Of a DNA stretch of 64,000 bases, positions 1 through 64,000 are shown piece by piece (the first letter of the stretch is position 1; every line of letters starts with the position of its first letter). The notes beneath the pieces are model-generated. The model searched no databases, had not been told where the DNA came from, and saw nothing but the letters and a program-made list of their open reading frames with translations. The DNA is from Bacteroidota bacterium (GTDB taxonomy: Bacteria; Bacteroidota; Bacteroidia; Chitinophagales; Saprospiraceae). The DNA is taken from assembly GCA_029572935.1 (NCBI GenBank), contig JAKQHM010000040.1, positions 1 to 64,000 of the forward strand, read 5' to 3'. The translations under genes and the position numbers were made by a program.

Positions 1-20
1 TAGTAACATAGACTCCACTA

Positions 21-90
21 GGCGTAGGCTGAGCTTACGTCTGAGCGTTGCGATGACTTGGCCATTCATCCTGCCATTAAGGTTCATTTA
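21..90 (-). repeat. REP-like palindromic repeat, upstream copy 1
   Basis: This is a 70-base unit made of a GC-rich imperfect palindrome (GGCGTAGGCTGAGCTTACG) and a tail containing CTTGGCCATTCATCCTG. A near-identical unit starts at 302. Its palindromic core is the reverse complement of the six copies downstream of the transposase gene, so it is assigned to the minus strand relative to them. It fits a REP element mobilised or maintained by the adjacent RAYT protein. Confidence 0.75.
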
Positions 91-153
91 TGATACCATT
101 TCATCCCGCCTGTTTACTTTTAGCAGAAACGTTAACTGTAATCATTTTTAAAT

Positions 154-372
154 ATGGATAAATTTAAAATTGAAATTAATAAATACATTGAGAATTATAA
201 TTTAGAAGTCCAGTTATTTAAGTCTGGAATGAAGATAAGAGACCGTGGGTATTTATTAAAGAGTGAATTTTTATCAATTTGTTTATGGAAGTCCCACGCT
301 GGGCGTAGGCTGCGCCTACGTCTCAGTGTTGCGATGGCTTGGCCATTCATCCTGGCAGTAAGGTTGATTTGA
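154..372 (+). pseudogene. Remnant of a small hypothetical gene truncated by a REP-like repeat
   Basis: An ATG at 154 opens a 72-codon frame. The first ~47 residues (MDKFKIEINKYIENYN... through GYLLKSEFLSICLWKS) look like real protein: low GC, mixed charge, no repeats. From about base 295 the frame runs into the REP-like repeat at 302-371 and becomes an arginine-rich read-through of the palindrome. I infer that the 5' part of a gene was cut by the repeat or by a deletion ending in it. The GYL..EFL.ICLWKS pattern vaguely recalls a family of hypothetical proteins, but I cannot name it. No 3' remainder of the gene is visible before the transposase at 389. It could also be a chance open frame. Confidence 0.4.
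302..371 (-). repeat. REP-like palindromic repeat, upstream copy 2
   Basis: This is the second copy of the 70-base unit at 21-90, with the perfect palindromic core CGTAGGC-TGC-GCCTACG and the same CTTGGCCATTCATCCTG tail. It lies 18 bases before the transposase start. Its orientation is inverted relative to the downstream array, so the transposase gene is bracketed by inverted repeats. It interrupts the open frame that begins at 154. Confidence 0.8.
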
Positions 373-388
373 ATTACTTTTTCATACT

Positions 389-937
389 ATGAGTACAGGA
401 TATCAGATCTATGATCAATCCGGAACCTACTTTTTTACCTTTCAGGTGGTGGATTGGGTAGATGTTTTTACCAGAAAAGTCTATAGAAATATCGTATTAC
501 AAAGCCTGGATCAATGTCGAAAGCATAAAGGATTGCAAGTATGGGCTTATGTCATCATGTCCAATCATGTCCATACGATATGGAGTGCTGAAAATGGCAA
601 TCTGTCTGATATTGTCAGAGATTTTAAACGCCATACTGCATCTAAGATATTAAAAGAGATAAAAGAATCAGGTGAAAGTCGGAAAGATTGGATGCTAAAG
701 AGATTTGAATTGGTAGCAAAAAGGCACAAAAGGAATAGTGCATTGCAATTCTGGACTCATGAGAATTATGCTATTGAACTGGTTAGTCATGCCTTTTCCT
801 GCCAAAAAATGGCTTACATTCATGAAAACCCGGTAAGAAGTGGTTTGGTGGAAAAAGCAGAAGATTGGATGTACAGTAGTCAGCGAAATTATAGTGGATT
901 GGCATGTTTAATTGAAATAGATAAAGCAGATATTTAG
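389..937 (+). CDS. REP-associated tyrosine transposase (RAYT, Y1/HUH family)
   Basis: The 182-residue protein belongs to the IS200-like Y1 transposase superfamily, in the branch associated with REP palindromes. The HUH metal-binding motif is visible as SNHVH (His60 and His62). The likely catalytic tyrosine is Tyr143 in the context MAYIHENPVRSGLV, which is characteristic of RAYT proteins. Full length is close to the usual size for the family, and no frameshift is seen. RAYTs cut and join single-stranded DNA at REP hairpins rather than moving as ordinary insertion sequences. The flanking repeats (two inverted copies upstream, six direct copies downstream) are its probable substrates. There is no companion gene. 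The start at 389 (ATGAGTACAGG) is the first ATG after the repeat. Confidence 0.9.
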   Translation: MSTGYQIYDQSGTYFFTFQVVDWVDVFTRKVYRNIVLQSLDQCRKHKGLQVWAYVIMSNHVHTIWSAENGNLSDIVRDFKRHTASKILKEIKESGESRKDWMLKRFELVAKRHKRNSALQFWTHENYAIELVSHAFSCQKMAYIHENPVRSGLVEKAEDWMYSSQRNYSGLACLIEIDKADI

Positions 938-954
938 CAGATTTGGTTCTTATA

Positions 955-1360
955 ATCCAAATTAGAAATTTGGCGTCGCTAAGACGTAGGTGCAGCCTTC
1001 GCCGAGCCGTTTTCATCTATTCCAAATTAGAAATTTGGCATCGCAAAGACGTAGGCACAGCCTACGCCTAGCCGAGTGGTGTTCATCTATTTCGATTTAA
1101 AAATTTGGCGTCGCAAAGACGTAGGCGCAGCCTACGCCTGGCGGAGTTCTTTAATTCCAAAATTAGAAATTTAGCGTCGCTAAGACATAGGCGCAGCCTA
1201 CGCCTAGCCGTGGCAGATTTGGTTCTTTAATTTCAAATTAAAAATTTGGCGTCGCAAAGACGTAGGCGCAGCCTACGCCTGGCCGAGTGGTGTTCATCTG
1301 TTTCGATTTAAAAATTTGGCATCGCAAAAACGTAGGCAAAGCCTACGCCTGGCGGAGCAA
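955..1360 (+). repeat. Array of six direct REP-like palindromic repeats
   Basis: Six copies of a ~38-base unit start at about 972, 1037, 1107, 1173, 1248 and 1318, a spacing of 65-75 bases. Each is preceded by an AT-rich lead (AAATTAGAAATTT or ATTTAAAAATTT) and has the core GGCGTCGCAAAGACGTAGG. The hairpin CGTAGGC-GCA-GCCTACG follows, usually completed by CGCC. Copies differ by a few substitutions. The spacers are themselves related (for example GAGTGGTGTTCATCT in several), so this is a tandem array of a larger unit and not a CRISPR. The array is the reverse complement of the two repeats upstream of the RAYT gene. Confidence 0.85.
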
Positions 1361-1397
1361 TGATTAATCTGAATCCAAATCAAATCCTTCCTTTACT

Positions 1398-1405
1398 TAC
1401 TTTTG
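1398..1405 (+). promoter_or_regulatory. Probable -7 promoter element (TACTTTTG)
   Basis: TACTTTTG matches the Bacteroidota -7 consensus TAnnTTTG. It ends 24 bases before the ATG of the FAA-family gene at 1430. No convincing -33 TTG is visible at the usual spacing. Confidence 0.5.
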
Positions 1406-1429
1406 TGGCCTCAATAAAATTCATTCACC

Positions 1430-2038
1430 ATGACCATCTACTGCATCGGAAGGAATTACGCGGAGCACGCGCGGGAGCTCAACAATCCCGTGCCCACGGA
1501 GCCCATCATCTTCTCCAAGCCCGCCACGGCCGCCCTGCGGGAAAACAAGGCTTTTTACCTGCCCGATTTCAGCCAGAACGTACACTACGAGGTGGAGGTA
1601 CTGCTCAAGGTGGGGAAGCCGGGACGCAGGATCTCCGAAGACAAAGCCCTGGAACACATCAGCCACATAGGCCTGGGCATCGACTTCACCGCCCGGGATA
1701 TCCAGGATCGCTGCAAGGCCAAAGGTCATCCCTGGGAGATCGCCAAGGCCTTTGACCACTCGGCCGTCATCGGCGACTGGATCTCCAGAGAAGAGCTGCC
1801 CGCAGGCAGCATCCGCTTCTCCCTCCTAAAAAACAAGCAGACCGTCCAACAGGGGGACACGGATGACTTGATCTTCCCCTTTGAGCGCCTGATCTCGGTG
1901 ATCAGCGGCTACTTCACCCTGATGCTGGGAGACATCATCTTTACGGGGACACCGGAAGGCGTGGGACAGGTCCACGAAGGCGACCTGCTGGAAGGCTACA
2001 TCGGGGAAAGGAGGATGTTCTGGACGGAAGTGCGCTGA
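1430..2038 (+). CDS. Fumarylacetoacetate hydrolase (FAH) family protein
   Basis: The 202-residue protein has the compact single-domain form of the FAH family, a metal-dependent fold that includes acylpyruvate hydrolases, oxaloacetate decarboxylases/tautomerases and 2-hydroxyhepta-2,4-dienedioate isomerases. Visible signatures are the N-terminal CIGRNYAEHA, the metal-binding stretch around His52, Glu54 and Glu56 (HYEVE), the acidic GIDFTARD near residue 85, KGHPWEIAKAFD near residue 98, and FTGTPEGVG near residue 170. The exact substrate cannot be read from sequence. The gene is notably GC-rich compared with the RAYT island just upstream. It is monocistronic, followed by a tRNA on the opposite strand. 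Confidence 0.88.
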   Translation: MTIYCIGRNYAEHARELNNPVPTEPIIFSKPATAALRENKAFYLPDFSQNVHYEVEVLLKVGKPGRRISEDKALEHISHIGLGIDFTARDIQDRCKAKGHPWEIAKAFDHSAVIGDWISREELPAGSIRFSLLKNKQTVQQGDTDDLIFPFERLISVISGYFTLMLGDIIFTGTPEGVGQVHEGDLLEGYIGERRMFWTEVR

Positions 2039-2082
2039 TCCCGGCCTGTCGCAGCACTGAGGCTTAAGCTATAGAAATAAAA

Positions 2083-2108
2083 TAAAAAACCCCTGCGGAG
2101 CAAGGGCT
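2083..2108 (-). terminator. Probable terminator after tRNA-Arg
   Basis: Read on the minus strand, CCCTTGC-TCC-GCAGGGG forms a 7-bp stem (one G-T pair) followed by TTTTTTATTTT. It lies a few bases past the CCA end of the tRNA. Confidence 0.6.
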
Positions 2109-2111
2109 TTG

Positions 2112-2186
2112 TGGTAGTCCCGAGTGGAATCGAACCACTATCTGAAGTTCCGGAAACTTCCATTCTATCCGTTGAACTACGGGACC
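2112..2186 (-). tRNA. tRNA-Arg (anticodon CCG)
   Basis: The minus-strand sequence folds as a complete tRNA. The 7-bp acceptor stem is GGTCCCG/CGGGACT, and the T arm is GTGGT-TCGATTC-CACT. The anticodon stem GAAGT/ACTTC closes the loop TTCCGGA, whose middle three bases CCG read the arginine codon CGG. The 3' CCA is encoded (2112-2114). A terminator follows at once. Confidence 0.95.
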
Positions 2187-2247
2187 AATAGGGGCCGCAA
2201 AGATAGCAGAACTCGGCAATTGAGCCTGCTGGCCCGGTGCATATTTA

Positions 2248-3609
2248 TCAGTTGCTCTGTCCCCAGCTCTGCAGGTTGGGACAGTTGAGCTTCAGCTCGG
2301 GATCGATGTAGGAGTAGATAGCGGGGATCTTCTGCTCCAGCCAGGTGCGGAAATATTCGTTTTTCTTTTGCTCCTTGGCTGCCGTCTGGATCTTGGCGTA
2401 ATCCTGCTGCAGGTTGGCCTTGTGGGGCGTGGTGCGGGAGACGAGCTTGATGATGCGGAAGATCTTCTTGCCGTCAGCTTCGTTGGAGGAGATCACCTTG
2501 GACAGTTGTCCGGGCTTGAGTGGATCGATGGCAAAGTACACATCGGGATCGAGATCGGCTGTCTCGAAATAGGCGTTTCCGGTCTTGGGATTGAGCAGCT
2601 GTCCGCCGTTGTTGTAGGTTTCGGATTTTTTGTCGCTGTAGGTGCGCACCGCCAGCTCAAAAGGCATGGAGTCCCTCAGTATGATGGTCCGGATGCTGTC
2701 CAGGTAGCGCTCAGCCTTGTCGTAGTCCTTCTGGGTGTACTGGGGCTTGATCAGGATGTGGCGGGTGTGGATGTTGTTGCCTCGTCTTCCCAGGGACTGT
2801 ATGATGTGGAATCCGTACTCGGTCTCCACGATGTCCGAGATGGAATCCTTGTCGAGGTTGTAGGCGACGGCTTCAAATTCAGGTACCAGACTGCCCCTCT
2901 TCATCCATCCCAGGTCTCCTCCCGTGCGGGCAGATCCGGGATCGTCCGAATAGGTCTTGGCCAGCTTTTCGAAGCTCTCTCCGCCCCGTATTCGCTCCAG
3001 CAGGCGCCTGAGCTTGTCCTTGGCCGCTGTGATCTCTTCTGCGCTGGGTTGGGGCCGGTACACGATCTCAGAGACTTCCACCTCTGCGCTGAAGTAGGGG
3101 ATGCTGTCCCAGGGAATCTGGCCAAAAAAGGTCTCCACCTCCCTGGGTGTGACGGTCACATTGCCCAATACTTTACTCTGCAGGCGTTCGCCGAGCAACT
3201 GGTTTTTGAGGTCGTCACGGAACCGGCTTCTGACCTGCTCCATGCTCTGGCCGTAATATTCTTCAAATTTGCTGACGTCGTTGCCCATGTACTGCAGGAT
3301 CTGTTCGATGCGTGCGCTCAGCTGCTGCTCGATTTCCTCTTCGCTGACCTCCACGCTGTCCAGCTTGGCCTGATGGACCATGAACTTCTGGAACAGGATG
3401 TTCTCCAGTACGACACACAGGTCGCTTTCGCTCATTTTGCCCTGCTTTTCTGACAAATATGCGATCTGCTCCTGCCATTCGGAGTAGAGGATGATCTCTC
3501 CGCCTACCTTGGCGATCACCTTGTCCACCGTGATGTCTTGCTGGCCGGATGACAAGAAAGGCAGGGCAAGCAAAATGAGAATATTGCGGATGGATGGGTT
3601 TGGCTTCAT
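2248..3609 (-). CDS. surA: SurA-like periplasmic peptidyl-prolyl cis-trans isomerase (two PpiC domains)
   Basis: The protein is a parvulin-type foldase for outer-membrane proteins in the periplasm. A signal peptide (MKPNPSIRNILILLALPFLSSGQQ) supports the ATG at 3609; an upstream in-frame ATG at 3627 would add six residues. After a SurA-N-like helical region (about residues 25-165) come two PpiC domains. The first, about residues 175-275, has YSDDPGSARTGGDLGW and EYGFHIIQ. The second, about 280-385, begins at HTRHILIKP and is less canonical. At 453 residues it has the usual SurA length. It is the last gene of a three-gene operon, all of whose members relate to this family, which suggests a dedicated outer-membrane biogenesis unit. 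Confidence 0.9.
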   Translation of the reverse strand: MKPNPSIRNILILLALPFLSSGQQDITVDKVIAKVGGEIILYSEWQEQIAYLSEKQGKMSESDLCVVLENILFQKFMVHQAKLDSVEVSEEEIEQQLSARIEQILQYMGNDVSKFEEYYGQSMEQVRSRFRDDLKNQLLGERLQSKVLGNVTVTPREVETFFGQIPWDSIPYFSAEVEVSEIVYRPQPSAEEITAAKDKLRRLLERIRGGESFEKLAKTYSDDPGSARTGGDLGWMKRGSLVPEFEAVAYNLDKDSISDIVETEYGFHIIQSLGRRGNNIHTRHILIKPQYTQKDYDKAERYLDSIRTIILRDSMPFELAVRTYSDKKSETYNNGGQLLNPKTGNAYFETADLDPDVYFAIDPLKPGQLSKVISSNEADGKKIFRIIKLVSRTTPHKANLQQDYAKIQTAAKEQKKNEYFRTWLEQKIPAIYSYIDPELKLNCPNLQSWGQSN

Positions 3610-3654
3610 GAGGCGGATATTTGTCATTTCTGGTTATAAAGTCAATTAAAAAGG

Positions 3655-4524
3655 TTACCGGACCATGATCCGAGCGTCCTTGGCACCGAGTTTCTTTTCG
3701 TATTGGGTCTGTCTGGCTTTTTCCAGAATCTTCTTGCTGCGTTCATGCAGGATGGACTTTTTGGCCTGCAGGCTGAAAAACGAAATGGGAGGCCGTTCGT
3801 TAGGACGGACGATTTCCTTGACTTTGATAAAATAGTGGTATTTGAAATCGGCAAATTCTCTCTGCATGCCCGAAAACATGGTGGAGAGGCTCACAAAACG
3901 GGAGGGCAGTATATCCGAGACTTCCTTCCATTTGTACCATTTGGCGGGTTGCAGGAGAAACTGATCGGCATTGTTCTGACAATACTTCAACATTTCCTGT
4001 GCCTTGGAGCCCTCGGCCTTTTCCCAAAGCTGTCCGAATACCTTGGAATCAAAACCCGCTTTTGGAATTTTGACGTAAAGCAGCCTCAGAATGGGATCCT
4101 CCAGTTTGTATTCTCCTTTTTTCTGATCGTAATACTGAAGCAGTTCGTTTTCAGATACATTGCTGTCCAGACTGGTGCTGAGGATCTTTTCTTCGTATTC
4201 GTCGAGGATCAGGGAAGTGCGGTAGTCTTCCACGAGGGCGTCTATTTCCGCATTGTTGACGATCTCGGAGCGGGCCAGATCCAGAAAAGACTGTTCCTTC
4301 AGCCAGTTTTCAGCCACGAAGTTCAGATGTCTGAGGCTGTCCGCCGCATCGGTAAAAGCGGGCAGGCTCGAAGCCACCATGCCATACGTCAGTTTCTTTT
4401 CCTTGAACTCCGCCAGTACAGGATCGGATCCGGTCAGCCCAGCGCCCTCTCCCGACTCGTTTTTGCAGGAGCTCAGTGCAGACAGGACCCATATCATACC
4501 GATCAGAAGAGTCGTGGACTTCAT
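3655..4524 (-). CDS. SurA-related lipoprotein lacking a PpiC domain
   Basis: This is a 289-residue predicted lipoprotein: the signal sequence ends in the lipobox LSALSSC, so Cys20 would be acylated. The body is mostly helical and charged. Its layout (N-terminal helical segment, then ...SENELLQYYDQKKGEYKLEDPILRLLYVKIPK...) resembles the segment leading into a PpiC domain in parvulin chaperones. The catalytic PpiC signatures (HILF..., GGDLGW, GYHI) are absent. It sits between two genuine PpiC proteins with gaps of 2 and 45 bases, so it is probably co-transcribed and may act as a non-enzymatic partner. That role is inference; the family cannot be named with certainty. Confidence 0.75.
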   Translation of the reverse strand: MKSTTLLIGMIWVLSALSSCKNESGEGAGLTGSDPVLAEFKEKKLTYGMVASSLPAFTDAADSLRHLNFVAENWLKEQSFLDLARSEIVNNAEIDALVEDYRTSLILDEYEEKILSTSLDSNVSENELLQYYDQKKGEYKLEDPILRLLYVKIPKAGFDSKVFGQLWEKAEGSKAQEMLKYCQNNADQFLLQPAKWYKWKEVSDILPSRFVSLSTMFSGMQREFADFKYHYFIKVKEIVRPNERPPISFFSLQAKKSILHERSKKILEKARQTQYEKKLGAKDARIMVR

Positions 4525-4526
4525 TT

Positions 4527-6500
4527 TTATTTTCTTACCAGGGAGTTGAGCACACTCTGGTCAATTTTAACGGGATATTTAGCCTTGAGTTCGTCGATCC
4601 AGAGGGATTCCAGGTAGTCCTGGTAATCAGCGATGATGAATCCTCTTGCTTCGTCCAGGGTCTTGTTTCCCGGAGGCAGGATCTGCTCCATTTTGCGGAA
4701 GTTGTATCCTTTTCCGCTGGCGTTTTTATTGAGATCGGTGGCGGCTCCTTTTTTGAATTCAAGGCCTTCATAAGCCTCCTTGTTCTTTTTCTCCACGGTG
4801 GATTTCTGGAAGGAAATGAACTCCTTTTTCTTGTCAAATTTTTCCAGTCCTCCGGCGACCGTTTTTTTCTGAATGAACTTACGGATCTTCTGCACCAGCT
4901 TGAGGTCGTTGGTGTCTATGGATACGTAATAGATCTGCGCACGCTCGTCCCACTGATATTTGGATTTGTTTTTCTCATAGAATTGCCTGAGTCCGAGCGT
5001 GTCTTCTGATGCTCGATCCCAGACCACGTTTTTGGTGGCTTCAAAAAGCAGGATGCCTTCGCGGTATTCCCTCATCAGGGCTTTGAATTCGGGATATTTT
5101 TCCTCCAGTCTGCCTTCTTCGTATTGCAGACATTTTTGCGAGACCATTTCGTTGAAGAGATTGCGCACGGTGCTTTTGACATCCGGGTCATCTGCGCCCT
5201 GGATCCTTAGTCTCGTGTTGGATTTTACATAATCTGCAAATTCTGAATTGCTGATCTGGATGTTGCCAATGCTACCCAGTACTTCTGTTTTGGGGAATTC
5301 CGGGGCTTTCCATTTGTAGGTAAAGAAGTTGGTGTCCATGGCAGCTGAAAAACGGTTGAGCGCCATGGTATCTTCCTTATAGCCGGCTTCGGCCTTGATC
5401 TTTGCGATCAGGCTGCCCTGAGCCTCACGGAAGCGGCTGTCGCGCTGGATGTCTGAGGTGATTTTCTTTCTGGCTCTCTCAAAGGGAAGGTCTTCATCCC
5501 TGCGCAGGCGCTTGATGATATGCCAGCCAATGCTCGTTTCCACGGGAGCGGAAATTTCGCCATCGCTTTTTAGCGCGAAAGCTGCATCTTCGAAGGGGGT
5601 ATCGTATTGGTTGATTCCGAAAAATCCGATGTTGCCCCCGATCTGGGAGGTACTCTTGTCTTCGCTGGCCGAACGGGCCATATCCTCAAAGCTTGCTCCT
5701 TTTTTGATCAAAGCGTACACGCTGTCTGCGCGTCCTTTAGCCAGAATATCGGTTTTGCCTTTGATGCTTTTGCGGAAGAGAATGTGCGCGGCTTCCATCC
5801 TCTTTCTTGCTGGTCTTGAATCATCCAGTCTGAGGATGTGGTAGCCCAGTCTGGAACGGACCGGGTAGGATATTTCTCCGGGTTTCAGAGTGTAGATCGT
5901 GTTTTCAAAATGATAGAAACCATCCGGCAGCATGGCGGTGACCCATCCCAGACTGCCTCCTTTTTGGGAGGTATTGAGGTCGTTGGAGTATTTTTTGGCA
6001 GCCGCATCGAAGTCTTTGCTCTTCATGATCTCGCGGTAGGCATCGAGCGCGGTCTGATAGGCTTTGAGTGTATCGGCAGGAGAGGAACTATTGTTGAGGC
6101 TGAACAGGATGTGGCTGATCTTGAGATCCTTGTTTTGACGATCGTACACCTCGCGGGCCAGTTTTTCGGTCACTTCCTTGTCGTTGAGATAATTGGAGGT
6201 AAGCTGTTGGCGGTATCCTTCCAGTTCCTTGACGAGCGAAGGGATGGTATCCAGTCTCATGTCGCGTGCAGCCTGCACTTTGAGTTTGAAGCGTACATAC
6301 AGATTGAGGTATTCCTCCAGTGATGATTTGGAGTAATCGGCATCCTTGCCGTTGTTTTTGTTATAGATATAATCGAATTCAGAAACCTTGACAGGCTGAT
6401 CTTTGACGGTAAACAGAACTGGGTCCTGGTTTTGGGCCCTGAGGGAAAAAGTCAGGACGCTGCATAGAGAAACGAAAATGTATAAAGTTTTGATTTTCAT
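4527..6500 (-). CDS. Periplasmic peptidyl-prolyl cis-trans isomerase with two PpiC domains
   Basis: This is a 657-residue secreted foldase. The start is placed at 6500, where a signal peptide begins (MKIKTLYIFVSLCSVLTFSLRAQ). The longer frame from 6590 would run through a -7 promoter element at 6524-6531. A SurA-N-like helical region (residues 35-120) is followed by PpiC domain 1 (HILF at about 130, GGSLGW, GYHILRL at about 222). PpiC domain 2 follows (AHILFRK at about 240, GGNIGFFG, GWHIIKRL at about 330). The last 300 residues are helical and contain a third region reminiscent of a divergent parvulin domain. It heads the operon with the two genes downstream. It probably assists folding of outer-membrane or T9SS proteins. 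Confidence 0.9.
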   Translation of the reverse strand: MKIKTLYIFVSLCSVLTFSLRAQNQDPVLFTVKDQPVKVSEFDYIYNKNNGKDADYSKSSLEEYLNLYVRFKLKVQAARDMRLDTIPSLVKELEGYRQQLTSNYLNDKEVTEKLAREVYDRQNKDLKISHILFSLNNSSSPADTLKAYQTALDAYREIMKSKDFDAAAKKYSNDLNTSQKGGSLGWVTAMLPDGFYHFENTIYTLKPGEISYPVRSRLGYHILRLDDSRPARKRMEAAHILFRKSIKGKTDILAKGRADSVYALIKKGASFEDMARSASEDKSTSQIGGNIGFFGINQYDTPFEDAAFALKSDGEISAPVETSIGWHIIKRLRRDEDLPFERARKKITSDIQRDSRFREAQGSLIAKIKAEAGYKEDTMALNRFSAAMDTNFFTYKWKAPEFPKTEVLGSIGNIQISNSEFADYVKSNTRLRIQGADDPDVKSTVRNLFNEMVSQKCLQYEEGRLEEKYPEFKALMREYREGILLFEATKNVVWDRASEDTLGLRQFYEKNKSKYQWDERAQIYYVSIDTNDLKLVQKIRKFIQKKTVAGGLEKFDKKKEFISFQKSTVEKKNKEAYEGLEFKKGAATDLNKNASGKGYNFRKMEQILPPGNKTLDEARGFIIADYQDYLESLWIDELKAKYPVKIDQSVLNSLVRK

Positions 6501-6523
6501 AATAACATAAGTTAAAAAACGGC

Positions 6524-6531
6524 CAAAATTA
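6524..6531 (-). promoter_or_regulatory. Probable -7 element of the parvulin operon
   Basis: On the minus strand TAATTTTG matches TAnnTTTG. It lies 23 bases upstream of the ATG at 6500, which supports that start over the in-frame ATG at 6590. Confidence 0.55.
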
Positions 6532-6603
6532 GGGATTTCATGGAAGATTGGCGGATTAATTGTTGATGGCCGGCACAATGACCCGACCAATGAGGAGTAT
6601 AAC

Positions 6604-6640
6604 GAAAAAAGCCCTTTCGTATTGGAATAGGAAAGGGCTT
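6604..6640 (-). terminator. Rho-independent terminator of the HU gene
   Basis: AAGCCCTTTC/GAAAGGGCTT forms a perfect 10-bp stem (6609-6618 with 6631-6640). On the minus strand it is followed by TTTT and lies 22 bases past the HU stop codon. Confidence 0.85.
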
Positions 6641-6662
6641 GAGAGCATAAAATTCAGTTAAA

Positions 6663-6935
6663 TCAGTTAAGCTTATCGGAAAGACCTTTTCCGGCCTTGA
6701 AACGAACCACTTTTTTCTTGGGGATCTTGATGGTCTTACCGGTTGCAGGGTTTCTTCCTTCTCTAGCCTTTCTTACTGAAACAGAGAAGGTGCCAAAACC
6801 AACCAGGGTGACCCTGTCGCCTTTTTTCAAGGCTTTTTCAATAGACTCAATTACGGTGTCAACGGCTGCAGAAGCCTGAGTTTTGGTACACTCGGCAGCT
6901 TTCGCTACGTTGTTGATCAAATCTCCTTTGTTCAT
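6663..6935 (-). CDS. hup: HU-family DNA-binding protein
   Basis: The 90-residue histone-like protein bends and compacts DNA as a dimer. The family signature is clear: an N-terminal helical dimerisation region (MNKGDLINNVAKAAE...), then VTLVGFGTFSV, then the DNA-binding arm RKAREGRNPATGK. The C-terminus (KVVRFKAGKGLSDKLN) is also typical, and the length is standard. It is transcribed alone from a TATCTTTG promoter and ends at a strong terminator. Confidence 0.97.
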   Translation of the reverse strand: MNKGDLINNVAKAAECTKTQASAAVDTVIESIEKALKKGDRVTLVGFGTFSVSVRKAREGRNPATGKTIKIPKKKVVRFKAGKGLSDKLN

Positions 6936-6967
6936 TTTTAATTATTTTTGAATTTGAATTAATGTGA

Positions 6968-6975
6968 CAAAGATA
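6968..6975 (-). promoter_or_regulatory. -7 promoter element of the HU gene
   Basis: On the minus strand TATCTTTG is a perfect TAnnTTTG match, 32 bases before the HU start codon. The upstream DNA is extremely AT-rich (an A13 run on the plus strand near 7003), which may act as an UP-like element. No clear -33 TTG occurs at standard spacing. Confidence 0.6.
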
Positions 6976-7057
6976 TGTTTTTCCATTATATGAATATATA
7001 TACAAAAAAAAAAAATATTTTAAACCTGCCTATTTTATTGATACTTCCGCATCTTCC

Positions 7058-7090
7058 TTGCCAGCAGTATCATATAAGTCGGTATTTTTG
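7058..7090 (+). promoter_or_regulatory. Promoter of the small lipoprotein gene
   Basis: A -33 TTG at 7058-7060 is followed after 22 bases by TATTTTTG (7083-7090), matching the Bacteroidota consensus. The start codon is 29 bases further on. Confidence 0.6.
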
Positions 7091-7119
7091 CGTTTGATTA
7101 TCAACAAATTGCCCACGGA

Positions 7120-7362
7120 ATGAAGGTTTCATACAAGCTGTTGCTCCTCCCGGCCCTGCTGGCGGTCTTTTTTCTTTGTGGAATGTCTTCCTGCAGTCCC
7201 GGATACGGATGCCCGACCGAAGATTACCACGCCGATCTCGATAAAAAGGGAAATCCCAAGAAAAAAGCCAAGTCCGGACTCTGGGATGGAAAGGGAAAGA
7301 TGAACCAAAGCGGGAATCCTAAAAAGTCAGATAAGAGAAAGCCCAAGAAAAGGACTAACTGA
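7120..7362 (+). CDS. Small basic lipoprotein, function unknown
   Basis: This 80-residue product has a clear lipoprotein signal: a hydrophobic core LLLLPALLAVFFLCGM and then the lipobox-like MSSC, giving a mature protein that starts CSPGYGC. The rest is short, very lysine-rich and hydrophilic (KKKAKSGLWDGKGK...) and ends KPKKRTN. Two GNPKK repeats frame the middle. No enzymatic domain is present. It has its own promoter, and its last 8 bases overlap the end of the convergent isomerase gene. Confidence 0.75.
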   Translation: MKVSYKLLLLPALLAVFFLCGMSSCSPGYGCPTEDYHADLDKKGNPKKKAKSGLWDGKGKMNQSGNPKKSDKRKPKKRTN

Positions 7363-8347
7363 TCATCGACTCCAGTTCGGATTTCAAAAAATCGATGACC
7401 CTGACTTCCACGGGGTCCACGCCGTTTTTCTCAGCCAGGAAGACGCTTACGTAATCCAGTAGGTGGACCAGGTAGAGGCTTCGTTCGGGCAGGGAATTGC
7501 CTCTTGAAAACAATTCTATGGTAGAGGAAGCAAAGTGGGACACCAGGTCTTTGGTCAGATCGATGCGAAAGGCATTTCTGTCAAAATCATCGGCATGGCG
7601 CAGGAACAAAACGGCCAAGTCCGGACTGGCCGTCCTCCAGCCTACCAGTTCGTTGTGATTCATTTCCGGGATCACGTGATGCCAGCACAGCCTTTTGGCG
7701 TTTTCATTGATTTGCTGGCGAAAACGGATCGCCACCGGCTCTGTCCTGTCGCAGCTATAGATAACGATGGTCTTGCCCTCCAGGGCTGCAGCCAGGTGGG
7801 AGGCCTTTTCCCTGATCTGGTCAGATTCTGACCTAAGCAATGCAATGGTATCTTTTATTTTCTCTAAAATCTCCCCTGAAACCAGACCTGACTGGACCAG
7901 AATGGAAAGTTGTGCGGCCAGTGAAAATCCCAGGCATGCGCGGGGAGAGCTCCATCCTGAGGGCAATTGAACATAATCCAAATTCAGCTCCCTGGCTTTG
8001 TCCAATATTTTACCTCCTGAAGCGACACAAACTATTCTGGCTTTTTTCTGAATGGCCAATTGCAAAGCTGACCAGGTTTCTTCGGTATTGCCAGAATAGG
8101 AAGAGGCGATAAACAGGGTATTGGGTCCGATCCAGCCCGGGATGTCGTATGTTTTGCCTACGGAAAAGGGTACAGAGAGCTCGTGGCGCACAAAGGAGTG
8201 TACAAAATCGGCTCCGATACCGGATCCACCCATGCCAGACACATAGATGTTATGGATCTCGGCAGCCTGTATGCGGATGTCTGATGCCATACCCAGCCTG
8301 AGTCCTTCCTCCAGAGTCTCCGCAAAGCGGCCTACCATAGTCAGCAT
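7355..8347 (-). CDS. Bifunctional phosphoglucose/phosphomannose isomerase (SIS domain)
   Basis: The 330-residue SIS-fold sugar isomerase interconverts aldose and ketose 6-phosphates of glucose and mannose. The N-terminal SIS domain carries YVSGMGGSGIGADFV (about residues 35-49) and the phosphate-binding SSYSGNTEET (about residues 82-91). The C-terminal half has NENAKRLCWHHVIPEMNHNELVGW, the PGI/PMI family signature with its conserved glutamate and histidine. The length is normal for this compact form. A TACATTTG promoter lies 26 bases upstream. Confidence 0.92.
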   Translation of the reverse strand: MLTMVGRFAETLEEGLRLGMASDIRIQAAEIHNIYVSGMGGSGIGADFVHSFVRHELSVPFSVGKTYDIPGWIGPNTLFIASSYSGNTEETWSALQLAIQKKARIVCVASGGKILDKARELNLDYVQLPSGWSSPRACLGFSLAAQLSILVQSGLVSGEILEKIKDTIALLRSESDQIREKASHLAAALEGKTIVIYSCDRTEPVAIRFRQQINENAKRLCWHHVIPEMNHNELVGWRTASPDLAVLFLRHADDFDRNAFRIDLTKDLVSHFASSTIELFSRGNSLPERSLYLVHLLDYVSVFLAEKNGVDPVEVRVIDFLKSELESMIS

Positions 8348-8373
8348 ATCTTGCTATTTTCGTTGTAAGGGAA

Positions 8374-8381
8374 CAAATGTA
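8374..8381 (-). promoter_or_regulatory. -7 promoter element of the PGI/PMI gene
   Basis: On the minus strand TACATTTG is a perfect TAnnTTTG match. It lies 26 bases upstream of the ATG at 8347, in the 41-bp gap shared with the divergent yraN. Confidence 0.55.
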
Positions 8382-8388
8382 GAAAGTA

Positions 8389-8745
8389 TTGGCGACTCGG
8401 CAAGAAAGGGGACGGCAGGGAGAGGATCTCGCTGCAGAATATCTGAAAGGATTGGGCTACCGGATCCTCGAACGCAATTGGAGGTGGAGTCGGGCTGAAG
8501 CGGACATCATCGCCATGGAGGGCGAGGTTTTGGTATTTGTGGAAGTCAAGACCCGGAGCAGCGATCATTTTGGTCAGCCTGAGGAATTTGTAAGCCCACG
8601 CAAGGAAGACCTGTTGCACGACCTGGCCTCGCGGTATATGGAGCATATAGGCCACGACTGGGAGATCCGGTTTGACATCGTGTCCATCCTGTTTCGAGAC
8701 CCTTATGGTCATGAGATCCGGCACATCCGCGATGCCTGGTTTTAG
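8389..8745 (+). CDS. yraN: YraN/UPF0102 family nuclease-like protein
   Basis: This 118-residue protein has the restriction-endonuclease-like fold of the YraN family. Typical motifs are GRQGEDLAAEYLKGLGYRILERNWR at the N-terminus, then EADIIAMEGEVLVFVEVKTR, in which Asp/Glu and the ExK form the putative nuclease site. The exact cellular role of the family is uncertain. The start is a TTG at 8389; no ATG lies in frame before the conserved GRQGEDLA, so this non-ATG start is the best available. A near-match to the -7 element (TATTTTCG) is at 8355-8362. The gene diverges from the isomerase gene and converges with glyS. Confidence 0.88.
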   Translation: MATRQERGRQGEDLAAEYLKGLGYRILERNWRWSRAEADIIAMEGEVLVFVEVKTRSSDHFGQPEEFVSPRKEDLLHDLASRYMEHIGHDWEIRFDIVSILFRDPYGHEIRHIRDAWF

Positions 8746-8751
8746 ATGGCT

Positions 8752-10311
8752 TTAGAAATTTCGGAAAACCTGCTCCCAGGAAATCTTTTCTTCTACGATT
8801 CTGCCAATCGCCTCGATGGGAATTCTTTCCTGGCGGAGGCTGTCGCGCTCGCGAAGGGTGACCTTTCCGTCTTCCAGACTTTCAAAATCCACCGTTACGC
8901 AAAAAGGAGTGCCAATGGCATCCTGTCTTCTGTATCTGCGGCCGATCGCATCCTTGTCATCGTACTGACAGATGAACAAAGGTTTCAGGTTCTGCTGGAT
9001 CTTTCTTGCCAGTTCCACCAGTTCGGTTTTGTTTCTGACCAGGGGCAAAACTGCACATTTGACCGGCGCCAGCACTGCAGGTAATTTGAGTACCACCCGT
9101 TGGGATTCCTGACCTTCGGCATCTGGAACGTTTTCCTCTGAATAGGCCTGGCTGATCATAGCGAGGAACATGCGGTCGCATCCAATGGAGGTCTCGACCA
9201 CGTAGGGAATATAATTCTCGTTGACCTCCGGATCAAAGTACTGGAGCTTGCGGCCCGATAGATCCTGATGGCTTCTGAGGTCAAAATCCGTACGCGAATG
9301 AATGCCTTCCAGCTCGCGGAAGCCAAAGGGAAACTCGTATTGAATGTCCACGGCAGCATTGGCGTAATGTGCCAGATTTTCGTGATCGTGAAACCTCAGG
9401 CTGGACTGTGGAGTGCCCAATGCCAGATGCCAGCGCATGCGGTATTCTTTCCAGTATTCGTACCATTTCATCTCGTCGCCGGGCTTGACAAAGTACTGCA
9501 TTTCCATTTGCTCGAATTCCCGCATACGGAAGATAAATTGTCTGGCTACGATCTCATTTCTGAAAGCCTTGCCGATCTGTGCGATTCCAAAGGGTATTTT
9601 CTGTCGGGTGGTCTTTTGCACATTCAGGAAATTGACAAAAATTCCCTGCGCTGTTTCCGGACGTAGGAACAACTTCCCTTCTTCGCCGGCTATATTCCCC
9701 AGTTGGGTATTGAACATCAGGTTGAATTGGCGAACCTCGGTCCAGTTTCTGGATCCGGAGTCGGGATCCGCGATCTCCATGTCCTCGATCACGGATTTCA
9801 AGCCTTCCATATCATTGGCGGAAAGGGAGGAATGGAGCCTGTTTGTGTATTCTTTGACCTTGCTCAGATATTCGCTGACTCTGGGATTTGTTTCGCGATA
9901 AAGGGCTTCATCAAAGCTGTCTCCAAATCGGGTTCTGGCTTTTTCCACTTCTTTATCGGCTTTGGCCTGAATCTTGTCGATGGCCTCTTCGATGAGTTGG
10001 TCTGCCCGGTATCGTTTTTTGGAATCCTTGTTGTCCACCAGCGGATCGTTGAATGCGTCCACATGTCCGGAAGCCTTCCAGGTTTTGGGATGCATGAATA
10101 TGGCCGCGTCTATGCCGGTGATGTTATCGTGCATCTGGACCATGCTCTTCCACCAGTAGCTCTTGATGTTGTTTTTCAGCTCGGATCCATAGGGACCGTA
10201 GTCATAGACGGCACTGAGGCCATCGTAAATTTCAGAACTGGGAAATACAAAACCGTACTCCTTGCAATGGGCGGTGATTTTTTTGAATTTATCTTCCTGT
10301 GAAGCTGACAT
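8752..10311 (-). CDS. glyS: Glycyl-tRNA synthetase (dimeric, alpha2 type)
   Basis: This is the class II aminoacyl-tRNA synthetase of the single-chain form, which charges tRNA-Gly. The start at 10311 (MSASQEDKF) is chosen over an upstream in-frame ATG at 10377 because the extra 22 residues are basic and unlike the family. The catalytic core shows FPSSEIYDGLSAVYDYGPYG near the N-terminus, LFLRPETAQGIFVNF (motif 2 region), QIGKAFRNEI, and the C-terminal motif 3 VVETSIGCDRMFLA. A C-terminal anticodon-binding domain ends the protein. Its 519 residues are normal for this type. Confidence 0.96.
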   Translation of the reverse strand: MSASQEDKFKKITAHCKEYGFVFPSSEIYDGLSAVYDYGPYGSELKNNIKSYWWKSMVQMHDNITGIDAAIFMHPKTWKASGHVDAFNDPLVDNKDSKKRYRADQLIEEAIDKIQAKADKEVEKARTRFGDSFDEALYRETNPRVSEYLSKVKEYTNRLHSSLSANDMEGLKSVIEDMEIADPDSGSRNWTEVRQFNLMFNTQLGNIAGEEGKLFLRPETAQGIFVNFLNVQKTTRQKIPFGIAQIGKAFRNEIVARQFIFRMREFEQMEMQYFVKPGDEMKWYEYWKEYRMRWHLALGTPQSSLRFHDHENLAHYANAAVDIQYEFPFGFRELEGIHSRTDFDLRSHQDLSGRKLQYFDPEVNENYIPYVVETSIGCDRMFLAMISQAYSEENVPDAEGQESQRVVLKLPAVLAPVKCAVLPLVRNKTELVELARKIQQNLKPLFICQYDDKDAIGRRYRRQDAIGTPFCVTVDFESLEDGKVTLRERDSLRQERIPIEAIGRIVEEKISWEQVFRNF

Positions 10312-10466
10312 GCGGTTTCTATTGGTTGAACAAGGGCGCAAAGATGATACCTTCCGCCTGGAAAACCTAAGGGACAAACCGCTTTTTATTCCTGGACCTG
10401 ATCCGGCCTCAGATGGTCAATGACCAGACAGGCCTTCAGGGCAGGAGCAAACTATATCCGGACCGA

Positions 10467-12761
10467 TCAGAAAATGAAAGGTTTGGATGAGCTGTAACCT
10501 TCAGACTGGATGGTCATATAATACACCCCGTTACAAATTTCAGGCATTTGCCATTCGAACCTTTGTTTTTCGGAAGATTTGTTTAATCTCTGAGTTTGGA
10601 GGGTTCTTCCTTCAGCATCCGTTACTCTTGCGGTGAATTCACCCGTGAATCCGGATTGCATGGTCAGGATCAACATACCGGCAGATTCTGAGGCCCATAC
10701 GGACCAAAGAGAGGCAGCAGATTCATCACGCGTATTGATCGGCCCCTGAAATTCGTAGGCCCCTACATCCGGAATTGCATCCCGGTTTTTACCCAACAGG
10801 TCAACTTTCGGTGCATCGGGAGAAGCAAGGCCTTTGTTGATACACGGACTGCCGGAAGTTAGCTGGTAGTTATCGGAACCTGTATCGACAAATAAGGCAT
10901 CCTTACCTTTCTGATCGCTGGATTGGCTTAAAGCAGTAGAATTGTCGAGGGCCAGGTTGCCACCTAAACTTTCAAATTCCGGATTGCCCGCTTCCACATC
11001 CAGGGAATTGTTGCCTGGATGGTGCAGGATGTTGTTCAAAAGCTGCACTTTGGTTGGGGTCATATCATCGTTGAAGAGGGATATACCTGAACCTACAGGA
11101 CCCTCATTCAACGCAAGGGTATTATTGACCATTTTTACATTGGTGTTGTCTCCGTTGACGCAGTTGATTGAAAATGCGCCTCCGGCACCGGTTCCTTCGA
11201 TGATGAAGTTGTTGATGAAGAGGTTATTTGTGATGAGGCCATCTGCGTTTTGCATGTTTACGGCACCGCCCTGCATGGTGGCAGAATTAAAATTGAATCT
11301 GCTTTGGCTGAGGGTCAAAAGGGCCCGGTCCAGTGTATCTTCGCTGATGTTCAGGGCTCCGCCGATATTGGCTGTATTCCCTTCAAAAATGGATTTCAGG
11401 ATGGTAGTCCTTATTCCGGCGTTAGTGCTCATGGCGCCTCCGCTCGAGGTAGCCTGATTGGAGTTGAATTCACAATCTGAAAAATATACTTCTGTGGTGT
11501 CGTTTTGTGCGAAACAGGCTCCTCCAAACCGAGCGGTATTGCCATCGAATATGGAGTTTGTAATCCGGCAATTCGTCCTGAATCCATTGGAAATGGCGCC
11601 GCCCGAAGTACCTGCAGTGTTGCCTTCAAAAACGCAACGGTCGTATTCCACTTTCAGGAAAGTTGAAGGATTGGTGCTGCTGTTGTAGTTGGTTATGGCG
11701 CCTCCGAATGCAGCAGAATTACCTGTAAACATACAATCGGAGAATTTGGTCGTAGCGCCCACTCCGGCCACATGCACGGCACCGCCTGAATTGGTTGCCC
11801 GGTTGTTGGTAAAATTACAACCCTTTATTTCTGCATTGCTGGAAACCACAAAAAGGGCTCCGCCACGGATACCCGAAGTACCTGAGACGATATTACCCAG
11901 GAAGTCCACATTTTCCAGAATGGCCGTGGATTCAGTGATGTACACGGCTCCACCGGCATTTGTATTCCCGGTCATTTCATTGTCCGAAAACATCGAATTG
12001 GTCAGGCTGATGGGTGATTGCTGCATATAGACGGCGGATCCGGAAAGAGTGGATTTGTTGAACTCAAAACGACAATTATCAATGGTTCCTCCGCGGGGTG
12101 TCAGAATGTACATGGCTCCGCCCAGATCGCCGATGTTTCCGGAAAACCTGCAATTCGTCAGATTAAAACCGGAATTCGTACCTCTGGGATAAAAAGCGCC
12201 CCCGAAATAGCCATAATTATGCCTGAATATGCAGTTGTTAATATCGATGGTGCCGTAGGCCAAAATTCCGCCTCCCCTTCTGTTGTCATTCAGACCGGTC
12301 TGACCTTCTGTATTACCTCCTGATATCGTGAATCCGTCCAGCGCTGCCCCGATGACATCAGCAGGAACCTGGATCACGTGCAAGGCATTGTCGAAGCGAT
12401 TGATTTTGGGATCTGCCAGATCATCGTCACCAGCCAGGTCTCCACTCAGGATGGTCACATTGGTTTGGGGATTGCGCTGGTTTTTGTTGGTTTCTGTGCC
12501 ATCAAATCCACCTAAAAGTGTGACTCCGCTGACAAGAATAAAAGAACTGTCCTTTTGAGAGGGTTTATAAACCCCTTTTGCGACCCAGATTTCGTCCCCG
12601 GTAAAGGATGCAGTCAGTGCCCGTTGTATGGTGGTAAACGCATTGGCCCAACTTGAACCGTTGTTGGAGCCTGTAGCTGAAGCATTGACGTAATAGACCG
12701 TTTGTGCCTGGATGCCTGCCGTCAGGTATATAAACATCAGGAGCGCAAGTGCTTTATTCAT
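10467..12761 (-). CDS. Secreted right-handed beta-helix protein with T9SS-type C-terminus
   Basis: This is a 764-residue exported protein. A signal peptide (MNKALALLMFIYLTAGIQAQ) is followed by a short pectate-lyase-like opening (YYVNASATGSNNGSSWANAFTTIQ). About 20 degenerate repeats of the type FxxNxAxxGGAI follow, as in polymorphic-membrane-protein-like beta-helices. The final ~85 residues form a sorting-domain-like sandwich ending GVYYMTIQSEGYSSSKPFIF. The usual ExxPNP opening is missing, so type IX export is probable but not certain. It likely acts at the cell surface or is released; no catalytic residues are evident. It is not overlapped by neighbours and lies 155 bases upstream of glyS on the same strand. 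Confidence 0.85.
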   Translation of the reverse strand: MNKALALLMFIYLTAGIQAQTVYYVNASATGSNNGSSWANAFTTIQRALTASFTGDEIWVAKGVYKPSQKDSSFILVSGVTLLGGFDGTETNKNQRNPQTNVTILSGDLAGDDDLADPKINRFDNALHVIQVPADVIGAALDGFTISGGNTEGQTGLNDNRRGGGILAYGTIDINNCIFRHNYGYFGGAFYPRGTNSGFNLTNCRFSGNIGDLGGAMYILTPRGGTIDNCRFEFNKSTLSGSAVYMQQSPISLTNSMFSDNEMTGNTNAGGAVYITESTAILENVDFLGNIVSGTSGIRGGALFVVSSNAEIKGCNFTNNRATNSGGAVHVAGVGATTKFSDCMFTGNSAAFGGAITNYNSSTNPSTFLKVEYDRCVFEGNTAGTSGGAISNGFRTNCRITNSIFDGNTARFGGACFAQNDTTEVYFSDCEFNSNQATSSGGAMSTNAGIRTTILKSIFEGNTANIGGALNISEDTLDRALLTLSQSRFNFNSATMQGGAVNMQNADGLITNNLFINNFIIEGTGAGGAFSINCVNGDNTNVKMVNNTLALNEGPVGSGISLFNDDMTPTKVQLLNNILHHPGNNSLDVEAGNPEFESLGGNLALDNSTALSQSSDQKGKDALFVDTGSDNYQLTSGSPCINKGLASPDAPKVDLLGKNRDAIPDVGAYEFQGPINTRDESAASLWSVWASESAGMLILTMQSGFTGEFTARVTDAEGRTLQTQRLNKSSEKQRFEWQMPEICNGVYYMTIQSEGYSSSKPFIF

Positions 12762-13055
12762 GTTGTTGATTTTTAATAACCGTTAATAAGTCTGTGCGAA
12801 GATATAGTTTTGGGCACAACCAGGCAAATTTCTGCGAGACCTGATTGAATTTTAAGGATTTGGGTGAATCCGTCCGATGTGGCATGAGTGTCTGTGACAG
12901 ATTCAGCTTCAAACATTTACCCATACCTTGGATCCCAATAAAAATTTGCTCAAAATCTATGAGCTATCGCTGAATGAGCTTGACAAAAATAAAACCCCGA
13001 CCCTGGTTTTTGCGGTTTGTTGGATTCTTTTGTTCAAATACTTGAAAACCCGGGA
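12762..13055. other. Intergenic region without a supported gene
   Basis: This ~290-base gap separates two minus-strand genes. A short plus-strand frame begins at 12928 but is largely antisense to the lipoprotein gene and lacks any family resemblance. I see no tRNA, strong hairpin or perfect -7 element. TATCTTCG on the minus strand near 12801, one mismatch from the -7 consensus, may drive the beta-helix gene. Confidence 0.4.
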
Positions 13056-13397
13056 TCACTTCAGCCGAAGGAAGCTGTTTTTATTTGACTCGTCAAATAA
13101 CTGCAGTGAATCGCCCTCAAAAAGAACGATCTTGTATCCATAACGAAAAGTTGGAAAATCTATGATCAGGCTATCCCGGGCAATGGTGACCGGAAATGAT
13201 TTGGGCGGTTCTTCCTGCAGAAAGACGATGCTGTCGGAACCTAGTCTGAAATCAGGTACCTTGCTGTTGAAATTTTGCCAGGTACCTGCCATAGAGTGGG
13301 TGTTCGCTTCGATCACCACAGGATGTAAAGATTTTTTATCTTCCTTACAGGAAAGGACCCCCAAAACAAGTCCCGATAATATCCATAAAGCTTTCAT
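13056..13397 (-). CDS. Small lipoprotein, function unknown
   Basis: This 113-residue product has a short lipoprotein signal ending in the lipobox VLSC (Cys17). The mature part looks like a small beta-rich domain (GTWQNFNSKVPDFRLGSDSIVFL... SLQLFDESNKNSFLRLK). This resembles the lipocalin-like small periplasmic proteins common in Bacteroidota, but I cannot assign a family. It is divergent from the thioredoxin-TPR gene. Confidence 0.65.
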   Translation of the reverse strand: MKALWILSGLVLGVLSCKEDKKSLHPVVIEANTHSMAGTWQNFNSKVPDFRLGSDSIVFLQEEPPKSFPVTIARDSLIIDFPTFRYGYKIVLFEGDSLQLFDESNKNSFLRLK

Positions 13398-13519
13398 AAT
13401 TCGAGGATGAAAAGGTAAAAATACATGGAAACCTGAATATGGTTGCCGCAGAATAAAGTGCCTTGAACGAAATGAGGGCAGCCGTTGTTCTTAGGGCACA
13501 ACAAAAGCTATCCGGAAAC

Positions 13520-14338
13520 ATGCAGGAGACATTTGATTTCAAAAGAGACGTGGTGGATCAGAGTTTTATCAGACCGGTTCTGATCGACTTTTGGGCAGAA
13601 TGGTGTGGTCCCTGCAAGATGCTTGGTCCGGTATTGGAGCAACTTCATTCAGAAGATCAGGGGAAATGGGATCTGGTCAAAATTGATACAGAAGAATATC
13701 CCGATATTGCCTCGTATTTCCACATTCAGAGTATTCCCAACTGCAAGCTGGTTTTTGAAGGGAAGATCGTGGATGAGTTCAGTGGTGCCTTGAGTAAGGC
13801 AAGTGTGAGGCAATGGCTGGACAAGAATCTGTCCGCTTTGATAGTGGAAGAAGTTACTGCAGAACCGGATGATCTGGATGAACTTTTAGCCGAACAAAAA
13901 TCTATTCCCGATTCCACGTTTATGGAAAGGCTCAGATCATTTGTGGAAGCCCATCCCGAAAATCAGAATGCCATCTTGTCCCTGGTGCGGCATGAGGTTT
14001 TCTTTAAACCGGAATTAGCTTTGAGCAGGATTGAGCAAGGTGTAGAGAAAAAGGAAATTCAGGAATTGTACGAAGACCTTCAGGCTATACGGGACTGGAT
14101 TGGCTTTGAACCGGAACAAGAATCTGCTTCAGGTGAACTGATTGCAAGGGCCAGGAAATATATTTTACAGGGAGATGGCCAGTCTGCCATGGATCATCTC
14201 ATAGAGTCTCTGCATAAGGATTCCAATTACAGGGAAGGACTGGCCAGACGTGCCGGCATTGCGCTGTTTCATTTCTGGGGACCTAAACATCCTCTTACAC
14301 TGGAGAACCGGAAACTGTTCGATATGGCGATCTGGTGA
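13520..14338 (+). CDS. Thioredoxin-domain TPR protein (CnoX/YbbN-like)
   Basis: An N-terminal thioredoxin domain (residues 1-105 from this start) contains the redox-active WCGPC in FWAEWCGPCKMLGPVLEQL and the cis-proline segment SIPNCKLVF. The C-terminal ~150 residues are helical, TPR-like and end FDMAIW. This is the layout of YbbN/CnoX, a chaperone-redoxin that protects proteins under oxidative stress, although E. coli CnoX itself has a degenerate active site. The start is set at 13520 (MQETFDFKRDV). An ATG at 13463 in the same frame would add 19 residues upstream of the domain. Confidence 0.85.
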   Translation: MQETFDFKRDVVDQSFIRPVLIDFWAEWCGPCKMLGPVLEQLHSEDQGKWDLVKIDTEEYPDIASYFHIQSIPNCKLVFEGKIVDEFSGALSKASVRQWLDKNLSALIVEEVTAEPDDLDELLAEQKSIPDSTFMERLRSFVEAHPENQNAILSLVRHEVFFKPELALSRIEQGVEKKEIQELYEDLQAIRDWIGFEPEQESASGELIARARKYILQGDGQSAMDHLIESLHKDSNYREGLARRAGIALFHFWGPKHPLTLENRKLFDMAIW

Positions 14339-14343
14339 TATTT

Positions 14344-14895
14344 TCAGGTTCTCAACCTGTAAATTGACTGGAGTCCTCTCCCCATTCCATCGCAATCCAG
14401 ACCGTAACCGATGACAAAATCCGGGGGTATTTCAAATCCCACCCAATCGGGTTTGATTTCTTTTCTCAATATGTCGGGTTTGCTCAACAGACTACAGATG
14501 CGGATATCCTGAACGGAATGTGATTTCAGATTTTCGAGGAGTTTCCACATGGAATTTCCGCTGTCCAGGATATCTTCTATGATGAGTACAGGACGGTTTG
14601 CCAGATACTTTCCTGAATGGGAAAGATCCAGTTTTACTTCTTGTTGCTGCAGGCCTTTGTATGAACTGATTTTTAAAAAAAGTGGGCTGAGCTCCAGCTC
14701 CATTTGACGCAGCAGGTCAGACGCGAAAACAAAGGCACCATCCATGATGACCAGGGCTTGTGGATGGACTCCCTGTATGTGATACCAGTGATCTATTTTT
14801 TCTGCAAGTGCGCATACCTTATCCCGGATTTCTTCAGAAGAAATGAAGAGTTCGAAATCCTGGTCCCCAATCCGGATCGCGCGGTCTAATCCCAT
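14344..14895 (-). CDS. hpt: Hypoxanthine phosphoribosyltransferase
   Basis: This 183-residue type I phosphoribosyltransferase salvages hypoxanthine (and possibly guanine) to nucleotides using PRPP. The PRPP-binding loop is clear as VLIIEDILDSGNSM (about residues 102-115). The flexible-loop region SSYKGLQQQ precedes it, and the C-terminal purine-binding segment PDWVGFEIPPDFVIGYGLD is typical of the family. Its first 10 bases overlap the 3' end of the methyltransferase gene upstream, indicating co-transcription. Confidence 0.93.
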   Translation of the reverse strand: MGLDRAIRIGDQDFELFISSEEIRDKVCALAEKIDHWYHIQGVHPQALVIMDGAFVFASDLLRQMELELSPLFLKISSYKGLQQQEVKLDLSHSGKYLANRPVLIIEDILDSGNSMWKLLENLKSHSVQDIRICSLLSKPDILRKEIKPDWVGFEIPPDFVIGYGLDCDGMGRGLQSIYRLRT

Positions 14896-15437
14896 AAAAG
14901 TCTGTTTTCAGGATGAGCGAGGCTCCTTTCAAAATGGAGCATTTGTCTTTTAATCTCGGGACCCCAACGATATTGGACGGGTTGATTGCCTGCATAAACC
15001 ACCCGGTGACAGGGAATCAGAAATGCATGCCAATTTGATCCGCACGCGGCACCCACGGCGCGGCTGGAGTGCGGATTGCCCGTTTTTATAGCCAGTTCAC
15101 CGTATCGGATGGTTTTACCGGCCGGAATCTCCGAAATCAATTTCCACACTTTGATCTGAAATTCAGTTCCCCATACTGCACAGCTCACATTTATTTTTGA
15201 AGTTTGACCCTTGCTGTCCAGATAGTCTTCCGGCAAATCAGGCACTTCAGCATCCGGGAAATACTGAAGATCCTGTTTTTTAAGATAATCAGGCAGAAGT
15301 GGTTTGGATCCAAACCAGCTGGACATAATGCAACCATTCCATTGAGCCGTACCAAAAGGGCCAAAACGCGACATACCCTGGCGGATCAGAACAGGGCCCC
15401 TGATTTCTTCCGGTCTCACAAGGATTAAGTTCGCCAT
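14886..15437 (-). CDS. ogt: Methylated-DNA--[protein]-cysteine S-methyltransferase
   Basis: This is the suicide DNA-repair enzyme that removes O6-alkyl groups from guanine. The active-site motif is IPCHRVV, whose Cys accepts the alkyl group, preceded by the recognition helix stretch SSRAVGAACGSNWH. Its 183 residues match the Ogt form with an N-terminal ribonuclease-H-like domain. The -7 element TAAATTTG ends only 7 bases before the ATG, which suggests an almost leaderless transcript. It diverges from uvrA, a second DNA-repair gene. Confidence 0.93.
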   Translation of the reverse strand: MANLILVRPEEIRGPVLIRQGMSRFGPFGTAQWNGCIMSSWFGSKPLLPDYLKKQDLQYFPDAEVPDLPEDYLDSKGQTSKINVSCAVWGTEFQIKVWKLISEIPAGKTIRYGELAIKTGNPHSSRAVGAACGSNWHAFLIPCHRVVYAGNQPVQYRWGPEIKRQMLHFERSLAHPENRLLWD

Positions 15438-15444
15438 GATGATG

Positions 15445-15452
15445 CAAATTTA
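15445..15452 (-). promoter_or_regulatory. -7 promoter element of ogt-hpt
   Basis: TAAATTTG on the minus strand is a perfect consensus match, ending 7 bases upstream of the ogt ATG. Confidence 0.6.
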
Positions 15453-15488
15453 CCTTTCATGCCATACTGTGTGGCTTTTATTTGAGCG

Positions 15489-15504
15489 TGCCGACCTGTC
15501 GGCA
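15489..15504. repeat. Palindrome TGCCGACCTGTCGGCA in the ogt-uvrA gap
   Basis: This perfect inverted repeat (7-bp arms, CT centre) lies between the divergent repair genes ogt and uvrA. Similar CCGAC..GTCGG palindromes occur at 25183-25200, 47224-47240 and about 50420-50435. It is therefore more likely a dispersed intergenic repeat than a gene-specific operator. Confidence 0.6.
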
Positions 15505-15517
15505 AGGGATAATCTCC

Positions 15518-15525
15518 TATTTTTG
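15518..15525 (+). promoter_or_regulatory. -7 promoter element of uvrA
   Basis: TATTTTTG matches the consensus and ends 8 bases before the ATG at 15534. The in-frame GTG at 15525 lies inside this element, so translation must begin at 15534. Confidence 0.6.
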
Positions 15526-15533
15526 TGCCCGCC

Positions 15534-18380
15534 ATGAAGCAGATCCCCGGACAAGTAACAGAATACATTGAAATCTATGGTGCCAAGGAACACAATCTGA
15601 AGGACCTTTCCCTTTCCATTCCCAGAAACCATCTCGTCGTCATCACCGGGCTTTCGGGCAGCGGCAAGTCTTCTTTGGCTTTTGACACGCTATATGCAGA
15701 GGGACAAAGGCGCTATATGGAAACCTTTTCCAATTATGCACGGCAATTTATAGGCTCCATCGAACGCCCCGAGGTCGAAAAAATAGATGGATTGAGTCCA
15801 GTCATTTCAATCGAACAGAAGACGACCGGATGGAATCCAAGATCCACGGTTGGGACCACGACCGAGATCTACGATCTCCTGCGCTTGCTGTTTGCCAGAG
15901 CAGGGGATGCTTACTCACACGTGACCGGGAAAAAGATGGTCCGGTATACGGAAGAACAGATCATCACTGCCATTTATGAAAAATTCAACGACCGGCAGAT
16001 CACCATTCTGGCGCCTTTGGTTCGTGCACGAAAAGGCCACTACCGGGAGCTTTTCGATCAGGTACGCAAACAGGGATTCAGCAAGGTGCGGGTGGATGGT
16101 ACAGTACTCGACCTGAGTCCGGGCTTGCAGGTAGATCGATTTAAGATACACGATATCGAACTGGTCATTGACCGGATCAAGGTGATCCCGGACCGGGAAG
16201 AAAGACTGCAATACAGCATTCAGACTGCGCTTCGTATGGGGAATGAGGTGGTCTTTATTCAGGACGAAGCAAATATGGAGATTTTCCCTTTCAGCAAAAG
16301 GTTGATGGATCCCGTAAGCGGGCTGTCCTACGACGAACCCTCCCCCAATACCTTCTCCTTTAATTCACCCTATGGATCCTGTCCGGAATGCAAGGGACTG
16401 GGTCAGGTACACGAAGCAGATCTCAACCAGATCATCCCGGATGACAGCAAATCCATAGAAGAAGGAGGCATCACGCCACTCGGAGACGTGCGGGATACCC
16501 TGACTTTCAAGCAGCTCAGACAAATAGCCGACCGACATAAATTTAATTTTTCGACCCCGGTCAAGAAAATACCCAAAAAAGCGCTGGACACTATTTTGTA
16601 TGGCGGAGATCCAAGCTATCCTGCCCCTCCGGATACCCTTTGGTATGACAGCGAGTTGCATCTGGCGAATGAAGGACTGGTCAATATGCTCAAACGCTGG
16701 TATCAGGATAGCAGTTCAGAAAAAGTGCGTCGTTTTGCAGAAGATTTTATGACCATTCAAGCCTGCCCCGTATGCAAGGGTACGCGATTGAAAAAGGATT
16801 CCCTGTATTTCCGCATTGATGAAAAAAATATTGCCCAGCTGGCGCAACTAGACATTTCTGAACTTAAGACCTGGTTTAACCAATTGGAAAACCGATTGTC
16901 TGAGCGTCAGAATTCCATAGCAAGGGACATCATCAAAGAGATTCGGATCCGATTGGATTTCCTGCTTTATGTGGGACTGGATTATCTTACCCTGGACCGC
17001 CCCACGATGAGCCTGTCCGGCGGTGAATCCCAAAGAACGAGGCTGGCCACTCAAATTGGATCCCAGTTGACGGGTATTACCTACATCCTGGACGAGCCAT
17101 CCATTGGCCTGCACCAAAGGGACAACCATCGCCTCATCCGGTCCCTGCGGGAGCTGACAGCCATCGGCAATACCGTAATCGTGGTGGAACACGACAAGGA
17201 CATAATGATGGAATCGGATTACATCATTGACCTGGGTCCAGGTGCCGGCAAGCATGGAGGGGAAATTGTGGCGATGGGCACACCGGATGAATTTTTGAAG
17301 GATCCGGAATCTGTCACTGCACAATACCTATCCGGTCGTGCCCGGATCGAAATTCCAGCCGCCAGAAGAAAGGGAAATGGTCAGTTTTTAAGCTTGTATG
17401 GTGCAAAGGGCAACAATCTGAAGGATCTGAGCATCCGTTTTCCGTTGGGATGCTTTATTTGCGTGACGGGTGTTTCAGGTAGTGGAAAATCCAGTCTGAT
17501 CAATGAGACCCTGTATCCCATTTTGCGCGAACATTTTTACAACAGCCTGCAAAGGCCTTTGCCATTTAGCAGGATCGAAGGACTGGAATTGCTGGACAAA
17601 GTGGTCGAAGTAGACCAGGACCCCATCGGCAGAACGCCGAGATCCAATCCTGCCACCTATACCGGTGTGTTTACGGAAATCCGAAACCTGTTTGCCAGTC
17701 ATCCGGACTCCAAAATACGAGGCTACAAACCCGGCCGCTTTTCTTTTAATGTGCCGGGAGGCAGGTGTGAAACCTGCGAAGGAGGAGGCATGCGCGTCAT
17801 TGAGATGAACTTCCTTCCCGACGTCCAGGTATTGTGCGAGTCCTGCAGAGGCATGCGCTACAACCGGGAAACTCTGGAAGTACTGTACAAAGGAAAATCC
17901 ATAGGCGATGTGCTCAACATGACCGTAGAGGAGGCCACCCGTTTTTTTGAACACATTCCAGCGATCTACCGTAAAATCAAGACCCTGGACGACGTGGGAC
18001 TGGGATACATCACTTTGGGACAGCAGGCCACGACCCTTTCAGGAGGTGAGGCCCAAAGGGTCAAACTGGCAGAAGAACTTTCCAAAAGAGATACCGGAAA
18101 AACCTTGTACATACTCGATGAACCCACGACGGGTTTGCATTTTGAGGACATTACGCATCTACTCGCTGTATTGCAAAAACTGGTGGAACGAGGGAATACC
18201 GTCATGGTCATCGAACACAATCTGGACGTCATCAAGGTAGCCGATGTGGTGCTCGACCTGGGGCCTGAGGGAGGTAAACACGGAGGCAGGATCGTAGCAT
18301 ACGGCACTCCGGAAGCAGTGGCCCGGACGGAAGGATCCTTTACAGGACAATTTCTTAAAAAGGAACTCGGCATCCAATAG
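15534..18380 (+). CDS. uvrA: UvrABC excinuclease subunit A
   Basis: This is the damage-recognition ATPase of nucleotide excision repair. It has two ABC modules: Walker A1 GLSGSGKSS near residue 40 and Walker A2 GVSGSGKSS near residue 645. Each module has a signature (LSGGESQR, LSGGEAQR) and a Walker B (YILDEPS, YILDEPT). The zinc-binding cysteines are visible as CPECKGLG...CPVCKGTR and CETCEGGG...CESCRGMR. Its 948 residues are normal for UvrA. Neither uvrB nor uvrC is nearby, which is usual. Confidence 0.98.
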   Translation: MKQIPGQVTEYIEIYGAKEHNLKDLSLSIPRNHLVVITGLSGSGKSSLAFDTLYAEGQRRYMETFSNYARQFIGSIERPEVEKIDGLSPVISIEQKTTGWNPRSTVGTTTEIYDLLRLLFARAGDAYSHVTGKKMVRYTEEQIITAIYEKFNDRQITILAPLVRARKGHYRELFDQVRKQGFSKVRVDGTVLDLSPGLQVDRFKIHDIELVIDRIKVIPDREERLQYSIQTALRMGNEVVFIQDEANMEIFPFSKRLMDPVSGLSYDEPSPNTFSFNSPYGSCPECKGLGQVHEADLNQIIPDDSKSIEEGGITPLGDVRDTLTFKQLRQIADRHKFNFSTPVKKIPKKALDTILYGGDPSYPAPPDTLWYDSELHLANEGLVNMLKRWYQDSSSEKVRRFAEDFMTIQACPVCKGTRLKKDSLYFRIDEKNIAQLAQLDISELKTWFNQLENRLSERQNSIARDIIKEIRIRLDFLLYVGLDYLTLDRPTMSLSGGESQRTRLATQIGSQLTGITYILDEPSIGLHQRDNHRLIRSLRELTAIGNTVIVVEHDKDIMMESDYIIDLGPGAGKHGGEIVAMGTPDEFLKDPESVTAQYLSGRARIEIPAARRKGNGQFLSLYGAKGNNLKDLSIRFPLGCFICVTGVSGSGKSSLINETLYPILREHFYNSLQRPLPFSRIEGLELLDKVVEVDQDPIGRTPRSNPATYTGVFTEIRNLFASHPDSKIRGYKPGRFSFNVPGGRCETCEGGGMRVIEMNFLPDVQVLCESCRGMRYNRETLEVLYKGKSIGDVLNMTVEEATRFFEHIPAIYRKIKTLDDVGLGYITLGQQATTLSGGEAQRVKLAEELSKRDTGKTLYILDEPTTGLHFEDITHLLAVLQKLVERGNTVMVIEHNLDVIKVADVVLDLGPEGGKHGGRIVAYGTPEAVARTEGSFTGQFLKKELGIQ

Positions 18381-18508
18381 ACCGATTGCTCCAGGAAGCG
18401 ATTTCTTTTGAGATTCGCAGAGGGATCTCACTCAGGATTTGCAGGAGGCACAAATTATTCCCAAAATGTCAGATATTGGGACGCAATTCATTCCCGATGC
18501 GACAGATC

Positions 18509-20056
18509 ATGAAAAAAACACTCGTCCTGCTTCTTTGCCTTTGGATTTATTCTTCTTGCAGAACCCCGCAAAATTTGGTTAAAAATGGTCAGGCCGGCTC
18601 GGACCTGTCTCTGATCTTCCTACAGATCAACGATTTTTACGAAATAGCTCCGGTGGATCAGGGCAATTCAGGGGGAGCTGCCAGAATAGCCAGTTTGAGG
18701 AAAAAATTGAAGGCTGAAAACAACAACACTTATACATTGCTGGCCGGAGATTTTCTCAGCCCATCCCTTATCGGGACCCTCAAGGTTGACGGAGACCGCG
18801 TCAAGGGCAGGCAGATGGTCGAAGCACTGAATGCATTGGGTCTTGATCTGGCTACATTCGGCAACCACGAATTTGACATCGATGAAGCCTCTTTGCAGAA
18901 ACGCATCAACGAGTCGGATTTCAACTGGGTTTCAACCAATGTACTGCATCAGACTGCGGATGGTTTGGGGCCTTTTTTTAAGGAGAAAAACGGGGCCAGA
19001 AAAAATATCCCGACCCACCAGATCATAAGGTTGGGGAATCAAAAAGGAGACAGCCTCCGAATCGGGATCATCTCACCCTGCATCAACAGCAACAAAGCTT
19101 CTTATGTGTTTTATCAGGATCCTGCAATGACCACCGGTCAGGAAATTGAGAAAATCAAAGGTCAGGTAGAACTGATCGTTCTGCTCAGCCACCTGACCAA
19201 GGAGGAAGACCTCGAGCTGGCAAAAAAATTTCCGGAGATCAGACTGATCATGGGTGGTCACGAGCACGATCACATGAAGCTGACAGCCGGCAACGCCGTG
19301 TTGACCAAGGCCGATGCCAATGCCCGATCTGCCTATGTGCACAGGATCCGGTACGATTCCAAAAGAAAAATCAGTACCATCCAATCCGATCTTGTCTTTT
19401 TGGACCGGAGTATCCCCCTGGATCAGGAAGTAAGTGTGCTCGTGCAAAAGTGGAAAGCACTTGAAAGCAAGATCATGCGGGAGATGGGTTTTGATCCCGA
19501 CGAGGTGCTGCAGACCCTGGGAAGTCCGCTGGATGCCCGCGAGCAAACCATCCGCAATACCCCTGCGCCCTTTTGTCAAATGATCTGCAGAGCCATGAGC
19601 CGCAGTTCGGATGGCATTGATTGCTCCATCATGAACTCCGGAAGTGTACGGGTGGATGACGAATTCAAGGGCAGCCTCTCTCAGTACGACATCATCCGGT
19701 CACTGCCCTACGGAGGATCGGTGGTCAAAGTAAAAATGAAAGGAAAGCTCCTGCTGGATGTTTTGGATGCAGGGTGGAAAAACAAGGGACGAGGCGGATA
19801 TCTGCAGTGGGATCGCATCGATCATACAGCCGATGGTCAATGGCAATTGGATGGCCATGCCATTGACACGGAACGCATTTATACGGTTTGTCTGACCGAA
19901 TACCTCATCAAAGGCCTGGAACAAGGTCTGGATTTTTTGAAGGCAGGGAATCCTTCCCTGATTTCAGTGGAAGAACCCTCTTCAAACAATGCCCAGGATC
20001 TGCGCAAGGACATACGCCTGGTGGTGGTGGATTATTTAAAGAAAGGTGGTAGGTGA
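18509..20056 (+). CDS. Bifunctional metallophosphatase/5'-nucleotidase lipoprotein
   Basis: The start at 18509 gives a lipoprotein signal (MKKTLVLLLCLWIYSSC); the open frame extends further upstream without signal character. The N-terminal calcineurin-like metallophosphoesterase domain shows QINDFYEIAP (motif I), LLAGDFLSPS (II), FGNHEFD (III), LLSHLTKEED (IV) and GGHEHDH (V). In motif I the usual histidine of DxH is a tyrosine, which I recall as normal for one subfamily of these enzymes. The C-terminal 5'-nucleotidase domain has NSGSVR and SLPYGG. It probably hydrolyses nucleotides or related phosphoesters at the cell envelope. Confidence 0.88.
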   Translation: MKKTLVLLLCLWIYSSCRTPQNLVKNGQAGSDLSLIFLQINDFYEIAPVDQGNSGGAARIASLRKKLKAENNNTYTLLAGDFLSPSLIGTLKVDGDRVKGRQMVEALNALGLDLATFGNHEFDIDEASLQKRINESDFNWVSTNVLHQTADGLGPFFKEKNGARKNIPTHQIIRLGNQKGDSLRIGIISPCINSNKASYVFYQDPAMTTGQEIEKIKGQVELIVLLSHLTKEEDLELAKKFPEIRLIMGGHEHDHMKLTAGNAVLTKADANARSAYVHRIRYDSKRKISTIQSDLVFLDRSIPLDQEVSVLVQKWKALESKIMREMGFDPDEVLQTLGSPLDAREQTIRNTPAPFCQMICRAMSRSSDGIDCSIMNSGSVRVDDEFKGSLSQYDIIRSLPYGGSVVKVKMKGKLLLDVLDAGWKNKGRGGYLQWDRIDHTADGQWQLDGHAIDTERIYTVCLTEYLIKGLEQGLDFLKAGNPSLISVEEPSSNNAQDLRKDIRLVVVDYLKKGGR

Positions 20057-20372
20057 TATTCTTTTCCTGGTGATTCTAAATGCGGTCGATCTGTACAAGT
20101 GAATCAAGCCATGAGAATAGAAGTTAAGTTGGACAAGGATAAATTGCACTGGAGTTTATCCAAATGAATGAGCGTATTTTCCGCACACTTTTTTATCCGC
20201 ATAGCCTACAAAGAATAGGTCCGTTTCTCAGAGTAGCTGGTGAGATGTGATATTAATTTTGAAGCCTGGAACACTTTAACTTCCTGTATTTTTTTATTCT
20301 ATTGATGTAATGTACAATAAAAAAAGCCCGCGGGATTCCGCAGGCTTTTTATAAAGTAACTCTTTAGATAAA
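20057..20372. other. Intergenic region with a bidirectional terminator
   Basis: There is no supported ORF in this ~315-base gap between convergent genes. Its only clear element is the hairpin near 20323-20347. Confidence 0.5.
20318..20352. terminator. Bidirectional terminator
   Basis: AAAGCCCGCGG-ATT-CCGCAGGCTTT forms a ~10-bp stem with one mismatch, flanked by A and T runs on both sides. It can serve the outer-membrane barrel gene on the minus strand and the 5'-nucleotidase transcript on the plus strand. Confidence 0.8.
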
Positions 20373-20930
20373 TCAGAAGTGAAACTGTACTCCAATACCG
20401 ATGGTACTGGTATTGAGGTTCAGACCGAAATCAGTGATGGCATCGCCTTCAGTATCTCCCACTTTGGGAGTAAGAGAAGAAAATCCAAGATTTCCGAAAT
20501 GAGCTACTGCAGACCACTTGTCAGCAAAACGATAAAGGAATCCTGGGCTGATGCCTACGCTGAAACCTGTGGCTGTAATATCTTCTGCTCCTGATTTGTC
20601 AGAGACAGAGGCATATGCAACACCCAGGTCACCAAAAAGGGTAGCTTTGTCTCCAATGCTTACACCATAACGGAGGAAGGCACCCAGACCAAAAGATGAC
20701 TGGTCTTCACCCTCTGAGCCAAAACCGAGGTTTACACCAATACCCATTTTGTCGTTGATCTGGTAACCAAGTGTAGGGCTTAATTCATATGTATTTACAG
20801 CATCACCATCACCTACCTTGGATGAATTGAAGCCAACGTCAAGACCTGCCCAGAATTTCTCCTGTGCGGTACCGAAACTCACAAAGCCAATGGCAAGAAC
20901 GAGCGTGAAAAGTCTTTTTAAGTTAGTCAT
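20373..20930 (-). CDS. Small outer-membrane beta-barrel protein (porin-like)
   Basis: This 185-residue exported protein has the signal peptide MTNLKRLFTLVLAIGFVSFGTAQ. The mature part consists of alternating amphipathic strands with aromatic ends (FWAGLDVGFNSS, YELSPTLGYQI, MGIGVNLGFG, FGLGAFLRYGV). It ends in the outer-membrane signature IGIGVQFHF with a terminal phenylalanine. It fits an eight-stranded barrel of the OmpX/OmpW-like size class; ligand or role is unknown. It is monocistronic with a terminator just past its stop. Confidence 0.85.
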   Translation of the reverse strand: MTNLKRLFTLVLAIGFVSFGTAQEKFWAGLDVGFNSSKVGDGDAVNTYELSPTLGYQINDKMGIGVNLGFGSEGEDQSSFGLGAFLRYGVSIGDKATLFGDLGVAYASVSDKSGAEDITATGFSVGISPGFLYRFADKWSAVAHFGNLGFSSLTPKVGDTEGDAITDFGLNLNTSTIGIGVQFHF

Positions 20931-21083
20931 ACGTTTTAGTTAAATGATTAATTAATAAAATTTATGCAATGTTAACATAAAAGCAATCTTGAGATCCCTT
21001 TCGATTTATATTTTTTTTATTTATATACATATATTATAGTAATACAAATAGTTAATTTGAAATCTTTTTCAATCTGTCGACCC

Positions 21084-22484
21084 TCATGAAAGGCTCCTGA
21101 ATTTTTCGAACAGCCATTTCCGACCGGTGATCCTGGGTTCCAGTTCCAGTTCCTTGAGGAGCAATTGGGTCCTTTGTGTATCCATTGGGTTGATCCTTAG
21201 TAGTTTGCGCATGTATTTGAGAAAACACTTGTAATACTCGGTGTGGTAGCCAAAATTCTTTTTTCTTCTTAGAAACTGATCCATGGATTCCACGTGGTAT
21301 TCGGACAGTTCCCTTTCGCCCATTTCGTAAAAGATCCGGATCCGCTCCAGCCTTACGCTGAGTTCCAGCAAGGGGTCATTAAAACTAAGCTGGCCCAGCC
21401 AGGACATGGCTTCGTGGTATTTTTTTTGCTCGCTGAACAAGCGGCCTTTCTCAAAGTGGTGAAAAGGCTGCTGGTATTGTTTTTCGAGTTTGGTCTTGTA
21501 CCGGTCCAGAAATTCATCCACCCAGCCGAATTCCTTCAGATTGATGCCGATCTCGGCGATGTTGCGGTAAGTAAAGCGGCTAAGTTTGCCACGGTCCAGC
21601 AGGAAGCCCCGGTCCAGGCCACGCATATATAGACCAAAAACAGTTTCATTGTAGTCCTCTTTCCCTTCATTGATCTTGCGGATGCAATAGTTCAGAATGT
21701 TGACGAAAACTTCCCTGCGCTCTTCGGCTTCAAACTGGTTGTCGTATTCGTTGTATATGTCCAGACATTTTCGAAAATAATGGTCTTCGTTCGGATGGAG
21801 AATAGCGAGGTAATTGTAATAGTAAAAACCCAGTACGGGGATGGAGTATAATTTTTCCTGCTCTATATAGGCTTTTATTTCATCGATGAAAGGGAAGGGG
21901 TTTTCCAGTTTATAAACGGATTGAACATGCAGGACCCGGCAGCAATGTCGCAGCTTTTTGATGATATAACTGATCTCAATCGTATCGGTGATTTCTTTCA
22001 GATTAAATTCTCCCTGACGTTTGATGGAGGCGAGGTATTCGTACTGATCCAGGCGCATACGGTATTCCTGCTCGTAGTATCGCTCGTTGCGCAGGCTTGT
22101 TTTCTCCAACTCCTTCTCGAACCCCTGCATGGCTTCCTGATAAAATTTATGCATGGACCGGCTTCTGTAGTAGCGAGCCAGTCCCAGCGGAGAAGAAAAG
22201 GGATCCAGTTCTTCATAGGCAAGAAATCTCTCCAGATGTCCAAAAAGGCGACTCATCTGCAGTCTGAGATGTGTATCGTCAAAAACTTTTTTGCCATGGA
22301 TGCGTGCATACAATGCGCGTTTATCGAGGGGTTCTTCCTCAGGGGTGGACTGTACCATTTCTGCAATGGCCTCCAGGGTAGCAAGCATGCTTGTATCACT
22401 GCACAAATACGGTGAAAGCAGGTACTTTTTAAACTTACCCAGGGTTCTGGCATCGAGCGTACGGACAAGATCGGCACATTTCAT
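21084..22484 (-). CDS. Helical protein of unknown function, probably lineage-specific
   Basis: This 466-residue soluble protein has no signal peptide or membrane segment. It is predominantly helical, with TPR-like spacing of aromatic and small residues in its C-terminal half (HHFEKGRLFSEQKKYHEAMSWLGQLSF). It opens with MKCADLVRTLDARTLGKFKKYLLSPYL and is rich in tyrosine and charged residues. I recognise no catalytic motif. It is divergently transcribed from a T9SS cargo gene across a ~150-base AT-rich promoter region. A scaffold or regulatory role is possible but unsupported. Confidence 0.8.
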   Translation of the reverse strand: MKCADLVRTLDARTLGKFKKYLLSPYLCSDTSMLATLEAIAEMVQSTPEEEPLDKRALYARIHGKKVFDDTHLRLQMSRLFGHLERFLAYEELDPFSSPLGLARYYRSRSMHKFYQEAMQGFEKELEKTSLRNERYYEQEYRMRLDQYEYLASIKRQGEFNLKEITDTIEISYIIKKLRHCCRVLHVQSVYKLENPFPFIDEIKAYIEQEKLYSIPVLGFYYYNYLAILHPNEDHYFRKCLDIYNEYDNQFEAEERREVFVNILNYCIRKINEGKEDYNETVFGLYMRGLDRGFLLDRGKLSRFTYRNIAEIGINLKEFGWVDEFLDRYKTKLEKQYQQPFHHFEKGRLFSEQKKYHEAMSWLGQLSFNDPLLELSVRLERIRIFYEMGERELSEYHVESMDQFLRRKKNFGYHTEYYKCFLKYMRKLLRINPMDTQRTQLLLKELELEPRITGRKWLFEKFRSLS

Positions 22485-22509
22485 ATATAAAAAATATTAA
22501 TATAATGTA

Positions 22510-22542
22510 CAAAATTAAATAATAATATTACTGAAATACAAT
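22510..22542 (-). promoter_or_regulatory. Promoter of the 466-residue helical protein gene
   Basis: On the minus strand a -33 TTG is followed after about 22 bases by TAATTTTG (22510-22517), which lies 25 bases before the ATG at 22484. Confidence 0.6.
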
Positions 22543-22634
22543 AAATTATGTTTTAAATCTTTATTTTTATTTTGTACAAATGTAAAAAAATGACTTTTAC
22601 CAATATGGATTTTGACTTCACTTTTGCATCAGAA

Positions 22635-24794
22635 ATGAACCAAATGAATCGGATGATGCGCTGTATCGGGATCTGGCTGCTGGCAGGATGGGGATTTATC
22701 TCCTCTATCCAGGGTCAGGATTCAGCCTACCTGAATATGGAGGCCAGGATTGAAAACGATACCGTGGTACTTGAGGTAAGGACCATCCGTTTTCAGGACA
22801 TGATCGGTACGCAGTTCGGGGTGAAGTTTCCAAGCTCCAATTTAAGTTTCATTCGGGGAGTGGCCCATCCATCGCTGCAAGGTGCCTCGGTGGCGGGCAA
22901 TCCGGGCAATTGTCTTTTCTCCTGGATGTCTCCTCCTCAGAATCCCGTCAGCCTTGCTGATTTCACACTTCTGGTGGAGTTCAGGTTTCACATAGACCAG
23001 CCGGCATCCGAATATTGCTTTGAATTTGGGGTGCCAGGTTTTGAGCTGAGACTGAGGTCTGTCAGTCTGGATCCTCACCCTGCCCGCGGGATTGCCCTTT
23101 GCCGGTCATCCTTGCAGGGGACGGTGCGCGGTTTGGCCAGATTGGACAAAGACGGGGACTGTCAGGTCGATTCGGCATCCGCACCGGTGCCTTTTCAGGT
23201 GTTGCGTTTCAGCCAGACGGGTGGAGGCAGGGATTATTATGCTTACACAGATGAAACGGGCCGGTTCAGCCTGGAGCTTCCAACAGGAAATTACGAGTAC
23301 TCCTTTCTGTCCAATGGAGCCAGGGAGTTTTGCAACAATCCGGCCAGCTTGCAGGTATCTGCTCCCGGTCAGCTGATAGAAATTGTACAATCTGTAAAAA
23401 ATATTGTCGATTGCGCCGAACTTGAGGTTAATCTGACTACTCCCGGACTCAGATGGTGTGACGATGTTGTTTTCGATCTGAACTATAGAAATCTCGGAAC
23501 ATCGGACGCAATCGACGCCTTTATTGAATTGGCCCTGGATCCTGCGCTCGTCTGGAAGTCTTCCGGACGAACGCCTGTTCCGCTGGGCAACAACCGTTTC
23601 CGTTTTGATCTGGGCACTTTGGTCCCGGGACAGACCGGTGGTTTTAGCGTCGTCGCCACGGCACCCTGCAGTGCCGAATTCATGGGCAGTACTTTGTGTA
23701 CAGAAGCCCGGATTTCTCCGGATGCGCCTTGTATCGTCTCCCCCTCTTACAGTGGTGCAGAATTGGAGATCACACCAGCCTGTGATCAAAACGAGGTGGT
23801 CTTTCAGGTAAAGAACAAAGGCCTCGGTGACATGAGGGCTGAACTCGCCTTCACCACAGTGGAAGACGATGTCATGCCCGGCATCGGCGGCGGAGTGCTG
23901 CTTCTGAAGAATGAGACGCGCGAGATTCGCCTCCCTGCCAATGGCAAGACCTGGCGCATTGTCTTTGATACCATACCCGATCATCCCTATCAGGTCCGAC
24001 CTACCGCTGCTTTAGAAGGATGCGGTACCGGATCCACCAGCAAAGGATTTTTCAACAATTACAGCCTGGGAGACGAGGCACCTCAACTATCGGTGGCTTG
24101 TGGCGAACTCAGAGACAGCCTGCCCAACCGTTCGGCAGCACCGGAAGGTTCCGGTCCCAATCATCTTGTTTTCAGGGACAATCGGCTGCATCACACGATC
24201 CGCATTCGGAATGATGAAGGAGAAAATGCATTTTTACTGCGGGTGAAGGAAAGCATCAGCGAATATTTGGATCCTTCCAGTCTCCAGGTAACCATCCCGG
24301 ATCATACTGCAAAATGGTTCCTGAATTCGGACGGACAGATAGAAATCAGTCTGGAAGGAGTCAATTTGCCGATGGGATCTGAGCTGTATATCAGCTATTC
24401 AGCCAGGCCCAGGTCCGATGCACCTGCCGGAGCTTTGCTGCAGCATGAGGCGGAATACAGCTTCAATTTTGGATCCTGGAAGAAACTGGAGCCCTATTTC
24501 CACACCTTGGGCAGCTGGCTCATCAGTTCTGTAGAGGAGTCAGGAGATTCAGGTATTCGGGTCGAGGTCTTTCCCAATCCCTTTGCCACTGCCATTCATT
24601 TTCAGTCGGAGCCGTCCGGTACCCAGAATTTTCAGGTAGAGATCTACGATCCTTCCGGAATCAGGATTTTTGAAGAAAAAACCCAGGCAGGATCCCTCAT
24701 CTGGAAGCCTTCCAACCCAGAGGCCGGTCTGTATTTCTATCAGATCCTGTCGCAGGGCCGCATGGTACAAAATGGAAAATTGATCCGCAGATGA
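22635..24794 (+). CDS. T9SS-secreted protein with cohesin-like N-terminus
   Basis: The start is placed at 22635, just before a signal peptide (MMRCIGIWLLAGWGFISSIQGQ); the frame is open from 22572. The first ~120 mature residues (IRFQDMIGTQFGVKFPSSNLSF... FTLLVEFRF) look like a cohesin-type beta-sandwich. The middle has a SdrD/CarboxypepD-like segment (LDKDGDCQVD... FSLELPTGNYEYSF) and a DUF11-like repeat region. The C-terminus is a type A T9SS sorting domain (VEVFPNPFATAIHF... GLYFYQIL). It is an extracellular, probably cell-surface protein of unknown binding partner. Confidence 0.85.
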   Translation: MNQMNRMMRCIGIWLLAGWGFISSIQGQDSAYLNMEARIENDTVVLEVRTIRFQDMIGTQFGVKFPSSNLSFIRGVAHPSLQGASVAGNPGNCLFSWMSPPQNPVSLADFTLLVEFRFHIDQPASEYCFEFGVPGFELRLRSVSLDPHPARGIALCRSSLQGTVRGLARLDKDGDCQVDSASAPVPFQVLRFSQTGGGRDYYAYTDETGRFSLELPTGNYEYSFLSNGAREFCNNPASLQVSAPGQLIEIVQSVKNIVDCAELEVNLTTPGLRWCDDVVFDLNYRNLGTSDAIDAFIELALDPALVWKSSGRTPVPLGNNRFRFDLGTLVPGQTGGFSVVATAPCSAEFMGSTLCTEARISPDAPCIVSPSYSGAELEITPACDQNEVVFQVKNKGLGDMRAELAFTTVEDDVMPGIGGGVLLLKNETREIRLPANGKTWRIVFDTIPDHPYQVRPTAALEGCGTGSTSKGFFNNYSLGDEAPQLSVACGELRDSLPNRSAAPEGSGPNHLVFRDNRLHHTIRIRNDEGENAFLLRVKESISEYLDPSSLQVTIPDHTAKWFLNSDGQIEISLEGVNLPMGSELYISYSARPRSDAPAGALLQHEAEYSFNFGSWKKLEPYFHTLGSWLISSVEESGDSGIRVEVFPNPFATAIHFQSEPSGTQNFQVEIYDPSGIRIFEEKTQAGSLIWKPSNPEAGLYFYQILSQGRMVQNGKLIRR

Positions 24795-25114
24795 TGAAGA
24801 GGCAAGACCGGATAGTAGCCTTCTTTCAGAGGGTCAGAGCGCTGAGCGAAAAGAGCGATCTATTTATCCAAAACCGGTCTTATGATGGATGGGATAAATG
24901 GCGCAATCAAGTGATAAAATATTTCATTACCTGTTGGCCTGATGCACTCGTCTGGCGGGTTACCGGAGCCCTGCTCCCAATGCCCAACGGCCATCCCATT
25001 TCATCGCATGATCTGTCCTCTGAAAGTGGTCAGATGAAGGGACTTCTCGGAATCCGCCGGACCAACCAGGCTTCCAACAGTCGTAAAAGATCAGGAAATA
25101 CAAATCTCCCCTGA
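24791..25114 (+). CDS. Short hypothetical ORF overlapping the T9SS gene stop
   Basis: Its ATG overlaps the preceding stop as ATGA, which often marks translational coupling. The 107-residue product begins MMKRQDRIVAFFQRVRALSEKSDLF, which is helical and basic, but it becomes low-complexity and resembles no family. A terminator follows at 25181. It may be a real coupled gene or only an open frame in the 3' leader. Confidence 0.35.
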   Translation: MMKRQDRIVAFFQRVRALSEKSDLFIQNRSYDGWDKWRNQVIKYFITCWPDALVWRVTGALLPMPNGHPISSHDLSSESGQMKGLLGIRRTNQASNSRKRSGNTNLP

Positions 25115-25180
25115 GTCAAAGATCTTGCTCATATTTTTGTTTGATTAATGTGGTTTATCCGAGAATTCGCAAAGAATTCG

Positions 25181-25209
25181 ATCCCCGACAATGGTCGGGG
25201 ATTTTTTTT
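25181..25209 (+). terminator. Rho-independent terminator
   Basis: ATCCCCGAC-AATG-GTCGGGGAT forms a perfect 9-bp stem followed by eight T. It ends plus-strand transcription from the T9SS gene. The T-run overlaps the stop codon of the convergent glycosyltransferase gene. Confidence 0.9.
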
Positions 25210-25948
25210 ATTGGTAGATATCAGATCGTATCCATCCAAGCTTATTCATGAGGTGGGTGACGGATACTTTGAGGACACCCAGGCCATAAACCGTCGAACG
25301 ACGGAAATTAATGGAGGATGCTTCTTCAAAGTATTTGGTGGGACAGGTAATCTCAGCGATGTGAAAACCCTTGTAGATAATCTGGGAGAGCATCTGGTTG
25401 TCGAAGACGAAGTCATTTGAATTTTTGCGGTAGGCAATGCTCTCCAGCACCTGGCGGTCGAAGGCCCTGTATCCTGTGTGGTATTCTGAGAGTTTGTACC
25501 TAATCAGAAAATTTTGGGTCAGGGTCAGAAATCGGTTGAAAACGTATTTGTAATAGGGCATTCCGCCGGCTAAAGCCCCCTTGCCGAGAATTCTGGAACC
25601 GAGGACCACAGGGAAAAGTCCCTGGGCAATGATATTGACCATACTGGGTATCAGTTTGGGTGTGTACTGATAATCGGGATGCAACATGATGACGATGTCT
25701 GCCCCAATTTCCAGCGCCTTGTCGTACAGCGTTTTTTGATTGGCTCCGTAGCCCATGTTGGAAGGATGCCGGATCACGTGGTGGATACCCAGTTTTTGTG
25801 CCAGCTCGAATGTACCGTCTCTGCTGGCATCATCGCATAGAATCAATTCGTCTACAATGTCAAAGGGAATCTCTTCCCATGTTTGGGTCAGCGTTTTTTC
25901 AGCATTATAAGCTGGTAAAACGACCACCACCTTTTTGTCCAGATACAT
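25208..25948 (-). CDS. Family 2 glycosyltransferase
   Basis: This 246-residue GT-A fold enzyme has the nucleotide-sugar region VVVVLPAYNAEKTL, the acidic LCDDASRDGT, and a DxD-like HPDYQYTPKL in the position of the metal-binding motif. It resembles the dolichyl-phosphate-mannose-synthase-like branch without C-terminal membrane helices. Acceptor and sugar are unknown. It is 3 bases downstream of the DUF5606 gene in an operon headed by the 2-oxo-acid dehydrogenase E1 gene; whether this reflects function or only shared transcription is not clear. Confidence 0.88.
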   Translation of the reverse strand: MYLDKKVVVVLPAYNAEKTLTQTWEEIPFDIVDELILCDDASRDGTFELAQKLGIHHVIRHPSNMGYGANQKTLYDKALEIGADIVIMLHPDYQYTPKLIPSMVNIIAQGLFPVVLGSRILGKGALAGGMPYYKYVFNRFLTLTQNFLIRYKLSEYHTGYRAFDRQVLESIAYRKNSNDFVFDNQMLSQIIYKGFHIAEITCPTKYFEEASSINFRRSTVYGLGVLKVSVTHLMNKLGWIRSDIYQ

Positions 25949-25951
25949 AAT

Positions 25952-26347
25952 TTATTCCGCAGATGGTGTGAGCAGGCCGAGGGAGTTCAGCTGATGAAAC
26001 CACTTCAGGCATTTTTTCATGTCCTTCATGTGTACCCTGTAGCGATCGTATTCTGGAATCACTTCTTCAAAAAAGGACTTAATGGCAGCCTCTTCGTCCT
26101 GTGGTTTAGGGACAGGCTGGTCCTCGGGTCTGGAGGCAAATCTGCCATACACTTCCTTGAGTGGAATATTGTCGGCCAGAGTATAGATACCTATGGAATC
26201 GAGGGGGGAAAACTGATTGATCCTGGATGAAAAAAAACTTTGTTTTCCGGTGCTGAGGTCTTCCAGAATCAGTCCGTTGCCGCGCGCGGTGAGGAGTTTA
26301 AACAAAGATGGCTGACCGCTCACGGAGATGATTTTTTCGAGATTCAT
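25952..26347 (-). CDS. DUF5606-family protein
   Basis: This is a 131-residue soluble protein. The start at 26347 (MNLEKIISVSGQPSLFKLLTARGNGLILEDL) matches the conserved N-terminus of the Bacteroidota DUF5606 family. The longer frame to 26470 overlaps the E1 gene and has no family similarity. An N-terminal beta-rich domain (SGKPGLF-like, then SSRINQFSPLDSIGIYT) is followed by a helical C-terminal segment. The function is unknown. Its start is 20 bases after the E1 stop. Confidence 0.85.
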   Translation of the reverse strand: MNLEKIISVSGQPSLFKLLTARGNGLILEDLSTGKQSFFSSRINQFSPLDSIGIYTLADNIPLKEVYGRFASRPEDQPVPKPQDEEAAIKSFFEEVIPEYDRYRVHMKDMKKCLKWFHQLNSLGLLTPSAE

Positions 26348-26366
26348 ATCTTCTGAGTTTCTTATT

Positions 26367-28358
26367 TCAATATTGAATGAGTTTCTGCAAGGTGGCTTCC
26401 AGACCGGATTGTGCCAAATACTGGTCTTCCAGCCTTTTAGAAAAAGGAATCGGAGTATCCATGGAGGCACAACGCATCACGGGTGCATCCAGGTATTCGA
26501 ACAGATGTTCGCTGATATAAGCTGAAATTTCGCCCCCGATGCCACCAAAAAGACTGTCTTCGTGGAGAACACAAATTCTTCCTGTCTTTTGAACGGTTTG
26601 CCGGATGGAATCATAGTCCAGAGGAACCAGTGTGCGGAGGTCCAGAATATCTGCAGCCAATCCCAGTCTTTCCACGGTTTTCAATGCCCAATGGACGCCC
26701 AGACCATAAGTGATGATGCTCAGGTCCGATCCCTGTCTGACCAGATGGGCTTCGCCAAATGGAATCCTGTAATAGGACGAAGGAACCTCGCCTTCTACGG
26801 AACGGTAAAGCAATTTATGCTCAAAGAACAAAACGGGATTGGGATCATCAAAAGCAGAGAGCAAAAGGCCTTTTGCGTCAAACGCGGAAGAAGGATAAGC
26901 GATCTTGAGCCCTGGCACATGGGCAAACCAGGCTTCATTGGTTTGTGAATGAAAAGGTCCTGCCTGGGTACCTGCTCCGGCCGGTAACCTGATGACCACG
27001 TCTGCATTTTGACCCCAGCGGTAATGCAGTTTGGCCAGGTTGTTGACGATCTGGTTAAAACCGCAGCTCACAAAATCGGCAAACTGCATTTCGACCATGG
27101 CCTTGTAGCCTTCCAGACTCAGGCCCAGACCGGCTCCGATCAATGCAGATTCACAAATGGGCGTATTCCGGACCCGTTTCTTGCCGTATTTTTCTACAAA
27201 ACCTTCAGTGATTTTGAAGACTCCTCCGTACTCCGCGATATCCTGACCGATCAGTACCAAATTGGGGTGTGTGGACATGGCAGCATCCAACCCGTTTCGG
27301 ATGGCATCGATATAGCGCATGGTCTCCACAGATCCTTCCGGATGGGCCGGTTCGGGCACGTAGGGCGCATATACGTCGTTCAATTCAGCTTGCTGCTCTG
27401 CCGTACCGTCCGGCCAGTCAAATACCTTTTCTACATCTTCCTGAATGCGATCCCTGAGTTCTGTCCTCAGATTTTCAGCATATTCCGGGCTGATGGTCTT
27501 CCGGTCGATCAGCCAGGCTTCGTAATTGTTCAGAGGGTCCTTTTCAGCCCATTCTTCCAAAAGGGCCGGTGGGACGTATTTTACGCCTGAGGCCTCCTCG
27601 TGACCCCGCATGCGAAAGGTCATGCACTCCAGCAGGACAGGAGCCGGATCCCGGCGCATTTTATCTGCGATTTCCCTTACAGTCCGATAAACGTCGAGGA
27701 CGTTGTTTCCGTCAATGGTATAAGCCTCCATGCCGTAACCCACACCCCGGTCGGCAAGCTGCCTGCAGGCATATTGTTCGCGGGTAGGGGTCGATAAGCC
27801 ATAACCGTTGTTTTCAATCAGGAAGATCACGGGCAGTTTCCAGACGGAGGCCAAATTCAGCGCTTCGTGAAAATCCCCCTCACTGGTGCCCCCTTCTCCT
27901 GTAAATGCCAGGGAGACCTTTCCCGATTCGCTTAAAAGGGAAGCAAGGCTGGTGCCATTGGCCAGGGTGAGCTGAGGACCCAGGTGTGAAATCATCCCAA
28001 CGATACGATAGTCCATGCAACCAAAGTGAAAGGACCGGTCGCGGCCTTTGGTGTAGCCCGATTCCTTACCCTGCCATTGTGCAAACAAGCGATCCAGGGG
28101 CATGCCTCGGGAGGTAAAGACGCCCAGGTTCCTATGCAGGGGGAAAATAAAATCGTCTCCATCCAGAGCCAGGGTGGCACCTACAGCAATGGCTTCCTGT
28201 CCCATTCCGGAAAACCATTTTGATATGCGCCCCTGTCTGAGAAGTTTCAGCATTTTGTCTTCGACCAATCTCGAATACAGAATCTCCCGATACAAGCGGA
28301 TCAGGGTGGTCTGGTCAAAACCTTCAGGGCTATAGGAAAGCTTTATTTGTGGATTCAA
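26367..28358 (-). CDS. Fused alpha/beta E1 subunit of a 2-oxo-acid dehydrogenase (probably branched-chain or pyruvate type)
   Basis: This 663-residue thiamine-diphosphate enzyme joins E1-alpha (about residues 1-335) and E1-beta (about 345-663) in one chain, a form common in Bacteroidota. The alpha part has the substrate/phosphorylation-loop region, and a TPP motif reading GEGGTSEG (154-161) through IENNGYG (181-187); canonical members have GDG there. The beta part shows GQDIAEYGGVFKITEG, FADFVSCGFNQIVN, RLPAGAGTQAGPFHSQ, and DLRTLVPLD. It decarboxylates a 2-oxo acid and passes the acyl group to an E2 lipoyl protein not present here. It heads the operon with DUF5606 and GT2. Confidence 0.9.
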   Translation of the reverse strand: MNPQIKLSYSPEGFDQTTLIRLYREILYSRLVEDKMLKLLRQGRISKWFSGMGQEAIAVGATLALDGDDFIFPLHRNLGVFTSRGMPLDRLFAQWQGKESGYTKGRDRSFHFGCMDYRIVGMISHLGPQLTLANGTSLASLLSESGKVSLAFTGEGGTSEGDFHEALNLASVWKLPVIFLIENNGYGLSTPTREQYACRQLADRGVGYGMEAYTIDGNNVLDVYRTVREIADKMRRDPAPVLLECMTFRMRGHEEASGVKYVPPALLEEWAEKDPLNNYEAWLIDRKTISPEYAENLRTELRDRIQEDVEKVFDWPDGTAEQQAELNDVYAPYVPEPAHPEGSVETMRYIDAIRNGLDAAMSTHPNLVLIGQDIAEYGGVFKITEGFVEKYGKKRVRNTPICESALIGAGLGLSLEGYKAMVEMQFADFVSCGFNQIVNNLAKLHYRWGQNADVVIRLPAGAGTQAGPFHSQTNEAWFAHVPGLKIAYPSSAFDAKGLLLSAFDDPNPVLFFEHKLLYRSVEGEVPSSYYRIPFGEAHLVRQGSDLSIITYGLGVHWALKTVERLGLAADILDLRTLVPLDYDSIRQTVQKTGRICVLHEDSLFGGIGGEISAYISEHLFEYLDAPVMRCASMDTPIPFSKRLEDQYLAQSGLEATLQKLIQY

Positions 28359-28586
28359 ATTATTCGGGGAAGTTTAGGGCGCAAATATCGGAATTCCCAC
28401 CATACCGCAAGGCATGGAAACAACGCTCAAGAGCCCTGTCCGCCAAATTTGAAACCAGATCTTAAGTTGTGTATAATTCGGGGTATTGGAATGATATTGA
28501 ATTTTTTATCAACTATATAAATATTAAAAAAAAAAAAAATTTGAAAATAAATTTGCTAATTGGTGTGAGTCCGTCGTCAAAGTCAC

Positions 28587-28661
28587 TAAATTTGTGCTTT
28601 AGGGTGTTCTCATAGTGTTATTAAGAAGGGGACACGGTCGCTCGGCCGTGGCCCCTTTTTT
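28587..28661 (+). ncRNA. Candidate small RNA A (promoter plus terminator, about 60 nt)
   Basis: TAAATTTG at 28587-28594 is a perfect -7 match; a possible -33 TTG at 28560 is 24 bases upstream, slightly long. Initiation would fall near 28601. Only ~25 bases later a stem AAGGGG-A-CACGG pairs with CCGTG-G-CCCCTT (28626-28657), followed by TTTTTT. There is no ORF of size in the span and no plus-strand gene upstream or downstream for kilobases, so the hairpin does not belong to a neighbour. The identity is unknown; it does not resemble SRP RNA, tmRNA or RNase P RNA. Confidence 0.45.
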
Positions 28662-28903
28662 CTTACTGCCTTTTATAGTATCCTGGATCAGGTTGTTTTT
28701 AGTCTGATTTTTCAGTTGACTGACAGCATCCATGAAGGTTTCAGTCCCTGTTATTGATTTTTGGGAGTCGGGCAGGTTTTTTCGACCGAAGACTGTTTTC
28801 TAATTAAAAGTTTATCATTTAATTTTTTAAACATTAAATAATTGTTCAATGTGTAACTAAAACAATCCGGATTTATTTTTTAAAAAAAAATTTAGAAAAA
28901 GTC

Positions 28904-29019
28904 TTGATTCCTAACTTTAATTGTTTTTATCTTTACCTCATTCTTTGTCTAGGGGAGTAGTCAAAGGAACCCATTGAAAACGGGGGGCAGCATCCGCCAG
29001 GAAGCTGCCCTTTTTTTTT
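28904..29019 (+). ncRNA. Candidate small RNA B (promoter plus terminator, about 80 nt)
   Basis: A -33 TTG (28904-28906) is followed after 21 bases by TATCTTTA (28928-28935), one mismatch from TAnnTTTG. The predicted transcript from about 28942 ends at the stem GGGCAGC/GCTGCCC (28985-28991 with 29004-29010) and nine T (29011-29019). No plus-strand gene is nearby. The layout repeats that of candidate A 340 bases upstream. A frame on the opposite strand (28933-29187) has no family resemblance. Confidence 0.45.
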
Positions 29020-29196
29020 AGTCACAATTTTCATTGGGATTCCAATCCTGCTCAAAATATTTTCCATGACAGGATTGTTCCTGAAATTTGTATTAGATGA
29101 AATGACATTTTGCTTGCTGGAGCAGCGGGTAAAAAATCGATATACAAGTCCTTCCGGACCCAATGTCAAACCAGCAAAAAAATTCAAGAAGTCTTA

Positions 29197-29928
29197 TCAG
29201 TTTATCTGTTCCGAGATCTTTCCAAATCTCCTTTCTCTGTTTTGGAAGTCGATGATGGCTTTGTAGAGATCCGGTTTTCTGAAATCAGGCCATAGGGTGT
29301 TGGTAAAATAAAGTTCCGTATAGGCACATTCCCAGAGGAGAAAATTGGAAATTCTTTTTTCTCCGCTGGTCCGGATCAGGAGTTCCGGGTCTGGAACACC
29401 TGAGGTGGAAAGTGCAGCGGTAAAATCTTCCTCCCTGATTTGGGTGTTAGGATGAGTCTCCAGCAATTTATTGGTCGCATTCAGGATGTCCCAGCGGGCA
29501 CTATAATTGAGTGCCAGGATCAAAGTCATCCCATCGTTGGAGGAAGTCTTTTGTATGGCTTCCACCAGTGCCGTCCTGGTAGCCGAAGGCAAACCTTCCA
29601 GATTGCCTATTGCATGAAGACGAATGTTGTTATCGAGGAGGGTCAGTAATTCCTTTTTGATGGTGTCGACCAAAAGGCCCATAAGACCTTTCACTTCCAT
29701 TTCCGGTCGATTCCAGTTTTCGGTGGAAAATGCATAAAGAGTCAGGTATTGTATTCCCAAAGAACCGCAGGCTTCTGTTACTTCCCTGACAGATTTCACG
29801 CCATTGTGATGACCAAACAGTCTGGGTTGACCGTTTTTTTTGGCCCAGCGCCCATTGCCGTCCATAATCACCGCAACGTGCTGTGGCAGCCTGGATTTGT
29901 CGATCTGCTCTAGTAGCCTTTCGTCCAT
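29197..29928 (-). CDS. uppS: Isoprenyl transferase (undecaprenyl diphosphate synthase)
   Basis: This is a cis-prenyltransferase that makes the C55 lipid carrier for peptidoglycan and other surface polymers. The pyrophosphate-binding VAVIMDGNGRWAKKNGQPRLFGHHNG is unmistakable, followed by YLTLYAFSTENWNRP and near the C-terminus PELLIRTSGEKRISNFLLWECAYTELYF. Its 243 residues are normal. A TAATTTTG element ends 7 bases before the ATG, suggesting a near-leaderless transcript; ftsH lies just upstream. Confidence 0.96.
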   Translation of the reverse strand: MDERLLEQIDKSRLPQHVAVIMDGNGRWAKKNGQPRLFGHHNGVKSVREVTEACGSLGIQYLTLYAFSTENWNRPEMEVKGLMGLLVDTIKKELLTLLDNNIRLHAIGNLEGLPSATRTALVEAIQKTSSNDGMTLILALNYSARWDILNATNKLLETHPNTQIREEDFTAALSTSGVPDPELLIRTSGEKRISNFLLWECAYTELYFTNTLWPDFRKPDLYKAIIDFQNRERRFGKISEQIN

Positions 29929-29935
29929 GTCAGGG

Positions 29936-29943
29936 CAAAATTA
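29936..29943 (-). promoter_or_regulatory. Probable -7 element of uppS
   Basis: On the minus strand TAATTTTG is a perfect match to TAnnTTTG, 7 bases upstream of the uppS ATG and in the ftsH-uppS gap. Confidence 0.45.
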
Positions 29944-29979
29944 GCAATAATTACAGAGCAGAAGCCTGGCAGAGATTCA

Positions 29980-31971
29980 TCAGACCTCTGCTTCTTCTAT
30001 TTTGGAATCCTCCTGAGGCTTTTCATCTGAAACGTGCTGGCCTGTGAAAGGGACAGGTTCTGCCATTTTGTCTTTGTGGAAAGGGCTCGGACCAATCAGT
30101 CTTTCCACATCGGATTTCAGCAAAACTTCTTTTTTCAGCAGTTCCGTAGCCAAAACTTCGAGTTCGGTTCTCTTTTCAGAAAGTAACTTTTTCGCCCTTT
30201 CATATTGCTCATCGATCAGTTTTCTGACTTCCTCATCCATGAGTTTGGCAGTTTCTTCGCTATACGGTCTTTGGAATCCTTCCTGTGACATGCCGTGGAA
30301 GGAGACATTTCCAACCTTTTCGTTCATTCCAAAAACTGAGATCATGGAATAAGCCATTTTAGTTACCTGATCCAGATCAGATTGAGCTCCTGTTGAGATC
30401 TTGTCAAAACTGATTCTTTCAGCTGCCCTTCCTCCCATCGTCATACAAATCCTGTCCAGCATCGCTTCGGTACGGGTGATGTATTCTTCTTTGGGAAGAT
30501 ACTGGGCGTAACCCAGGGTGCCGATTCCCCTTGGCACGATAGTCACTTTGACCAGTGGACTGGCGTAGGGCAGGTACCAGCCACAGATGGCGTGACCAGC
30601 TTCATGATAGGCTATCACTTCTTTTTCTTCGGGAGAAATCAGTTTGTTTTTCTTTTCGAGTCCGCCGATGACCCTGTCCAGGGCATAATTGAAGTCGTCG
30701 AGTTCGATCTCCTGTTTATTTCTGCGGGCTGCCACTAAAGCCGCTTCATTGCAGACGTTTGCGATGTCTGCACCTGCGAACCCGGGGGTCATCTCTGCCA
30801 GAATTTCGGGGGTGACCTTCTCAGACATTTTCAGTTTCTTGAGGTGTACCTTGAAAATCTGCGCCCTTCCTTTTAAATCAGGGGGATCGATGGAAATTTG
30901 CCGGTCAAACCTGCCTGGTCTCAAAAGAGCCGTATCCAGGATATCCGGTCTGTTGGTAGCTGCCATCAGGATCACACCCTTGTCAGTAGAGAAACCATCC
31001 ATTTCTACCAGGAGCTGGTTCAGGGTATTTTCCCTTTCGTCGTTGCCGCCCTGCCACTGGGTTTTTCCCCTGGCACGACCTACTGCATCAATTTCGTCGA
31101 TAAAGACGATACAAGGAGCCTTTTCACGGGCCTGACGGAAGAGGTCTCTCACTCTGGATGCTCCGACACCGACAAACATTTCCACGAAATCGGAACCTGA
31201 AATGGTAAAAAAGGGTACCGCAGCTTCTCCTGCCACAGCTTTTGCCAGGAGGGTTTTACCGGTTCCCGGAGGGCCTACCAACAGCACGCCTTTGGGAATT
31301 TTTCCTCCCAGTGAGGTATATTTTTTGGGGTTTTTCAGGAAATCTACCACTTCCATCACCTCCTCTTTTGCTTCTTCGAGACCTGCTACGTCTTCGAAGG
31401 TCACATGGGTGTTGATGTTCTTTTCAAAGAGCATCGCTTTGGACTTTCCGATATTGAAAATCTGTCCGCCGGGTCCTCCTGCACCCCCACTCATTCTGCG
31501 CATAAAGATCATCCAGATACCCAGGATAATGAGGAATGGAAGAACAAAGGACAGGATCGGGCCCAGCCAATTTTGTTTCTCCACGTAATTGATGTCCAAA
31601 GGGACGGCCATTTTTTCGTTTAGCTTGTCCACTTTCTGGGCAAAATTTTCGATCGGGCCCACATTAAAATGATAATGGGGCTTTACGCCGAGTGCCGAAA
31701 TGGTGGCATCCTTGTAGGCTTCCTTGGAGAGGGATTTTTCCTTGATATAGATATAGGCAGTCTTGTTGTTGGTGACCTCCACCTTATCGATATCCCCTTC
31801 CATGGCCATATGTTCAAACCGGCTGAAGGCGATGGGTTCTTTGGACGGATTGGCCAGGTAAAAGAAATTGATGCCTATGATCGCCAGAAAGAGAATTCCG
31901 TAGATCCAGTATGTGTTGAACCCACCTCCCGATGTGGGTTTTTTCGGTTCGTTGTTTTCCTGATTTTCCAT
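29980..31971 (-). CDS. ftsH: ATP-dependent zinc metalloprotease FtsH
   Basis: This 663-residue membrane protease degrades damaged membrane proteins and regulators. Two N-terminal transmembrane segments (about residues 20-40 and 133-155) bracket a periplasmic domain. The AAA+ module has Walker A GPPGTGKT, Walker [12 protein letters not shown] and the second region of homology [20 protein letters not shown]. The zinc site HEAGH lies in the C-terminal protease domain ([14 protein letters not shown]). The N-terminus has a low-complexity cytoplasmic lead ([17 protein letters not shown]). It follows rsfS with its own promoter. Confidence 0.98.
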
Positions 31972-32012
31972 ATAAATAATTTTATTAGGGTAAGTGTTCG
32001 GTATCAGATTTA

Positions 32013-32046
32013 CAAACGTAAAAAGTCTGTAAAGGTTATTTCAAAA
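32013..32046 (-). promoter_or_regulatory. Promoter of ftsH
   Basis: On the minus strand a -33 TTTTG (32042-32046) is followed after 21 bases by the perfect -7 element TACGTTTG (32013-32020), 41 bases upstream of the ftsH ATG. Confidence 0.75.
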
Positions 32047-32065
32047 GGGAAAATTTGAGCCAGAA

Positions 32066-32401
32066 TCAGAGGTTTTGGATCTCTGTGAACTTACCGTCAC
32101 TCCATAATTCTTCGAGATCGTAGTACTGTCGAGTTGCTTTGTCGAAGACATGCACCACTATGTCGAAAAAATCAACCAGCACCCATTTTGCACCCAATTC
32201 GCCTTCGATATGGCTGGCCCGGAATGAAGTTTCTTCCTTTACCCTTCTCGCTACATTACCGGCAATGGCTTTTATCTGGGTAGAACTTTCCCCTTCGCAG
32301 ATGACAAAGTAACGAGCAGGTGCATCCGGAATGTGACTGAGGTTGATCAATACGATGTTTTTACCTTTGATGTCCTGTATAGCATCTACAATCAGGTCCA
32401 A
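32066..32401 (-). CDS. rsfS: Ribosome silencing factor RsfS (non-ATG start)
   Basis: RsfS binds ribosomal protein uL14 and blocks 30S-50S joining when nutrients are short. Family features are IVDAIQDIKGKNIVLINLSHIPDAPARYFVICEGESSTQIKAIAG and the C-terminal AKWVLVDFFDIVVHVF. The indicated start is the TTG at 32401, since there is no in-frame ATG or GTG up to an in-frame TAA near 32490. The frame stays open with plausible protein upstream (QTKSQTKSQTGTESALL), typical of the variable RsfS N-terminus, and a good promoter sits at 32484-32515. The true start may therefore be ATT or CTG near 32453-32458. The domain assignment is firm; the N-terminus is not. Confidence 0.9.
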   Translation of the reverse strand: MDLIVDAIQDIKGKNIVLINLSHIPDAPARYFVICEGESSTQIKAIAGNVARRVKEETSFRASHIEGELGAKWVLVDFFDIVVHVFDKATRQYYDLEELWSDGKFTEIQNL

Positions 32402-32483
32402 TAAAGCGCTCTCCGTACCGGTTTGGGATTTTGTTTGTGATTTGGTCTGTATCAGAATAAATAATTTAAGTTTATAAACAAGG

Positions 32484-32515
32484 CAAAGTTATCAACAGAT
32501 GTCGAGTTATCAAAA
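32484..32515 (-). promoter_or_regulatory. Promoter of rsfS
   Basis: On the minus strand a -33 TTTTG (32511-32515) and a perfect -7 TAACTTTG (32484-32491) are separated by 19 bases. The -33 element lies within the first codons of the divergent birA. Confidence 0.7.
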
Positions 32516-33269
32516 TCCACCCTTTCGCTTCCTGCATTTAAAGGTCACGGGTTCAACAAATGACGATGCTCTGGAATTGGCCTCAAAAACCGCTCCATCT
32601 GATGGTTTTTGCCTATTTACTGACTTCCAGACAGGAGGCAAAGGACAATATGGCAGAAAATGGCAGAGCGAAACAGGAAAAAACCTGCTGGCCAGCTATA
32701 TTTTTCAAACCTCTTTTCTTAGACTGGAGGACATATTTTGTCTTCACCTCATGGCTTCCCTATCTGTCTACCATCACCTTGCATCACAAGGCGTTGAGGG
32801 ATTGAAGATCAAATGGCCCAATGATCTGTTGGCCTCTGGTCAGAAAATAGCGGGCATCCTGATCCAGAATTCCATGAGAGCCCATTCTCTGGTACACACC
32901 ATCGTAGGGATTGGCATAAACCTCAACCAGGATCAATTTTCAGATGGACTCGAGGCGGTTTCCCTGAAAATGCTGACAGGCAAAGAAAGTGACCTCTCTG
33001 CTCAGGCAGAAAGCCTCTATTACCAGCTCATGCAGCGTTTTGAACTCATTCGGTCGGGTCAATGGATGGAAATGCTTCCCGAATACAATGATTTGTTGGC
33101 CGGAGCAGGTTCCCTGGCAGCATGTGAAACCAGCGAGGGGAATTTATTTCAGGCGACGCTCAAATGGGTGGATCGGGAAGGCAAACTATGGTTGGAGTCT
33201 GAAGGGAAGCTTCAGTCCTATTCTTTCGGGTCACTCCGGATCAGGCTATTGGATCAAAATCAAATATAG
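32499..33269 (+). CDS. birA: Biotin--[acetyl-CoA-carboxylase] ligase
   Basis: This 256-residue ligase attaches biotin to acetyl-CoA carboxylase and related carriers. The biotinyl-AMP-binding signature GGKGQYGRKWQSETGKNL (canonical GRGRxGRxW form) and KWPNDLLASGQKIAGILIQ are clear; a short SH3-like C-terminal domain follows. There is no N-terminal helix-turn-helix, so it is the monofunctional type and not a repressor. It diverges from rsfS. Confidence 0.95.
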   Translation: MSSYQNPPFRFLHLKVTGSTNDDALELASKTAPSDGFCLFTDFQTGGKGQYGRKWQSETGKNLLASYIFQTSFLRLEDIFCLHLMASLSVYHHLASQGVEGLKIKWPNDLLASGQKIAGILIQNSMRAHSLVHTIVGIGINLNQDQFSDGLEAVSLKMLTGKESDLSAQAESLYYQLMQRFELIRSGQWMEMLPEYNDLLAGAGSLAACETSEGNLFQATLKWVDREGKLWLESEGKLQSYSFGSLRIRLLDQNQI

Positions 33270-33328
33270 AGTAACGAATAATTCCCTTTCCCTTCAGGTC
33301 ATACTTACCTTGGAGGCATATAAAAAGA

Positions 33329-33359
33329 ATCCGCTGTCAGCATGACACTGACAGCGGAT
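33329..33359 (-). terminator. Strong terminator of the giant HYR/T9SS gene
   Basis: A perfect 12-bp stem (ATCCGCTGTCAG with CTGACAGCGGAT, 7-base loop) is followed on the minus strand by TCTTTTTATA. It lies 29 bases past the stop codon at 33388. Confidence 0.85.
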
Positions 33360-33387
33360 GTATGTTAGAATGGGATTATTTACCGAA

Positions 33388-36300
33388 TCATTGTGCAGAA
33401 AGCACCATTTTCCTGGTGGCCGAATGGGCACCTGCATCCAGTTGAACGTACAGCACACCGGTCAGTCCGTTGAGTTCATCGCGGCTAATGGTCAGGGAGT
33501 TCATGCCCTTGAGACCATCTATTTCCCAAATCCGGATGAGTTTTCCCAAAACATCGTAACAGCTGAGTTTTACAGGACCATCCTGAGGCAGATGGAACCT
33601 GACTTCTGTCGATGTGGCAAAGGGGTTGGGTTCATTCTGGAATAGTTCAAAACCATTGGATGGCAGCCCGAAATTGCTCAGGCTAATGCCGTACTTTCCT
33701 TCCCGGCTGTCATAAGCTTCTGCACGGGTTGGATGGTTCAGAATTTTAATTCCGCTAATCTCCGATGTCTTTTGGGCTGACCTGAATTTTATCACAAACA
33801 GATCGGTTTCAGATGAAGCCGTCAATCCATGAATCAGATCCGGGCTGTCCCAGCTCAATGTTATGATTCCTTGCTCCACTGTCTGCAGACCGAGGTGTGA
33901 GGATGACAGGGATAATAGAGAAGACTCCACCCCATCAAACTCCATGGCGGACGGATCGAATTGCAGGGTAAATTGCATTCCGGTTATATCCCTGAAGTTA
34001 GGACTTCTGAAGGCAATCTTTTGAATTTCTTCTTTTTCGGAGGTAAGTCTCACCGCGTACAGGTTTAATTCTGATCTCGATCTTGGAGTTTGTCCACTCA
34101 GTGTCCTGGCCAGGGCATCACCTGTCACATCACCGGTTTTGATGGTGATGAAGTCCAGCAATAACTGTTGCTGGGACAAAGTGATCTCTGCATGATCCGG
34201 AGCTCCGAATGGCACAGCAGGATTCTCAAATCTATGTGCGGAGGGCACAAAGGACCAGCTGTCTGACTTGTTGAATTCAGCCTGAATGCCCAGGATCAAT
34301 TTTCTGATCTCGGAGATGTCTGCCGCGGTAATGCTGGAAGATCGGTTTACGTCTGCTGCAAGCAGGCGGTAAGGATCATCGATCTGCTGTAAACCCAGAA
34401 TATGTTTTTGAATTTTCACAATATCCTGTGTGCTGACTCCATTGAGCGGATCATCCTTGCGCACAGGTTTGATCTGATAAGTCGTAAACAAGGCCAGATC
34501 AGAAAAGGCATAGGGACTTCCATTCATTTGTCGCAGCATTTGGCCATTGTTGTACAAACTGATCTCTACCGGAGAAGCTTCTTTTCCTTCGCTGGTCCTG
34601 ATCAATCCGGAAATCCTTCCCTTGGATGATCCTACATTGGGACAGGTGTTCAGATTGTCCTGGATCACGATCAGTGATTTGCAATAGTCCCTGTTACCAG
34701 CTTCGTCTTCAACCCACATTTCCACTTCAATTACGAGTTCATCATTTATTTTGGCATCCACGAAATCCTTGCAACAAACCGTGATGGCTGGTTTTGAACT
34801 GTCGCCATTGAAATAGAATTTAAGCTTGTCTGAAGGTGTACAGTTGTCGAAACTGGCTACATTCAGATCAGAGGCCCAAATATCGATACATCCTGTAGAA
34901 GGCATGGGAACCGTTATGATGGCGGTATGGCAAACCGGAGTAGGTGCTTTACAATCCCTTATCTCAAAAATTTTGGTACAGGTTCCGATATTCCCACAAC
35001 CATCCCCTACAAACCAGGTGATGCGGTGAGTGCCGATGGGATAGATGCCACTTGCATCAAATGGGTTACCAGGAAAATCGGCACCGGGATTGTCCCGGAA
35101 GGCCGCTTTTTCACCAGCCAGGTACTGAAGTCTGGTAAGGCTTCCCACCCGGTAGTCGTAGCCACCGTATGAGCCCACTCCGTCGTTGTACAAATCGATC
35201 TTGTATTCCCAGCTCAACCAATCCGGAGGAGAACAAAGATCAGAAGCACTGGCCGTAAGAGTAATGTGCGCTTCGCAAAGGCCGGACTGGCTATTTTTTT
35301 CAGCAAGCTCACATGGCCCTGACTGACAGGTGACTTCAGGAGCAGTGAGGTCATGTACCACGATCACCTGCACTCTTTCCCATCTGCCTTTATTTGGATT
35401 GACATTTGGATCGTATTGACACCAATCTATCACCACCCATTTTCTGAGCACTTTGTAGCAGGCATCCGTTTCGATGGAATAAATATCGTCCTTGTAGGTG
35501 ATGACGATCAGGGAACAATGATCCTTGCCACGGTTCACAATTCTAGGTCTGCCCAGCAACGGATTGTCCGGACTGATGTCAGAGCCGCAGCCTTTGAGTT
35601 CCACAGGTTTGTTTTCACATATGCCATATGGCCAAACCACATCCGAACGCGTGGTATCATTGCAGAACTGGTAATCCACGTAGAAGGGATCACAGTTGAC
35701 TACCCAGATGTTTTGTGTGCCGCTCACTACAGTACCGTTGGGTCCGTTTACTGAAAATATTCTTCGAATGAGACCTTGACCACATTCCCTCTGGTCCACC
35801 ACCGTGATTGATACAGTGGAGCCGCATGCACTCAGGATGTAACCATCCAATCCCCAATCCAGGCTATATGTTGAATCCGGATGCGCATCCTGATAATATT
35901 TTCCAAACAGATCGCAGGCTAATTTTCCTACCGTGCCGGGGCGTGCACCAGGATAACCTGTCAATGGGTTGGGTTCGCAATAAGCTACGCAAACCTTATC
36001 TTTCGTTTTAATTTCCTTTCTCCATTCCAGATCTGGAGAAACAGTGCCAAAAATTTGGTTGTCTATTTTATCCAGCTCATTGATATCAAACCAGAAATCG
36101 CAGCTGACCACTACATCTGAAGGGGGCACCAAGACAGGAGTAGCCTTATCCTGGACTTCGACCTCCACCATGCAGTCAGAATATCTTCCATAGAGATCCC
36201 CTCCTGCCAGCAATCTGGATGGATGGACCGGACCGTCTCCCGGGTAAACGTCAAACACCCTGAAGACAACCATGACGTTTTTACCTAAGTCACCACAGCA

Positions 36301-39300
36301 AAACTTCACGTGATCGTCAAAATACACCTGGTTGCCGTTTACATTAAGATCGTCATCCCCGTTGGCACCGCTGCAGGAAACCGTATTGTCTGCAGTGGAC
36401 CCATTGAGGGTACCGAGCAGTTCCTCCATTCGGATCGCTTTGAAAAAGACTTCTTCGGCGCAGTTATCAAATGACCCGTCATCAAATGACTTGACAAAAA
36501 TTTTGGTTACAGATCCCCCCTTGTCCGGTGTAGGGATCAGGGTCACTACGGTTTTGGTCTGACAGATAGCCTGCGGTGGAGTAAAATCGTACACATGCAA
36601 TTCGATCTGATGTCTTGTTTCGTTTCCACAGCAATCGTATGCGATGATCCAGGCGTTGTGCCAACCTTCCGGTATATCCACGACGACAAAACCGGTCTGA
36701 CTGTTTCCAAGCACGGTACCCTGCTCTACTTCGACTGTGTAGTCGATCTTGTTGCTGCAGTTATCAGTCAACCAGGGCACAGCTACATCCCACCTTCCGC
36801 TACATACCCAGGGATCCATGGACACATTCAGCGTATTGGGATAAATAACCTGAGGACCTTTCTTGTCCAGGATCTTGATGATCTGATCATGGGTGCGTAC
36901 TTCTCCGGAGCACCAATCGATCATCGTCCATCTGCGCAATATTTTATAACATCCTGAAGTCCCCGGATCACAGGCACCCGAGGTGATGTCAAAAATCAGG
37001 TCTTCATAGGCAGTGGCGATATTGTGGCATCCAGTGGAACCCGGTCGTCCTGTACCCAGCCACATAATGTGCGTGTTGGGAGCCCAGCACGCAGCTCCTG
37101 CAGAGGACCAGGCCGGGTGGGCAGGATAAAAGACCGGATCAGGATTGGGGTGTCCAAAATTTGGATTTCCCGGATCGCTGATATCATTCCATCCCAGTAT
37201 TCTAGGCAATCTTCTTTCTCCATAAATGTCCGGCAGCCCCGGATTGGAAAGCCAGTATGCTGAATCCAGCAAATAACCGTCCACACATTGTGGCGAAGAG
37301 CTCAGGTGTGGCGTAATATTTTTATTGCGATCGATTCTTTCGTCACAAAGCAAACTCTGTTTATCTGAATCATCAAAATCAGAAGGCAAGCTAATGTTGT
37401 CCAGATTTCCATTCAAAATGGTGATGAATTGTATACAAGTTGAGGTCTTACCGAAATCATCGGTGGCTTTCCAGGTTCTTTTGATGAGGGCCTGATAATT
37501 TTGGAAGCAGGAACCGCGCGTGATCTCGTCCATGTAATCAAGCGTGAATCCTCCGCAATTTTCCTGAACGTCAGGTATGCCCGTGATTTTTGGAAGTGGT
37601 TCCATTTCGCAGGACAGGGTAGTATGATTCGGACAGGAAATGGTCGGTGCCAATTTATCTTCAACGGTGGCTTTGCCCCAACAACTGTTTCCGGTGCGTG
37701 GATCCGTCACTGTTATTTTAAGCTCTTTACCGATTTCTCTTCTGTCAATCTGGGTTCCTGGTTTAATTGGATCGCGATCGATAAACGGACCGCCATTCCA
37801 TAGTTGAACTTTTACTTCGTAACTATCCCAACATCCATATGGCCCTCCAGTCAGGATCCATTCTGCCGTAATGGTGGCCTCGCAGTTTTCATCCAGGGAA
37901 ATTTGAATTCCCCCCCTGCAGGCAAGTTCCCTTATCGGATTTTGGAATTCTATGACCTTGATCTCAGAGCAACAGGTGTTGATCCCGCCCCCTTCGTCGA
38001 TTACTACATAGCATATATTATGGGTTCCGATAGGAATGAATCCTCCGATCTGATAAGTATTGGAGTCCAGAGTGTTGATATAGGGCTCCTGATCGCAAAG
38101 AGCGGCAGTGATATCCGGTTTATAATCCAAAACTGCCTGGCACTCACCGGGGCCAAGGTATATTTCTAGATCCCGGCATACCACCACAGAGTTAAAGGTA
38201 TCCCTCACTTCTACTGTAGACACGCAGGTACTCGAATTGCGACACTCATCATACACGATCAGAGTGACCTGATTCAGACCAATGTCATTACATCTAAATG
38301 TTGTCTTTGAAGCATCAAACAGTACCGGGATCGCTGCGGTACAATTATCAGTACTGCCATTGTCGAGTTGAGAAGGATCAATGGTGATGGCACCATTTGA
38401 TTCGAGGTAAACCAGCAGATCCTGACAACGTGCAGTAGGAAGCTGGGTATCATTGACAGTGATCACCTGATTGCATTGACGCACATTGCCACAGGTATCT
38501 GTAGCTGCATAAGTTCGGGTGAGTGTATACCTGTTCATGCAGGTCTGGTTGCTGATGACATCAGACACAAATGAATTTACAACACCTGTATTGGCACAGT
38601 GGTCGCCGGACAATACCTGTGCGACATTTACTGGAGGTATATCTTCGTCACAGGTCACGGAAACATCTCTTGGGCAGATTATACTGGGCGCGATGCTATC
38701 GTGTACCCTGATGACCTGCACGCAACTGGCGTAATCCGTTCCTGCGATTCTGACGGAGTAGGTCCGGTCAATGTAATAGCGGTCGCGACAGCTCTGATCG
38801 CGTATCACATCTGATACGTGGACGACCGATCCGCCACAGTTGGAACTGAAAACAATGGATCCAGGGTTGGGTGCAGGTACGTTGATCGCACATTCCACTG
38901 TCGTATTGGAAGGGCAGGTAATACTTACACCGGAAGGTATGCAAGGATCTGAAACACAAAAATCAGAGAATGTGCCATCTCCATTTATTTCTACGTTTAT
39001 AAAATAAGTGGTTCCAACCAACAAGCTCACGGTTGCAGTCTCTGTTGTACCTGCGGAGCCGTTGTGACAGGTACCGCCTGCACTACAAGAAGTGTGGACA
39101 AAAATGACCGGATTCCGGCCTGATGGTCCGTTGGCAGTAAGGGTATAGATACCTGAAGTGGAGGGAGTGAACCTGAACCACGCAGCCCTAGTGTTGGAAC
39201 ATCGGGTATCTGTAAAGGTATTATCCAATGAGAAAGAACCGCTGCAATCTCCCGCATCGATAACCGTGGCATTTGCACAGGAATTTCCCTGAGCTTTCAG

Positions 39301-39432
39301 CGAGGTTTGCGATGACAAAAGAAGGCAGACAACAGATGTAAAAAAACTCAATCTGCCGACAATGCCCAATCGGCCCATACCCCAAATCGAAATTTTCGAG
39401 CCTCCCTGAAAGGAGGATTTTCCTGGATTCAT
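33388..39432 (-). CDS. Giant T9SS-secreted HYR-like protein with dockerin-like repeat and cohesin-like domain
   Basis: This is a ~2,014-residue extracellular protein. Start alternatives are 39432 (MNPGKSS..., chosen), 39456, and 39378 at MGRLGIVGRL, all before the signal peptide core LSFFTSVVCLLLSSQTSLKAQ. A pre-peptidase-like domain (NSCANATVIDAGDCSGSF..., about residues 50-155) is followed by ~1,400 residues of cysteine-containing HYR-type repeats with phrases such as PSIICPRDVSVTCDEDIPP and PTISCPNHTTLSC. Near residue 1720-1765 is a dockerin-like pair of calcium loops (DVNRSSSITAADI). A cohesin-like sandwich follows (FRDITGMQFTLQFDPSAMEF), then a T9SS sorting domain (ELFQNEPNPFATSTEVRF). 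It is probably an adhesin or matrix protein. Confidence 0.88.
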   Translation of the reverse strand: MNPGKSSFQGGSKISIWGMGRLGIVGRLSFFTSVVCLLLSSQTSLKAQGNSCANATVIDAGDCSGSFSLDNTFTDTRCSNTRAAWFRFTPSTSGIYTLTANGPSGRNPVIFVHTSCSAGGTCHNGSAGTTETATVSLLVGTTYFINVEINGDGTFSDFCVSDPCIPSGVSITCPSNTTVECAINVPAPNPGSIVFSSNCGGSVVHVSDVIRDQSCRDRYYIDRTYSVRIAGTDYASCVQVIRVHDSIAPSIICPRDVSVTCDEDIPPVNVAQVLSGDHCANTGVVNSFVSDVISNQTCMNRYTLTRTYAATDTCGNVRQCNQVITVNDTQLPTARCQDLLVYLESNGAITIDPSQLDNGSTDNCTAAIPVLFDASKTTFRCNDIGLNQVTLIVYDECRNSSTCVSTVEVRDTFNSVVVCRDLEIYLGPGECQAVLDYKPDITAALCDQEPYINTLDSNTYQIGGFIPIGTHNICYVVIDEGGGINTCCSEIKVIEFQNPIRELACRGGIQISLDENCEATITAEWILTGGPYGCWDSYEVKVQLWNGGPFIDRDPIKPGTQIDRREIGKELKITVTDPRTGNSCWGKATVEDKLAPTISCPNHTTLSCEMEPLPKITGIPDVQENCGGFTLDYMDEITRGSCFQNYQALIKRTWKATDDFGKTSTCIQFITILNGNLDNISLPSDFDDSDKQSLLCDERIDRNKNITPHLSSSPQCVDGYLLDSAYWLSNPGLPDIYGERRLPRILGWNDISDPGNPNFGHPNPDPVFYPAHPAWSSAGAACWAPNTHIMWLGTGRPGSTGCHNIATAYEDLIFDITSGACDPGTSGCYKILRRWTMIDWCSGEVRTHDQIIKILDKKGPQVIYPNTLNVSMDPWVCSGRWDVAVPWLTDNCSNKIDYTVEVEQGTVLGNSQTGFVVVDIPEGWHNAWIIAYDCCGNETRHQIELHVYDFTPPQAICQTKTVVTLIPTPDKGGSVTKIFVKSFDDGSFDNCAEEVFFKAIRMEELLGTLNGSTADNTVSCSGANGDDDLNVNGNQVYFDDHVKFCCGDLGKNVMVVFRVFDVYPGDGPVHPSRLLAGGDLYGRYSDCMVEVEVQDKATPVLVPPSDVVVSCDFWFDINELDKIDNQIFGTVSPDLEWRKEIKTKDKVCVAYCEPNPLTGYPGARPGTVGKLACDLFGKYYQDAHPDSTYSLDWGLDGYILSACGSTVSITVVDQRECGQGLIRRIFSVNGPNGTVVSGTQNIWVVNCDPFYVDYQFCNDTTRSDVVWPYGICENKPVELKGCGSDISPDNPLLGRPRIVNRGKDHCSLIVITYKDDIYSIETDACYKVLRKWVVIDWCQYDPNVNPNKGRWERVQVIVVHDLTAPEVTCQSGPCELAEKNSQSGLCEAHITLTASASDLCSPPDWLSWEYKIDLYNDGVGSYGGYDYRVGSLTRLQYLAGEKAAFRDNPGADFPGNPFDASGIYPIGTHRITWFVGDGCGNIGTCTKIFEIRDCKAPTPVCHTAIITVPMPSTGCIDIWASDLNVASFDNCTPSDKLKFYFNGDSSKPAITVCCKDFVDAKINDELVIEVEMWVEDEAGNRDYCKSLIVIQDNLNTCPNVGSSKGRISGLIRTSEGKEASPVEISLYNNGQMLRQMNGSPYAFSDLALFTTYQIKPVRKDDPLNGVSTQDIVKIQKHILGLQQIDDPYRLLAADVNRSSSITAADISEIRKLILGIQAEFNKSDSWSFVPSAHRFENPAVPFGAPDHAEITLSQQQLLLDFITIKTGDVTGDALARTLSGQTPRSRSELNLYAVRLTSEKEEIQKIAFRSPNFRDITGMQFTLQFDPSAMEFDGVESSLLSLSSSHLGLQTVEQGIITLSWDSPDLIHGLTASSETDLFVIKFRSAQKTSEISGIKILNHPTRAEAYDSREGKYGISLSNFGLPSNGFELFQNEPNPFATSTEVRFHLPQDGPVKLSCYDVLGKLIRIWEIDGLKGMNSLTISRDELNGLTGVLYVQLDAGAHSATRKMVLSAQ

Positions 39433-39800
39433 ATATACTAAGTTTATCAAAATCAAGCCGTGGTAACCTGATAAAACCTGGTATAATGAACCGCCAACCT
39501 AAGAATTCAGAATGCATGAAGCAATTCGGATATCTGAAGAAGGAGATCTTTAAAAATGAGAAACGTACGTGTGCAGAAGAGCCCGCATCGTAAGCCCAGA
39601 ATTTATCAAGATACTCTGAGCTTGAGCTTTGGAAGGGTAAAAGTATCAACTAGTCTCTCACTTGCACCTACCCTGGACACTCATGCAATTTATTTTTTTA
39701 ATTATCATGCTTAATCCATTCAAAATAGAATTCAAACAGATAAAATATACCTTATATCAACAAAAAAAAATTATGTCAGCACTGAAATAAATTGAAAAAA
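39433..39800. other. AT-rich intergenic region, no gene seen
   Basis: These ~370 bases lie between two minus-strand secreted-protein genes. Short frames here are shadows or chance. I find no perfect TAnnTTTG near the giant gene, and no strong hairpin with a T-run after the BNR gene. Confidence 0.4.
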
Positions 39801-42800
39801 TCAGGGTTTTGCAGGGATATCAATTCTTTCAGATTTAAGGATATCCGCACATTTTTTCCCTTCTTTCATCTTTTTGTTCTTTACATCCTCCATAGCCTGA
39901 TCAACCCTGGATCGCAGCAGGACGGATCGTTCTATCATCAGGTTGGAAGGCCTCTGATTTCCACCGGCGACATTGCCGTATGCTTCAGAGATCTCCTCCC
40001 TTAATTTGGTTTCATCTGCAAATACAGATTTCTGTTTGGTAGCCAAAAGTGTGGATCTGAGTGTCTCCAACTGATCGCGGTAAGTGGTTGCCACGATTTT
40101 GTTTTTTTTGTTTTTTATTTTTGGAATGGCCTGGTTATACAGATTGATCTCATTTTGTAATTCTTCCACCGTTCGTGCCAGATCTTCGTGCATCCTGTAA
40201 TAGCGCATGGCAATTTCATGTTGAAGTTTTCTGTCCTCCAGGTTGTAGTTTTTCTCGTCCTCATGCAAAAGTGTCAAGGTATCTTCAATTACTTTGTTGC
40301 CAGCAGTCAGTTTTAGTTTGTAATTGCCCGGTAAAACCTGAGGCGCAGTAAAACCTCCGAAATCCAATTTGGCACCTCCTTCTGCTACCCGTGGCGGTTT
40401 CATGCGATAGTTCCAGTAAACTTTATTTATTCCTTTTCTCTTACTTGCCGGTATGGTCTGCACAAGCTTACCTTCCATATCAAAAACCTCCAGTTTGGCT
40501 TCGCCGCTCATCATTCTGTCTTTCAGATAATATTGAAAAGCAGGAATGGATTCCGGATTGGGTGCGTTCCAACCTCCTGAAAAAGGACTGCCGCCACCAT
40601 ATTTTCCATCCGAAATAACCCTTGATTCCAACGGAAACAAATAGACATCCCTCTCTGCGATTTCTTTGGACATCATTCTCCAAACAGAGATATCATCGAT
40701 CACATAGATTCCTCTACCGTGTGTACCGATGATCAGTGCATTTTCGGAAGGATGAATTTGGATGTCTCTGACCAGAGCATAATCCGGAATGTTGTTTTTC
40801 ATCCGGAACCAGCTGAGTCCTCCATCCAGACTGGTGAACAAGCCACTCTCCGTTCCAAGGAAGAGCAGGTTTTCATTGACCCTGTCCTGTGTTATTTTGT
40901 GGGCAAAGCCAGTGAATTCAGAGCTGGTAATTCTCGACCAGGTTTTTCCGCTGTCTGTGGTTTTGATCAAGTAGGTATGATGGTCTCCGTAAGCATGGTT
41001 GTCCAGGGTGGCGAATGCGGTCTTCACATCAAATCTGGAAGCCTCTATGCTGCTTACCCAGGTTTGAGCGGGAATGCCCAATTGTGCATATGCTGCGCTG
41101 GTATTCTTCCAGGTTTTTCCTCCATCCATGGTAATTTGCAGATTGCCATCATCGGTACCCACCCAAATGACATTTTCGTCGAGAGGGGATTCTGCTGCAG
41201 TAAAAATGGTACAGTGATTTTCGGCACTGGTGTTGTCGGCAGAAAGCCCGCCTGATTCTTCCTGGTTTTGTTTTGATTTATCGTTGGTGGTAAGATCCGG
41301 TGAAATGCGAACCCAGTTTCTGCCCTGATCGGTTGATTTAAACAGGTACTGCGCACCCACGTACAGATTCTTCTTATTCTTTTGGCCGGTGATGATTGGA
41401 GTGTTCCAGTTCCACCGAAGTTTTTCTTCTTTGGGGGTTTGCATTGGCTGAATAGGCCAAGTTTTGAAACTGTTCAGATCAATGCGGGCCATGTGGCCTC
41501 CCTGGTATTCAGCATATGCAATATCCGGGTCGGATGGATCGGGAACGGTCCAGAATCCATCTCCCCAGTATAAAGTCTTCCAATCTCCATTGGAAATGCC
41601 TCCTGGTTTGGCTGAAGGTCCTATCCAGCTTCCATTGTCCTGCAAGCCTCCATAAATATTGTAGGGAGTTTTGGTGTCTACCGCGACATGATAGAACTGA
41701 CCCACCGGCAGATTGTGACAAAATGTAAAGGTTGCTCCCCTGTCATTGCTGATGTAAACACCGCCATCTGTCCCAAGGACCATATGGTTGGTATTGTTGG
41801 GGTTGATCCAAAGTGCGTGATGATCGGAATGCACCCATCCTCCGTCGTTGGAGGCGTCCGTAAAAGAATAACCCCCATCGTCAGAATAGGAAAAACTAAG
41901 AGCCGGCCTGTATACTCTTTTATGGTCTTTGGGATCGACCACCAGCGTGGAAAAGTAAAAAGGTCTTGAGACCACATTGAAGGTGGCGGATTGGGTTTTC
42001 CAGCTTTCACCCGCATCCGAAGAGATAAACAAGCCTGTATTCTTCGATTCTACGATAGCCAGCATATTATCCGGAGCACTGGGTGCCAAAGTGAGCGCTA
42101 TGCGTCCGAAATCTCCTTCCGGAAGACCTTTTGTGATCTTGCGCCAGGTTTTGCCGGCATCCTCTGATTTGTAAAGGGCGCTTCCTTTTCCTCCTGATTC
42201 AAAAGAATAGGGCTTGCGTCTGAACTCCCAGGTTGTCGCAAAAACAATATTGGGATTTCTGGGATCGATGGCGATGTCTGCGCAACCCGTTCTTTGATTG
42301 ACGTACAATATTTTTTCCCAGGATTTGCCGGCATCCACTGACTTATATAATCCCCGATGTGGACTGTCCGACCACAGCGGGCCAGGAGCTGCTACGTATA
42401 CAATGCTGGAGTTGGAAGGATCCAGCATGATTTTGCTGATGTGTTCTGTCGAATCCAGGCCCAATTTGACCCAATTGGATCCCTCGTCAGTGGATTTGTA
42501 CAATCCGTTGCCGATCGAAACGGAGTTCCGCATATTGCTTTCACCCGTTCCGGCATAAATTACCTTGGGATCATTTTGATCGATGGCGATGGCTCCGATG
42601 GACTGGCAGTATTTGTCAAAAATGGGATTAAAGGATGCGCCTGCATTGGTACTTTTCCATATTCCTCCACCTGCCGTGCCTATGTACAGGGTTTTGCCGT
42701 CTTTGTTGACGCCTTCGATGGCCGTTATTCGGCCGCTCATCGTACCCGGTCCCAGGGCACGTGCTTCAATGGCACCAAATGTGCTTGAATTGACCTTGGT

Positions 42801-42863
42801 TTGAGCTTGCAAGGCCGAGATTTCTGCGAGGATGAATGAAAGAAAAAGAAACCAATGCTTCAT
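39801..42863 (-). CDS. Secreted BNR/VPS10-like beta-propeller protein
   Basis: This 1,020-residue exported protein (signal MKHWFLFLSFILAEISALQAQ) contains at least ten BNR/Asp-box repeats of the form S-x-D-x-G-x-T-W (STDEGSNWVKL, SVDAGKSWEKI, SEDAGKTWRKI, TTDSGKTWSRI, and others), over about residues 55-720. These build sialidase/sortilin-type propellers. The C-terminal ~250 residues contain a FlgD/FN3-like segment (MEGKLVQTIPASKRKGINKVYWNY) and a coiled-coil region. No sialidase arginine triad is evident, so an enzymatic role should not be assumed. There is no T9SS sorting domain. Similar proteins are abundant in Bacteroidota. Confidence 0.88.
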   Translation of the reverse strand: MKHWFLFLSFILAEISALQAQTKVNSSTFGAIEARALGPGTMSGRITAIEGVNKDGKTLYIGTAGGGIWKSTNAGASFNPIFDKYCQSIGAIAIDQNDPKVIYAGTGESNMRNSVSIGNGLYKSTDEGSNWVKLGLDSTEHISKIMLDPSNSSIVYVAAPGPLWSDSPHRGLYKSVDAGKSWEKILYVNQRTGCADIAIDPRNPNIVFATTWEFRRKPYSFESGGKGSALYKSEDAGKTWRKITKGLPEGDFGRIALTLAPSAPDNMLAIVESKNTGLFISSDAGESWKTQSATFNVVSRPFYFSTLVVDPKDHKRVYRPALSFSYSDDGGYSFTDASNDGGWVHSDHHALWINPNNTNHMVLGTDGGVYISNDRGATFTFCHNLPVGQFYHVAVDTKTPYNIYGGLQDNGSWIGPSAKPGGISNGDWKTLYWGDGFWTVPDPSDPDIAYAEYQGGHMARIDLNSFKTWPIQPMQTPKEEKLRWNWNTPIITGQKNKKNLYVGAQYLFKSTDQGRNWVRISPDLTTNDKSKQNQEESGGLSADNTSAENHCTIFTAAESPLDENVIWVGTDDGNLQITMDGGKTWKNTSAAYAQLGIPAQTWVSSIEASRFDVKTAFATLDNHAYGDHHTYLIKTTDSGKTWSRITSSEFTGFAHKITQDRVNENLLFLGTESGLFTSLDGGLSWFRMKNNIPDYALVRDIQIHPSENALIIGTHGRGIYVIDDISVWRMMSKEIAERDVYLFPLESRVISDGKYGGGSPFSGGWNAPNPESIPAFQYYLKDRMMSGEAKLEVFDMEGKLVQTIPASKRKGINKVYWNYRMKPPRVAEGGAKLDFGGFTAPQVLPGNYKLKLTAGNKVIEDTLTLLHEDEKNYNLEDRKLQHEIAMRYYRMHEDLARTVEELQNEINLYNQAIPKIKNKKNKIVATTYRDQLETLRSTLLATKQKSVFADETKLREEISEAYGNVAGGNQRPSNLMIERSVLLRSRVDQAMEDVKNKKMKEGKKCADILKSERIDIPAKP

Positions 42864-42881
42864 GATAGAGGGTTTAATCGT

Positions 42882-42908
42882 AAAAAAAACGGGCCCATTC
42901 AGACCCGT
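42882..42908 (-). terminator. Probable terminator of the LolA-like gene
   Basis: On the minus strand ACGGG(T)...CCCGT forms a short stem followed by TTTTTTTT. It lies about 40 bases after the stop codon at 42947. Confidence 0.65.
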
Positions 42909-42946
42909 ATAATCAAAAATTTTAAATCTTCTGCCGATAGTAGGGA

Positions 42947-43657
42947 TTACATGCCAGAAGTGAACTTACTGTCTGGAATCTCTGAGTTCACTGTGATTTT
43001 TACTACTTCCATGGGTCCCATCTGGCTGGTGATCGTATGAGCAAAAACGTAACCGCCTTCGATCGGTTTGTAGTTGCTGAAATCAGACTCCACTTCCATT
43101 TCCTGTCCATTCGCTTTTCTTTTTGTTATGGACCGGACTATGTAATGCGTGGAAGGATCGATCAGGTAATAATTGGTATTCCCTGTTTTGGTGACCACTT
43201 TGAGTTTATAACACTCTGTGCCTTCTACGTCGTCCATTCCCAGGTAACTTACAGTGTGTCCTTTCTCTTTGTAGTTAAACAATTCGCTTTGCACATCCAA
43301 CTGATCCAAACCCTCTTTAATGGCTTCCTGCGGCATCGCGTCAGGCTTGGTCTGACCCTGGAATGGCATAAAAGTCCATCCTGAGTCCGGACGCATCACG
43401 ATCCAACCATTCATGCCCATTACGTTGATATCCAGTCTCCAACCTTTGTTGTGGGCGCGTGTCATGGTCATAGGGATTTCCATTCCCTGGGCCACCACTT
43501 TGGCTTCCATAATGACCGAATTCAGTTTGGAAAGTTTGTCAGCTCCCCCGATGGCCGCTATATGTTTTTCGATGATTTCGTCTGCAGTCTGTGCAGAGAC
43601 ATTTGTGGATAAAAGTCCCACGAGGGCGAATAGTGTCAGAATGAATTTGATTTTCAT
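42947..43657 (-). CDS. Periplasmic LolA-like (outer-membrane lipoprotein-sorting-related) protein
   Basis: The start at 43657 gives a 236-residue protein with signal peptide MKIKFILTLFALVGLLSTNVSAQ. The frame extends to 43774, but a -7 element lies between. The mature protein begins TADEIIEKHIAAIGGADKLSKLNSVIMEAKV, the typical opening of a LolA/LolB-fold family in Bacteroidota. It has alternating strands and YYLIDPSTHYIVRSITKR near the middle. Lipid or lipoprotein binding is likely from the fold; the specific role is unknown. It is monocistronic, with a promoter 24 bases upstream and a terminator. Confidence 0.82.
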   Translation of the reverse strand: MKIKFILTLFALVGLLSTNVSAQTADEIIEKHIAAIGGADKLSKLNSVIMEAKVVAQGMEIPMTMTRAHNKGWRLDINVMGMNGWIVMRPDSGWTFMPFQGQTKPDAMPQEAIKEGLDQLDVQSELFNYKEKGHTVSYLGMDDVEGTECYKLKVVTKTGNTNYYLIDPSTHYIVRSITKRKANGQEMEVESDFSNYKPIEGGYVFAHTITSQMGPMEVVKITVNSEIPDSKFTSGM

Positions 43658-43680
43658 GTTATAATTAGTTTTTATGGTTG

Positions 43681-43688
43681 CAAAAATA
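43681..43688 (-). promoter_or_regulatory. -7 element of the LolA-like gene
   Basis: On the minus strand TATTTTTG matches the consensus, 23 bases upstream of the ATG at 43657, and supports that start. Confidence 0.55.
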
Positions 43689-43884
43689 TCCCGTATACAA
43701 TCAGTTAAATTGAAAATTCTACCAAATGAGATTTTTTCAAGATGTTTTGCATTAAAACGCAGACAAATGGCCATTGTTCATTATTGCTCAATCAAAAAGA
43801 TTACCCCAGCTCGCTCGCCAGAAAGTCCTGTATCTGATTTAACAGGATCTGAGGCAAAAGCTGAAATTCACCCACCCGCACAGG

Positions 43885-45102
43885 TCATCGGTTTGTCGTG
43901 TTTTCCAGGATCACCGCATATCCCTGGCCTACGCCGATACACATGGTGCATAAGGCAAAGCGTTTACTTGTCTGGCTGAGCTGGCGGGAGGCTGTAAGCA
44001 GAATTCTGGCTCCGGTCATGCCCAAGGGATGACCCAGGGCAATGGCACCCCCATTGGGATTGATCCTGGGATCATCGTCTTCCAGACCCAGGGTTCTGGT
44101 GCAGGCAAGGACCTGAGCAGCAAAAGCCTCGTTCAATTCAATCCAATCCATTTGGTCCAGGGTCAAACCAGCCCGTTTCAAGGCCAGGCGGCTGGCTTCT
44201 ACCGGACCAATACCCATGATCCTGGGTTCTGCTCCCACGACAGCAGAACTGACGATCCTGGTTAATGGGGCCAAAGAAAAATCTTTCAAAGCCTGATCCG
44301 AAGCGATCAGCAAACATGCTGCCCCATCATTCAGTCCGGAAGAATTTCCTGCGGTCACAGATCCATTTTGGTCAAATGCCGGTTTGAGGGCTGCTAATTT
44401 TTCAAGAGTGGTCGATCCTTTCGGAAATTCATCTTCACCAAACAGAAACCGCTCGTTTTTGGATTTCTGGACAGGGACAGGTGTGATCTCCCCGGAATAA
44501 AAGCCAGCCTTCTGGGCGCTGTCGTATTTTTGTTGAGAGCGGAGGGCAAACAGGTCCTGGTCCGTTCTTGAAATGCTGTGTATCTGGGCCAGGTTTTCCG
44601 CTGTCTGCCCCATGCTGTCACAGCCATAGGATTGAAGCATTTTGGGATTGGCGAACCTCCAGCCAAAAGAGCTGTCGTACATCTGTGCATCCCTGCCAAA
44701 GGCGGAACTGGTCTTTGAAATAATCCAGGGTCCCCGGGTCATTCCTTCGACGCCACCTGCCAGAAAAATTTGACCGTCACCAGTCTGTATGGCGCGGTGA
44801 GCATGGATGACCGCTGACATTCCGGAAGCGCATAACCTGTTTACGGTTTCCCCTGGCACACTGTAAGGCAATCCTGCCAGTAATAAAGCCATGCGGGCCA
44901 CATTGCGGTTGTCTTCTCCTGCCTGATTGGCGCACCCGAGGATTACATCCTCTATGGCTGCAGGATCGAGATCGGTATGTTTTGCGATCAGAGCCTGGAT
45001 GACATGAGCCGCCAGATCATCTGTGCGCACCGTAGCCAGGCTTCCGGCAAAGGAGCCGATGGGTGTGCGGACCCCATCAATTATATAGCTGTTTGATTTC
45101 AT
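43885..45102 (-). CDS. paaJ: 3-oxoadipyl-CoA / acetyl-CoA-type thiolase of phenylacetate degradation
   Basis: This 405-residue thiolase performs the last steps of the phenylacetate pathway, cleaving 3-oxoadipyl-CoA (and the dehydrosuberyl-CoA intermediate) to acetyl-CoA units. It has the acyl-accepting cysteine in ETVNRLCASGMSA (about residue 90), the catalytic GGAIALGHPLGMTGAR histidine, and the second cysteine in LCTMCIGVGQG. Its length and N-terminal DGVRTPIGSFAGSL are typical. Its start overlaps the paaI stop by 4 bases. General acetyl-CoA acetyltransferase activity is possible, but the operon supports PaaJ. Confidence 0.93.
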   Translation of the reverse strand: MKSNSYIIDGVRTPIGSFAGSLATVRTDDLAAHVIQALIAKHTDLDPAAIEDVILGCANQAGEDNRNVARMALLLAGLPYSVPGETVNRLCASGMSAVIHAHRAIQTGDGQIFLAGGVEGMTRGPWIISKTSSAFGRDAQMYDSSFGWRFANPKMLQSYGCDSMGQTAENLAQIHSISRTDQDLFALRSQQKYDSAQKAGFYSGEITPVPVQKSKNERFLFGEDEFPKGSTTLEKLAALKPAFDQNGSVTAGNSSGLNDGAACLLIASDQALKDFSLAPLTRIVSSAVVGAEPRIMGIGPVEASRLALKRAGLTLDQMDWIELNEAFAAQVLACTRTLGLEDDDPRINPNGGAIALGHPLGMTGARILLTASRQLSQTSKRFALCTMCIGVGQGYAVILENTTNR

Positions 45103-45533
45103 TCAACCACTTTTTTGTCTGTTCTGTAGCAAATCCCTTTAAATACAGCTACGATCTCATGGTGCTGATTGAGCACGATCACCTGAAAGTTGCCGATCTT
45201 TTTTGTCTGGGTGATCAGGTCCGCTTTTGCTGTCAAAATATCGCCTTCCCTCACCGCTCTGCTGTGTGAAATGGAAGTCTCCACGGACAAACTCAGGTGG
45301 TTGTAGCTGTTGCAGGCAAAGGCAAAGGCACTGTCTGCAAGTGAATAGGTAATCCCTCCGTGAGCTACGTCAAAGCCGTTCAGCATTTCTTTTCTCACGG
45401 TCATCCTTAAAACACAATGCCCTTCTGAAATTTCGAGTATTTCCATCCCCATCCACTGGCTGAACCCGTCCTGTCGAAACATCCGGTCCAAAACCTGAGC
45501 AGAGAGATCCTGGTGAATGGGCTTATCGGACAT
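45099..45533 (-). CDS. paaI: Hydroxyphenylacetyl-CoA thioesterase PaaI
   Basis: This 144-residue hot-dog-fold thioesterase is thought to rescue CoA from dead-end intermediates of the pathway. The HGGITYSLADSAFAFACNS segment contains the conserved catalytic Gly/Asp region, and GHCVLRMTVRKEMLNGFDVAHGG is typical of PaaI. It overlaps paaJ by ATGA and the end of paaH by one base (TAATG), so translation is probably coupled. Confidence 0.93.
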   Translation of the reverse strand: MSDKPIHQDLSAQVLDRMFRQDGFSQWMGMEILEISEGHCVLRMTVRKEMLNGFDVAHGGITYSLADSAFAFACNSYNHLSLSVETSISHSRAVREGDILTAKADLITQTKKIGNFQVIVLNQHHEIVAVFKGICYRTDKKVVE

Positions 45534-46690
45534 CAGAAAAATTTTTGCTGTTCATCTGCCATGGTCCGCAGCAAGGGGCTGCATCGGTAGCGGTCCTCGC
45601 GGTATCTTTCGTAAAGCCGGTCCATACGGGTCACACACTGAGCGATGCCTATTTCATCAGCCCATGCCAACAGACCTTTGGGATAATTGACACCGCGTGT
45701 CATGGCAGTTTCAATATCATCCCGGCTGCTGATGCCCAAGAACAGGGCTTCGGCTGCTTCGTTGATCAACATTGCGATGATCCGTTCAAAGATGCTCTTG
45801 CCCAATGTTTCGTCTTCCAGGGGAGGTTTCACCTCGGCACCTTCGCGGTAGTCGTAAAACCCTCGTCCGGATTTGCGTCCCAGATAACCTGCTTCCACCA
45901 GATTCCTTTGGGTGAAGGAGGGTCTGTACCTGGGGTCGTAATAAAAGGCTTTGAAGATGGTTTCGGTCACCTGGTAGTTTACATCGTGACCAATAAAATC
46001 CATCAGTTTAAAAGGGCCCATCTTGAATCCCCCAAACCGGGTCATGGCCCAGTCTATGGTTGCGATATCCGCTATCCCTTCTTCGAGTATCCGGAGCGCC
46101 TCCCCGTAATAAGGCCGTGCGATCCGGTTTACGATGAATCCCGGTGTATCTTTTACCGAAATGGGTAGTTTGCCAAAATCACGAATCAACGTCAGACTTT
46201 TTTCCAGAACAGTCGGATCGGTCTGAATGGCAGGAACTACCTCCACCAAGGGCATGATCTGAGCGGGATTGAAAAAATGAATGCCGATAAATCTTTCCGG
46301 AAGGGTAACGGATGATGCCAGGGAGGTGACAGAAAGGGAGGATGTATTGGTAGCCAGAATGCATTGATCTGAAACAATGCCACTTAACTCAAGGAAAATT
46401 TGTTTTTTGAGATCCAGGTCCTCTCTGATCGCTTCAATGATCCAATCTGACTGGAAAAGCTGGTTGAGTTGATGACACCAATGGTATCTGTTTTGAACGG
46501 CTTCTGATTCGGCCTGAGAAATTTTACCTTTTTCCGTCAGACTCTTGAGGTTGGCGACCAGTTCTTCTTTCGATCGCTCCAGCATAGATGACTGTGCGTC
46601 GAATACCAGGACTTCACAACCTGACATGGCGGCTACCTGGGCGATTCCTCTGCCCATGGTTCCCATTCCGACAATTCCAATTTTCAACAT
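45533..46690 (-). CDS. paaH: 3-hydroxyacyl-CoA dehydrogenase PaaH
   Basis: This NAD-dependent dehydrogenase oxidises 3-hydroxyadipyl-CoA. The start at 46690 (MLKIGIVGMGTMGRGIAQ) places the Rossmann GxGxxG at the N-terminus, as in the family; the open frame to 46834 overlaps paaD and is not used. Further motifs are ERFIGIHFFNPAQIMPLVEVV with the catalytic histidine, KDTPGFIVNRI, and LMDFIGHDV. At 385 residues it is the single-module form with a duplicated C-terminal domain. The spacing to paaD is 7 bases. Confidence 0.93.
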   Translation of the reverse strand: MLKIGIVGMGTMGRGIAQVAAMSGCEVLVFDAQSSMLERSKEELVANLKSLTEKGKISQAESEAVQNRYHWCHQLNQLFQSDWIIEAIREDLDLKKQIFLELSGIVSDQCILATNTSSLSVTSLASSVTLPERFIGIHFFNPAQIMPLVEVVPAIQTDPTVLEKSLTLIRDFGKLPISVKDTPGFIVNRIARPYYGEALRILEEGIADIATIDWAMTRFGGFKMGPFKLMDFIGHDVNYQVTETIFKAFYYDPRYRPSFTQRNLVEAGYLGRKSGRGFYDYREGAEVKPPLEDETLGKSIFERIIAMLINEAAEALFLGISSRDDIETAMTRGVNYPKGLLAWADEIGIAQCVTRMDRLYERYREDRYRCSPLLRTMADEQQKFF

Positions 46691-46697
46691 AAAGGGA

Positions 46698-47210
46698 TCA
46701 ATGACATTTAAAATAATCAAACGGTTCCAGGCAGGACTTGCACTTGTAAAATGCCTTGCAGGCAGTAGAACCAAATTCACTGACGCATACCGTATCTTCT
46801 GAACCACAGCGGGGACAGGCAATCCTGGGCGCATCTCCTTTCAAGCGTGCAATCCGCTCGGCTGTATTGGGAGGTGCAATGCCATATTCCCTAAGTTTGC
46901 GTTGTCCTTCTTCTGAGATCCAGTCAGTGGTCCAGGCGGGATCGATCACGGTATGGATTTGGACCGGTCCCAGACCTGCTTCCAACAATGCAGCTTCTAC
47001 AGATAATTCAATTACCTTCATGGCCGGGCATCCGGAATATGTAGGCGTGATGTCTACGTGTAGCAGCTGATTCACAATTTTCATCTGTCGGATCACGCCG
47101 AGATCCAAAACACTCAACACGGGAATCTCAGGATCTGAAACGGTTTCCAATACCTGGATGGCTCTTTCAATCCTCTGTTTTGTTTCGGAATTATAATGGG
47201 TTTCAATCAT
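46698..47210 (-). CDS. paaD: Phenylacetyl-CoA epoxidase subunit PaaD
   Basis: This 170-residue protein has an N-terminal DUF59/MIP18-like domain (VSDPEIPVLSVLDLGVI, then ITPTYSGCPAM) and a C-terminal zinc ribbon (CPRCGSEDTVCVSEFGSTACKAFYKCKSC). It is thought to help insert or maintain metal clusters in the PaaABCE monooxygenase. The layout and length match PaaD. An intra-operon palindrome (47224-47240) lies just upstream. Confidence 0.94.
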   Translation of the reverse strand: MIETHYNSETKQRIERAIQVLETVSDPEIPVLSVLDLGVIRQMKIVNQLLHVDITPTYSGCPAMKVIELSVEAALLEAGLGPVQIHTVIDPAWTTDWISEEGQRKLREYGIAPPNTAERIARLKGDAPRIACPRCGSEDTVCVSEFGSTACKAFYKCKSCLEPFDYFKCH

Positions 47211-47223
47211 GACTTATGACATA

Positions 47224-47240
47224 TTCCGACAGGGTCGGAA
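47224..47240. repeat. Palindrome TTCCGAC-AGG-GTCGGAA between paaC and paaD
   Basis: Seven-bp arms with a 3-base loop lie in the 44-bp gap inside the operon. No T-run follows on the minus strand, so it is not a terminator. It could be an mRNA-processing or stability element, or a member of the CCGAC..GTCGG palindromes seen elsewhere in the window. Confidence 0.5.
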
Positions 47241-47254
47241 AAACAGGTAGCTGA

Positions 47255-48013
47255 TTACCAATCCAGTCCCGGATAAGCTCTCTGCATATATTGCATTTCT
47301 GCCAGCAGATAGCCCAAATGCTCGGTGTGATGACCGGTTTTGCCTCCTTTTTGCTGCCAGGTGGATTGAGGTTTTTTAAGGGTAGCTTCAGCTAATACCG
47401 AATTCACCCTTTGATGCCAGGAGTCTGACAATTCCTCATAGGAAGGTGCCACTCCAGCCTCCATCATGCCCAGTTCACATTCAGCAGGCTGAAAGATTTC
47501 TCCGGTATATTCCCATAGGCGGTCGACGGCATTTTGTACTTTTTCATGACTGATCTCAGTCCCATCGCCCAGACGGATCATCCAATCGCTGCTCCATTTG
47601 TAATGGTACTGGGTTTCCTTCAATGACTTGTTGGCGATGTGAGCCAGACGGGAATCAGCCGAGCCAGAAAGTTTATCGAGCAGATCGATGTAAAAAGCGT
47701 CCAGAAAGAATTGCCGGGTCACCGTAAAGGCAAAGTCCGTATTCGGATATTCTGCCAGAAGGAGGTTTTTATAATCCAGCTCATCGCGAAGAAAGGCAAG
47801 CTCGTCTTCACTTCTGCCGGCGTTTTCGAGTTCTGATGCATATTGGTACAGCAAGCGGGCTCTGCCGATGTGGTCCAGCGCAAGGTTGGTCATGGCCATA
47901 TCCTGCTCCAATACAGGTCCGTGTCCACACCATTCGCTCAACCTCTGACTGATGATCAGTGAGGTGTCCGCATGGATCAGCATAAAATCAAAAAGATGGT
48001 CTTTGGGTATCAT
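47255..48013 (-). CDS. paaC: Phenylacetyl-CoA epoxidase structural subunit PaaC
   Basis: This 252-residue ferritin-like helical protein is the structural partner of PaaA in the ring-epoxidising complex. It shows the PaaC segments LSEWCGHGPVLEQDMAMTNLALDHIGRARLLYQYASEL, LLAEYPNTDFAFTVTRQF and SLKETQYHYKWSSDWMIRLGDGTEIS. Its start is 5 bases after the paaB stop. Confidence 0.95.
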   Translation of the reverse strand: MIPKDHLFDFMLIHADTSLIISQRLSEWCGHGPVLEQDMAMTNLALDHIGRARLLYQYASELENAGRSEDELAFLRDELDYKNLLLAEYPNTDFAFTVTRQFFLDAFYIDLLDKLSGSADSRLAHIANKSLKETQYHYKWSSDWMIRLGDGTEISHEKVQNAVDRLWEYTGEIFQPAECELGMMEAGVAPSYEELSDSWHQRVNSVLAEATLKKPQSTWQQKGGKTGHHTEHLGYLLAEMQYMQRAYPGLDW

Positions 48014-48018
48014 ACCGC

Positions 48019-48300
48019 TTACATATGTTTGAGTTCGTCGGGAAGATCGTAGAAAGTGGGATGTCTGTAAATTTTATCCATCGCCGGCTCAAAAAGAGCT
48101 TCCGCTTCTGATGGATCGGATGCGGTGATATTTTTCGATTCCACCACCCAGATACTGACACCTTCCATTCGGCGCGTGTACACATCGCGGGCATTTTCGA
48201 TGGCCATCTCGGCATCTGCTGCATGAAGGCTGCCCACATGACGATGGTCCAGTCCGTTTTTGCTGCGAATAAAAATCTCAAACAGGGGCCAGTTTTTCAT
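48019..48300 (-). CDS. paaB: Phenylacetyl-CoA epoxidase subunit PaaB
   Basis: This 93-residue small subunit bridges the PaaAC heterodimers. It begins MKNWPLFEIFIRSKNGLDHRHVGSLHAADAEMAIENARDVYTRR, typical of PaaB, and ends with the conserved PAMDKIYRHPTFYDLPDELKHM. It lies 12 bases downstream of paaA. Confidence 0.95.
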   Translation of the reverse strand: MKNWPLFEIFIRSKNGLDHRHVGSLHAADAEMAIENARDVYTRRMEGVSIWVVESKNITASDPSEAEALFEPAMDKIYRHPTFYDLPDELKHM

Positions 48301-48312
48301 ATCCAGGAATTG

Positions 48313-49248
48313 TTATGCTGTTCTTCTTGCTCTTTTTTCAGAATGTGCCATGGCCGCTTCCCGGACCCAGGCTCCATCCAGATGGGCATTGAGTCTGTCT
48401 GCCAATCTTTCCTTATTGCATGGACCATTGCCTTTGAGGACGTTGTTAAATTCTGACCAGTCAATTTCACCAAAATCGTAATGTCCTCTTTCCGGATTCC
48501 ACTTCAATTTATCGTCAGGAAGTTTCATTCCCAGAATTTCGCATTGAGGTACGGTCATATCCACAAAACGCTGCCTCAGTTCGTCGTTGCTCACCCTTTT
48601 GATCTTCCACTTCATGGATTGAGCAGAGTGAGGAGAGTGGGCATCATTGGGACCAAACATCATCAGGGAGGGCCACCACCAGCGGTTGATGGCGTCCTGG
48701 CACATTCTTTTCTGGGCCGCATTTCCACGGCTAAGGCTCAGGAGTATATCATAGCCCTGGCGCTGGTGAAAACTTTCTTCTTTGCAAATCCTGACCATGG
48801 CCCTGGCATAGGGTCCGTAGGAGGTTCGGCACAGAGCCACCTGATTCATAATAGCTGCCCCATCCACCAGCCAGCCAATGGCACCCATATCGGCCCAGGA
48901 TATGGCGGGATAATTGAAAATACTGGAGTATTTTGCTTTGCCTGAATGGAGGTCATCGATCAAGGAATCCCGCTCCACACCCAAAGTTTCGGCAGCACTG
49001 TATAAATACAGACCATGACCGGCCTCATCCTGGATTTTAGCCAATAAAATGGCTTTTCTCTTGAGATTCGGGGCCCGGGTCACCCAGTTCCCTTCAGGCA
49101 ACATACCGACCACTTCGGAATGGGCGTGTTGAGAGATCTGACGGATGAGCGTCTTTCTGTATTCTTCCGGCATCCAGTCCTTTGCTTCGATCTTTTCTTC
49201 TGCATCGATTCTATCCTGGAATTTTCTTTCAAGTTCTTCGATAGTCAT
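48313..49248 (-). CDS. paaA: Phenylacetyl-CoA epoxidase catalytic subunit PaaA
   Basis: This 311-residue di-iron monooxygenase subunit converts phenylacetyl-CoA to the 1,2-epoxide. The iron ligands appear in two ExxH motifs, [14 protein letters not shown] and [17 protein letters not shown], together with upstream glutamates in the helical bundle. [17 protein letters not shown] and [19 protein letters not shown] are family-specific. It is preceded by paaE with a 41-base gap. Confidence 0.97.
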
Positions 49249-49289
49249 GAATGTTTTCTTTAAGCTTTATCCTTAACAATCAAAGCGGA

Positions 49290-50354
49290 TTATTGATCAT
49301 AATCCACAGAAATCTCATTTGATTTGGGTATGGCCTGGCAAGTCAGGATATACCCTGCCTCCACCTCATCGGGCTCCAGACCATAATTTCTGAGCATGTC
49401 CACTTCCCCTTCCACCAGTTTAGCCTTACAAGTGCAACACACTCCTCCTTTGCAGGCATAGGGCAATCGTGCCTTATTGCGCAGGGCGGCATCCAGGATG
49501 TTGTCTTTCCCGGATTCCATTTCAAAATTCATGGTGCGGCCATCTGCTTTGAGTCTGACCCGAACTTTGGATCCGGGGGTGGAGACACCCGCAGATTTAA
49601 CTGGCGGCAAGCCTTTAGTTCCGAAAAGTTCGAAATGAATCCGGTCTGGATTGATCCCCTGACTTTCGAATTCATCTTTTGATTCAAAGATCATCTCCTC
49701 TGGTCCACAAATGAAAACACCGTCTAGCTCCTTCGGCTCGTACAGTTTTCCACAGAAAAGGCGCAATTTTTCCGCACCAATCCTGCCATGGAAAACCTCC
49801 TCCTCCATACTTTCCTGACTCAGGACAAAATAAAGAGATAAACGTGTCATGTATATGTTTTTAAGGGCCTCCAACTCTTCTAGGAAGATCACTTCTTCCG
49901 TTCTGCGGCTACCATAAATTAATCTGATCGTGCTGGAGGGTTCATGGTGCAAAATGGAGCGGATCAGGGAAATGCAGGGAGTTATTCCACTACCTGCCGC
50001 TACAAAAAGGTAGGAGTGACTCTGAGCAGGATCAATGGGGACGGTAAATTTTCCATTGGGAGGCATAACCTCCAGAATATCGCCTGCTTTCAGGTCGCGG
50101 TTGGCATAAGTGGAAAAGGCTCCTCCTTCAAGCAACTTGACTGCCACGCGCCACTTATGGTCCTGGGGGGAAGAACACAGAGAATAGGATCTGTGAAGCT
50201 CCTCGCCATTTACGGTCTTGATCAGGTTGATGTATTGCCCTGGTTTGTACTGGAATGCAGGTTTCAGATCTTCCGGAATGTCCAATTCGATGGACACACA
50301 GGATGAGGTTTCCTTCCGAACTTCCTTGACTTTAATGGGATAGCTTTGCTGCAT
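49290..50354 (-). CDS. paaE: Phenylacetyl-CoA epoxidase reductase PaaE
   Basis: This 354-residue reductase passes electrons from NAD(P)H through FAD and a 2Fe-2S centre to PaaA. The ferredoxin-reductase-type FAD motif HRSYSLCSSP, the NAD domain GSGITPCISLIRSIL, and the C-terminal plant-type ferredoxin cysteines (YACKGGVCCTC... LTCQA) are visible. The start at 50354 (ATG) is preferred over an in-frame TTG at 50373-50375, which overlaps the promoter. It heads the operon; in E. coli paaE is last of the five, so the order differs. Confidence 0.95.
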   Translation of the reverse strand: MQQSYPIKVKEVRKETSSCVSIELDIPEDLKPAFQYKPGQYINLIKTVNGEELHRSYSLCSSPQDHKWRVAVKLLEGGAFSTYANRDLKAGDILEVMPPNGKFTVPIDPAQSHSYLFVAAGSGITPCISLIRSILHHEPSSTIRLIYGSRRTEEVIFLEELEALKNIYMTRLSLYFVLSQESMEEEVFHGRIGAEKLRLFCGKLYEPKELDGVFICGPEEMIFESKDEFESQGINPDRIHFELFGTKGLPPVKSAGVSTPGSKVRVRLKADGRTMNFEMESGKDNILDAALRNKARLPYACKGGVCCTCKAKLVEGEVDMLRNYGLEPDEVEAGYILTCQAIPKSNEISVDYDQ

Positions 50355-50372
50355 GGCTGGCGCTTGAGCAGG

Positions 50373-50380
50373 CAAATATA
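50373..50380 (-). promoter_or_regulatory. Promoter of the phenylacetate operon
   Basis: On the minus strand TATATTTG is a perfect -7 match. It is 18 bases upstream of the paaE ATG. No clear -33 TTG is seen at standard spacing, which could indicate activator dependence. Confidence 0.6.
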
Positions 50381-50745
50381 GAATTTATCTGCAAAGGTCT
50401 TGCGAAGGATCAGGAAGTATACCGGCAGGTCGGGACAAACAGACCCAAAAAAGAGAACAGGTTAAATTGGAAATACAGTAAAACTCTAAAATACAACGAA
50501 TTACATAATGGTCAGTATCCTGGTTGATTTTCTCCCAGCCATCTTTGTGAACCTGAACTTTGAACACACAGCCCCAGTTCAGGACTTCAGGGATCGAACA
50601 ATTATGAATTATAATGAAACGAAATTCAGAAAAGGGGGTCCTTATTTTGGAGAAAGCATCGAAAGCCATGCTTCCTGAGTGAAATAAAAATACCCGGACC
50701 AAGCGGTACCGGGTACTTTTTTCATTCTAACCACAAATATCTTGA
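50376..50745. other. Intergenic region upstream of paaE
   Basis: This ~370-base region holds the operon promoter, a CCGGCAGGTCGGGAC palindrome-like element near 50420-50435, and a terminator near 50690. A minus-strand frame (50385-50702) resembles no family and is not called as a gene. No regulator gene is next to the operon. Confidence 0.45.
50684..50725 (-). terminator. Terminator of the 50746-51102 gene
   Basis: On the minus strand TACCCGG...CCGGGTA pairs (7 bp) and is followed by TTTTTATT. It is also flanked by T on the plus strand. Confidence 0.7.
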
Positions 50746-51102
50746 TCAGAGTCCGGAGCCAGGATGTCTTACACCTTTTTGCTCCAGCCCGATGTAGTAT
50801 TCCACTTCATCGATGCGGCTGACTTGTTCCAGCACCTTGTCCTGATAGCCTGTCATAGATATGACCAGTGTGAAAGGAGACTTGGAAACTCCTGAGAGGG
50901 TGAAATATCCGGATTCATCCGTCATGGTATGAATTTCGCCACTCAGGGTCTGGATTTTGACCTCAGCGCCCTCCAATGGTCTTGAAGTTCTGAGATCGTA
51001 AATAACTCCTCTGAAAACTTCCGGGCGGGAGTCAGAACTCAACTGAGCGTTTCCAAGAACGCTTAACATCAACAACACTGAAAACATGACGAACTTCTTC
51101 AT
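50746..51102 (-). CDS. Small exported carboxypeptidase-regulatory-like domain protein
   Basis: The start at 51102 gives a 118-residue protein with signal peptide MKKFVMFSVLLMLSVLGNAQ. The mature part is a single CarboxypepD_reg-like beta-sandwich (VFRGVIYDLRTSRPLEGAEVKIQTLSGEIHTMTDESGYFTLSGV), the domain that normally opens SusC/TonB-dependent receptors. Here it is alone, without a barrel. The longer frame to 51186 is not needed. Role unknown. Confidence 0.8.
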   Translation of the reverse strand: MKKFVMFSVLLMLSVLGNAQLSSDSRPEVFRGVIYDLRTSRPLEGAEVKIQTLSGEIHTMTDESGYFTLSGVSKSPFTLVISMTGYQDKVLEQVSRIDEVEYYIGLEQKGVRHPGSGL

Positions 51103-51576
51103 AGTAACCAAATTTAATTTTGTTTTAATCGATATATTTTGTGATATAAGGATTATATGATTGTAATAACGTTGCAAAGTTTGCATTTATTTTGATACTA
51201 AGACAGTGAAAACCGACGAAAGGTTGCAATTTAACGACCAAACGGGTGATTTTTGAATTGAATTAACAGGCCTTAAGATTTCTATAAGACTGTGAAAGGA
51301 TTAATTTTTTACATTAAATAAAAATTTAATATGTTTTATAATTTGCCTGTTCGCCTTCATTCCTGATTGCTATTTGTGGCTTTGGCGGATCATTTTAACT
51401 GCTTATCAGCTCCCGACCAGGAAAATTTATGGCAATTCAATCAAAGCAATTGGAGTTGATTGGGGCATTAAAGCAGGAAGAGGAAGGCCTGGACAGTCCG
51501 GGATGTTAATGACAGGTTAATGCGCCGGATGGGTTAATTTCACATCCGGGCAGGATGGTTGGATCCGGGCAAAATT
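51103..51576. other. AT-rich intergenic region, no gene seen
   Basis: About 470 bases separate the CarboxypepD-like gene and the alkaline phosphatase gene. AAACTTTG on the minus strand near 51173-51180 is one mismatch from the -7 consensus and could drive the CarboxypepD-like gene. Otherwise no hairpin or ORF stands out. Confidence 0.4.
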
Positions 51577-52728
51577 CTATTGGTTATCCAACAGAAAATT
51601 TTTAATCTTGAAATAGATCTGAGTGTTTTCGTAGATTCCGGCAAAGGAAGATGCACCGGGTCCGAAGGCAAATACGGGAATCAAGCTACCCGTGTGTTTC
51701 AGGGTGCTATAGGAAACCACCAGGCTGTCGGAACGGGACCCGGGGTTGATGGCCATGCCACCCGTCTCGTGATCTGCCGTGATGACTACCAGGGTATTGC
51801 CATCCTTTTGAGCAAAGTCCAGGGCTGCCCCGATGGCCTGGTCAAAATCAAGCATTTCTGCGATCAGGTAATCTGTTTCATTGGCATGGCCGGCCCAGTC
51901 TATCTGAGAGCCCTCCACCATGAGGAAGAATCCCTTGCTGCCTCGGATCCTGTGGAGAAATTCCGCACCTACCTTTGTAGCCCTGGTCAGATAGTCCCTG
52001 CCTTTGGATGCCGGCAGCGGATCTCCGTCGGCTGTAAAGTAAACGAGCTTGTCCACCTGAGGCAGCCTGTAACTACTAAATTCATTTTCGAAATAGTCCG
52101 TCACGAAGTAGCCCTTGGCCTCAAGGCTATCGGAAAGCACCAGGTCGTCTGTTTTCCTTCTGTCAAAATACTTTTTTCCACCCCCGATCATCAGGTTACA
52201 TCCCGAGCGACTCATATCCATCGCTATGGCTTCGTAGGAATCGCGATCGGGCTGGTGTGCGGCGAATGCTGCCGGCGTGGCGTGCTGCAGGGTGGAGGTG
52301 GCGATGAGACCGGTTGAGAAGCCCAGTCGCTGGGCGCGTTCCAGAATGGTTTCATGTGCCCGTCCGAAAGCGTCCATTCCCACATATCCGTTTTTTGTTT
52401 TGTGACCGGTGGAGAATGCGGTTGCGCCGGCGGCTGAATCTGTGATCAGGTCATCGGCAGATGCGGGTTTGTGAATCCCAATATACGGACAACGCTCCAG
52501 GTTGAGGCGATTTTGGTTTCGGAACATGGCGGCACTGATCTGTGTCAATCCCATTCCGTCTCCGATCAGCAAAATCACATTTTTTTTAGGAGCTGGTTTT
52601 CCGGGATGCGGAGTGGCTTCGGCTGATGAATTTGTGCGGACGGAGGGGGCACAGGCATTTTGGTAAAAACCCAGGATCAGGAATATAAAGATCCAGGAAA
52701 TTGAAATTCTATATCGGATGCTTTTCAT
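51577..52728 (-). CDS. Alkaline phosphatase
   Basis: This 383-residue exported phosphomonoesterase has an N-terminal lipoprotein-like signal (LGFYQNAC). The metal- and phosphate-binding motifs are present: NVILLIGDGMG, the nucleophile serine in ITDSAAGATAFSTG, and VVITADHETGGM. QHATPAAFAAHQPDR and FLMVEGSQIDWAGHAN complete the active site. Its length is slightly short relative to E. coli PhoA but normal for this group. Its start overlaps the dprA stop by ATGA, so it is translationally coupled to an unrelated gene. Confidence 0.94.
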   Translation of the reverse strand: MKSIRYRISISWIFIFLILGFYQNACAPSVRTNSSAEATPHPGKPAPKKNVILLIGDGMGLTQISAAMFRNQNRLNLERCPYIGIHKPASADDLITDSAAGATAFSTGHKTKNGYVGMDAFGRAHETILERAQRLGFSTGLIATSTLQHATPAAFAAHQPDRDSYEAIAMDMSRSGCNLMIGGGKKYFDRRKTDDLVLSDSLEAKGYFVTDYFENEFSSYRLPQVDKLVYFTADGDPLPASKGRDYLTRATKVGAEFLHRIRGSKGFFLMVEGSQIDWAGHANETDYLIAEMLDFDQAIGAALDFAQKDGNTLVVITADHETGGMAINPGSRSDSLVVSYSTLKHTGSLIPVFAFGPGASSFAGIYENTQIYFKIKNFLLDNQ

Positions 52729-53828
52729 ACGGTCGAATAAATTTTACCGGGATGAACCAGGACCAGACCTTTAATCTGTAAGCTGAGCAGGATTCCTGCC
52801 ATTTCGCCAGGAGTTAAGGAATGAGATTTATGTAACAGATCAATATGTACTTTTTGATTGTTCCGGATATAATCGAATACCCTTTGTTCTGATTCCGGCA
52901 AGTCGTGAAAAAGAGCTGGCTGAATCTTTAGGTTGGGTTCATCTCCCAGGCGGTTCCAGCGCATGAGGTCTGTCAGATCCTGCCCGGATTCAATCAAATG
53001 GGCTTTGTGATCGCGGATCAGTTTGTTGCATCCGGCGGAATATTCGTCATCCACACGTCCGGGAAAGGCAAATACATCTTTATTGTAGTCGTTGGCCAAT
53101 TCAGCAGTGATCATGCTGCCGCCTTCCCTCTTGGTTTCGACCACCACCACTGCATCGGACATTCCGGCGACTATGCGGTTTCTCATAGGGAAATTCTGCC
53201 TGTCGGGACGCGTGCCGGTCATGAACTCGGTTAGTAATCCACCTGATGCCATCATTTTTCTGGCCAGACTTTCATTTTCAGAGGGATAAAGCCTGTCCAA
53301 TCCATGTCCGAGCACGCCCACGGTCTCCAGACCCTGTGTCAATGCAGCCCTGTGGGCAATGGTATCCACACCGAAGGCAAGGCCACTTACGATCAGCACT
53401 TTAAATTCTGCCAGATGAGCCAGCAGTTTTTCAGTCACCGATCTGCCATAATCTGTTACCGAACGAGTCCCCACAACAGCAACCACCCGTTCTGAATTTA
53501 AATTTGAACTTCCTTTGTAAAACAACATCATGGGGCAGTCGTGATACTGACGGAGACGCGATGGATAATCCTCATCTGTGTGAAACAACATTCTGATGCC
53601 TTTTTCTTCAATGAATGTAAGTTCCTTTTCAGCCTGATCCAGCTTGGATACTTTGGAGACGGCCTCAGCTGTAGCCTCCCCGATTCCGGGTATTTTAATG
53701 AGCTTGTGCTTGGAAGTTTTCAATACTTCTTCTGCACTGCCACAGTAAGCGATCAGGTTTTTAGCGATTCCTGATCCGATCATTTCTGCCCGGTACAAAG
53801 CCAGCCTGCAGAGATTTTCCTGGCTCAT
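52725..53828 (-). CDS. dprA: DNA processing protein DprA
   Basis: This 367-residue protein loads RecA on incoming single-stranded DNA during natural transformation. Its Rossmann-like domain has VVAVVGTRSVTDYGR, VSGLAFGVDTIAHRAAL, GHGLDRLYPSENESL, and FPMRNRIVAGMSDAVVVVE with the GGSMITAELA motif. The N-terminal helical region has HhH-like IPGIGEATAEAVSK, and a short winged-helix C-terminus ends the protein. It overlaps both neighbours by 4 bases (ATGA). Confidence 0.96.
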   Translation of the reverse strand: MSQENLCRLALYRAEMIGSGIAKNLIAYCGSAEEVLKTSKHKLIKIPGIGEATAEAVSKVSKLDQAEKELTFIEEKGIRMLFHTDEDYPSRLRQYHDCPMMLFYKGSSNLNSERVVAVVGTRSVTDYGRSVTEKLLAHLAEFKVLIVSGLAFGVDTIAHRAALTQGLETVGVLGHGLDRLYPSENESLARKMMASGGLLTEFMTGTRPDRQNFPMRNRIVAGMSDAVVVVETKREGGSMITAELANDYNKDVFAFPGRVDDEYSAGCNKLIRDHKAHLIESGQDLTDLMRWNRLGDEPNLKIQPALFHDLPESEQRVFDYIRNNQKVHIDLLHKSHSLTPGEMAGILLSLQIKGLVLVHPGKIYSTV

Positions 53829-55702
53829 TTCAACTGGGTCATGGAAAGTGGATTACGGAGTTCTGCCGCTTTTTTCAGCATCTCATCCCTCTGTTGGGGG
53901 CTCAATCCGCTTTTCTTGGAATATGCCTCATAAATTTCCGCCAGTTCTTTGGCATAATCCATACTGAATGGTCTCATCTCCTTGGCCATGGTCATAAACT
54001 GTATGCCCAGGTCATACTTTCTCATTTTTTGGAAATAGTATTCGTAACCGAGCTCCCTGAGGAAAACGCTTAACTCATAACGGTTGTCCTGGCTTTTCAT
54101 CAGGTACTGAAGATATTCATGCACAAAGGCAAGGTCCGGTTTTTTGATGATGATATCCCGGATGTTATCCAGAAATCCTTTGAGGTTGCCATCCATTTTA
54201 TGGTATTCTGCCAGGATTCCCGCTTTCATGTTCAAGCCTTGGCCATAAGTAGGGAAGATGTACAAGGACCGATCGATATAACGGAGTGCCAGATCCAGGT
54301 ATTTTTTCCTTGCTGTCTGGTCAGTTTCCTTTTGGTAGAGTTGGAAATAACTCACACCGGTAAAAAGGTTGACACGGGCGCTGTTCTTTGAAACCTTTAC
54401 CCCGGCCAGATTAAGCGACATGGCATCTTTCCAGTCGGGGACCCTCGTCATCGTACGCACTGAATACAACAGGAGCAGGACGGGAAGCAGGGTGGTGGCA
54501 AAAGTACGCTGCCAGCGTATGCCGCTGAACCAGGCTGAATGGATGAAATATGCCAGCACCATGACAAATCCTAAGGAGGGCATGAAAAGAAATCGCTCGT
54601 TCATAAAAGTTCCTACCGGAAAAACGACATTGCTGACGATGGATATCGTGATCCAGAAATACAGCATGGCAAACCAGGCGACCTTATGTTTTCTGCCCAA
54701 CCTGTAGGCCAGAAAACTGATGGCAGCAAGACTGAGGAAAGATAAAATGGCCAATCCATCTCCCGGATCCAATTTGGGTACGTGATAAGGGTAATAATCA
54801 TGGGTCAGCGGGTGGGGAATGAACAGCAGTTTGAGATACCAGGCCAGACTGAGCAGGATGGTGGAGAATTTTTGAGCTCCGGTCATGCCTACAAATGGAT
54901 TGTTCATCAGATCTGTGATCTGCTGACCATGGTCAAAAAAGAAACCAATGACCGATGCGCGGATAATCAGAAAGAGGATGGCAGACGGGAACAATACCAG
55001 GCTGCTCCGAATAGCGGAGGTCCAGTTGCTTTGCCTGAAAAAGACAAGGACAAGCGGAGCGACTGCCAAAAAAGTGATCGCATTTTCCTTGGACATCAGG
55101 GCCAGGAAAAATAAAACGGCGGAACTGATGGCAAAAAGCGTTTTTCCCTGATCCCTATACCGGATGAGCGCATTGAGAGCAAGGACTGAAAAAAGGAAAC
55201 ACATGATCTCATCCCGACCCTTGATATTGGCTACAGCTTCAGAATGAATCGGATGGGTGAGGAACAGGAGGGCTGAAATCAATGGCAGCCAAGGCATGGG
55301 TCCCTGGGTGTTGGAGATCTTAAGCAGAACCATGAGCCTGAATACGGCCCAGCCGGCGAGCGAATACAATAGAATGTTGATCAGGTGGCTGATAAAAGGG
55401 TTTTTCCCAAACAGACCCAGCTCAATGGCAAAGGTTACAATGGAAAGCGGACGATAACGGGCACCTGCCACCAGGTTTTTTTGCTCTCCAAAATATCCTG
55501 TAAAACTCTCTTTGGACAGAATGTCCCAGATGCCACCAAATCCCTTGGCCACAAACTTGTTTTCATCCAATACGATGGTATCGTCCAGCACATAGCCAAA
55601 ACCCAGGCTCTGAACGTACAGCAGCAGACTCAGCAGGAAAAATCCCAACAGGTAGACATAAGTATGACCTTTGAATTTTAAATGATCCATAGCAATACTC
55701 AT
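53825..55702 (-). CDS. Multi-pass membrane protein with C-terminal TPR-like region (GT-C/TMTC-like)
   Basis: The start at 55702 (MSIAMDHLKFKG) is supported by a promoter with its -7 element 17 bases upstream. The 625-residue protein has about ten transmembrane segments over residues 10-425 and a helical TPR-like tail. An early acidic loop (YVLDDTIVLDENKFV) and HPIHSEAVANIKGRDEIMCFLF resemble GT-C glycosyltransferases of the TMTC/PMT type, whose first loop carries acidic catalytic residues. It probably transfers a sugar from a lipid carrier to an exported acceptor; this is inference. It heads the operon with dprA and the phosphatase. Confidence 0.82.
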   Translation of the reverse strand: MSIAMDHLKFKGHTYVYLLGFFLLSLLLYVQSLGFGYVLDDTIVLDENKFVAKGFGGIWDILSKESFTGYFGEQKNLVAGARYRPLSIVTFAIELGLFGKNPFISHLINILLYSLAGWAVFRLMVLLKISNTQGPMPWLPLISALLFLTHPIHSEAVANIKGRDEIMCFLFSVLALNALIRYRDQGKTLFAISSAVLFFLALMSKENAITFLAVAPLVLVFFRQSNWTSAIRSSLVLFPSAILFLIIRASVIGFFFDHGQQITDLMNNPFVGMTGAQKFSTILLSLAWYLKLLFIPHPLTHDYYPYHVPKLDPGDGLAILSFLSLAAISFLAYRLGRKHKVAWFAMLYFWITISIVSNVVFPVGTFMNERFLFMPSLGFVMVLAYFIHSAWFSGIRWQRTFATTLLPVLLLLYSVRTMTRVPDWKDAMSLNLAGVKVSKNSARVNLFTGVSYFQLYQKETDQTARKKYLDLALRYIDRSLYIFPTYGQGLNMKAGILAEYHKMDGNLKGFLDNIRDIIIKKPDLAFVHEYLQYLMKSQDNRYELSVFLRELGYEYYFQKMRKYDLGIQFMTMAKEMRPFSMDYAKELAEIYEAYSKKSGLSPQQRDEMLKKAAELRNPLSMTQLK

Positions 55703-55719
55703 TTTGGTGAAACAAAATG

Positions 55720-55750
55720 CAAAATTAGACCTTGTGGCCTGAATCACCAA
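55720..55750 (-). promoter_or_regulatory. Promoter of the TMTC-like/dprA/phosphatase operon
   Basis: On the minus strand a -33 TTG (55748-55750) is followed after 20 bases by the perfect -7 element TAATTTTG (55720-55727). Confidence 0.75.
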
Positions 55751-55901
55751 AAAACCTCCATATACAACAATATTAAATTTGTATGATACTGATTTGCATT
55801 GATTTTTTGTCTAGTATTTTAAAATATTCAAAGGAGAGTCGGACGATGCCCTTTGGGAGGGGCTGTTAAAATTTGCCCAAAATGCAATAAGGTTAAAAAT
55901 A

Positions 55902-55934
55902 TTTTGGTCTTTTCGGGAATTTTTCCTATCTTTG
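55902..55934 (+). promoter_or_regulatory. Strong promoter of the RRM protein gene
   Basis: TTTTG (55902-55906), 20 bases, then TATCTTTG (55927-55934): both elements match the Bacteroidota consensus. Transcription would start about 100 bases before the ATG, leaving an unusually long leader. Confidence 0.8.
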
Positions 55935-56037
55935 TGTAGTTATATGTCCATAATACGATTATTGATCAGAGAACACACCAGCTTATAAGTTTTTCCTCAC
56001 ATTGTAATTTTTTCTTTTATTTCTAATTATTTTTATC

Positions 56038-56358
56038 ATGAATCTTTACGTAGGTAACCTTGATTACTCAATCAGGGAACAACAGATCGCCGATCTTTTT
56101 TCTGAGTACGGCGAAGTAGCGTCTGTGAAAATCATCACGGACAAAATGACCGGTCGCTCAAAAGGTTTTGCCTTTGTGGACATGCCAAATGACGACGAGG
56201 CCCGGGAAGCGATCAGCAACCTGGACCAGGCTTCTGTCAGGGACAGGAACATTTCTGTTTCTGAGGCAAGACCTCCAGAGCAGAGAGAGAGAAAACCATT
56301 CCGCCCAAATAACTTTGGAGGCGGCGGTGGTGGTGGAAACAGGTTCAGAAGAAACTGA
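56038..56358 (+). CDS. RNA-recognition-motif RNA-binding protein
   Basis: This 106-residue protein has one RRM with RNP2 (LYVGNL, residues 2-7) and RNP1 (KGFAFVDM, residues 42-49), followed by a basic, glycine-rich tail (PFRPNNFGGGGGGGNRFRRN). It is the type found in many Bacteroidota and cyanobacteria, often linked to cold or general RNA metabolism. It has its own promoter and terminator, with a helicase gene downstream on the same strand. Confidence 0.95.
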   Translation: MNLYVGNLDYSIREQQIADLFSEYGEVASVKIITDKMTGRSKGFAFVDMPNDDEAREAISNLDQASVRDRNISVSEARPPEQRERKPFRPNNFGGGGGGGNRFRRN

Positions 56359-56459
56359 TTTCCGTCTGCTCTGAATCTTTTGACCGCCAGTTTGGTTGAT
56401 CCTGCGTAAAAGTTGCGTATGTCTGCCATCAAAAAGCTTTAAAAGATTTATAGGGATGA

Positions 56460-56498
56460 AGACCTGCCGTTCAGAGGCGGCAGGTCTCTTTTTTTTTC
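56460..56498 (+). terminator. Strong rho-independent terminator of the RRM gene
   Basis: AGACCTGCCG and CGGCAGGTCT form a perfect 10-bp stem (8-base loop, 56460-56487) followed by a run of T to 56498. Confidence 0.92.
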
Positions 56499-56624
56499 GG
56501 GGATCCCCCCGGCCTCTGCGCTTCTCGATCAGTTTTTTTTACGGGTCTTCGGACCGGTTGATAAAGTGGGTGCTGGTCAATGAAGTGGAATGAAAACTCA
56601 TTTGTCATTGATCAAACAAAAAAC

Positions 56625-58316
56625 ATGAATCCATTTTCAGCCTTAGGACTGGATCCTGCCATTTGCAGGGCCATCGAAGAACTCGGTTTTGAGAACCCTA
56701 CCGACATTCAGCTCAAAGCCATTCCCCTCTTTTTATCACAGGCATCAGACCTGATCGCCCTTGCCCAAACCGGTACGGGTAAAACTGCAGCATTTGGTCT
56801 CCCCATACTGCAAAATATAGAGCCGGACGTCCGCACGACGCAGGCACTCATTATTTCTCCAACCCGCGAACTCTGCATGCAGATCGCATCCGATCTCAAG
56901 AAATTTTCCAAACATCTGCCTCCTGTCGGAATCGTGGCTGTGTACGGAGGCAGTAGCATCACTGCCCAGATCCGTGAGATACGCCATTCTTCTCAGATCA
57001 TTGTCGCTACACCAGGCCGACTGATCGACCTCATCGAAAGAAAGGTGATCAAGTTGCAGGATGTGAGTACAGTGGTACTCGATGAAGCAGATGAAATGCT
57101 CAATATGGGATTCCGCGAGGATATGGAAAGAATTCTGGCAGAAACCCCGGAAGAAAAAATAACCGGACTTTTCTCTGCCACCATGTCGCCTGATATCAGG
57201 CGGATCGCCGCTACCTACCTGAAGGATCCTGTGGAGGTGACCATTGGAAAAAAGAATACTGCGCAGCAAAACATAAGTCACCAGTATTCTGTAGTTCAGG
57301 CAAAAGATAAATATACAGCGCTCAAGAGGATCATCGATTTTCATGAAGACTTCTATGGAATCGTTTTTTGCACTACAAAGGCGGAGACACAGGAGCTTTC
57401 GGATCATTTAGTTAGGGATGGATATTCTGCAGACTGTCTGCACGGAGATCTGGCACAGGCCCAAAGAGATAAAGTGATGCACCGTTTTCGCCACAAGGCC
57501 ATCAAGGCCCTTCTGGCTACTGACGTGGCAGCCCGAGGCATCGACGTAAAAAATATCAGCCACATTATTCATTACCATTTGCCGGATGATATCGAGAACT
57601 ATACCCACCGAAGTGGCAGAACCGCCAGAGCCGGGCAGAAGGGTGTATCAATTGCCTTATTGCATATTCGGGAAGCATACAAACTTCACCAGATAGAGAA
57701 ACTGGCTGGAGTCAAATTTGAGAGATATCTCATCCCCAACGGGGAGCAGGTTATACAAGCCCGCATCAAGAATTTCATCGAAGCATTCAAGGCAGACAGC
57801 GATGATGATGCCAAATTAAAAAGATTCAAGAATGAATGGATCTGGCCGCTCATGGAGCTGGATAAGGAAGTCATCGTGCAAAAGTTGATTGAATCTGAAC
57901 TGAAAAGAATGGGTATCAATTATACCGATGCACCTGATATCAATGTGGATGAAACCGCCCGCGGCAGTGCAGGAAGAGGAGAGAAAAGCAGGGGAGGATC
58001 CTGGGAAGGAGGAAAACCCGGCAAAGGTGGACGCAGTGGCAAGTCAGGCGGCAGCGGAAAGATGGTGCGGCTATTTATCAATGTAGGTAAAAAAGACGGG
58101 CTCAAGTACGATGAGATCCGCGAGATGATCTACAAGCACACCAAAGTGAGCGGCCGTGCCGTAAAAGATATCGAAATGAAAGGCGTATATTCATTTTTTA
58201 TTGCCGATCACGACTCAGCCGATCAGATGCGAAAAATCAAGAATGCCAGCTTTAACGGCAGACCTCTTCGCATCGACCTGGCATCTGAGCAAAAAGAAGG
58301 AAAGTATAATTCATAA
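56625..58316 (+). CDS. DEAD-box RNA helicase with DbpA-like RNA-binding C-terminus
   Basis: The ATP-dependent RNA helicase starts at 56625 (MNPFSALGLDPAICRAIEELGF), the usual Q-motif position; the frame extends to 56580. Core motifs: AQTGTGKT (I), PTRELCMQIA (Ia), TPGR, VLDEADEML (II), SAT (III), and HRSGRTARAGQ (VI). The C-terminus has an RG-rich linker (GRGEKSRGGSWEGGKPGKGG) and an RRM-like DbpA domain (VRLFINVGKKDGLKYDEIREMI). This suggests a role in ribosome assembly or cold adaptation. Its 563 residues are typical of CsdA/DbpA-like helicases. Confidence 0.95.
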   Translation: MNPFSALGLDPAICRAIEELGFENPTDIQLKAIPLFLSQASDLIALAQTGTGKTAAFGLPILQNIEPDVRTTQALIISPTRELCMQIASDLKKFSKHLPPVGIVAVYGGSSITAQIREIRHSSQIIVATPGRLIDLIERKVIKLQDVSTVVLDEADEMLNMGFREDMERILAETPEEKITGLFSATMSPDIRRIAATYLKDPVEVTIGKKNTAQQNISHQYSVVQAKDKYTALKRIIDFHEDFYGIVFCTTKAETQELSDHLVRDGYSADCLHGDLAQAQRDKVMHRFRHKAIKALLATDVAARGIDVKNISHIIHYHLPDDIENYTHRSGRTARAGQKGVSIALLHIREAYKLHQIEKLAGVKFERYLIPNGEQVIQARIKNFIEAFKADSDDDAKLKRFKNEWIWPLMELDKEVIVQKLIESELKRMGINYTDAPDINVDETARGSAGRGEKSRGGSWEGGKPGKGGRSGKSGGSGKMVRLFINVGKKDGLKYDEIREMIYKHTKVSGRAVKDIEMKGVYSFFIADHDSADQMRKIKNASFNGRPLRIDLASEQKEGKYNS

Positions 58317-58390
58317 TATAAATTGCTGTAAAGCAGTTTCAGGCTCATGGAAACCGAATTTTTAATTCATCAAAGATTCGGATTTAATCA

Positions 58391-59794
58391 TTATTCTCTG
58401 GCCAGAGATCCCATCGCATAGGATACGCCATAAGCTGAGACGGCTGATTTTGCCTGGAGATAAAGCAATTTTTGTCTTGACTCAAGGTATTTGTTTTCTC
58501 TTTGGTTGATCAGGAACAGACTGCTTTCGCCGGTAGAAAATCGCTCCAGTTCCGCAGCATACAATTGGCGGTAATTTTCTGTAGCTTCGGTCTGAATGTT
58601 TACCTGTACTGCGAATTGGGCTGCGTCATTGTGATACTTTCGTATTTCGTTGCGCAATCCAGCGTTGAGGATATCCATTTCCAGTTTTTGTTCCCTGATC
58701 TTGATTTTGGCTCTGTTGTATTCGCCTCTTCCCTGTCTGAAGAAAAGAGGGATCTGCAGATCGATTCCCAGCTTAAAATTATCCTGAGGAAAAACCTGCG
58801 CCGGAAACAATCTCTGATCGGCCGATAAGCTTTGAAAACCCAGGTCTGCAGTAGGCAGAAGCATTTGAAATTTAAGGCGCTTTTCGAGGTCCAGAGATTT
58901 GAGTTTGATGCCGGCCTGTTTCCATTTGGGATGCAGTACAGCCTGATCCAGGCATTGTGTCAGACTGAGCAACACAGGCAGGTTCACTTCATTTTCAGGA
59001 GGGGAAACCCGCTCGGGAATATCGTAGTAATTTCCATTTTCGAGCCAAAGGAAATTGCTGAGTTCAAATCTGGCCTCCAAAAGTTTTTGCTCAGCCTCTA
59101 TCTGAATAATTTGATATTGTTGCCATTGACTCAATGCCTCCACCGTGTCGATGGCGGGCCTCTCCCCCAGAAAGAATCCCGAGCGAACCATTTCAAATCT
59201 CAACCGGTTTGCAGTCGCCAGACTGTCAGCCAGTTTTTTTTGCTCCACCCATAGTTTCCAATCGTAATACGCTTTAATCCCGGCAAACAAGGTCTGGTTT
59301 CTCATGGAAATCCTTTCCTCATTCGAAAAGAGTACCATCTGTTTGGCCTGTTGTACGGCATTTCTTCTTTTATCGTATGCAAGTCCCTGGAGTAAAGGCA
59401 TTTTCAGGCCCAGGTATTGGGATCTGCCCGGGGTCAGTTCCGGAAAAATTCTTTCTCCATCATTTTGAGCCAGACCTGCCTGAAAATCCAAGCCATACCA
59501 GGTGGGAATTTTCAGGTTTGCACCGGAATACCGGAAATACTCCTTTTGATCAAATTGTTTTTCATCCAGAGACATCTGTAGGGCAGGGTCAAAACCTCCA
59601 CGTGCCGCCTTAAGGCTTTCAAGGGAGGATTCGTATTGCAGGTCGGACTGTCGGAACACCGGATGATAGGCCCTGACCACACTGATAAATTCATCAATGC
59701 TGAGGGTATTTGGATCAGGCGAATTGTCTTGTCCGAAGGCAAGCTGGCAGACAAGGAATGCGAAAAAAAAATGGAAGATTTTATTACTTCGCAT
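58391..59794 (-). CDS. TolC-family outer-membrane channel
   Basis: This 467-residue exported protein (signal MRSNKIFHFFFAFLVCQLAFGQ) has the long helical coiled-coil layout of TolC/OEP channels, with two repeated halves. The helical regions include ...LKAARGGFDPALQMSL and ...FKLGIDLQIPLFFRQGRGEYNRAKIKIREQKLEM. It is the outer-membrane exit duct of the export system. Its start overlaps the HlyD gene by 11 bases, and it is the last gene of the operon. Confidence 0.9.
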   Translation of the reverse strand: MRSNKIFHFFFAFLVCQLAFGQDNSPDPNTLSIDEFISVVRAYHPVFRQSDLQYESSLESLKAARGGFDPALQMSLDEKQFDQKEYFRYSGANLKIPTWYGLDFQAGLAQNDGERIFPELTPGRSQYLGLKMPLLQGLAYDKRRNAVQQAKQMVLFSNEERISMRNQTLFAGIKAYYDWKLWVEQKKLADSLATANRLRFEMVRSGFFLGERPAIDTVEALSQWQQYQIIQIEAEQKLLEARFELSNFLWLENGNYYDIPERVSPPENEVNLPVLLSLTQCLDQAVLHPKWKQAGIKLKSLDLEKRLKFQMLLPTADLGFQSLSADQRLFPAQVFPQDNFKLGIDLQIPLFFRQGRGEYNRAKIKIREQKLEMDILNAGLRNEIRKYHNDAAQFAVQVNIQTEATENYRQLYAAELERFSTGESSLFLINQRENKYLESRQKLLYLQAKSAVSAYGVSYAMGSLARE

Positions 59795-61130
59795 CCTTTT
59801 GCATTTTAGGGGTTATCTCCTGATAAAATTCAGGTGGGAAGCCATTGATTCTTCTCCATATTTCGTAGATCAATGGGACATCATTAAGCAGAGTGATCGT
59901 CGAAGCACCCGTCCCCATGCGAAGTGAAGGTGGCCAGGGTTTGTCTTCTGGATCCTGGGTCACCAGTATCCTGAAGAGGCCATTCTGAGTTACATTATTC
60001 TCTACCGCGACGATCTTGCCGGTAAAGGTACCAAAGGATTGTTCAGGCCAGCCACTGAAGATAATTGCCGGATAACCATCGAAAATGATGCGGACCTCCT
60101 GGCCCTGTGCCACCAGAGGCTGGTCGACGGGTCTGATAAACATTTCCAAAGCCGGGTCTGCACCCATGGGCACGATTTGCAGAAGTTTATCGCCTTCTTT
60201 GATGATTTCACCGATGCCGGATTTTTGAATGTCCATCACCTGACCGTCTTGCGGTGCGAGTATGGTGTACATATCGTTTCTGATATCGTATGAAGTACGA
60301 AGGTTTTTGAGTTTGGCTATATCGGCCTCTGTATTGGATATCTGGGAGAGCGTCTGAAACCGGTCTCCTTCAATTTTGGATAGTTTCTCTGCATACTCCT
60401 GGGTGGTAGCCCCCAACTCAATGTTGAGGTTTGCCAAGTCCTGTTTGGTGTTGGCATATTTGATCTCAAATGATGTTCTCTTGGCGCTGGCGGACTGGAA
60501 AGCCTGATTTCTTTGTTCCAGTTGTGTCAGAGAAACGAGGCCTTTGTCAAACAGCCCTTTTTGTCTTTCAAACTGGAGAGTGGCAATGTTGTAATCATTG
60601 GTTGCAGCCACCAGGTCCATACTGTCCGCGGTCAATTTTGCCTCCGTCTGACGGATCTTGTTTTTAATCTGTCGGATCTTTAGGTCCAGGGACATTTTCA
60701 AGGCATTGTATTGGGCTCCCAGTGTACTGACTTTGCCGGTGTAATTGTCGTTGGCCTGTATCTTGGCCAAAATTTGTTCCTGCGTTCGCAGGATCAGTTC
60801 CGGGTCCAGGTATTCCATTTTAATTTCCTGAAGCTGGACCAAAGTGTCTCCTTTTTTAACATTTTGACCTTCTCTGACGTACCAGTTGATCACTTTGCCG
60901 GAAATGGCGGAGTTGACTTCCTGAGGCCTGTCCTTTTGCTGAAGGGAAGTGACACGGGCTTTGCTGTTGATATTTTGCGTCCAGGGGGTTAAGGAAGCAA
61001 TGATCAGAAAAAGGATCGAAGCAATCCACCAGGGTCTGATTTTTTCAACGTGTTCGTTGCGATAAATCATCCTGGAGGATTTGGGAAGCACACTTAGGTT
61101 TTTAAAAATCTGATTTGCACTCATGCTCAT
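59784..61130 (-). CDS. HlyD-family membrane fusion protein
   Basis: This 448-residue periplasmic adaptor has one N-terminal transmembrane helix (IRPWWIASILFLIIASLTPW, about residues 30-50). A lipoyl/barrel half (ISGKVINWYVREGQNVKKGDTLVQLQEI) is followed by a long coiled-coil hairpin (about residues 130-285). The closing half shows YTILAPQDGQVMDIQKSGIGEIIKEGDKL. It links the inner-membrane ABC protein to TolC. It overlaps both neighbours by 4-11 bases. Confidence 0.93.
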   Translation of the reverse strand: MSMSANQIFKNLSVLPKSSRMIYRNEHVEKIRPWWIASILFLIIASLTPWTQNINSKARVTSLQQKDRPQEVNSAISGKVINWYVREGQNVKKGDTLVQLQEIKMEYLDPELILRTQEQILAKIQANDNYTGKVSTLGAQYNALKMSLDLKIRQIKNKIRQTEAKLTADSMDLVAATNDYNIATLQFERQKGLFDKGLVSLTQLEQRNQAFQSASAKRTSFEIKYANTKQDLANLNIELGATTQEYAEKLSKIEGDRFQTLSQISNTEADIAKLKNLRTSYDIRNDMYTILAPQDGQVMDIQKSGIGEIIKEGDKLLQIVPMGADPALEMFIRPVDQPLVAQGQEVRIIFDGYPAIIFSGWPEQSFGTFTGKIVAVENNVTQNGLFRILVTQDPEDKPWPPSLRMGTGASTITLLNDVPLIYEIWRRINGFPPEFYQEITPKMQKDAK

Positions 61131-62776
61131 TGCAATTTAGAAGAGTCCGGGAGCAAAATGGTTTTGTCAAAAAGAGATTCAGCCAGAGGATGCCAACCTG
61201 CAATGATCAGGGTGGTGGGAAGCTTCTTAAGGTATGAAACCAGATTTACAATATGCTCATCTGACAAATCCCGGAAGGGGTCATCCAGCATCAGCAATTG
61301 GCCAGGATGCAGTAAAGTTCGGAGCAAAATGATTTTTCGGATGGTATGGGCAGGTAATTTGATTCCCCTGGTAAACAAGACCGTATCGAAACCCATGGGC
61401 AGGTTTTGTATGACATCGTGGAATCCCAGGATTTCGACAAGTTGCATCACCTGATTCATGCCCAGATCTTTTCTGCCTACGGCAATATTGTCCCAGAGTG
61501 TTCCGGCGAAGATCTCGGGTGTACCGATCATGTAGCTCATCCTGTCCCTAAATTCTGTCAGGCCAAAGTGGGAGATGGGAAAATGGTCAATATAAATCTC
61601 TCCCCGGGTTGGCTTGTGGCTGCCCGATATGAGTTTTAACACTGTGCTGGCTCCTGCTCCTGACACTTTTCCGAAGATGCACAGTCTGCTTCCGGAATTT
61701 AAACTAAAATTCAGATCCTTCAGAACCGAGTTGTACTCCTGATAGTGGAATGACACATTCTTAAATTCAACACTAAGTGGATTGGAATGTCCGATCACAA
61801 TACCTTCCTGCCTTTCAATCGGCTTGAGTAAAAGATGGTTCATTTTTTCAATGGCAGTGAGTACGTCAAACACCACGTCGATACCCAGGATGAGTTTTTC
61901 TACTGAGCCCATAATGATGAAGATCACGATCTCGGCAGCCACAAACTGACCAATGTTGATGAGCTGCATGTCGAGGAGTACCGCCCCTATGACCAGAAAG
62001 GATGCGATGAGAAGTACCTTGAATACCACCATCGTCCAATATTGGGTTTGCAGAATTCTGAAGTGTTTGGTCCTGAATTTAAGGTAGCCCTGAGTATGGT
62101 CATCCGTCAGACTGTAGTGAAGTCCCGCCTTGTAGCGGTTTTTAAAAGTGCTGAGGTTTCTGCTGATTTCCTGAAGCCATCCCGCCACTTTGTATTTATA
62201 ACTGCATTCCTCGATACTGGTCATGAGTCCCTGCTGGGAAGTTAACCTCAGAATGGTGTAGGCTATCACCATAAGGAGTAAAGCAATGACCAGAAAGACT
62301 ACGTGGTAGAGGGACAACAGGATGATCCCAAATAAAATCTGGACCGTCGCGCCCGGCACGTCCAGAAGAAGTTTGACCACTCCTTTCTGAAGATTGATCG
62401 TTTCGAAAAATCGGTTGGTGAGTTCGGGCAAATAATTTCCATCCGTGCTTTTCAATTCTACCTTAGGCAAATGATTGGCCATCATGGAAGTATTGCGGAC
62501 AAATATTCTTTGCTGGATGGTCTCGGTTATCTGAAGCTGTCGGATTTGCAACCAACCGGTCAACAATACTCCCAGCATAACGGCAGCCACCAGGACATAC
62601 ACAGTAGTGGCCAGCGTGTTGAAGGTCATGAAATTGATGATCGCCTGAATCCCGAGGGGTAAACTTAATTGGATAAGACCCGCCATCACCGCAAAGAAAT
62701 ACAGAGCCACCAGCTCCTTGTTCTCCAAGCTGAGGTAGGCCCATAATCGAAAAAACGGGTTTTGATTTTGAGACAT
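61127..62776 (-). CDS. ABC exporter (permease fused to a degenerate ATPase domain)
   Basis: The 549-residue protein has the type I secretion layout: about six transmembrane segments (residues 20-300), then an ABC-like domain (340-549). No C39 peptidase domain is present. The nucleotide-binding motifs are all abnormal. Walker A reads GKVSGAGAST with Ala376 where the lysine should be. Gly418 stands at the Q-loop glutamine (MIGTPEIF). The signature is LPAHT instead of LSGGQ (about residue 474). Walker B ends LLMLDD with Asp499 for the catalytic glutamate. Reading frame and length are intact, so this is not a simple pseudogene. Transport energy, partners and substrate are unknown. Confidence 0.85.
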   Translation of the reverse strand: MSQNQNPFFRLWAYLSLENKELVALYFFAVMAGLIQLSLPLGIQAIINFMTFNTLATTVYVLVAAVMLGVLLTGWLQIRQLQITETIQQRIFVRNTSMMANHLPKVELKSTDGNYLPELTNRFFETINLQKGVVKLLLDVPGATVQILFGIILLSLYHVVFLVIALLLMVIAYTILRLTSQQGLMTSIEECSYKYKVAGWLQEISRNLSTFKNRYKAGLHYSLTDDHTQGYLKFRTKHFRILQTQYWTMVVFKVLLIASFLVIGAVLLDMQLINIGQFVAAEIVIFIIMGSVEKLILGIDVVFDVLTAIEKMNHLLLKPIERQEGIVIGHSNPLSVEFKNVSFHYQEYNSVLKDLNFSLNSGSRLCIFGKVSGAGASTVLKLISGSHKPTRGEIYIDHFPISHFGLTEFRDRMSYMIGTPEIFAGTLWDNIAVGRKDLGMNQVMQLVEILGFHDVIQNLPMGFDTVLFTRGIKLPAHTIRKIILLRTLLHPGQLLMLDDPFRDLSDEHIVNLVSYLKKLPTTLIIAGWHPLAESLFDKTILLPDSSKLQ

Positions 62777-62848
62777 AGACGCGAAAATTAGCTAATTAAT
62801 CCATAATACACCCTAATTGTTGAGCATACTATCATTTAAATTTGTTAA

Positions 62849-62867
62849 ACTATTATTAAAGTATAGT
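62849..62867. promoter_or_regulatory. Possible TetR operator (ACTAT-N9-ATAGT)
   Basis: A 19-base inverted repeat with 7 of 9 paired positions lies in the 140-bp gap between the TetR gene and the export operon. It sits 28 bases before the TetR -7 element. TetR-family regulators usually bind such palindromes between divergent genes; binding here is inferred. Confidence 0.4.
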
Positions 62868-62894
62868 AATGCTATTATTTTCATTTTTTTTATT

Positions 62895-62902
62895 TAATTT
62901 TG
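62895..62902 (+). promoter_or_regulatory. -7 element of the TetR gene
   Basis: TAATTTTG matches the consensus and ends 14 bases before the ATG at 62917. It therefore excludes the longer in-frame start at 62869. Confidence 0.55.
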
Positions 62903-62916
62903 CGTTTCGTTCATCC

Positions 62917-63609
62917 ATGGAGATCAAGCTTTCTTTTCGCGTCAATCCCAAACTTTACCTTAAGGATCCCGAGAGTTCCGAGTTGGGTGGTCAGATTCTG
63001 GCCAAGTCCATCGATATGATCCATCAAATTGGATTTGAGCATTTTACATTCAAGAAACTCGCCACGGAAATCCAAACAACAGAAGCCACGGTCTACCGCT
63101 ATTTTGAAAACAAGCACAAATTGCTGTTGTATGCTTTAAACTGGTATTGGGGTTATCTGGAATTTTATCTCGAGTACCGCATCAGCCCAATGGCCGATCC
63201 TGCTGGTAAAATCAGGGAAGTGATACGGGTATTGACGGGTGAGGTCGGATTTGATCTGGTAAAAGCCCCGTTCGATCTAAAGGTCCTGAATGCCATCGTC
63301 ATTTCCGAAAGCAGCAAGGTCTATCTGCTCAAAGAAGTGTCAGAGATCAATAAGGTCCAGCTATACAAGCCCTACAAAGACCTGTGTGCCATGATCTCCT
63401 CCATCGTCACCGAATACAATGGTCAATATCCCTTCCCCAAGAGCCTTGCCAGTACTTTGGTGGAAACCGCCCATACCCAGCAGTATTTCGCTCAAAACCT
63501 GAAGGGACTGACCAATGTGCAGGACCAGATTCCTGAGGTCTACACCCGAGCATTTCTGGAAAACATGGTGTTCAGTATCCTCAATCCCCAGACCGGTTCT
63601 TCTATCTGA
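62917..63609 (+). CDS. TetR/AcrR-family transcriptional regulator
   Basis: This 230-residue regulator starts at 62917 (MEIKLSFRVNPKLYL), downstream of its -7 element. The DNA-binding helix-turn-helix is clear: SIDMIHQIGFEHFTFKKLATEIQTTEATVYRYFENKHKLLLYALNWYW (about residues 28-76). The C-terminal ligand domain is helical and unlike any I can name. It diverges from the ABC/HlyD/TolC operon and probably represses it in response to an exported compound; that is inference from layout. Confidence 0.9.
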   Translation: MEIKLSFRVNPKLYLKDPESSELGGQILAKSIDMIHQIGFEHFTFKKLATEIQTTEATVYRYFENKHKLLLYALNWYWGYLEFYLEYRISPMADPAGKIREVIRVLTGEVGFDLVKAPFDLKVLNAIVISESSKVYLLKEVSEINKVQLYKPYKDLCAMISSIVTEYNGQYPFPKSLASTLVETAHTQQYFAQNLKGLTNVQDQIPEVYTRAFLENMVFSILNPQTGSSI

Positions 63610-63666
63610 CGAAACCGTGATTTTTCTTTCTCAGAAATAAGCTATTTTGGCGGGTAATTCATTCAA

Positions 63667-64000
63667 ATGAAAGTCCTCAAAGAAAGTCTGATCCGGCAGC
63701 TTGTGCTGATCGTTGTGATTCTGGTATTAGCGGGCATTGTTTTTTACGAGCTGAGGATGTTCCTGCCATCTTTTCTGGGTGCCTATACGCTGTACATTCT
63801 GCTGCGAAGGCCCATGTTTTACCTCACTGTGGTGCGGAAATGGAACAAGCAGCTGGTTACTTTCCTGTTGATCCTGGCAACCATCCTGGTGCTGATCCTG
63901 CCGGCGCAGGCTCTGGTACGGACCATCACCAACAAACTTTTGCCTTATCTTCAAAACTCACAGGATATCTATGCCAAACTGGATTTATTCATCCAGGATC
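63667..64000 (+). CDS. AI-2E-family transporter, N-terminal part (cut by window end)
   Basis: An ATG at 63667 opens a frame that runs off the window. The 111 visible residues (MKVLKESLIRQLVLIVVILVLAGIVFYELRMFLPSFLGAYTLYILL...) match the N-terminus of the AI-2E/PerM permease family: two early transmembrane helices, then a third (TFLLILATILVLILPAQALV) and a helical soluble stretch. Members export various solutes and only some concern AI-2. The rest of the gene is outside the window. Confidence 0.8.
   Translation, partial: MKVLKESLIRQLVLIVVILVLAGIVFYELRMFLPSFLGAYTLYILLRRPMFYLTVVRKWNKQLVTFLLILATILVLILPAQALVRTITNKLLPYLQNSQDIYAKLDLFIQD

Follow-up and report, generated by a model that had tools for sequence, protein, structure and literature searches.

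The window analysed here, 64,000 nucleotides of contig JAKQHM010000040.1 from a Bacteroidota bacterium, carries an export operon on its minus strand. The first gene encodes an ABC-type half exporter of 549 aa, composed of a membrane domain and a degenerate NBD (61,127–62,776 (−); ORF list, profiles and relatives). Its stop overlaps by 4 nt (ATGA) the start of the gene for an HlyD-type periplasmic adaptor of 448 aa (59,784–61,130 (−); ORF list, Pfam HlyD_3), which in turn overlaps by 11 nt the gene for a TolC-type outer-membrane channel of 467 aa (58,391–59,794 (−); ORF list, Pfam OEP). A TetR-type regulator is encoded divergently (62,869–63,609 (+); ORF list, Pfam TetR_N), its start probably being the ATG at 62,917 rather than 62,869, and the gene layout suggests that the intergenic region (62,777–62,916) holds the promoter and operator. 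ORFs and Pfam matches bear out what a sequence-only reading of this DNA had proposed, a normal operon of ABC, HlyD and TolC genes that contains no second ABC gene and is flanked by a divergent TetR gene.

The same ABC-HlyD-TolC order was found in 93 of 96 related loci with enough room and in 11 of 11 outer-class loci added later; of the three exceptions, two had no TolC match and one had neither an HlyD nor a TolC match. A TetR-type gene lay within ~3.5 kb upstream in 35 of the 97 relatives with enough upstream DNA.

NBD motifs in the window protein and its relatives

Active ABC exporters carry Walker A (GxxGxGK[ST]), Walker B with a catalytic Glu, the LSGGQ signature, a Q-loop and an H-loop. 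The NBD of the window protein (about residues 335–545, 61,142–61,774 (−); Pfam, motif alignment) lacks the Lys, Gln, signature, Glu and His of this set, and the protein is matched by Pfam ABC_tran at 50.9 bits. Ala376 (codon 61,649–61,651 (−)) stands at the Walker A Lys position in a loop, GKVSGAGAST, with one extra residue; the Q-loop position is Gly418, followed by Thr419; LPAHT (474–478) occupies the LSGGQ position; and Walker B reads Asp498-Asp499, so that the Asp is kept and the catalytic Glu gone. Alignment confirmed these four replacements as the sequence-only reading had given them. The loss of the H-loop His, with Trp528 at the canonical position and His529 one residue later, was missing from its list. 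A sequencing error is an unlikely source of the Walker A change, because turning a Lys codon into an Ala codon takes two or more base changes and the additional residue is an in-frame insertion. Nor is the protein a chance ORF, since matches to it, most of them near full length, occur in 140 of the 199 genomes from its taxonomic family, counting the genome it comes from. These relatives are 30–44% identical to it (nearest full-length relative, 43%), and its nearest sister in the tree has weak support (0.47–0.68). Structure prediction for the window protein, with a single distant relative, reached a mean pLDDT of 39, at which Glu282, a residue discussed below, could not be placed.

The family is widespread. 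Across 166 of its NBD-bearing members, LSGG was found in none, the H-loop His in 14 and the DE of Walker B in 15, all 15 inside an outer branch of 17 proteins. The Q-loop Gln was present in 6 members, or in 46 when a Gln at the following position is counted too (155–166 NBD-bearing members), with a shifted Gln in 40 of 155. Glu occupied the catalytic position in 20 of 155, 6 of these within DE. The Walker A Lys is kept in 159 of 166 members and in the same-genus homologues of G199 and G202. Judged from the aligned motifs, only the Walker A loss is private to the window copy, the remaining losses being common among relatives; the catalytic motifs are gone in nearly all examined members outside the outer branch, and ATPase damage is seen in nearly all examined members from the window's class of bacteria. 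The earlier view that the degeneracy is ancestral and shared stands for the signature and the H-loop, whereas the K-to-A change is the window's own, and the Lys of the same-genus homologues is half of what the sequence-only reading had named as a sign of recent decay. Its claim that every catalytic motif has been lost is correct for the window copy and too wide for the family, since the outer branch mostly keeps Walker A, DE and His. The signature and H-loop losses are widely shared, and for this reason the idea that a normal ABC exporter has recently begun to decay was rejected as the main account.

In the outer branch, near-LSGGQ forms also occur (e.g. LSTGQ in L269 and L080), and conservation of the NBD is nearly level with that of the membrane domain (0.433/0.494); by their motifs, these NBDs may be active ATPases. 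Twenty outer-class members were found, of which 9 were in the first set and the other 11 were added and scored separately; most of those added keep DE and several have near-LSGGQ. Outer members are not monophyletic in the 195-member tree, so any order of losses at its root is provisional.

With the Walker A Lys kept so widely, most members probably still make use of nucleotide binding. The NBD could bind ATP and gate transport without hydrolysis, or hydrolyse it slowly at a non-canonical site with ED, LPRSI and the shifted Gln. ED replaces DE at Walker B in 84 of 155 members, the signature position shows a recurring L/I/V-P-x-S-I/V pattern (155 members) with LPRSI where LSGGQ is expected, and G392, N430 and R486 are invariant (155/155); these features, the Gln at 418 or 419 and the DE and LSTGQ of the outer branch would all suit such an NBD. 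The account is nevertheless unlikely: it is impossible for a clade that has no NBD, described below, and hardly fits eight sphingomonad proteins that have no Walker A at all, or the copies that lack the Walker A Lys, namely L087, L198 and that of the window.

Public records call several family proteins 'ABC transporter ATP-binding protein', and a working ATPase cannot be assumed for them. No description of the family was found in the literature covered, which was partial and consisted mostly of the beginnings of abstracts. Among wider collections, genome_contigs yielded one canonical relative and viral_contigs none.

Conservation of the membrane domain and deletion of the NBD

The membrane domain (residues 1–320, 61,817–62,776 (−)) is the conserved part of the family, as seen in its TMD profile and in sequence conservation. 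The profile scored at least 351 bits in 193 family frames, at least 338 bits in later outer-branch members and at most 34 in canonical exporters of the same loci. No Pfam model matched the window's membrane part alone, although full-length exporter models, which match the fused membrane domain and NBD, do cover it; PF00664 was above cut-off in 4 of 6 proteins tested, the window membrane part not among them. Identity in the first set (n = 155) was 0.549 in the membrane domain and 0.349 in the NBD, with the NBD more conserved in 0.42% of 11,935 pairs; for the 149 members outside the outer branch the values were 0.563 and 0.353, and the NBD was more conserved in no pair. The MsbA control (30 best-scoring proteins) gave 0.550 and 0.691, with the NBD more conserved in 98.6% of 435 pairs. 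This shows that, at the level of sequence, conservation is inverted relative to MsbA, the membrane domain being kept more strongly than the NBD.

Glu282 in TM6 (IGQFVAAEI; codon 61,931–61,933 (−)) was E in 204 of 206 aligned members, D in one and Q in one (the 195-member alignment plus the 11 added outer-class members). The single Gln is in L269, a member with an almost canonical NBD, and all 27 NBD-less members have E. An acidic residue at this position was absent from five aligned canonical proteins, ComA and the MsbA profile. Glu282 alone is no marker of ion drive, since it also adjoins the possibly active NBDs of the outer branch. Glu85 is replaced by Ala in 8 of 195 members, which are the sphingomonad proteins. 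The sequence is compatible with a passive gated conduit with no energy source of its own, but the charged residues that are invariant in the membrane domain across the family alignment, together with the TetR genes by many loci, would suggest an active pump, and we regard a conduit as highly improbable.

The absence of a stop had been taken as evidence that the gene is kept by selection. For the NBD this is a weak argument: the end of the ABC gene overlaps the beginning of the HlyD gene, and translational coupling could by itself suffice to maintain an open frame. Better arguments come from the strong conservation of the membrane domain and from the clade with a deleted NBD. The window copy could be a decaying gene whose relatives work in an NBD-dependent way. 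Its private Walker A loss, its NBD conservation given that of the TMD (12th lowest of 155), a nearest full-length relative too distant for dN/dS and the coupling to HlyD all fit this, as does the finding that full-length MsbA without the Walker A Lys is inactive in cells (PMC4979069). However, the three operon genes and the TetR gene are intact, the window keeps 70 of 82 conserved TMD columns as well as Glu282 and Arg206, and other lineages kept the operon after losing the Walker A Lys or the NBD altogether, which makes decay of this copy improbable.

The NBD is deleted at 27 loci examined (8 + 19), and the NBD-less members form one clade (support 0.99). All 27 have HlyD and TolC directly downstream, and the family NBD profile found no NBD inside these operons. 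A G660 frame (L140), cut by the contig end, was left out of the count. As the aligned sequences show, the Walker A Lys was lost in four lineages besides this clade, with the operon kept; its state changes at least five times on the tree, and Aureibacter (L231), with Lys present within a broken Walker A, was not scored as a loss.

A dead or NBD-less half might instead obtain an ATPase in trans, by pairing with a canonical half exporter or recruiting a general ABC ATPase subunit. NBD-less members retain most of their coupling-helix regions (62–73 of 82 conserved TMD columns, 8 proteins), and ATPases that could serve are at hand: canonical exporter-sized ABC frames in all 8 NBD-less genomes searched, stand-alone ABC-ATPase-sized frames of 246–332 aa in 5 of the 8 (E 1e-12) and, at the NBD-less locus L142, an ABC ATPase gene ~1.3 kb beyond TolC. 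Against this, no second NBD gene lies between the ABC, HlyD and TolC genes in any of 101 neighbourhoods (one lies further out in 9 of them), no family-type stand-alone NBD was found elsewhere in the 8 genomes (E 1e-12), and the stand-alone frames scored at most 59 bits, compared with up to 110 for full-size exporters. Furthermore, of the 152 NBD-bearing members whose Walker A has Lys or Arg, 148 retain Arg206 (ICL2 region), whereas 20 of the 27 NBD-less members have another residue there, as do L087 and L198. This is expected if NBD contact is lost, although Arg206 is likewise changed in a Riemerella protein that has the Walker A Lys. We judge supply of an ATPase in trans to be unlikely. The alternatives listed in the sequence-only reading, namely another ATPase, another energy source or a conduit, are narrowed but not closed by the lack of a family-type stand-alone NBD in these genomes and by the near-invariant TM6 carboxylate.

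Energy source and known systems

While the motif losses can be read off the sequences, the energy source is something we infer; it may be other than ATP, such as a proton gradient. Our preferred reading is an ABC-fold tripartite (HlyD/TolC) exporter family that, in the window's part of it, has given up ATP hydrolysis by the attached NBD and would work by ion-driven secondary transport, which we regard as an even call. The membrane domain, as a homodimer, would carry out secondary transport: protons taken up by its acidic residues, Glu282 of TM6 foremost, would drive the switch between inward and outward states, and the substrate would be handed on to HlyD and then to TolC. TetR control suggests that this substrate may be a small compound, either toxic or lipophilic. 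Most members may still have an NBD that binds ATP and gates the pump, and in the window copy the NBD would be a scaffold only. In cells, NBD-less MsbA was active and full-length MsbA without its Walker A Lys was not (PMC4979069), so a dead attached NBD might block the window pump. Against full loss, some motif residues are shifted rather than gone (Gln at 419; His529 in the window).

Such pumps could constitute a third energy class of TolC pumps, ABC-fold and ion-driven with HlyD and TolC, beside ATP-driven ABC and ion-driven RND/MFS pumps, a proposal to which we give slightly less than even credence. If it is true, the family preserves steps from primary to secondary transport: DE, His and near-LSGGQ; Walker A only; no Walker A Lys (window); and no NBD. 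The family makes the question of an ATP-free ABC fold directly testable and offers what may be successive stages by which secondary transport evolved from primary.

The best NCBIfam matches of the window protein were to type I secretion ABC proteins (HlyB, PrtD, LssB), at scores below the curated cut-offs (TIGR03375, 147 bits vs 693; TIGR01842, 118 vs 510). Type I secretion systems and the window family have the same HlyD and TolC partners; the known type I secretion ABC proteins have working ATPase motifs. LmrA and MsbA are not known to belong to HlyD/TolC operons, and naturally carry active NBDs. On their own, the membrane domains of both reportedly transport drugs by means of ion gradients: Glu314 in TM6 of LmrA is required for proton-coupled transport (PMC6155054), and MsbA without its NBD shows proton-coupled efflux, wild-type MsbA being more efficient (PMC4979069). 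The two TM6 glutamates differ in their distance from Walker A, LmrA Glu314 lying 74 residues ahead of Lys388 and Glu282 94 residues ahead of the Walker A Lys position. Heterodimeric exporters (BmrCD, MsRv1273c/72c), as far as the accessible descriptions go, have degenerate NBD motifs like the window family but keep one competent site via a partner; no partner half-transporter gene was found in the window operon or between the ABC, HlyD and TolC genes of the 101 neighbourhoods, and in a homodimer both ATP sites would be degenerate.

SbmA/BacA (SLiPT) importers resemble the family in an ABC-exporter-type membrane domain running without an NBD and in conserved glutamates. SbmA uses the proton gradient, has six glutamates in a ladder and consists of an ABC-type TMD that lacks an NBD, and these importers are proposed to derive from full ABC transporters (PMC13316013). 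Glutamates of the SbmA cavity are conserved, and E378 is probably in TM6, as the gate residue Y368 is (PMC13316013). The main text of that paper does not mention HlyD. SbmA/BacA imports peptides and the window family presumably exports; SbmA/BacA is NBD-less, whereas most window-family members still carry a degenerate NBD; and SbmA reportedly has additional TM0 helices and no longer has coupling helices (PMC13316013), whereas the coupling-helix regions are largely kept in the family's NBD-less members. An ABC-type TMD without an NBD is found in the NBD-less clade (27 loci) and not in the window protein, and the SbmA_BacA Pfam model was absent from the hits listed for the window protein, for two proteins of the NBD-less clade and for seven of the sphingomonad proteins. 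YddA, an NBD-bearing, SbmA-like protein that already has part of the glutamate ladder, is comparable to the NBD-bearing members with Glu282, and differs in belonging to another ABC transporter branch, grouped with SbmA (PMC13316013). Evidence on whether the ABC-exporter fold can work in nature without ATP hydrolysis has so far come from the importer SbmA and from LmrA and MsbA in truncated form; to these is added a large natural HlyD/TolC-linked family, most of whose sampled members have lost the ATPase motifs and one clade of which has no NBD at all.

The window operon and its ATPase motifs

The ABC protein gene (61127-62776, reverse strand) is followed on the same strand by the HlyD gene (59784-61130) and the TolC gene (58391-59794), and a TetR gene (62869-63609, forward strand) diverges from this compact operon, in which neighbouring genes share 4 and 11 nt. 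The assembly of this genome is incomplete, at 66.8% and 61 contigs. Adjoining the operon, at 56038-58316, lie a glycine-rich RRM-type RNA-binding protein gene and then a DEAD-box helicase gene, both named from their translations alone. The sequence-only reading had described the ABC protein as devoid of catalytic ATPase motifs, and the residues it named were correct: Ala376 in Walker A, Gly418 in the Q-loop, the signature LPAHT at 474-478 and Asp499 at the Walker B glutamate. Trp528 occupies the place of the H-loop His, next to His529; Walker B Asp498 is retained, and the Walker A loop has one residue more than that of relatives.

Relatives were sampled from best-scoring loci and hand-picked regions rather than at random. 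The first set comprised 164 distinct proteins (155 with an NBD, 8 without, 1 truncated by a contig end), and 11 further proteins, taken from the phylum's outer classes, brought the NBD-bearing total to 166. In profile alignments, on which these counts depend, LSGG was found in none of the 166, a DE Walker B in 15, Glu at the catalytic position in 29, the H-loop His in 14, the Q-loop Gln in 6 (46 when the following position is also counted) and the Walker A Lys in 159. All 15 proteins with DE, and 13 out of 14 with the His, fall among the 17 members from other classes than the window's (the outer branch), which also retain Walker A and in some cases have near-LSGGQ signatures (LSTGQ in L269 and L080); judged by these motifs, they may hydrolyse ATP. 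The other 149 proteins, nearly all from the window's class, include no DE and one His. Most NBD-bearing members thus have a degenerate NBD. ATP gating or slow hydrolysis is a less likely alternative to ion drive here, favoured by the widely kept Walker A Lys.

The idea that relatives share the degeneracy held for the signature, Walker B and H-loop, whose losses are old and common, but failed for Walker A, where loss of the Lys is private to the window's copy. Decay of this copy alone would fit the private change and not the common ones. The Lys is also gone, separately, in two full-length proteins, L087 (from G248) and L198 (from G002), and replaced by Arg in four; a tree joining 195 proteins shows at least five changes in its state, a count that leaves out partial changes and Arg.

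Members L072-L079, L089 and the outer L261-L271 measure ~690-840 aa, with an extra N-terminal stretch of ~150-250 residues that gave no convincing Pfam match in the three scanned (L072, L076, L078). Directly upstream of the ABC gene in L263, L265, L267 (and L079) lies a large gene, with frames of ~950-990 aa and a weak NBD match (36-48 bits).

Deletion of the NBD and reversed conservation

In 27 members the NBD is deleted. These form a single clade (support 0.99), so one old deletion is enough. HlyD and TolC lie directly downstream at all 27 loci (8 found first, then 19), the HlyD match being split over two frames in L240, and a divergent TetR like the window's is present at 10. Two NBD-less loci, read in three frames, showed no visible NBD remnant behind the membrane domain, and HlyD starts immediately. 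The family of genome G764 has matches in 39 of its 101 genomes, 11 of the 39 frames being 334-365 aa long; in that of G787, 76 of 81 match at 79 places, with 22 frames of 334-367 aa and six of 381-424 aa, of which the four fetched are all NBD-less. These short-frame counts include unfetched frames, some of which may be cut by contig ends. Genome G941 holds three operon copies (L240, L241, L250), two NBD-less and one NBD-bearing, and at the NBD-less locus L142 a separate ABC ATPase gene (12507-13364) lies ~1.3 kb past TolC.

An ATPase acting in trans, a general ATPase included, could be an alternative source of energy. When the 8 first-found NBD-less genomes were searched with one family NBD at E 1e-12, the top matches were full-size exporters (583-813 aa); stand-alone frames, 246-332 aa long, scored at most 59 bits.

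Across the first 155 NBD-bearing proteins (11,935 pairs), identity was 54.9% in the membrane domain versus 34.9% in the NBD, which was the more conserved half in 0.42% of pairs. The control, the 30 MsbA-type proteins with the best scores in the same taxonomic family, gave 55.0% and 69.1%, and the NBD led in 98.6% of 435 pairs. Conservation in the family is therefore the reverse of an ordinary exporter's. The 149 proteins outside the outer branch gave 56.3% versus 35.3%, with the NBD ahead in no pair, and the 17 outer proteins 49.4% versus 43.3%, with the NBD ahead in 28.7%, an intermediate state. The window protein shares 43.7% (membrane domain) and 27.1% (NBD) with the rest of the first set.

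Membrane-domain residues and the energy source

The membrane domain is what the family retains. R122, K131 and K194 are invariant across 195 members; D304 and H238 are conserved in 192 and 190 of them, and E85 is matched by E or D in 187 and replaced by Ala in 8. At E282 in TM6 (IGQFVAAEI), 194 of these members have E and one has D; among the 11 later outer members it is E in 10 and Q in one, the sole Q being that of L269, whose NBD ranks among the most canonical. Canonical proteins aligned here (L001, L003, L004 and the 742- and 741-aa proteins of L103 and L105) have no acid, nor does the MsbA profile, and ComA has Asn.

The ICL2 region contains Arg206, which is retained by 148 of the 152 NBD-bearing members whose Walker A has Lys or Arg. 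It is changed in 20 of 27 NBD-less members, in L087 and L198, and in a Riemerella protein despite its Walker A Lys. The pattern may reflect an NBD contact that is usually lost along with the NBD. Since the window protein keeps Arg206, its Walker A loss may be recent, or its NBD may still dock.

Three published precedents show that substrates can be moved by the ABC-exporter fold without ATP. The importer SbmA is driven by protons and has six ladder glutamates and a proposed NBD-bearing ancestor (PMC13316013). LmrA needs TM6 Glu314 for proton-coupled transport, and its membrane domain on its own was judged to be a secondary transporter (PMC6155054). MsbA without its NBD showed proton-coupled efflux (PMC4979069). 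By analogy, we favour the family as ion-driven exporters: an ion gradient would power export, E282 would serve as a key carboxylate, and the substrate would pass to HlyD and then TolC. The motif losses and NBD deletion are direct observations; how export is powered, what E282 does and which substrate moves are what we infer. Ion drive is weakened by the report that full-length MsbA showed no activity in cells when it lacked the Walker A Lys, and that wild type outperformed the NBD-less form (PMC4979069). A passive conduit is an unlikely alternative, since the invariant charged residues of the membrane domain and the TetR genes beside many loci suggest an active pump.

Distribution and comparison with known systems

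Counting the window's own genome, matches occurred in 3 of 9 genomes of the genus (1e-30), 140 of 199 of the taxonomic family (E 1e-40), 197 of 395 of the class (membrane-domain profile, 1e-40) and 62 of 247 of the phylum (family profile, 1e-60). The membrane-domain profile scored at least 351 bits for the family (at least 338 with later outer members added) versus at most 34 for canonical exporters from the same loci. Public annotation calls several members 'ABC transporter ATP-binding protein' and others 'ABC transporter transmembrane domain-containing protein'. In the Riemerella record L230 (NZ_CP081938.1), labelled as a plasmid, the family operon is surrounded by murB, rplU, rpmA and miaA, and the record resembles a chromosome fragment.

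Sphingomonadales are home to a second branch. A tblastn search with a Sphingopyxis plasmid fragment returned 22 plasmid records, 15 from this order. In the eight examined besides the Sphingopyxis one (Novosphingobium, Sphingobium, Sphingomonas and Croceicoccus, including pNL2 of N. aromaticivorans DSM 12444), the three-gene order is identical, the adaptor being annotated 'biotin/lipoyl-binding protein' in one. Walker A is unrecognisable and the TM6 glutamate present in all eight proteins; Pfam ABC_tran exceeded its cut-off in 1 of 7 tested. The Sphingopyxis sp. 113P3 plasmid (NZ_CP009453.1) carries a family member without a listed gene (L252, 5677-7110). An adjoining IS3-family transposase gene overlaps the open frame's end, and the gene looks broken; other sphingomonads have intact relatives.

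Type I secretion uses the same partner genes, HlyD and TolC, but the window's ABC component fails its models (147 of 693 bits) and lacks the catalytic features. The family may work in a similar mode to SbmA but falls outside that group, with no profile match in the proteins tested and with an NBD still attached in most members. These proteins are best classed as tripartite exporters of ABC fold whose ATPase is dead or deleted.
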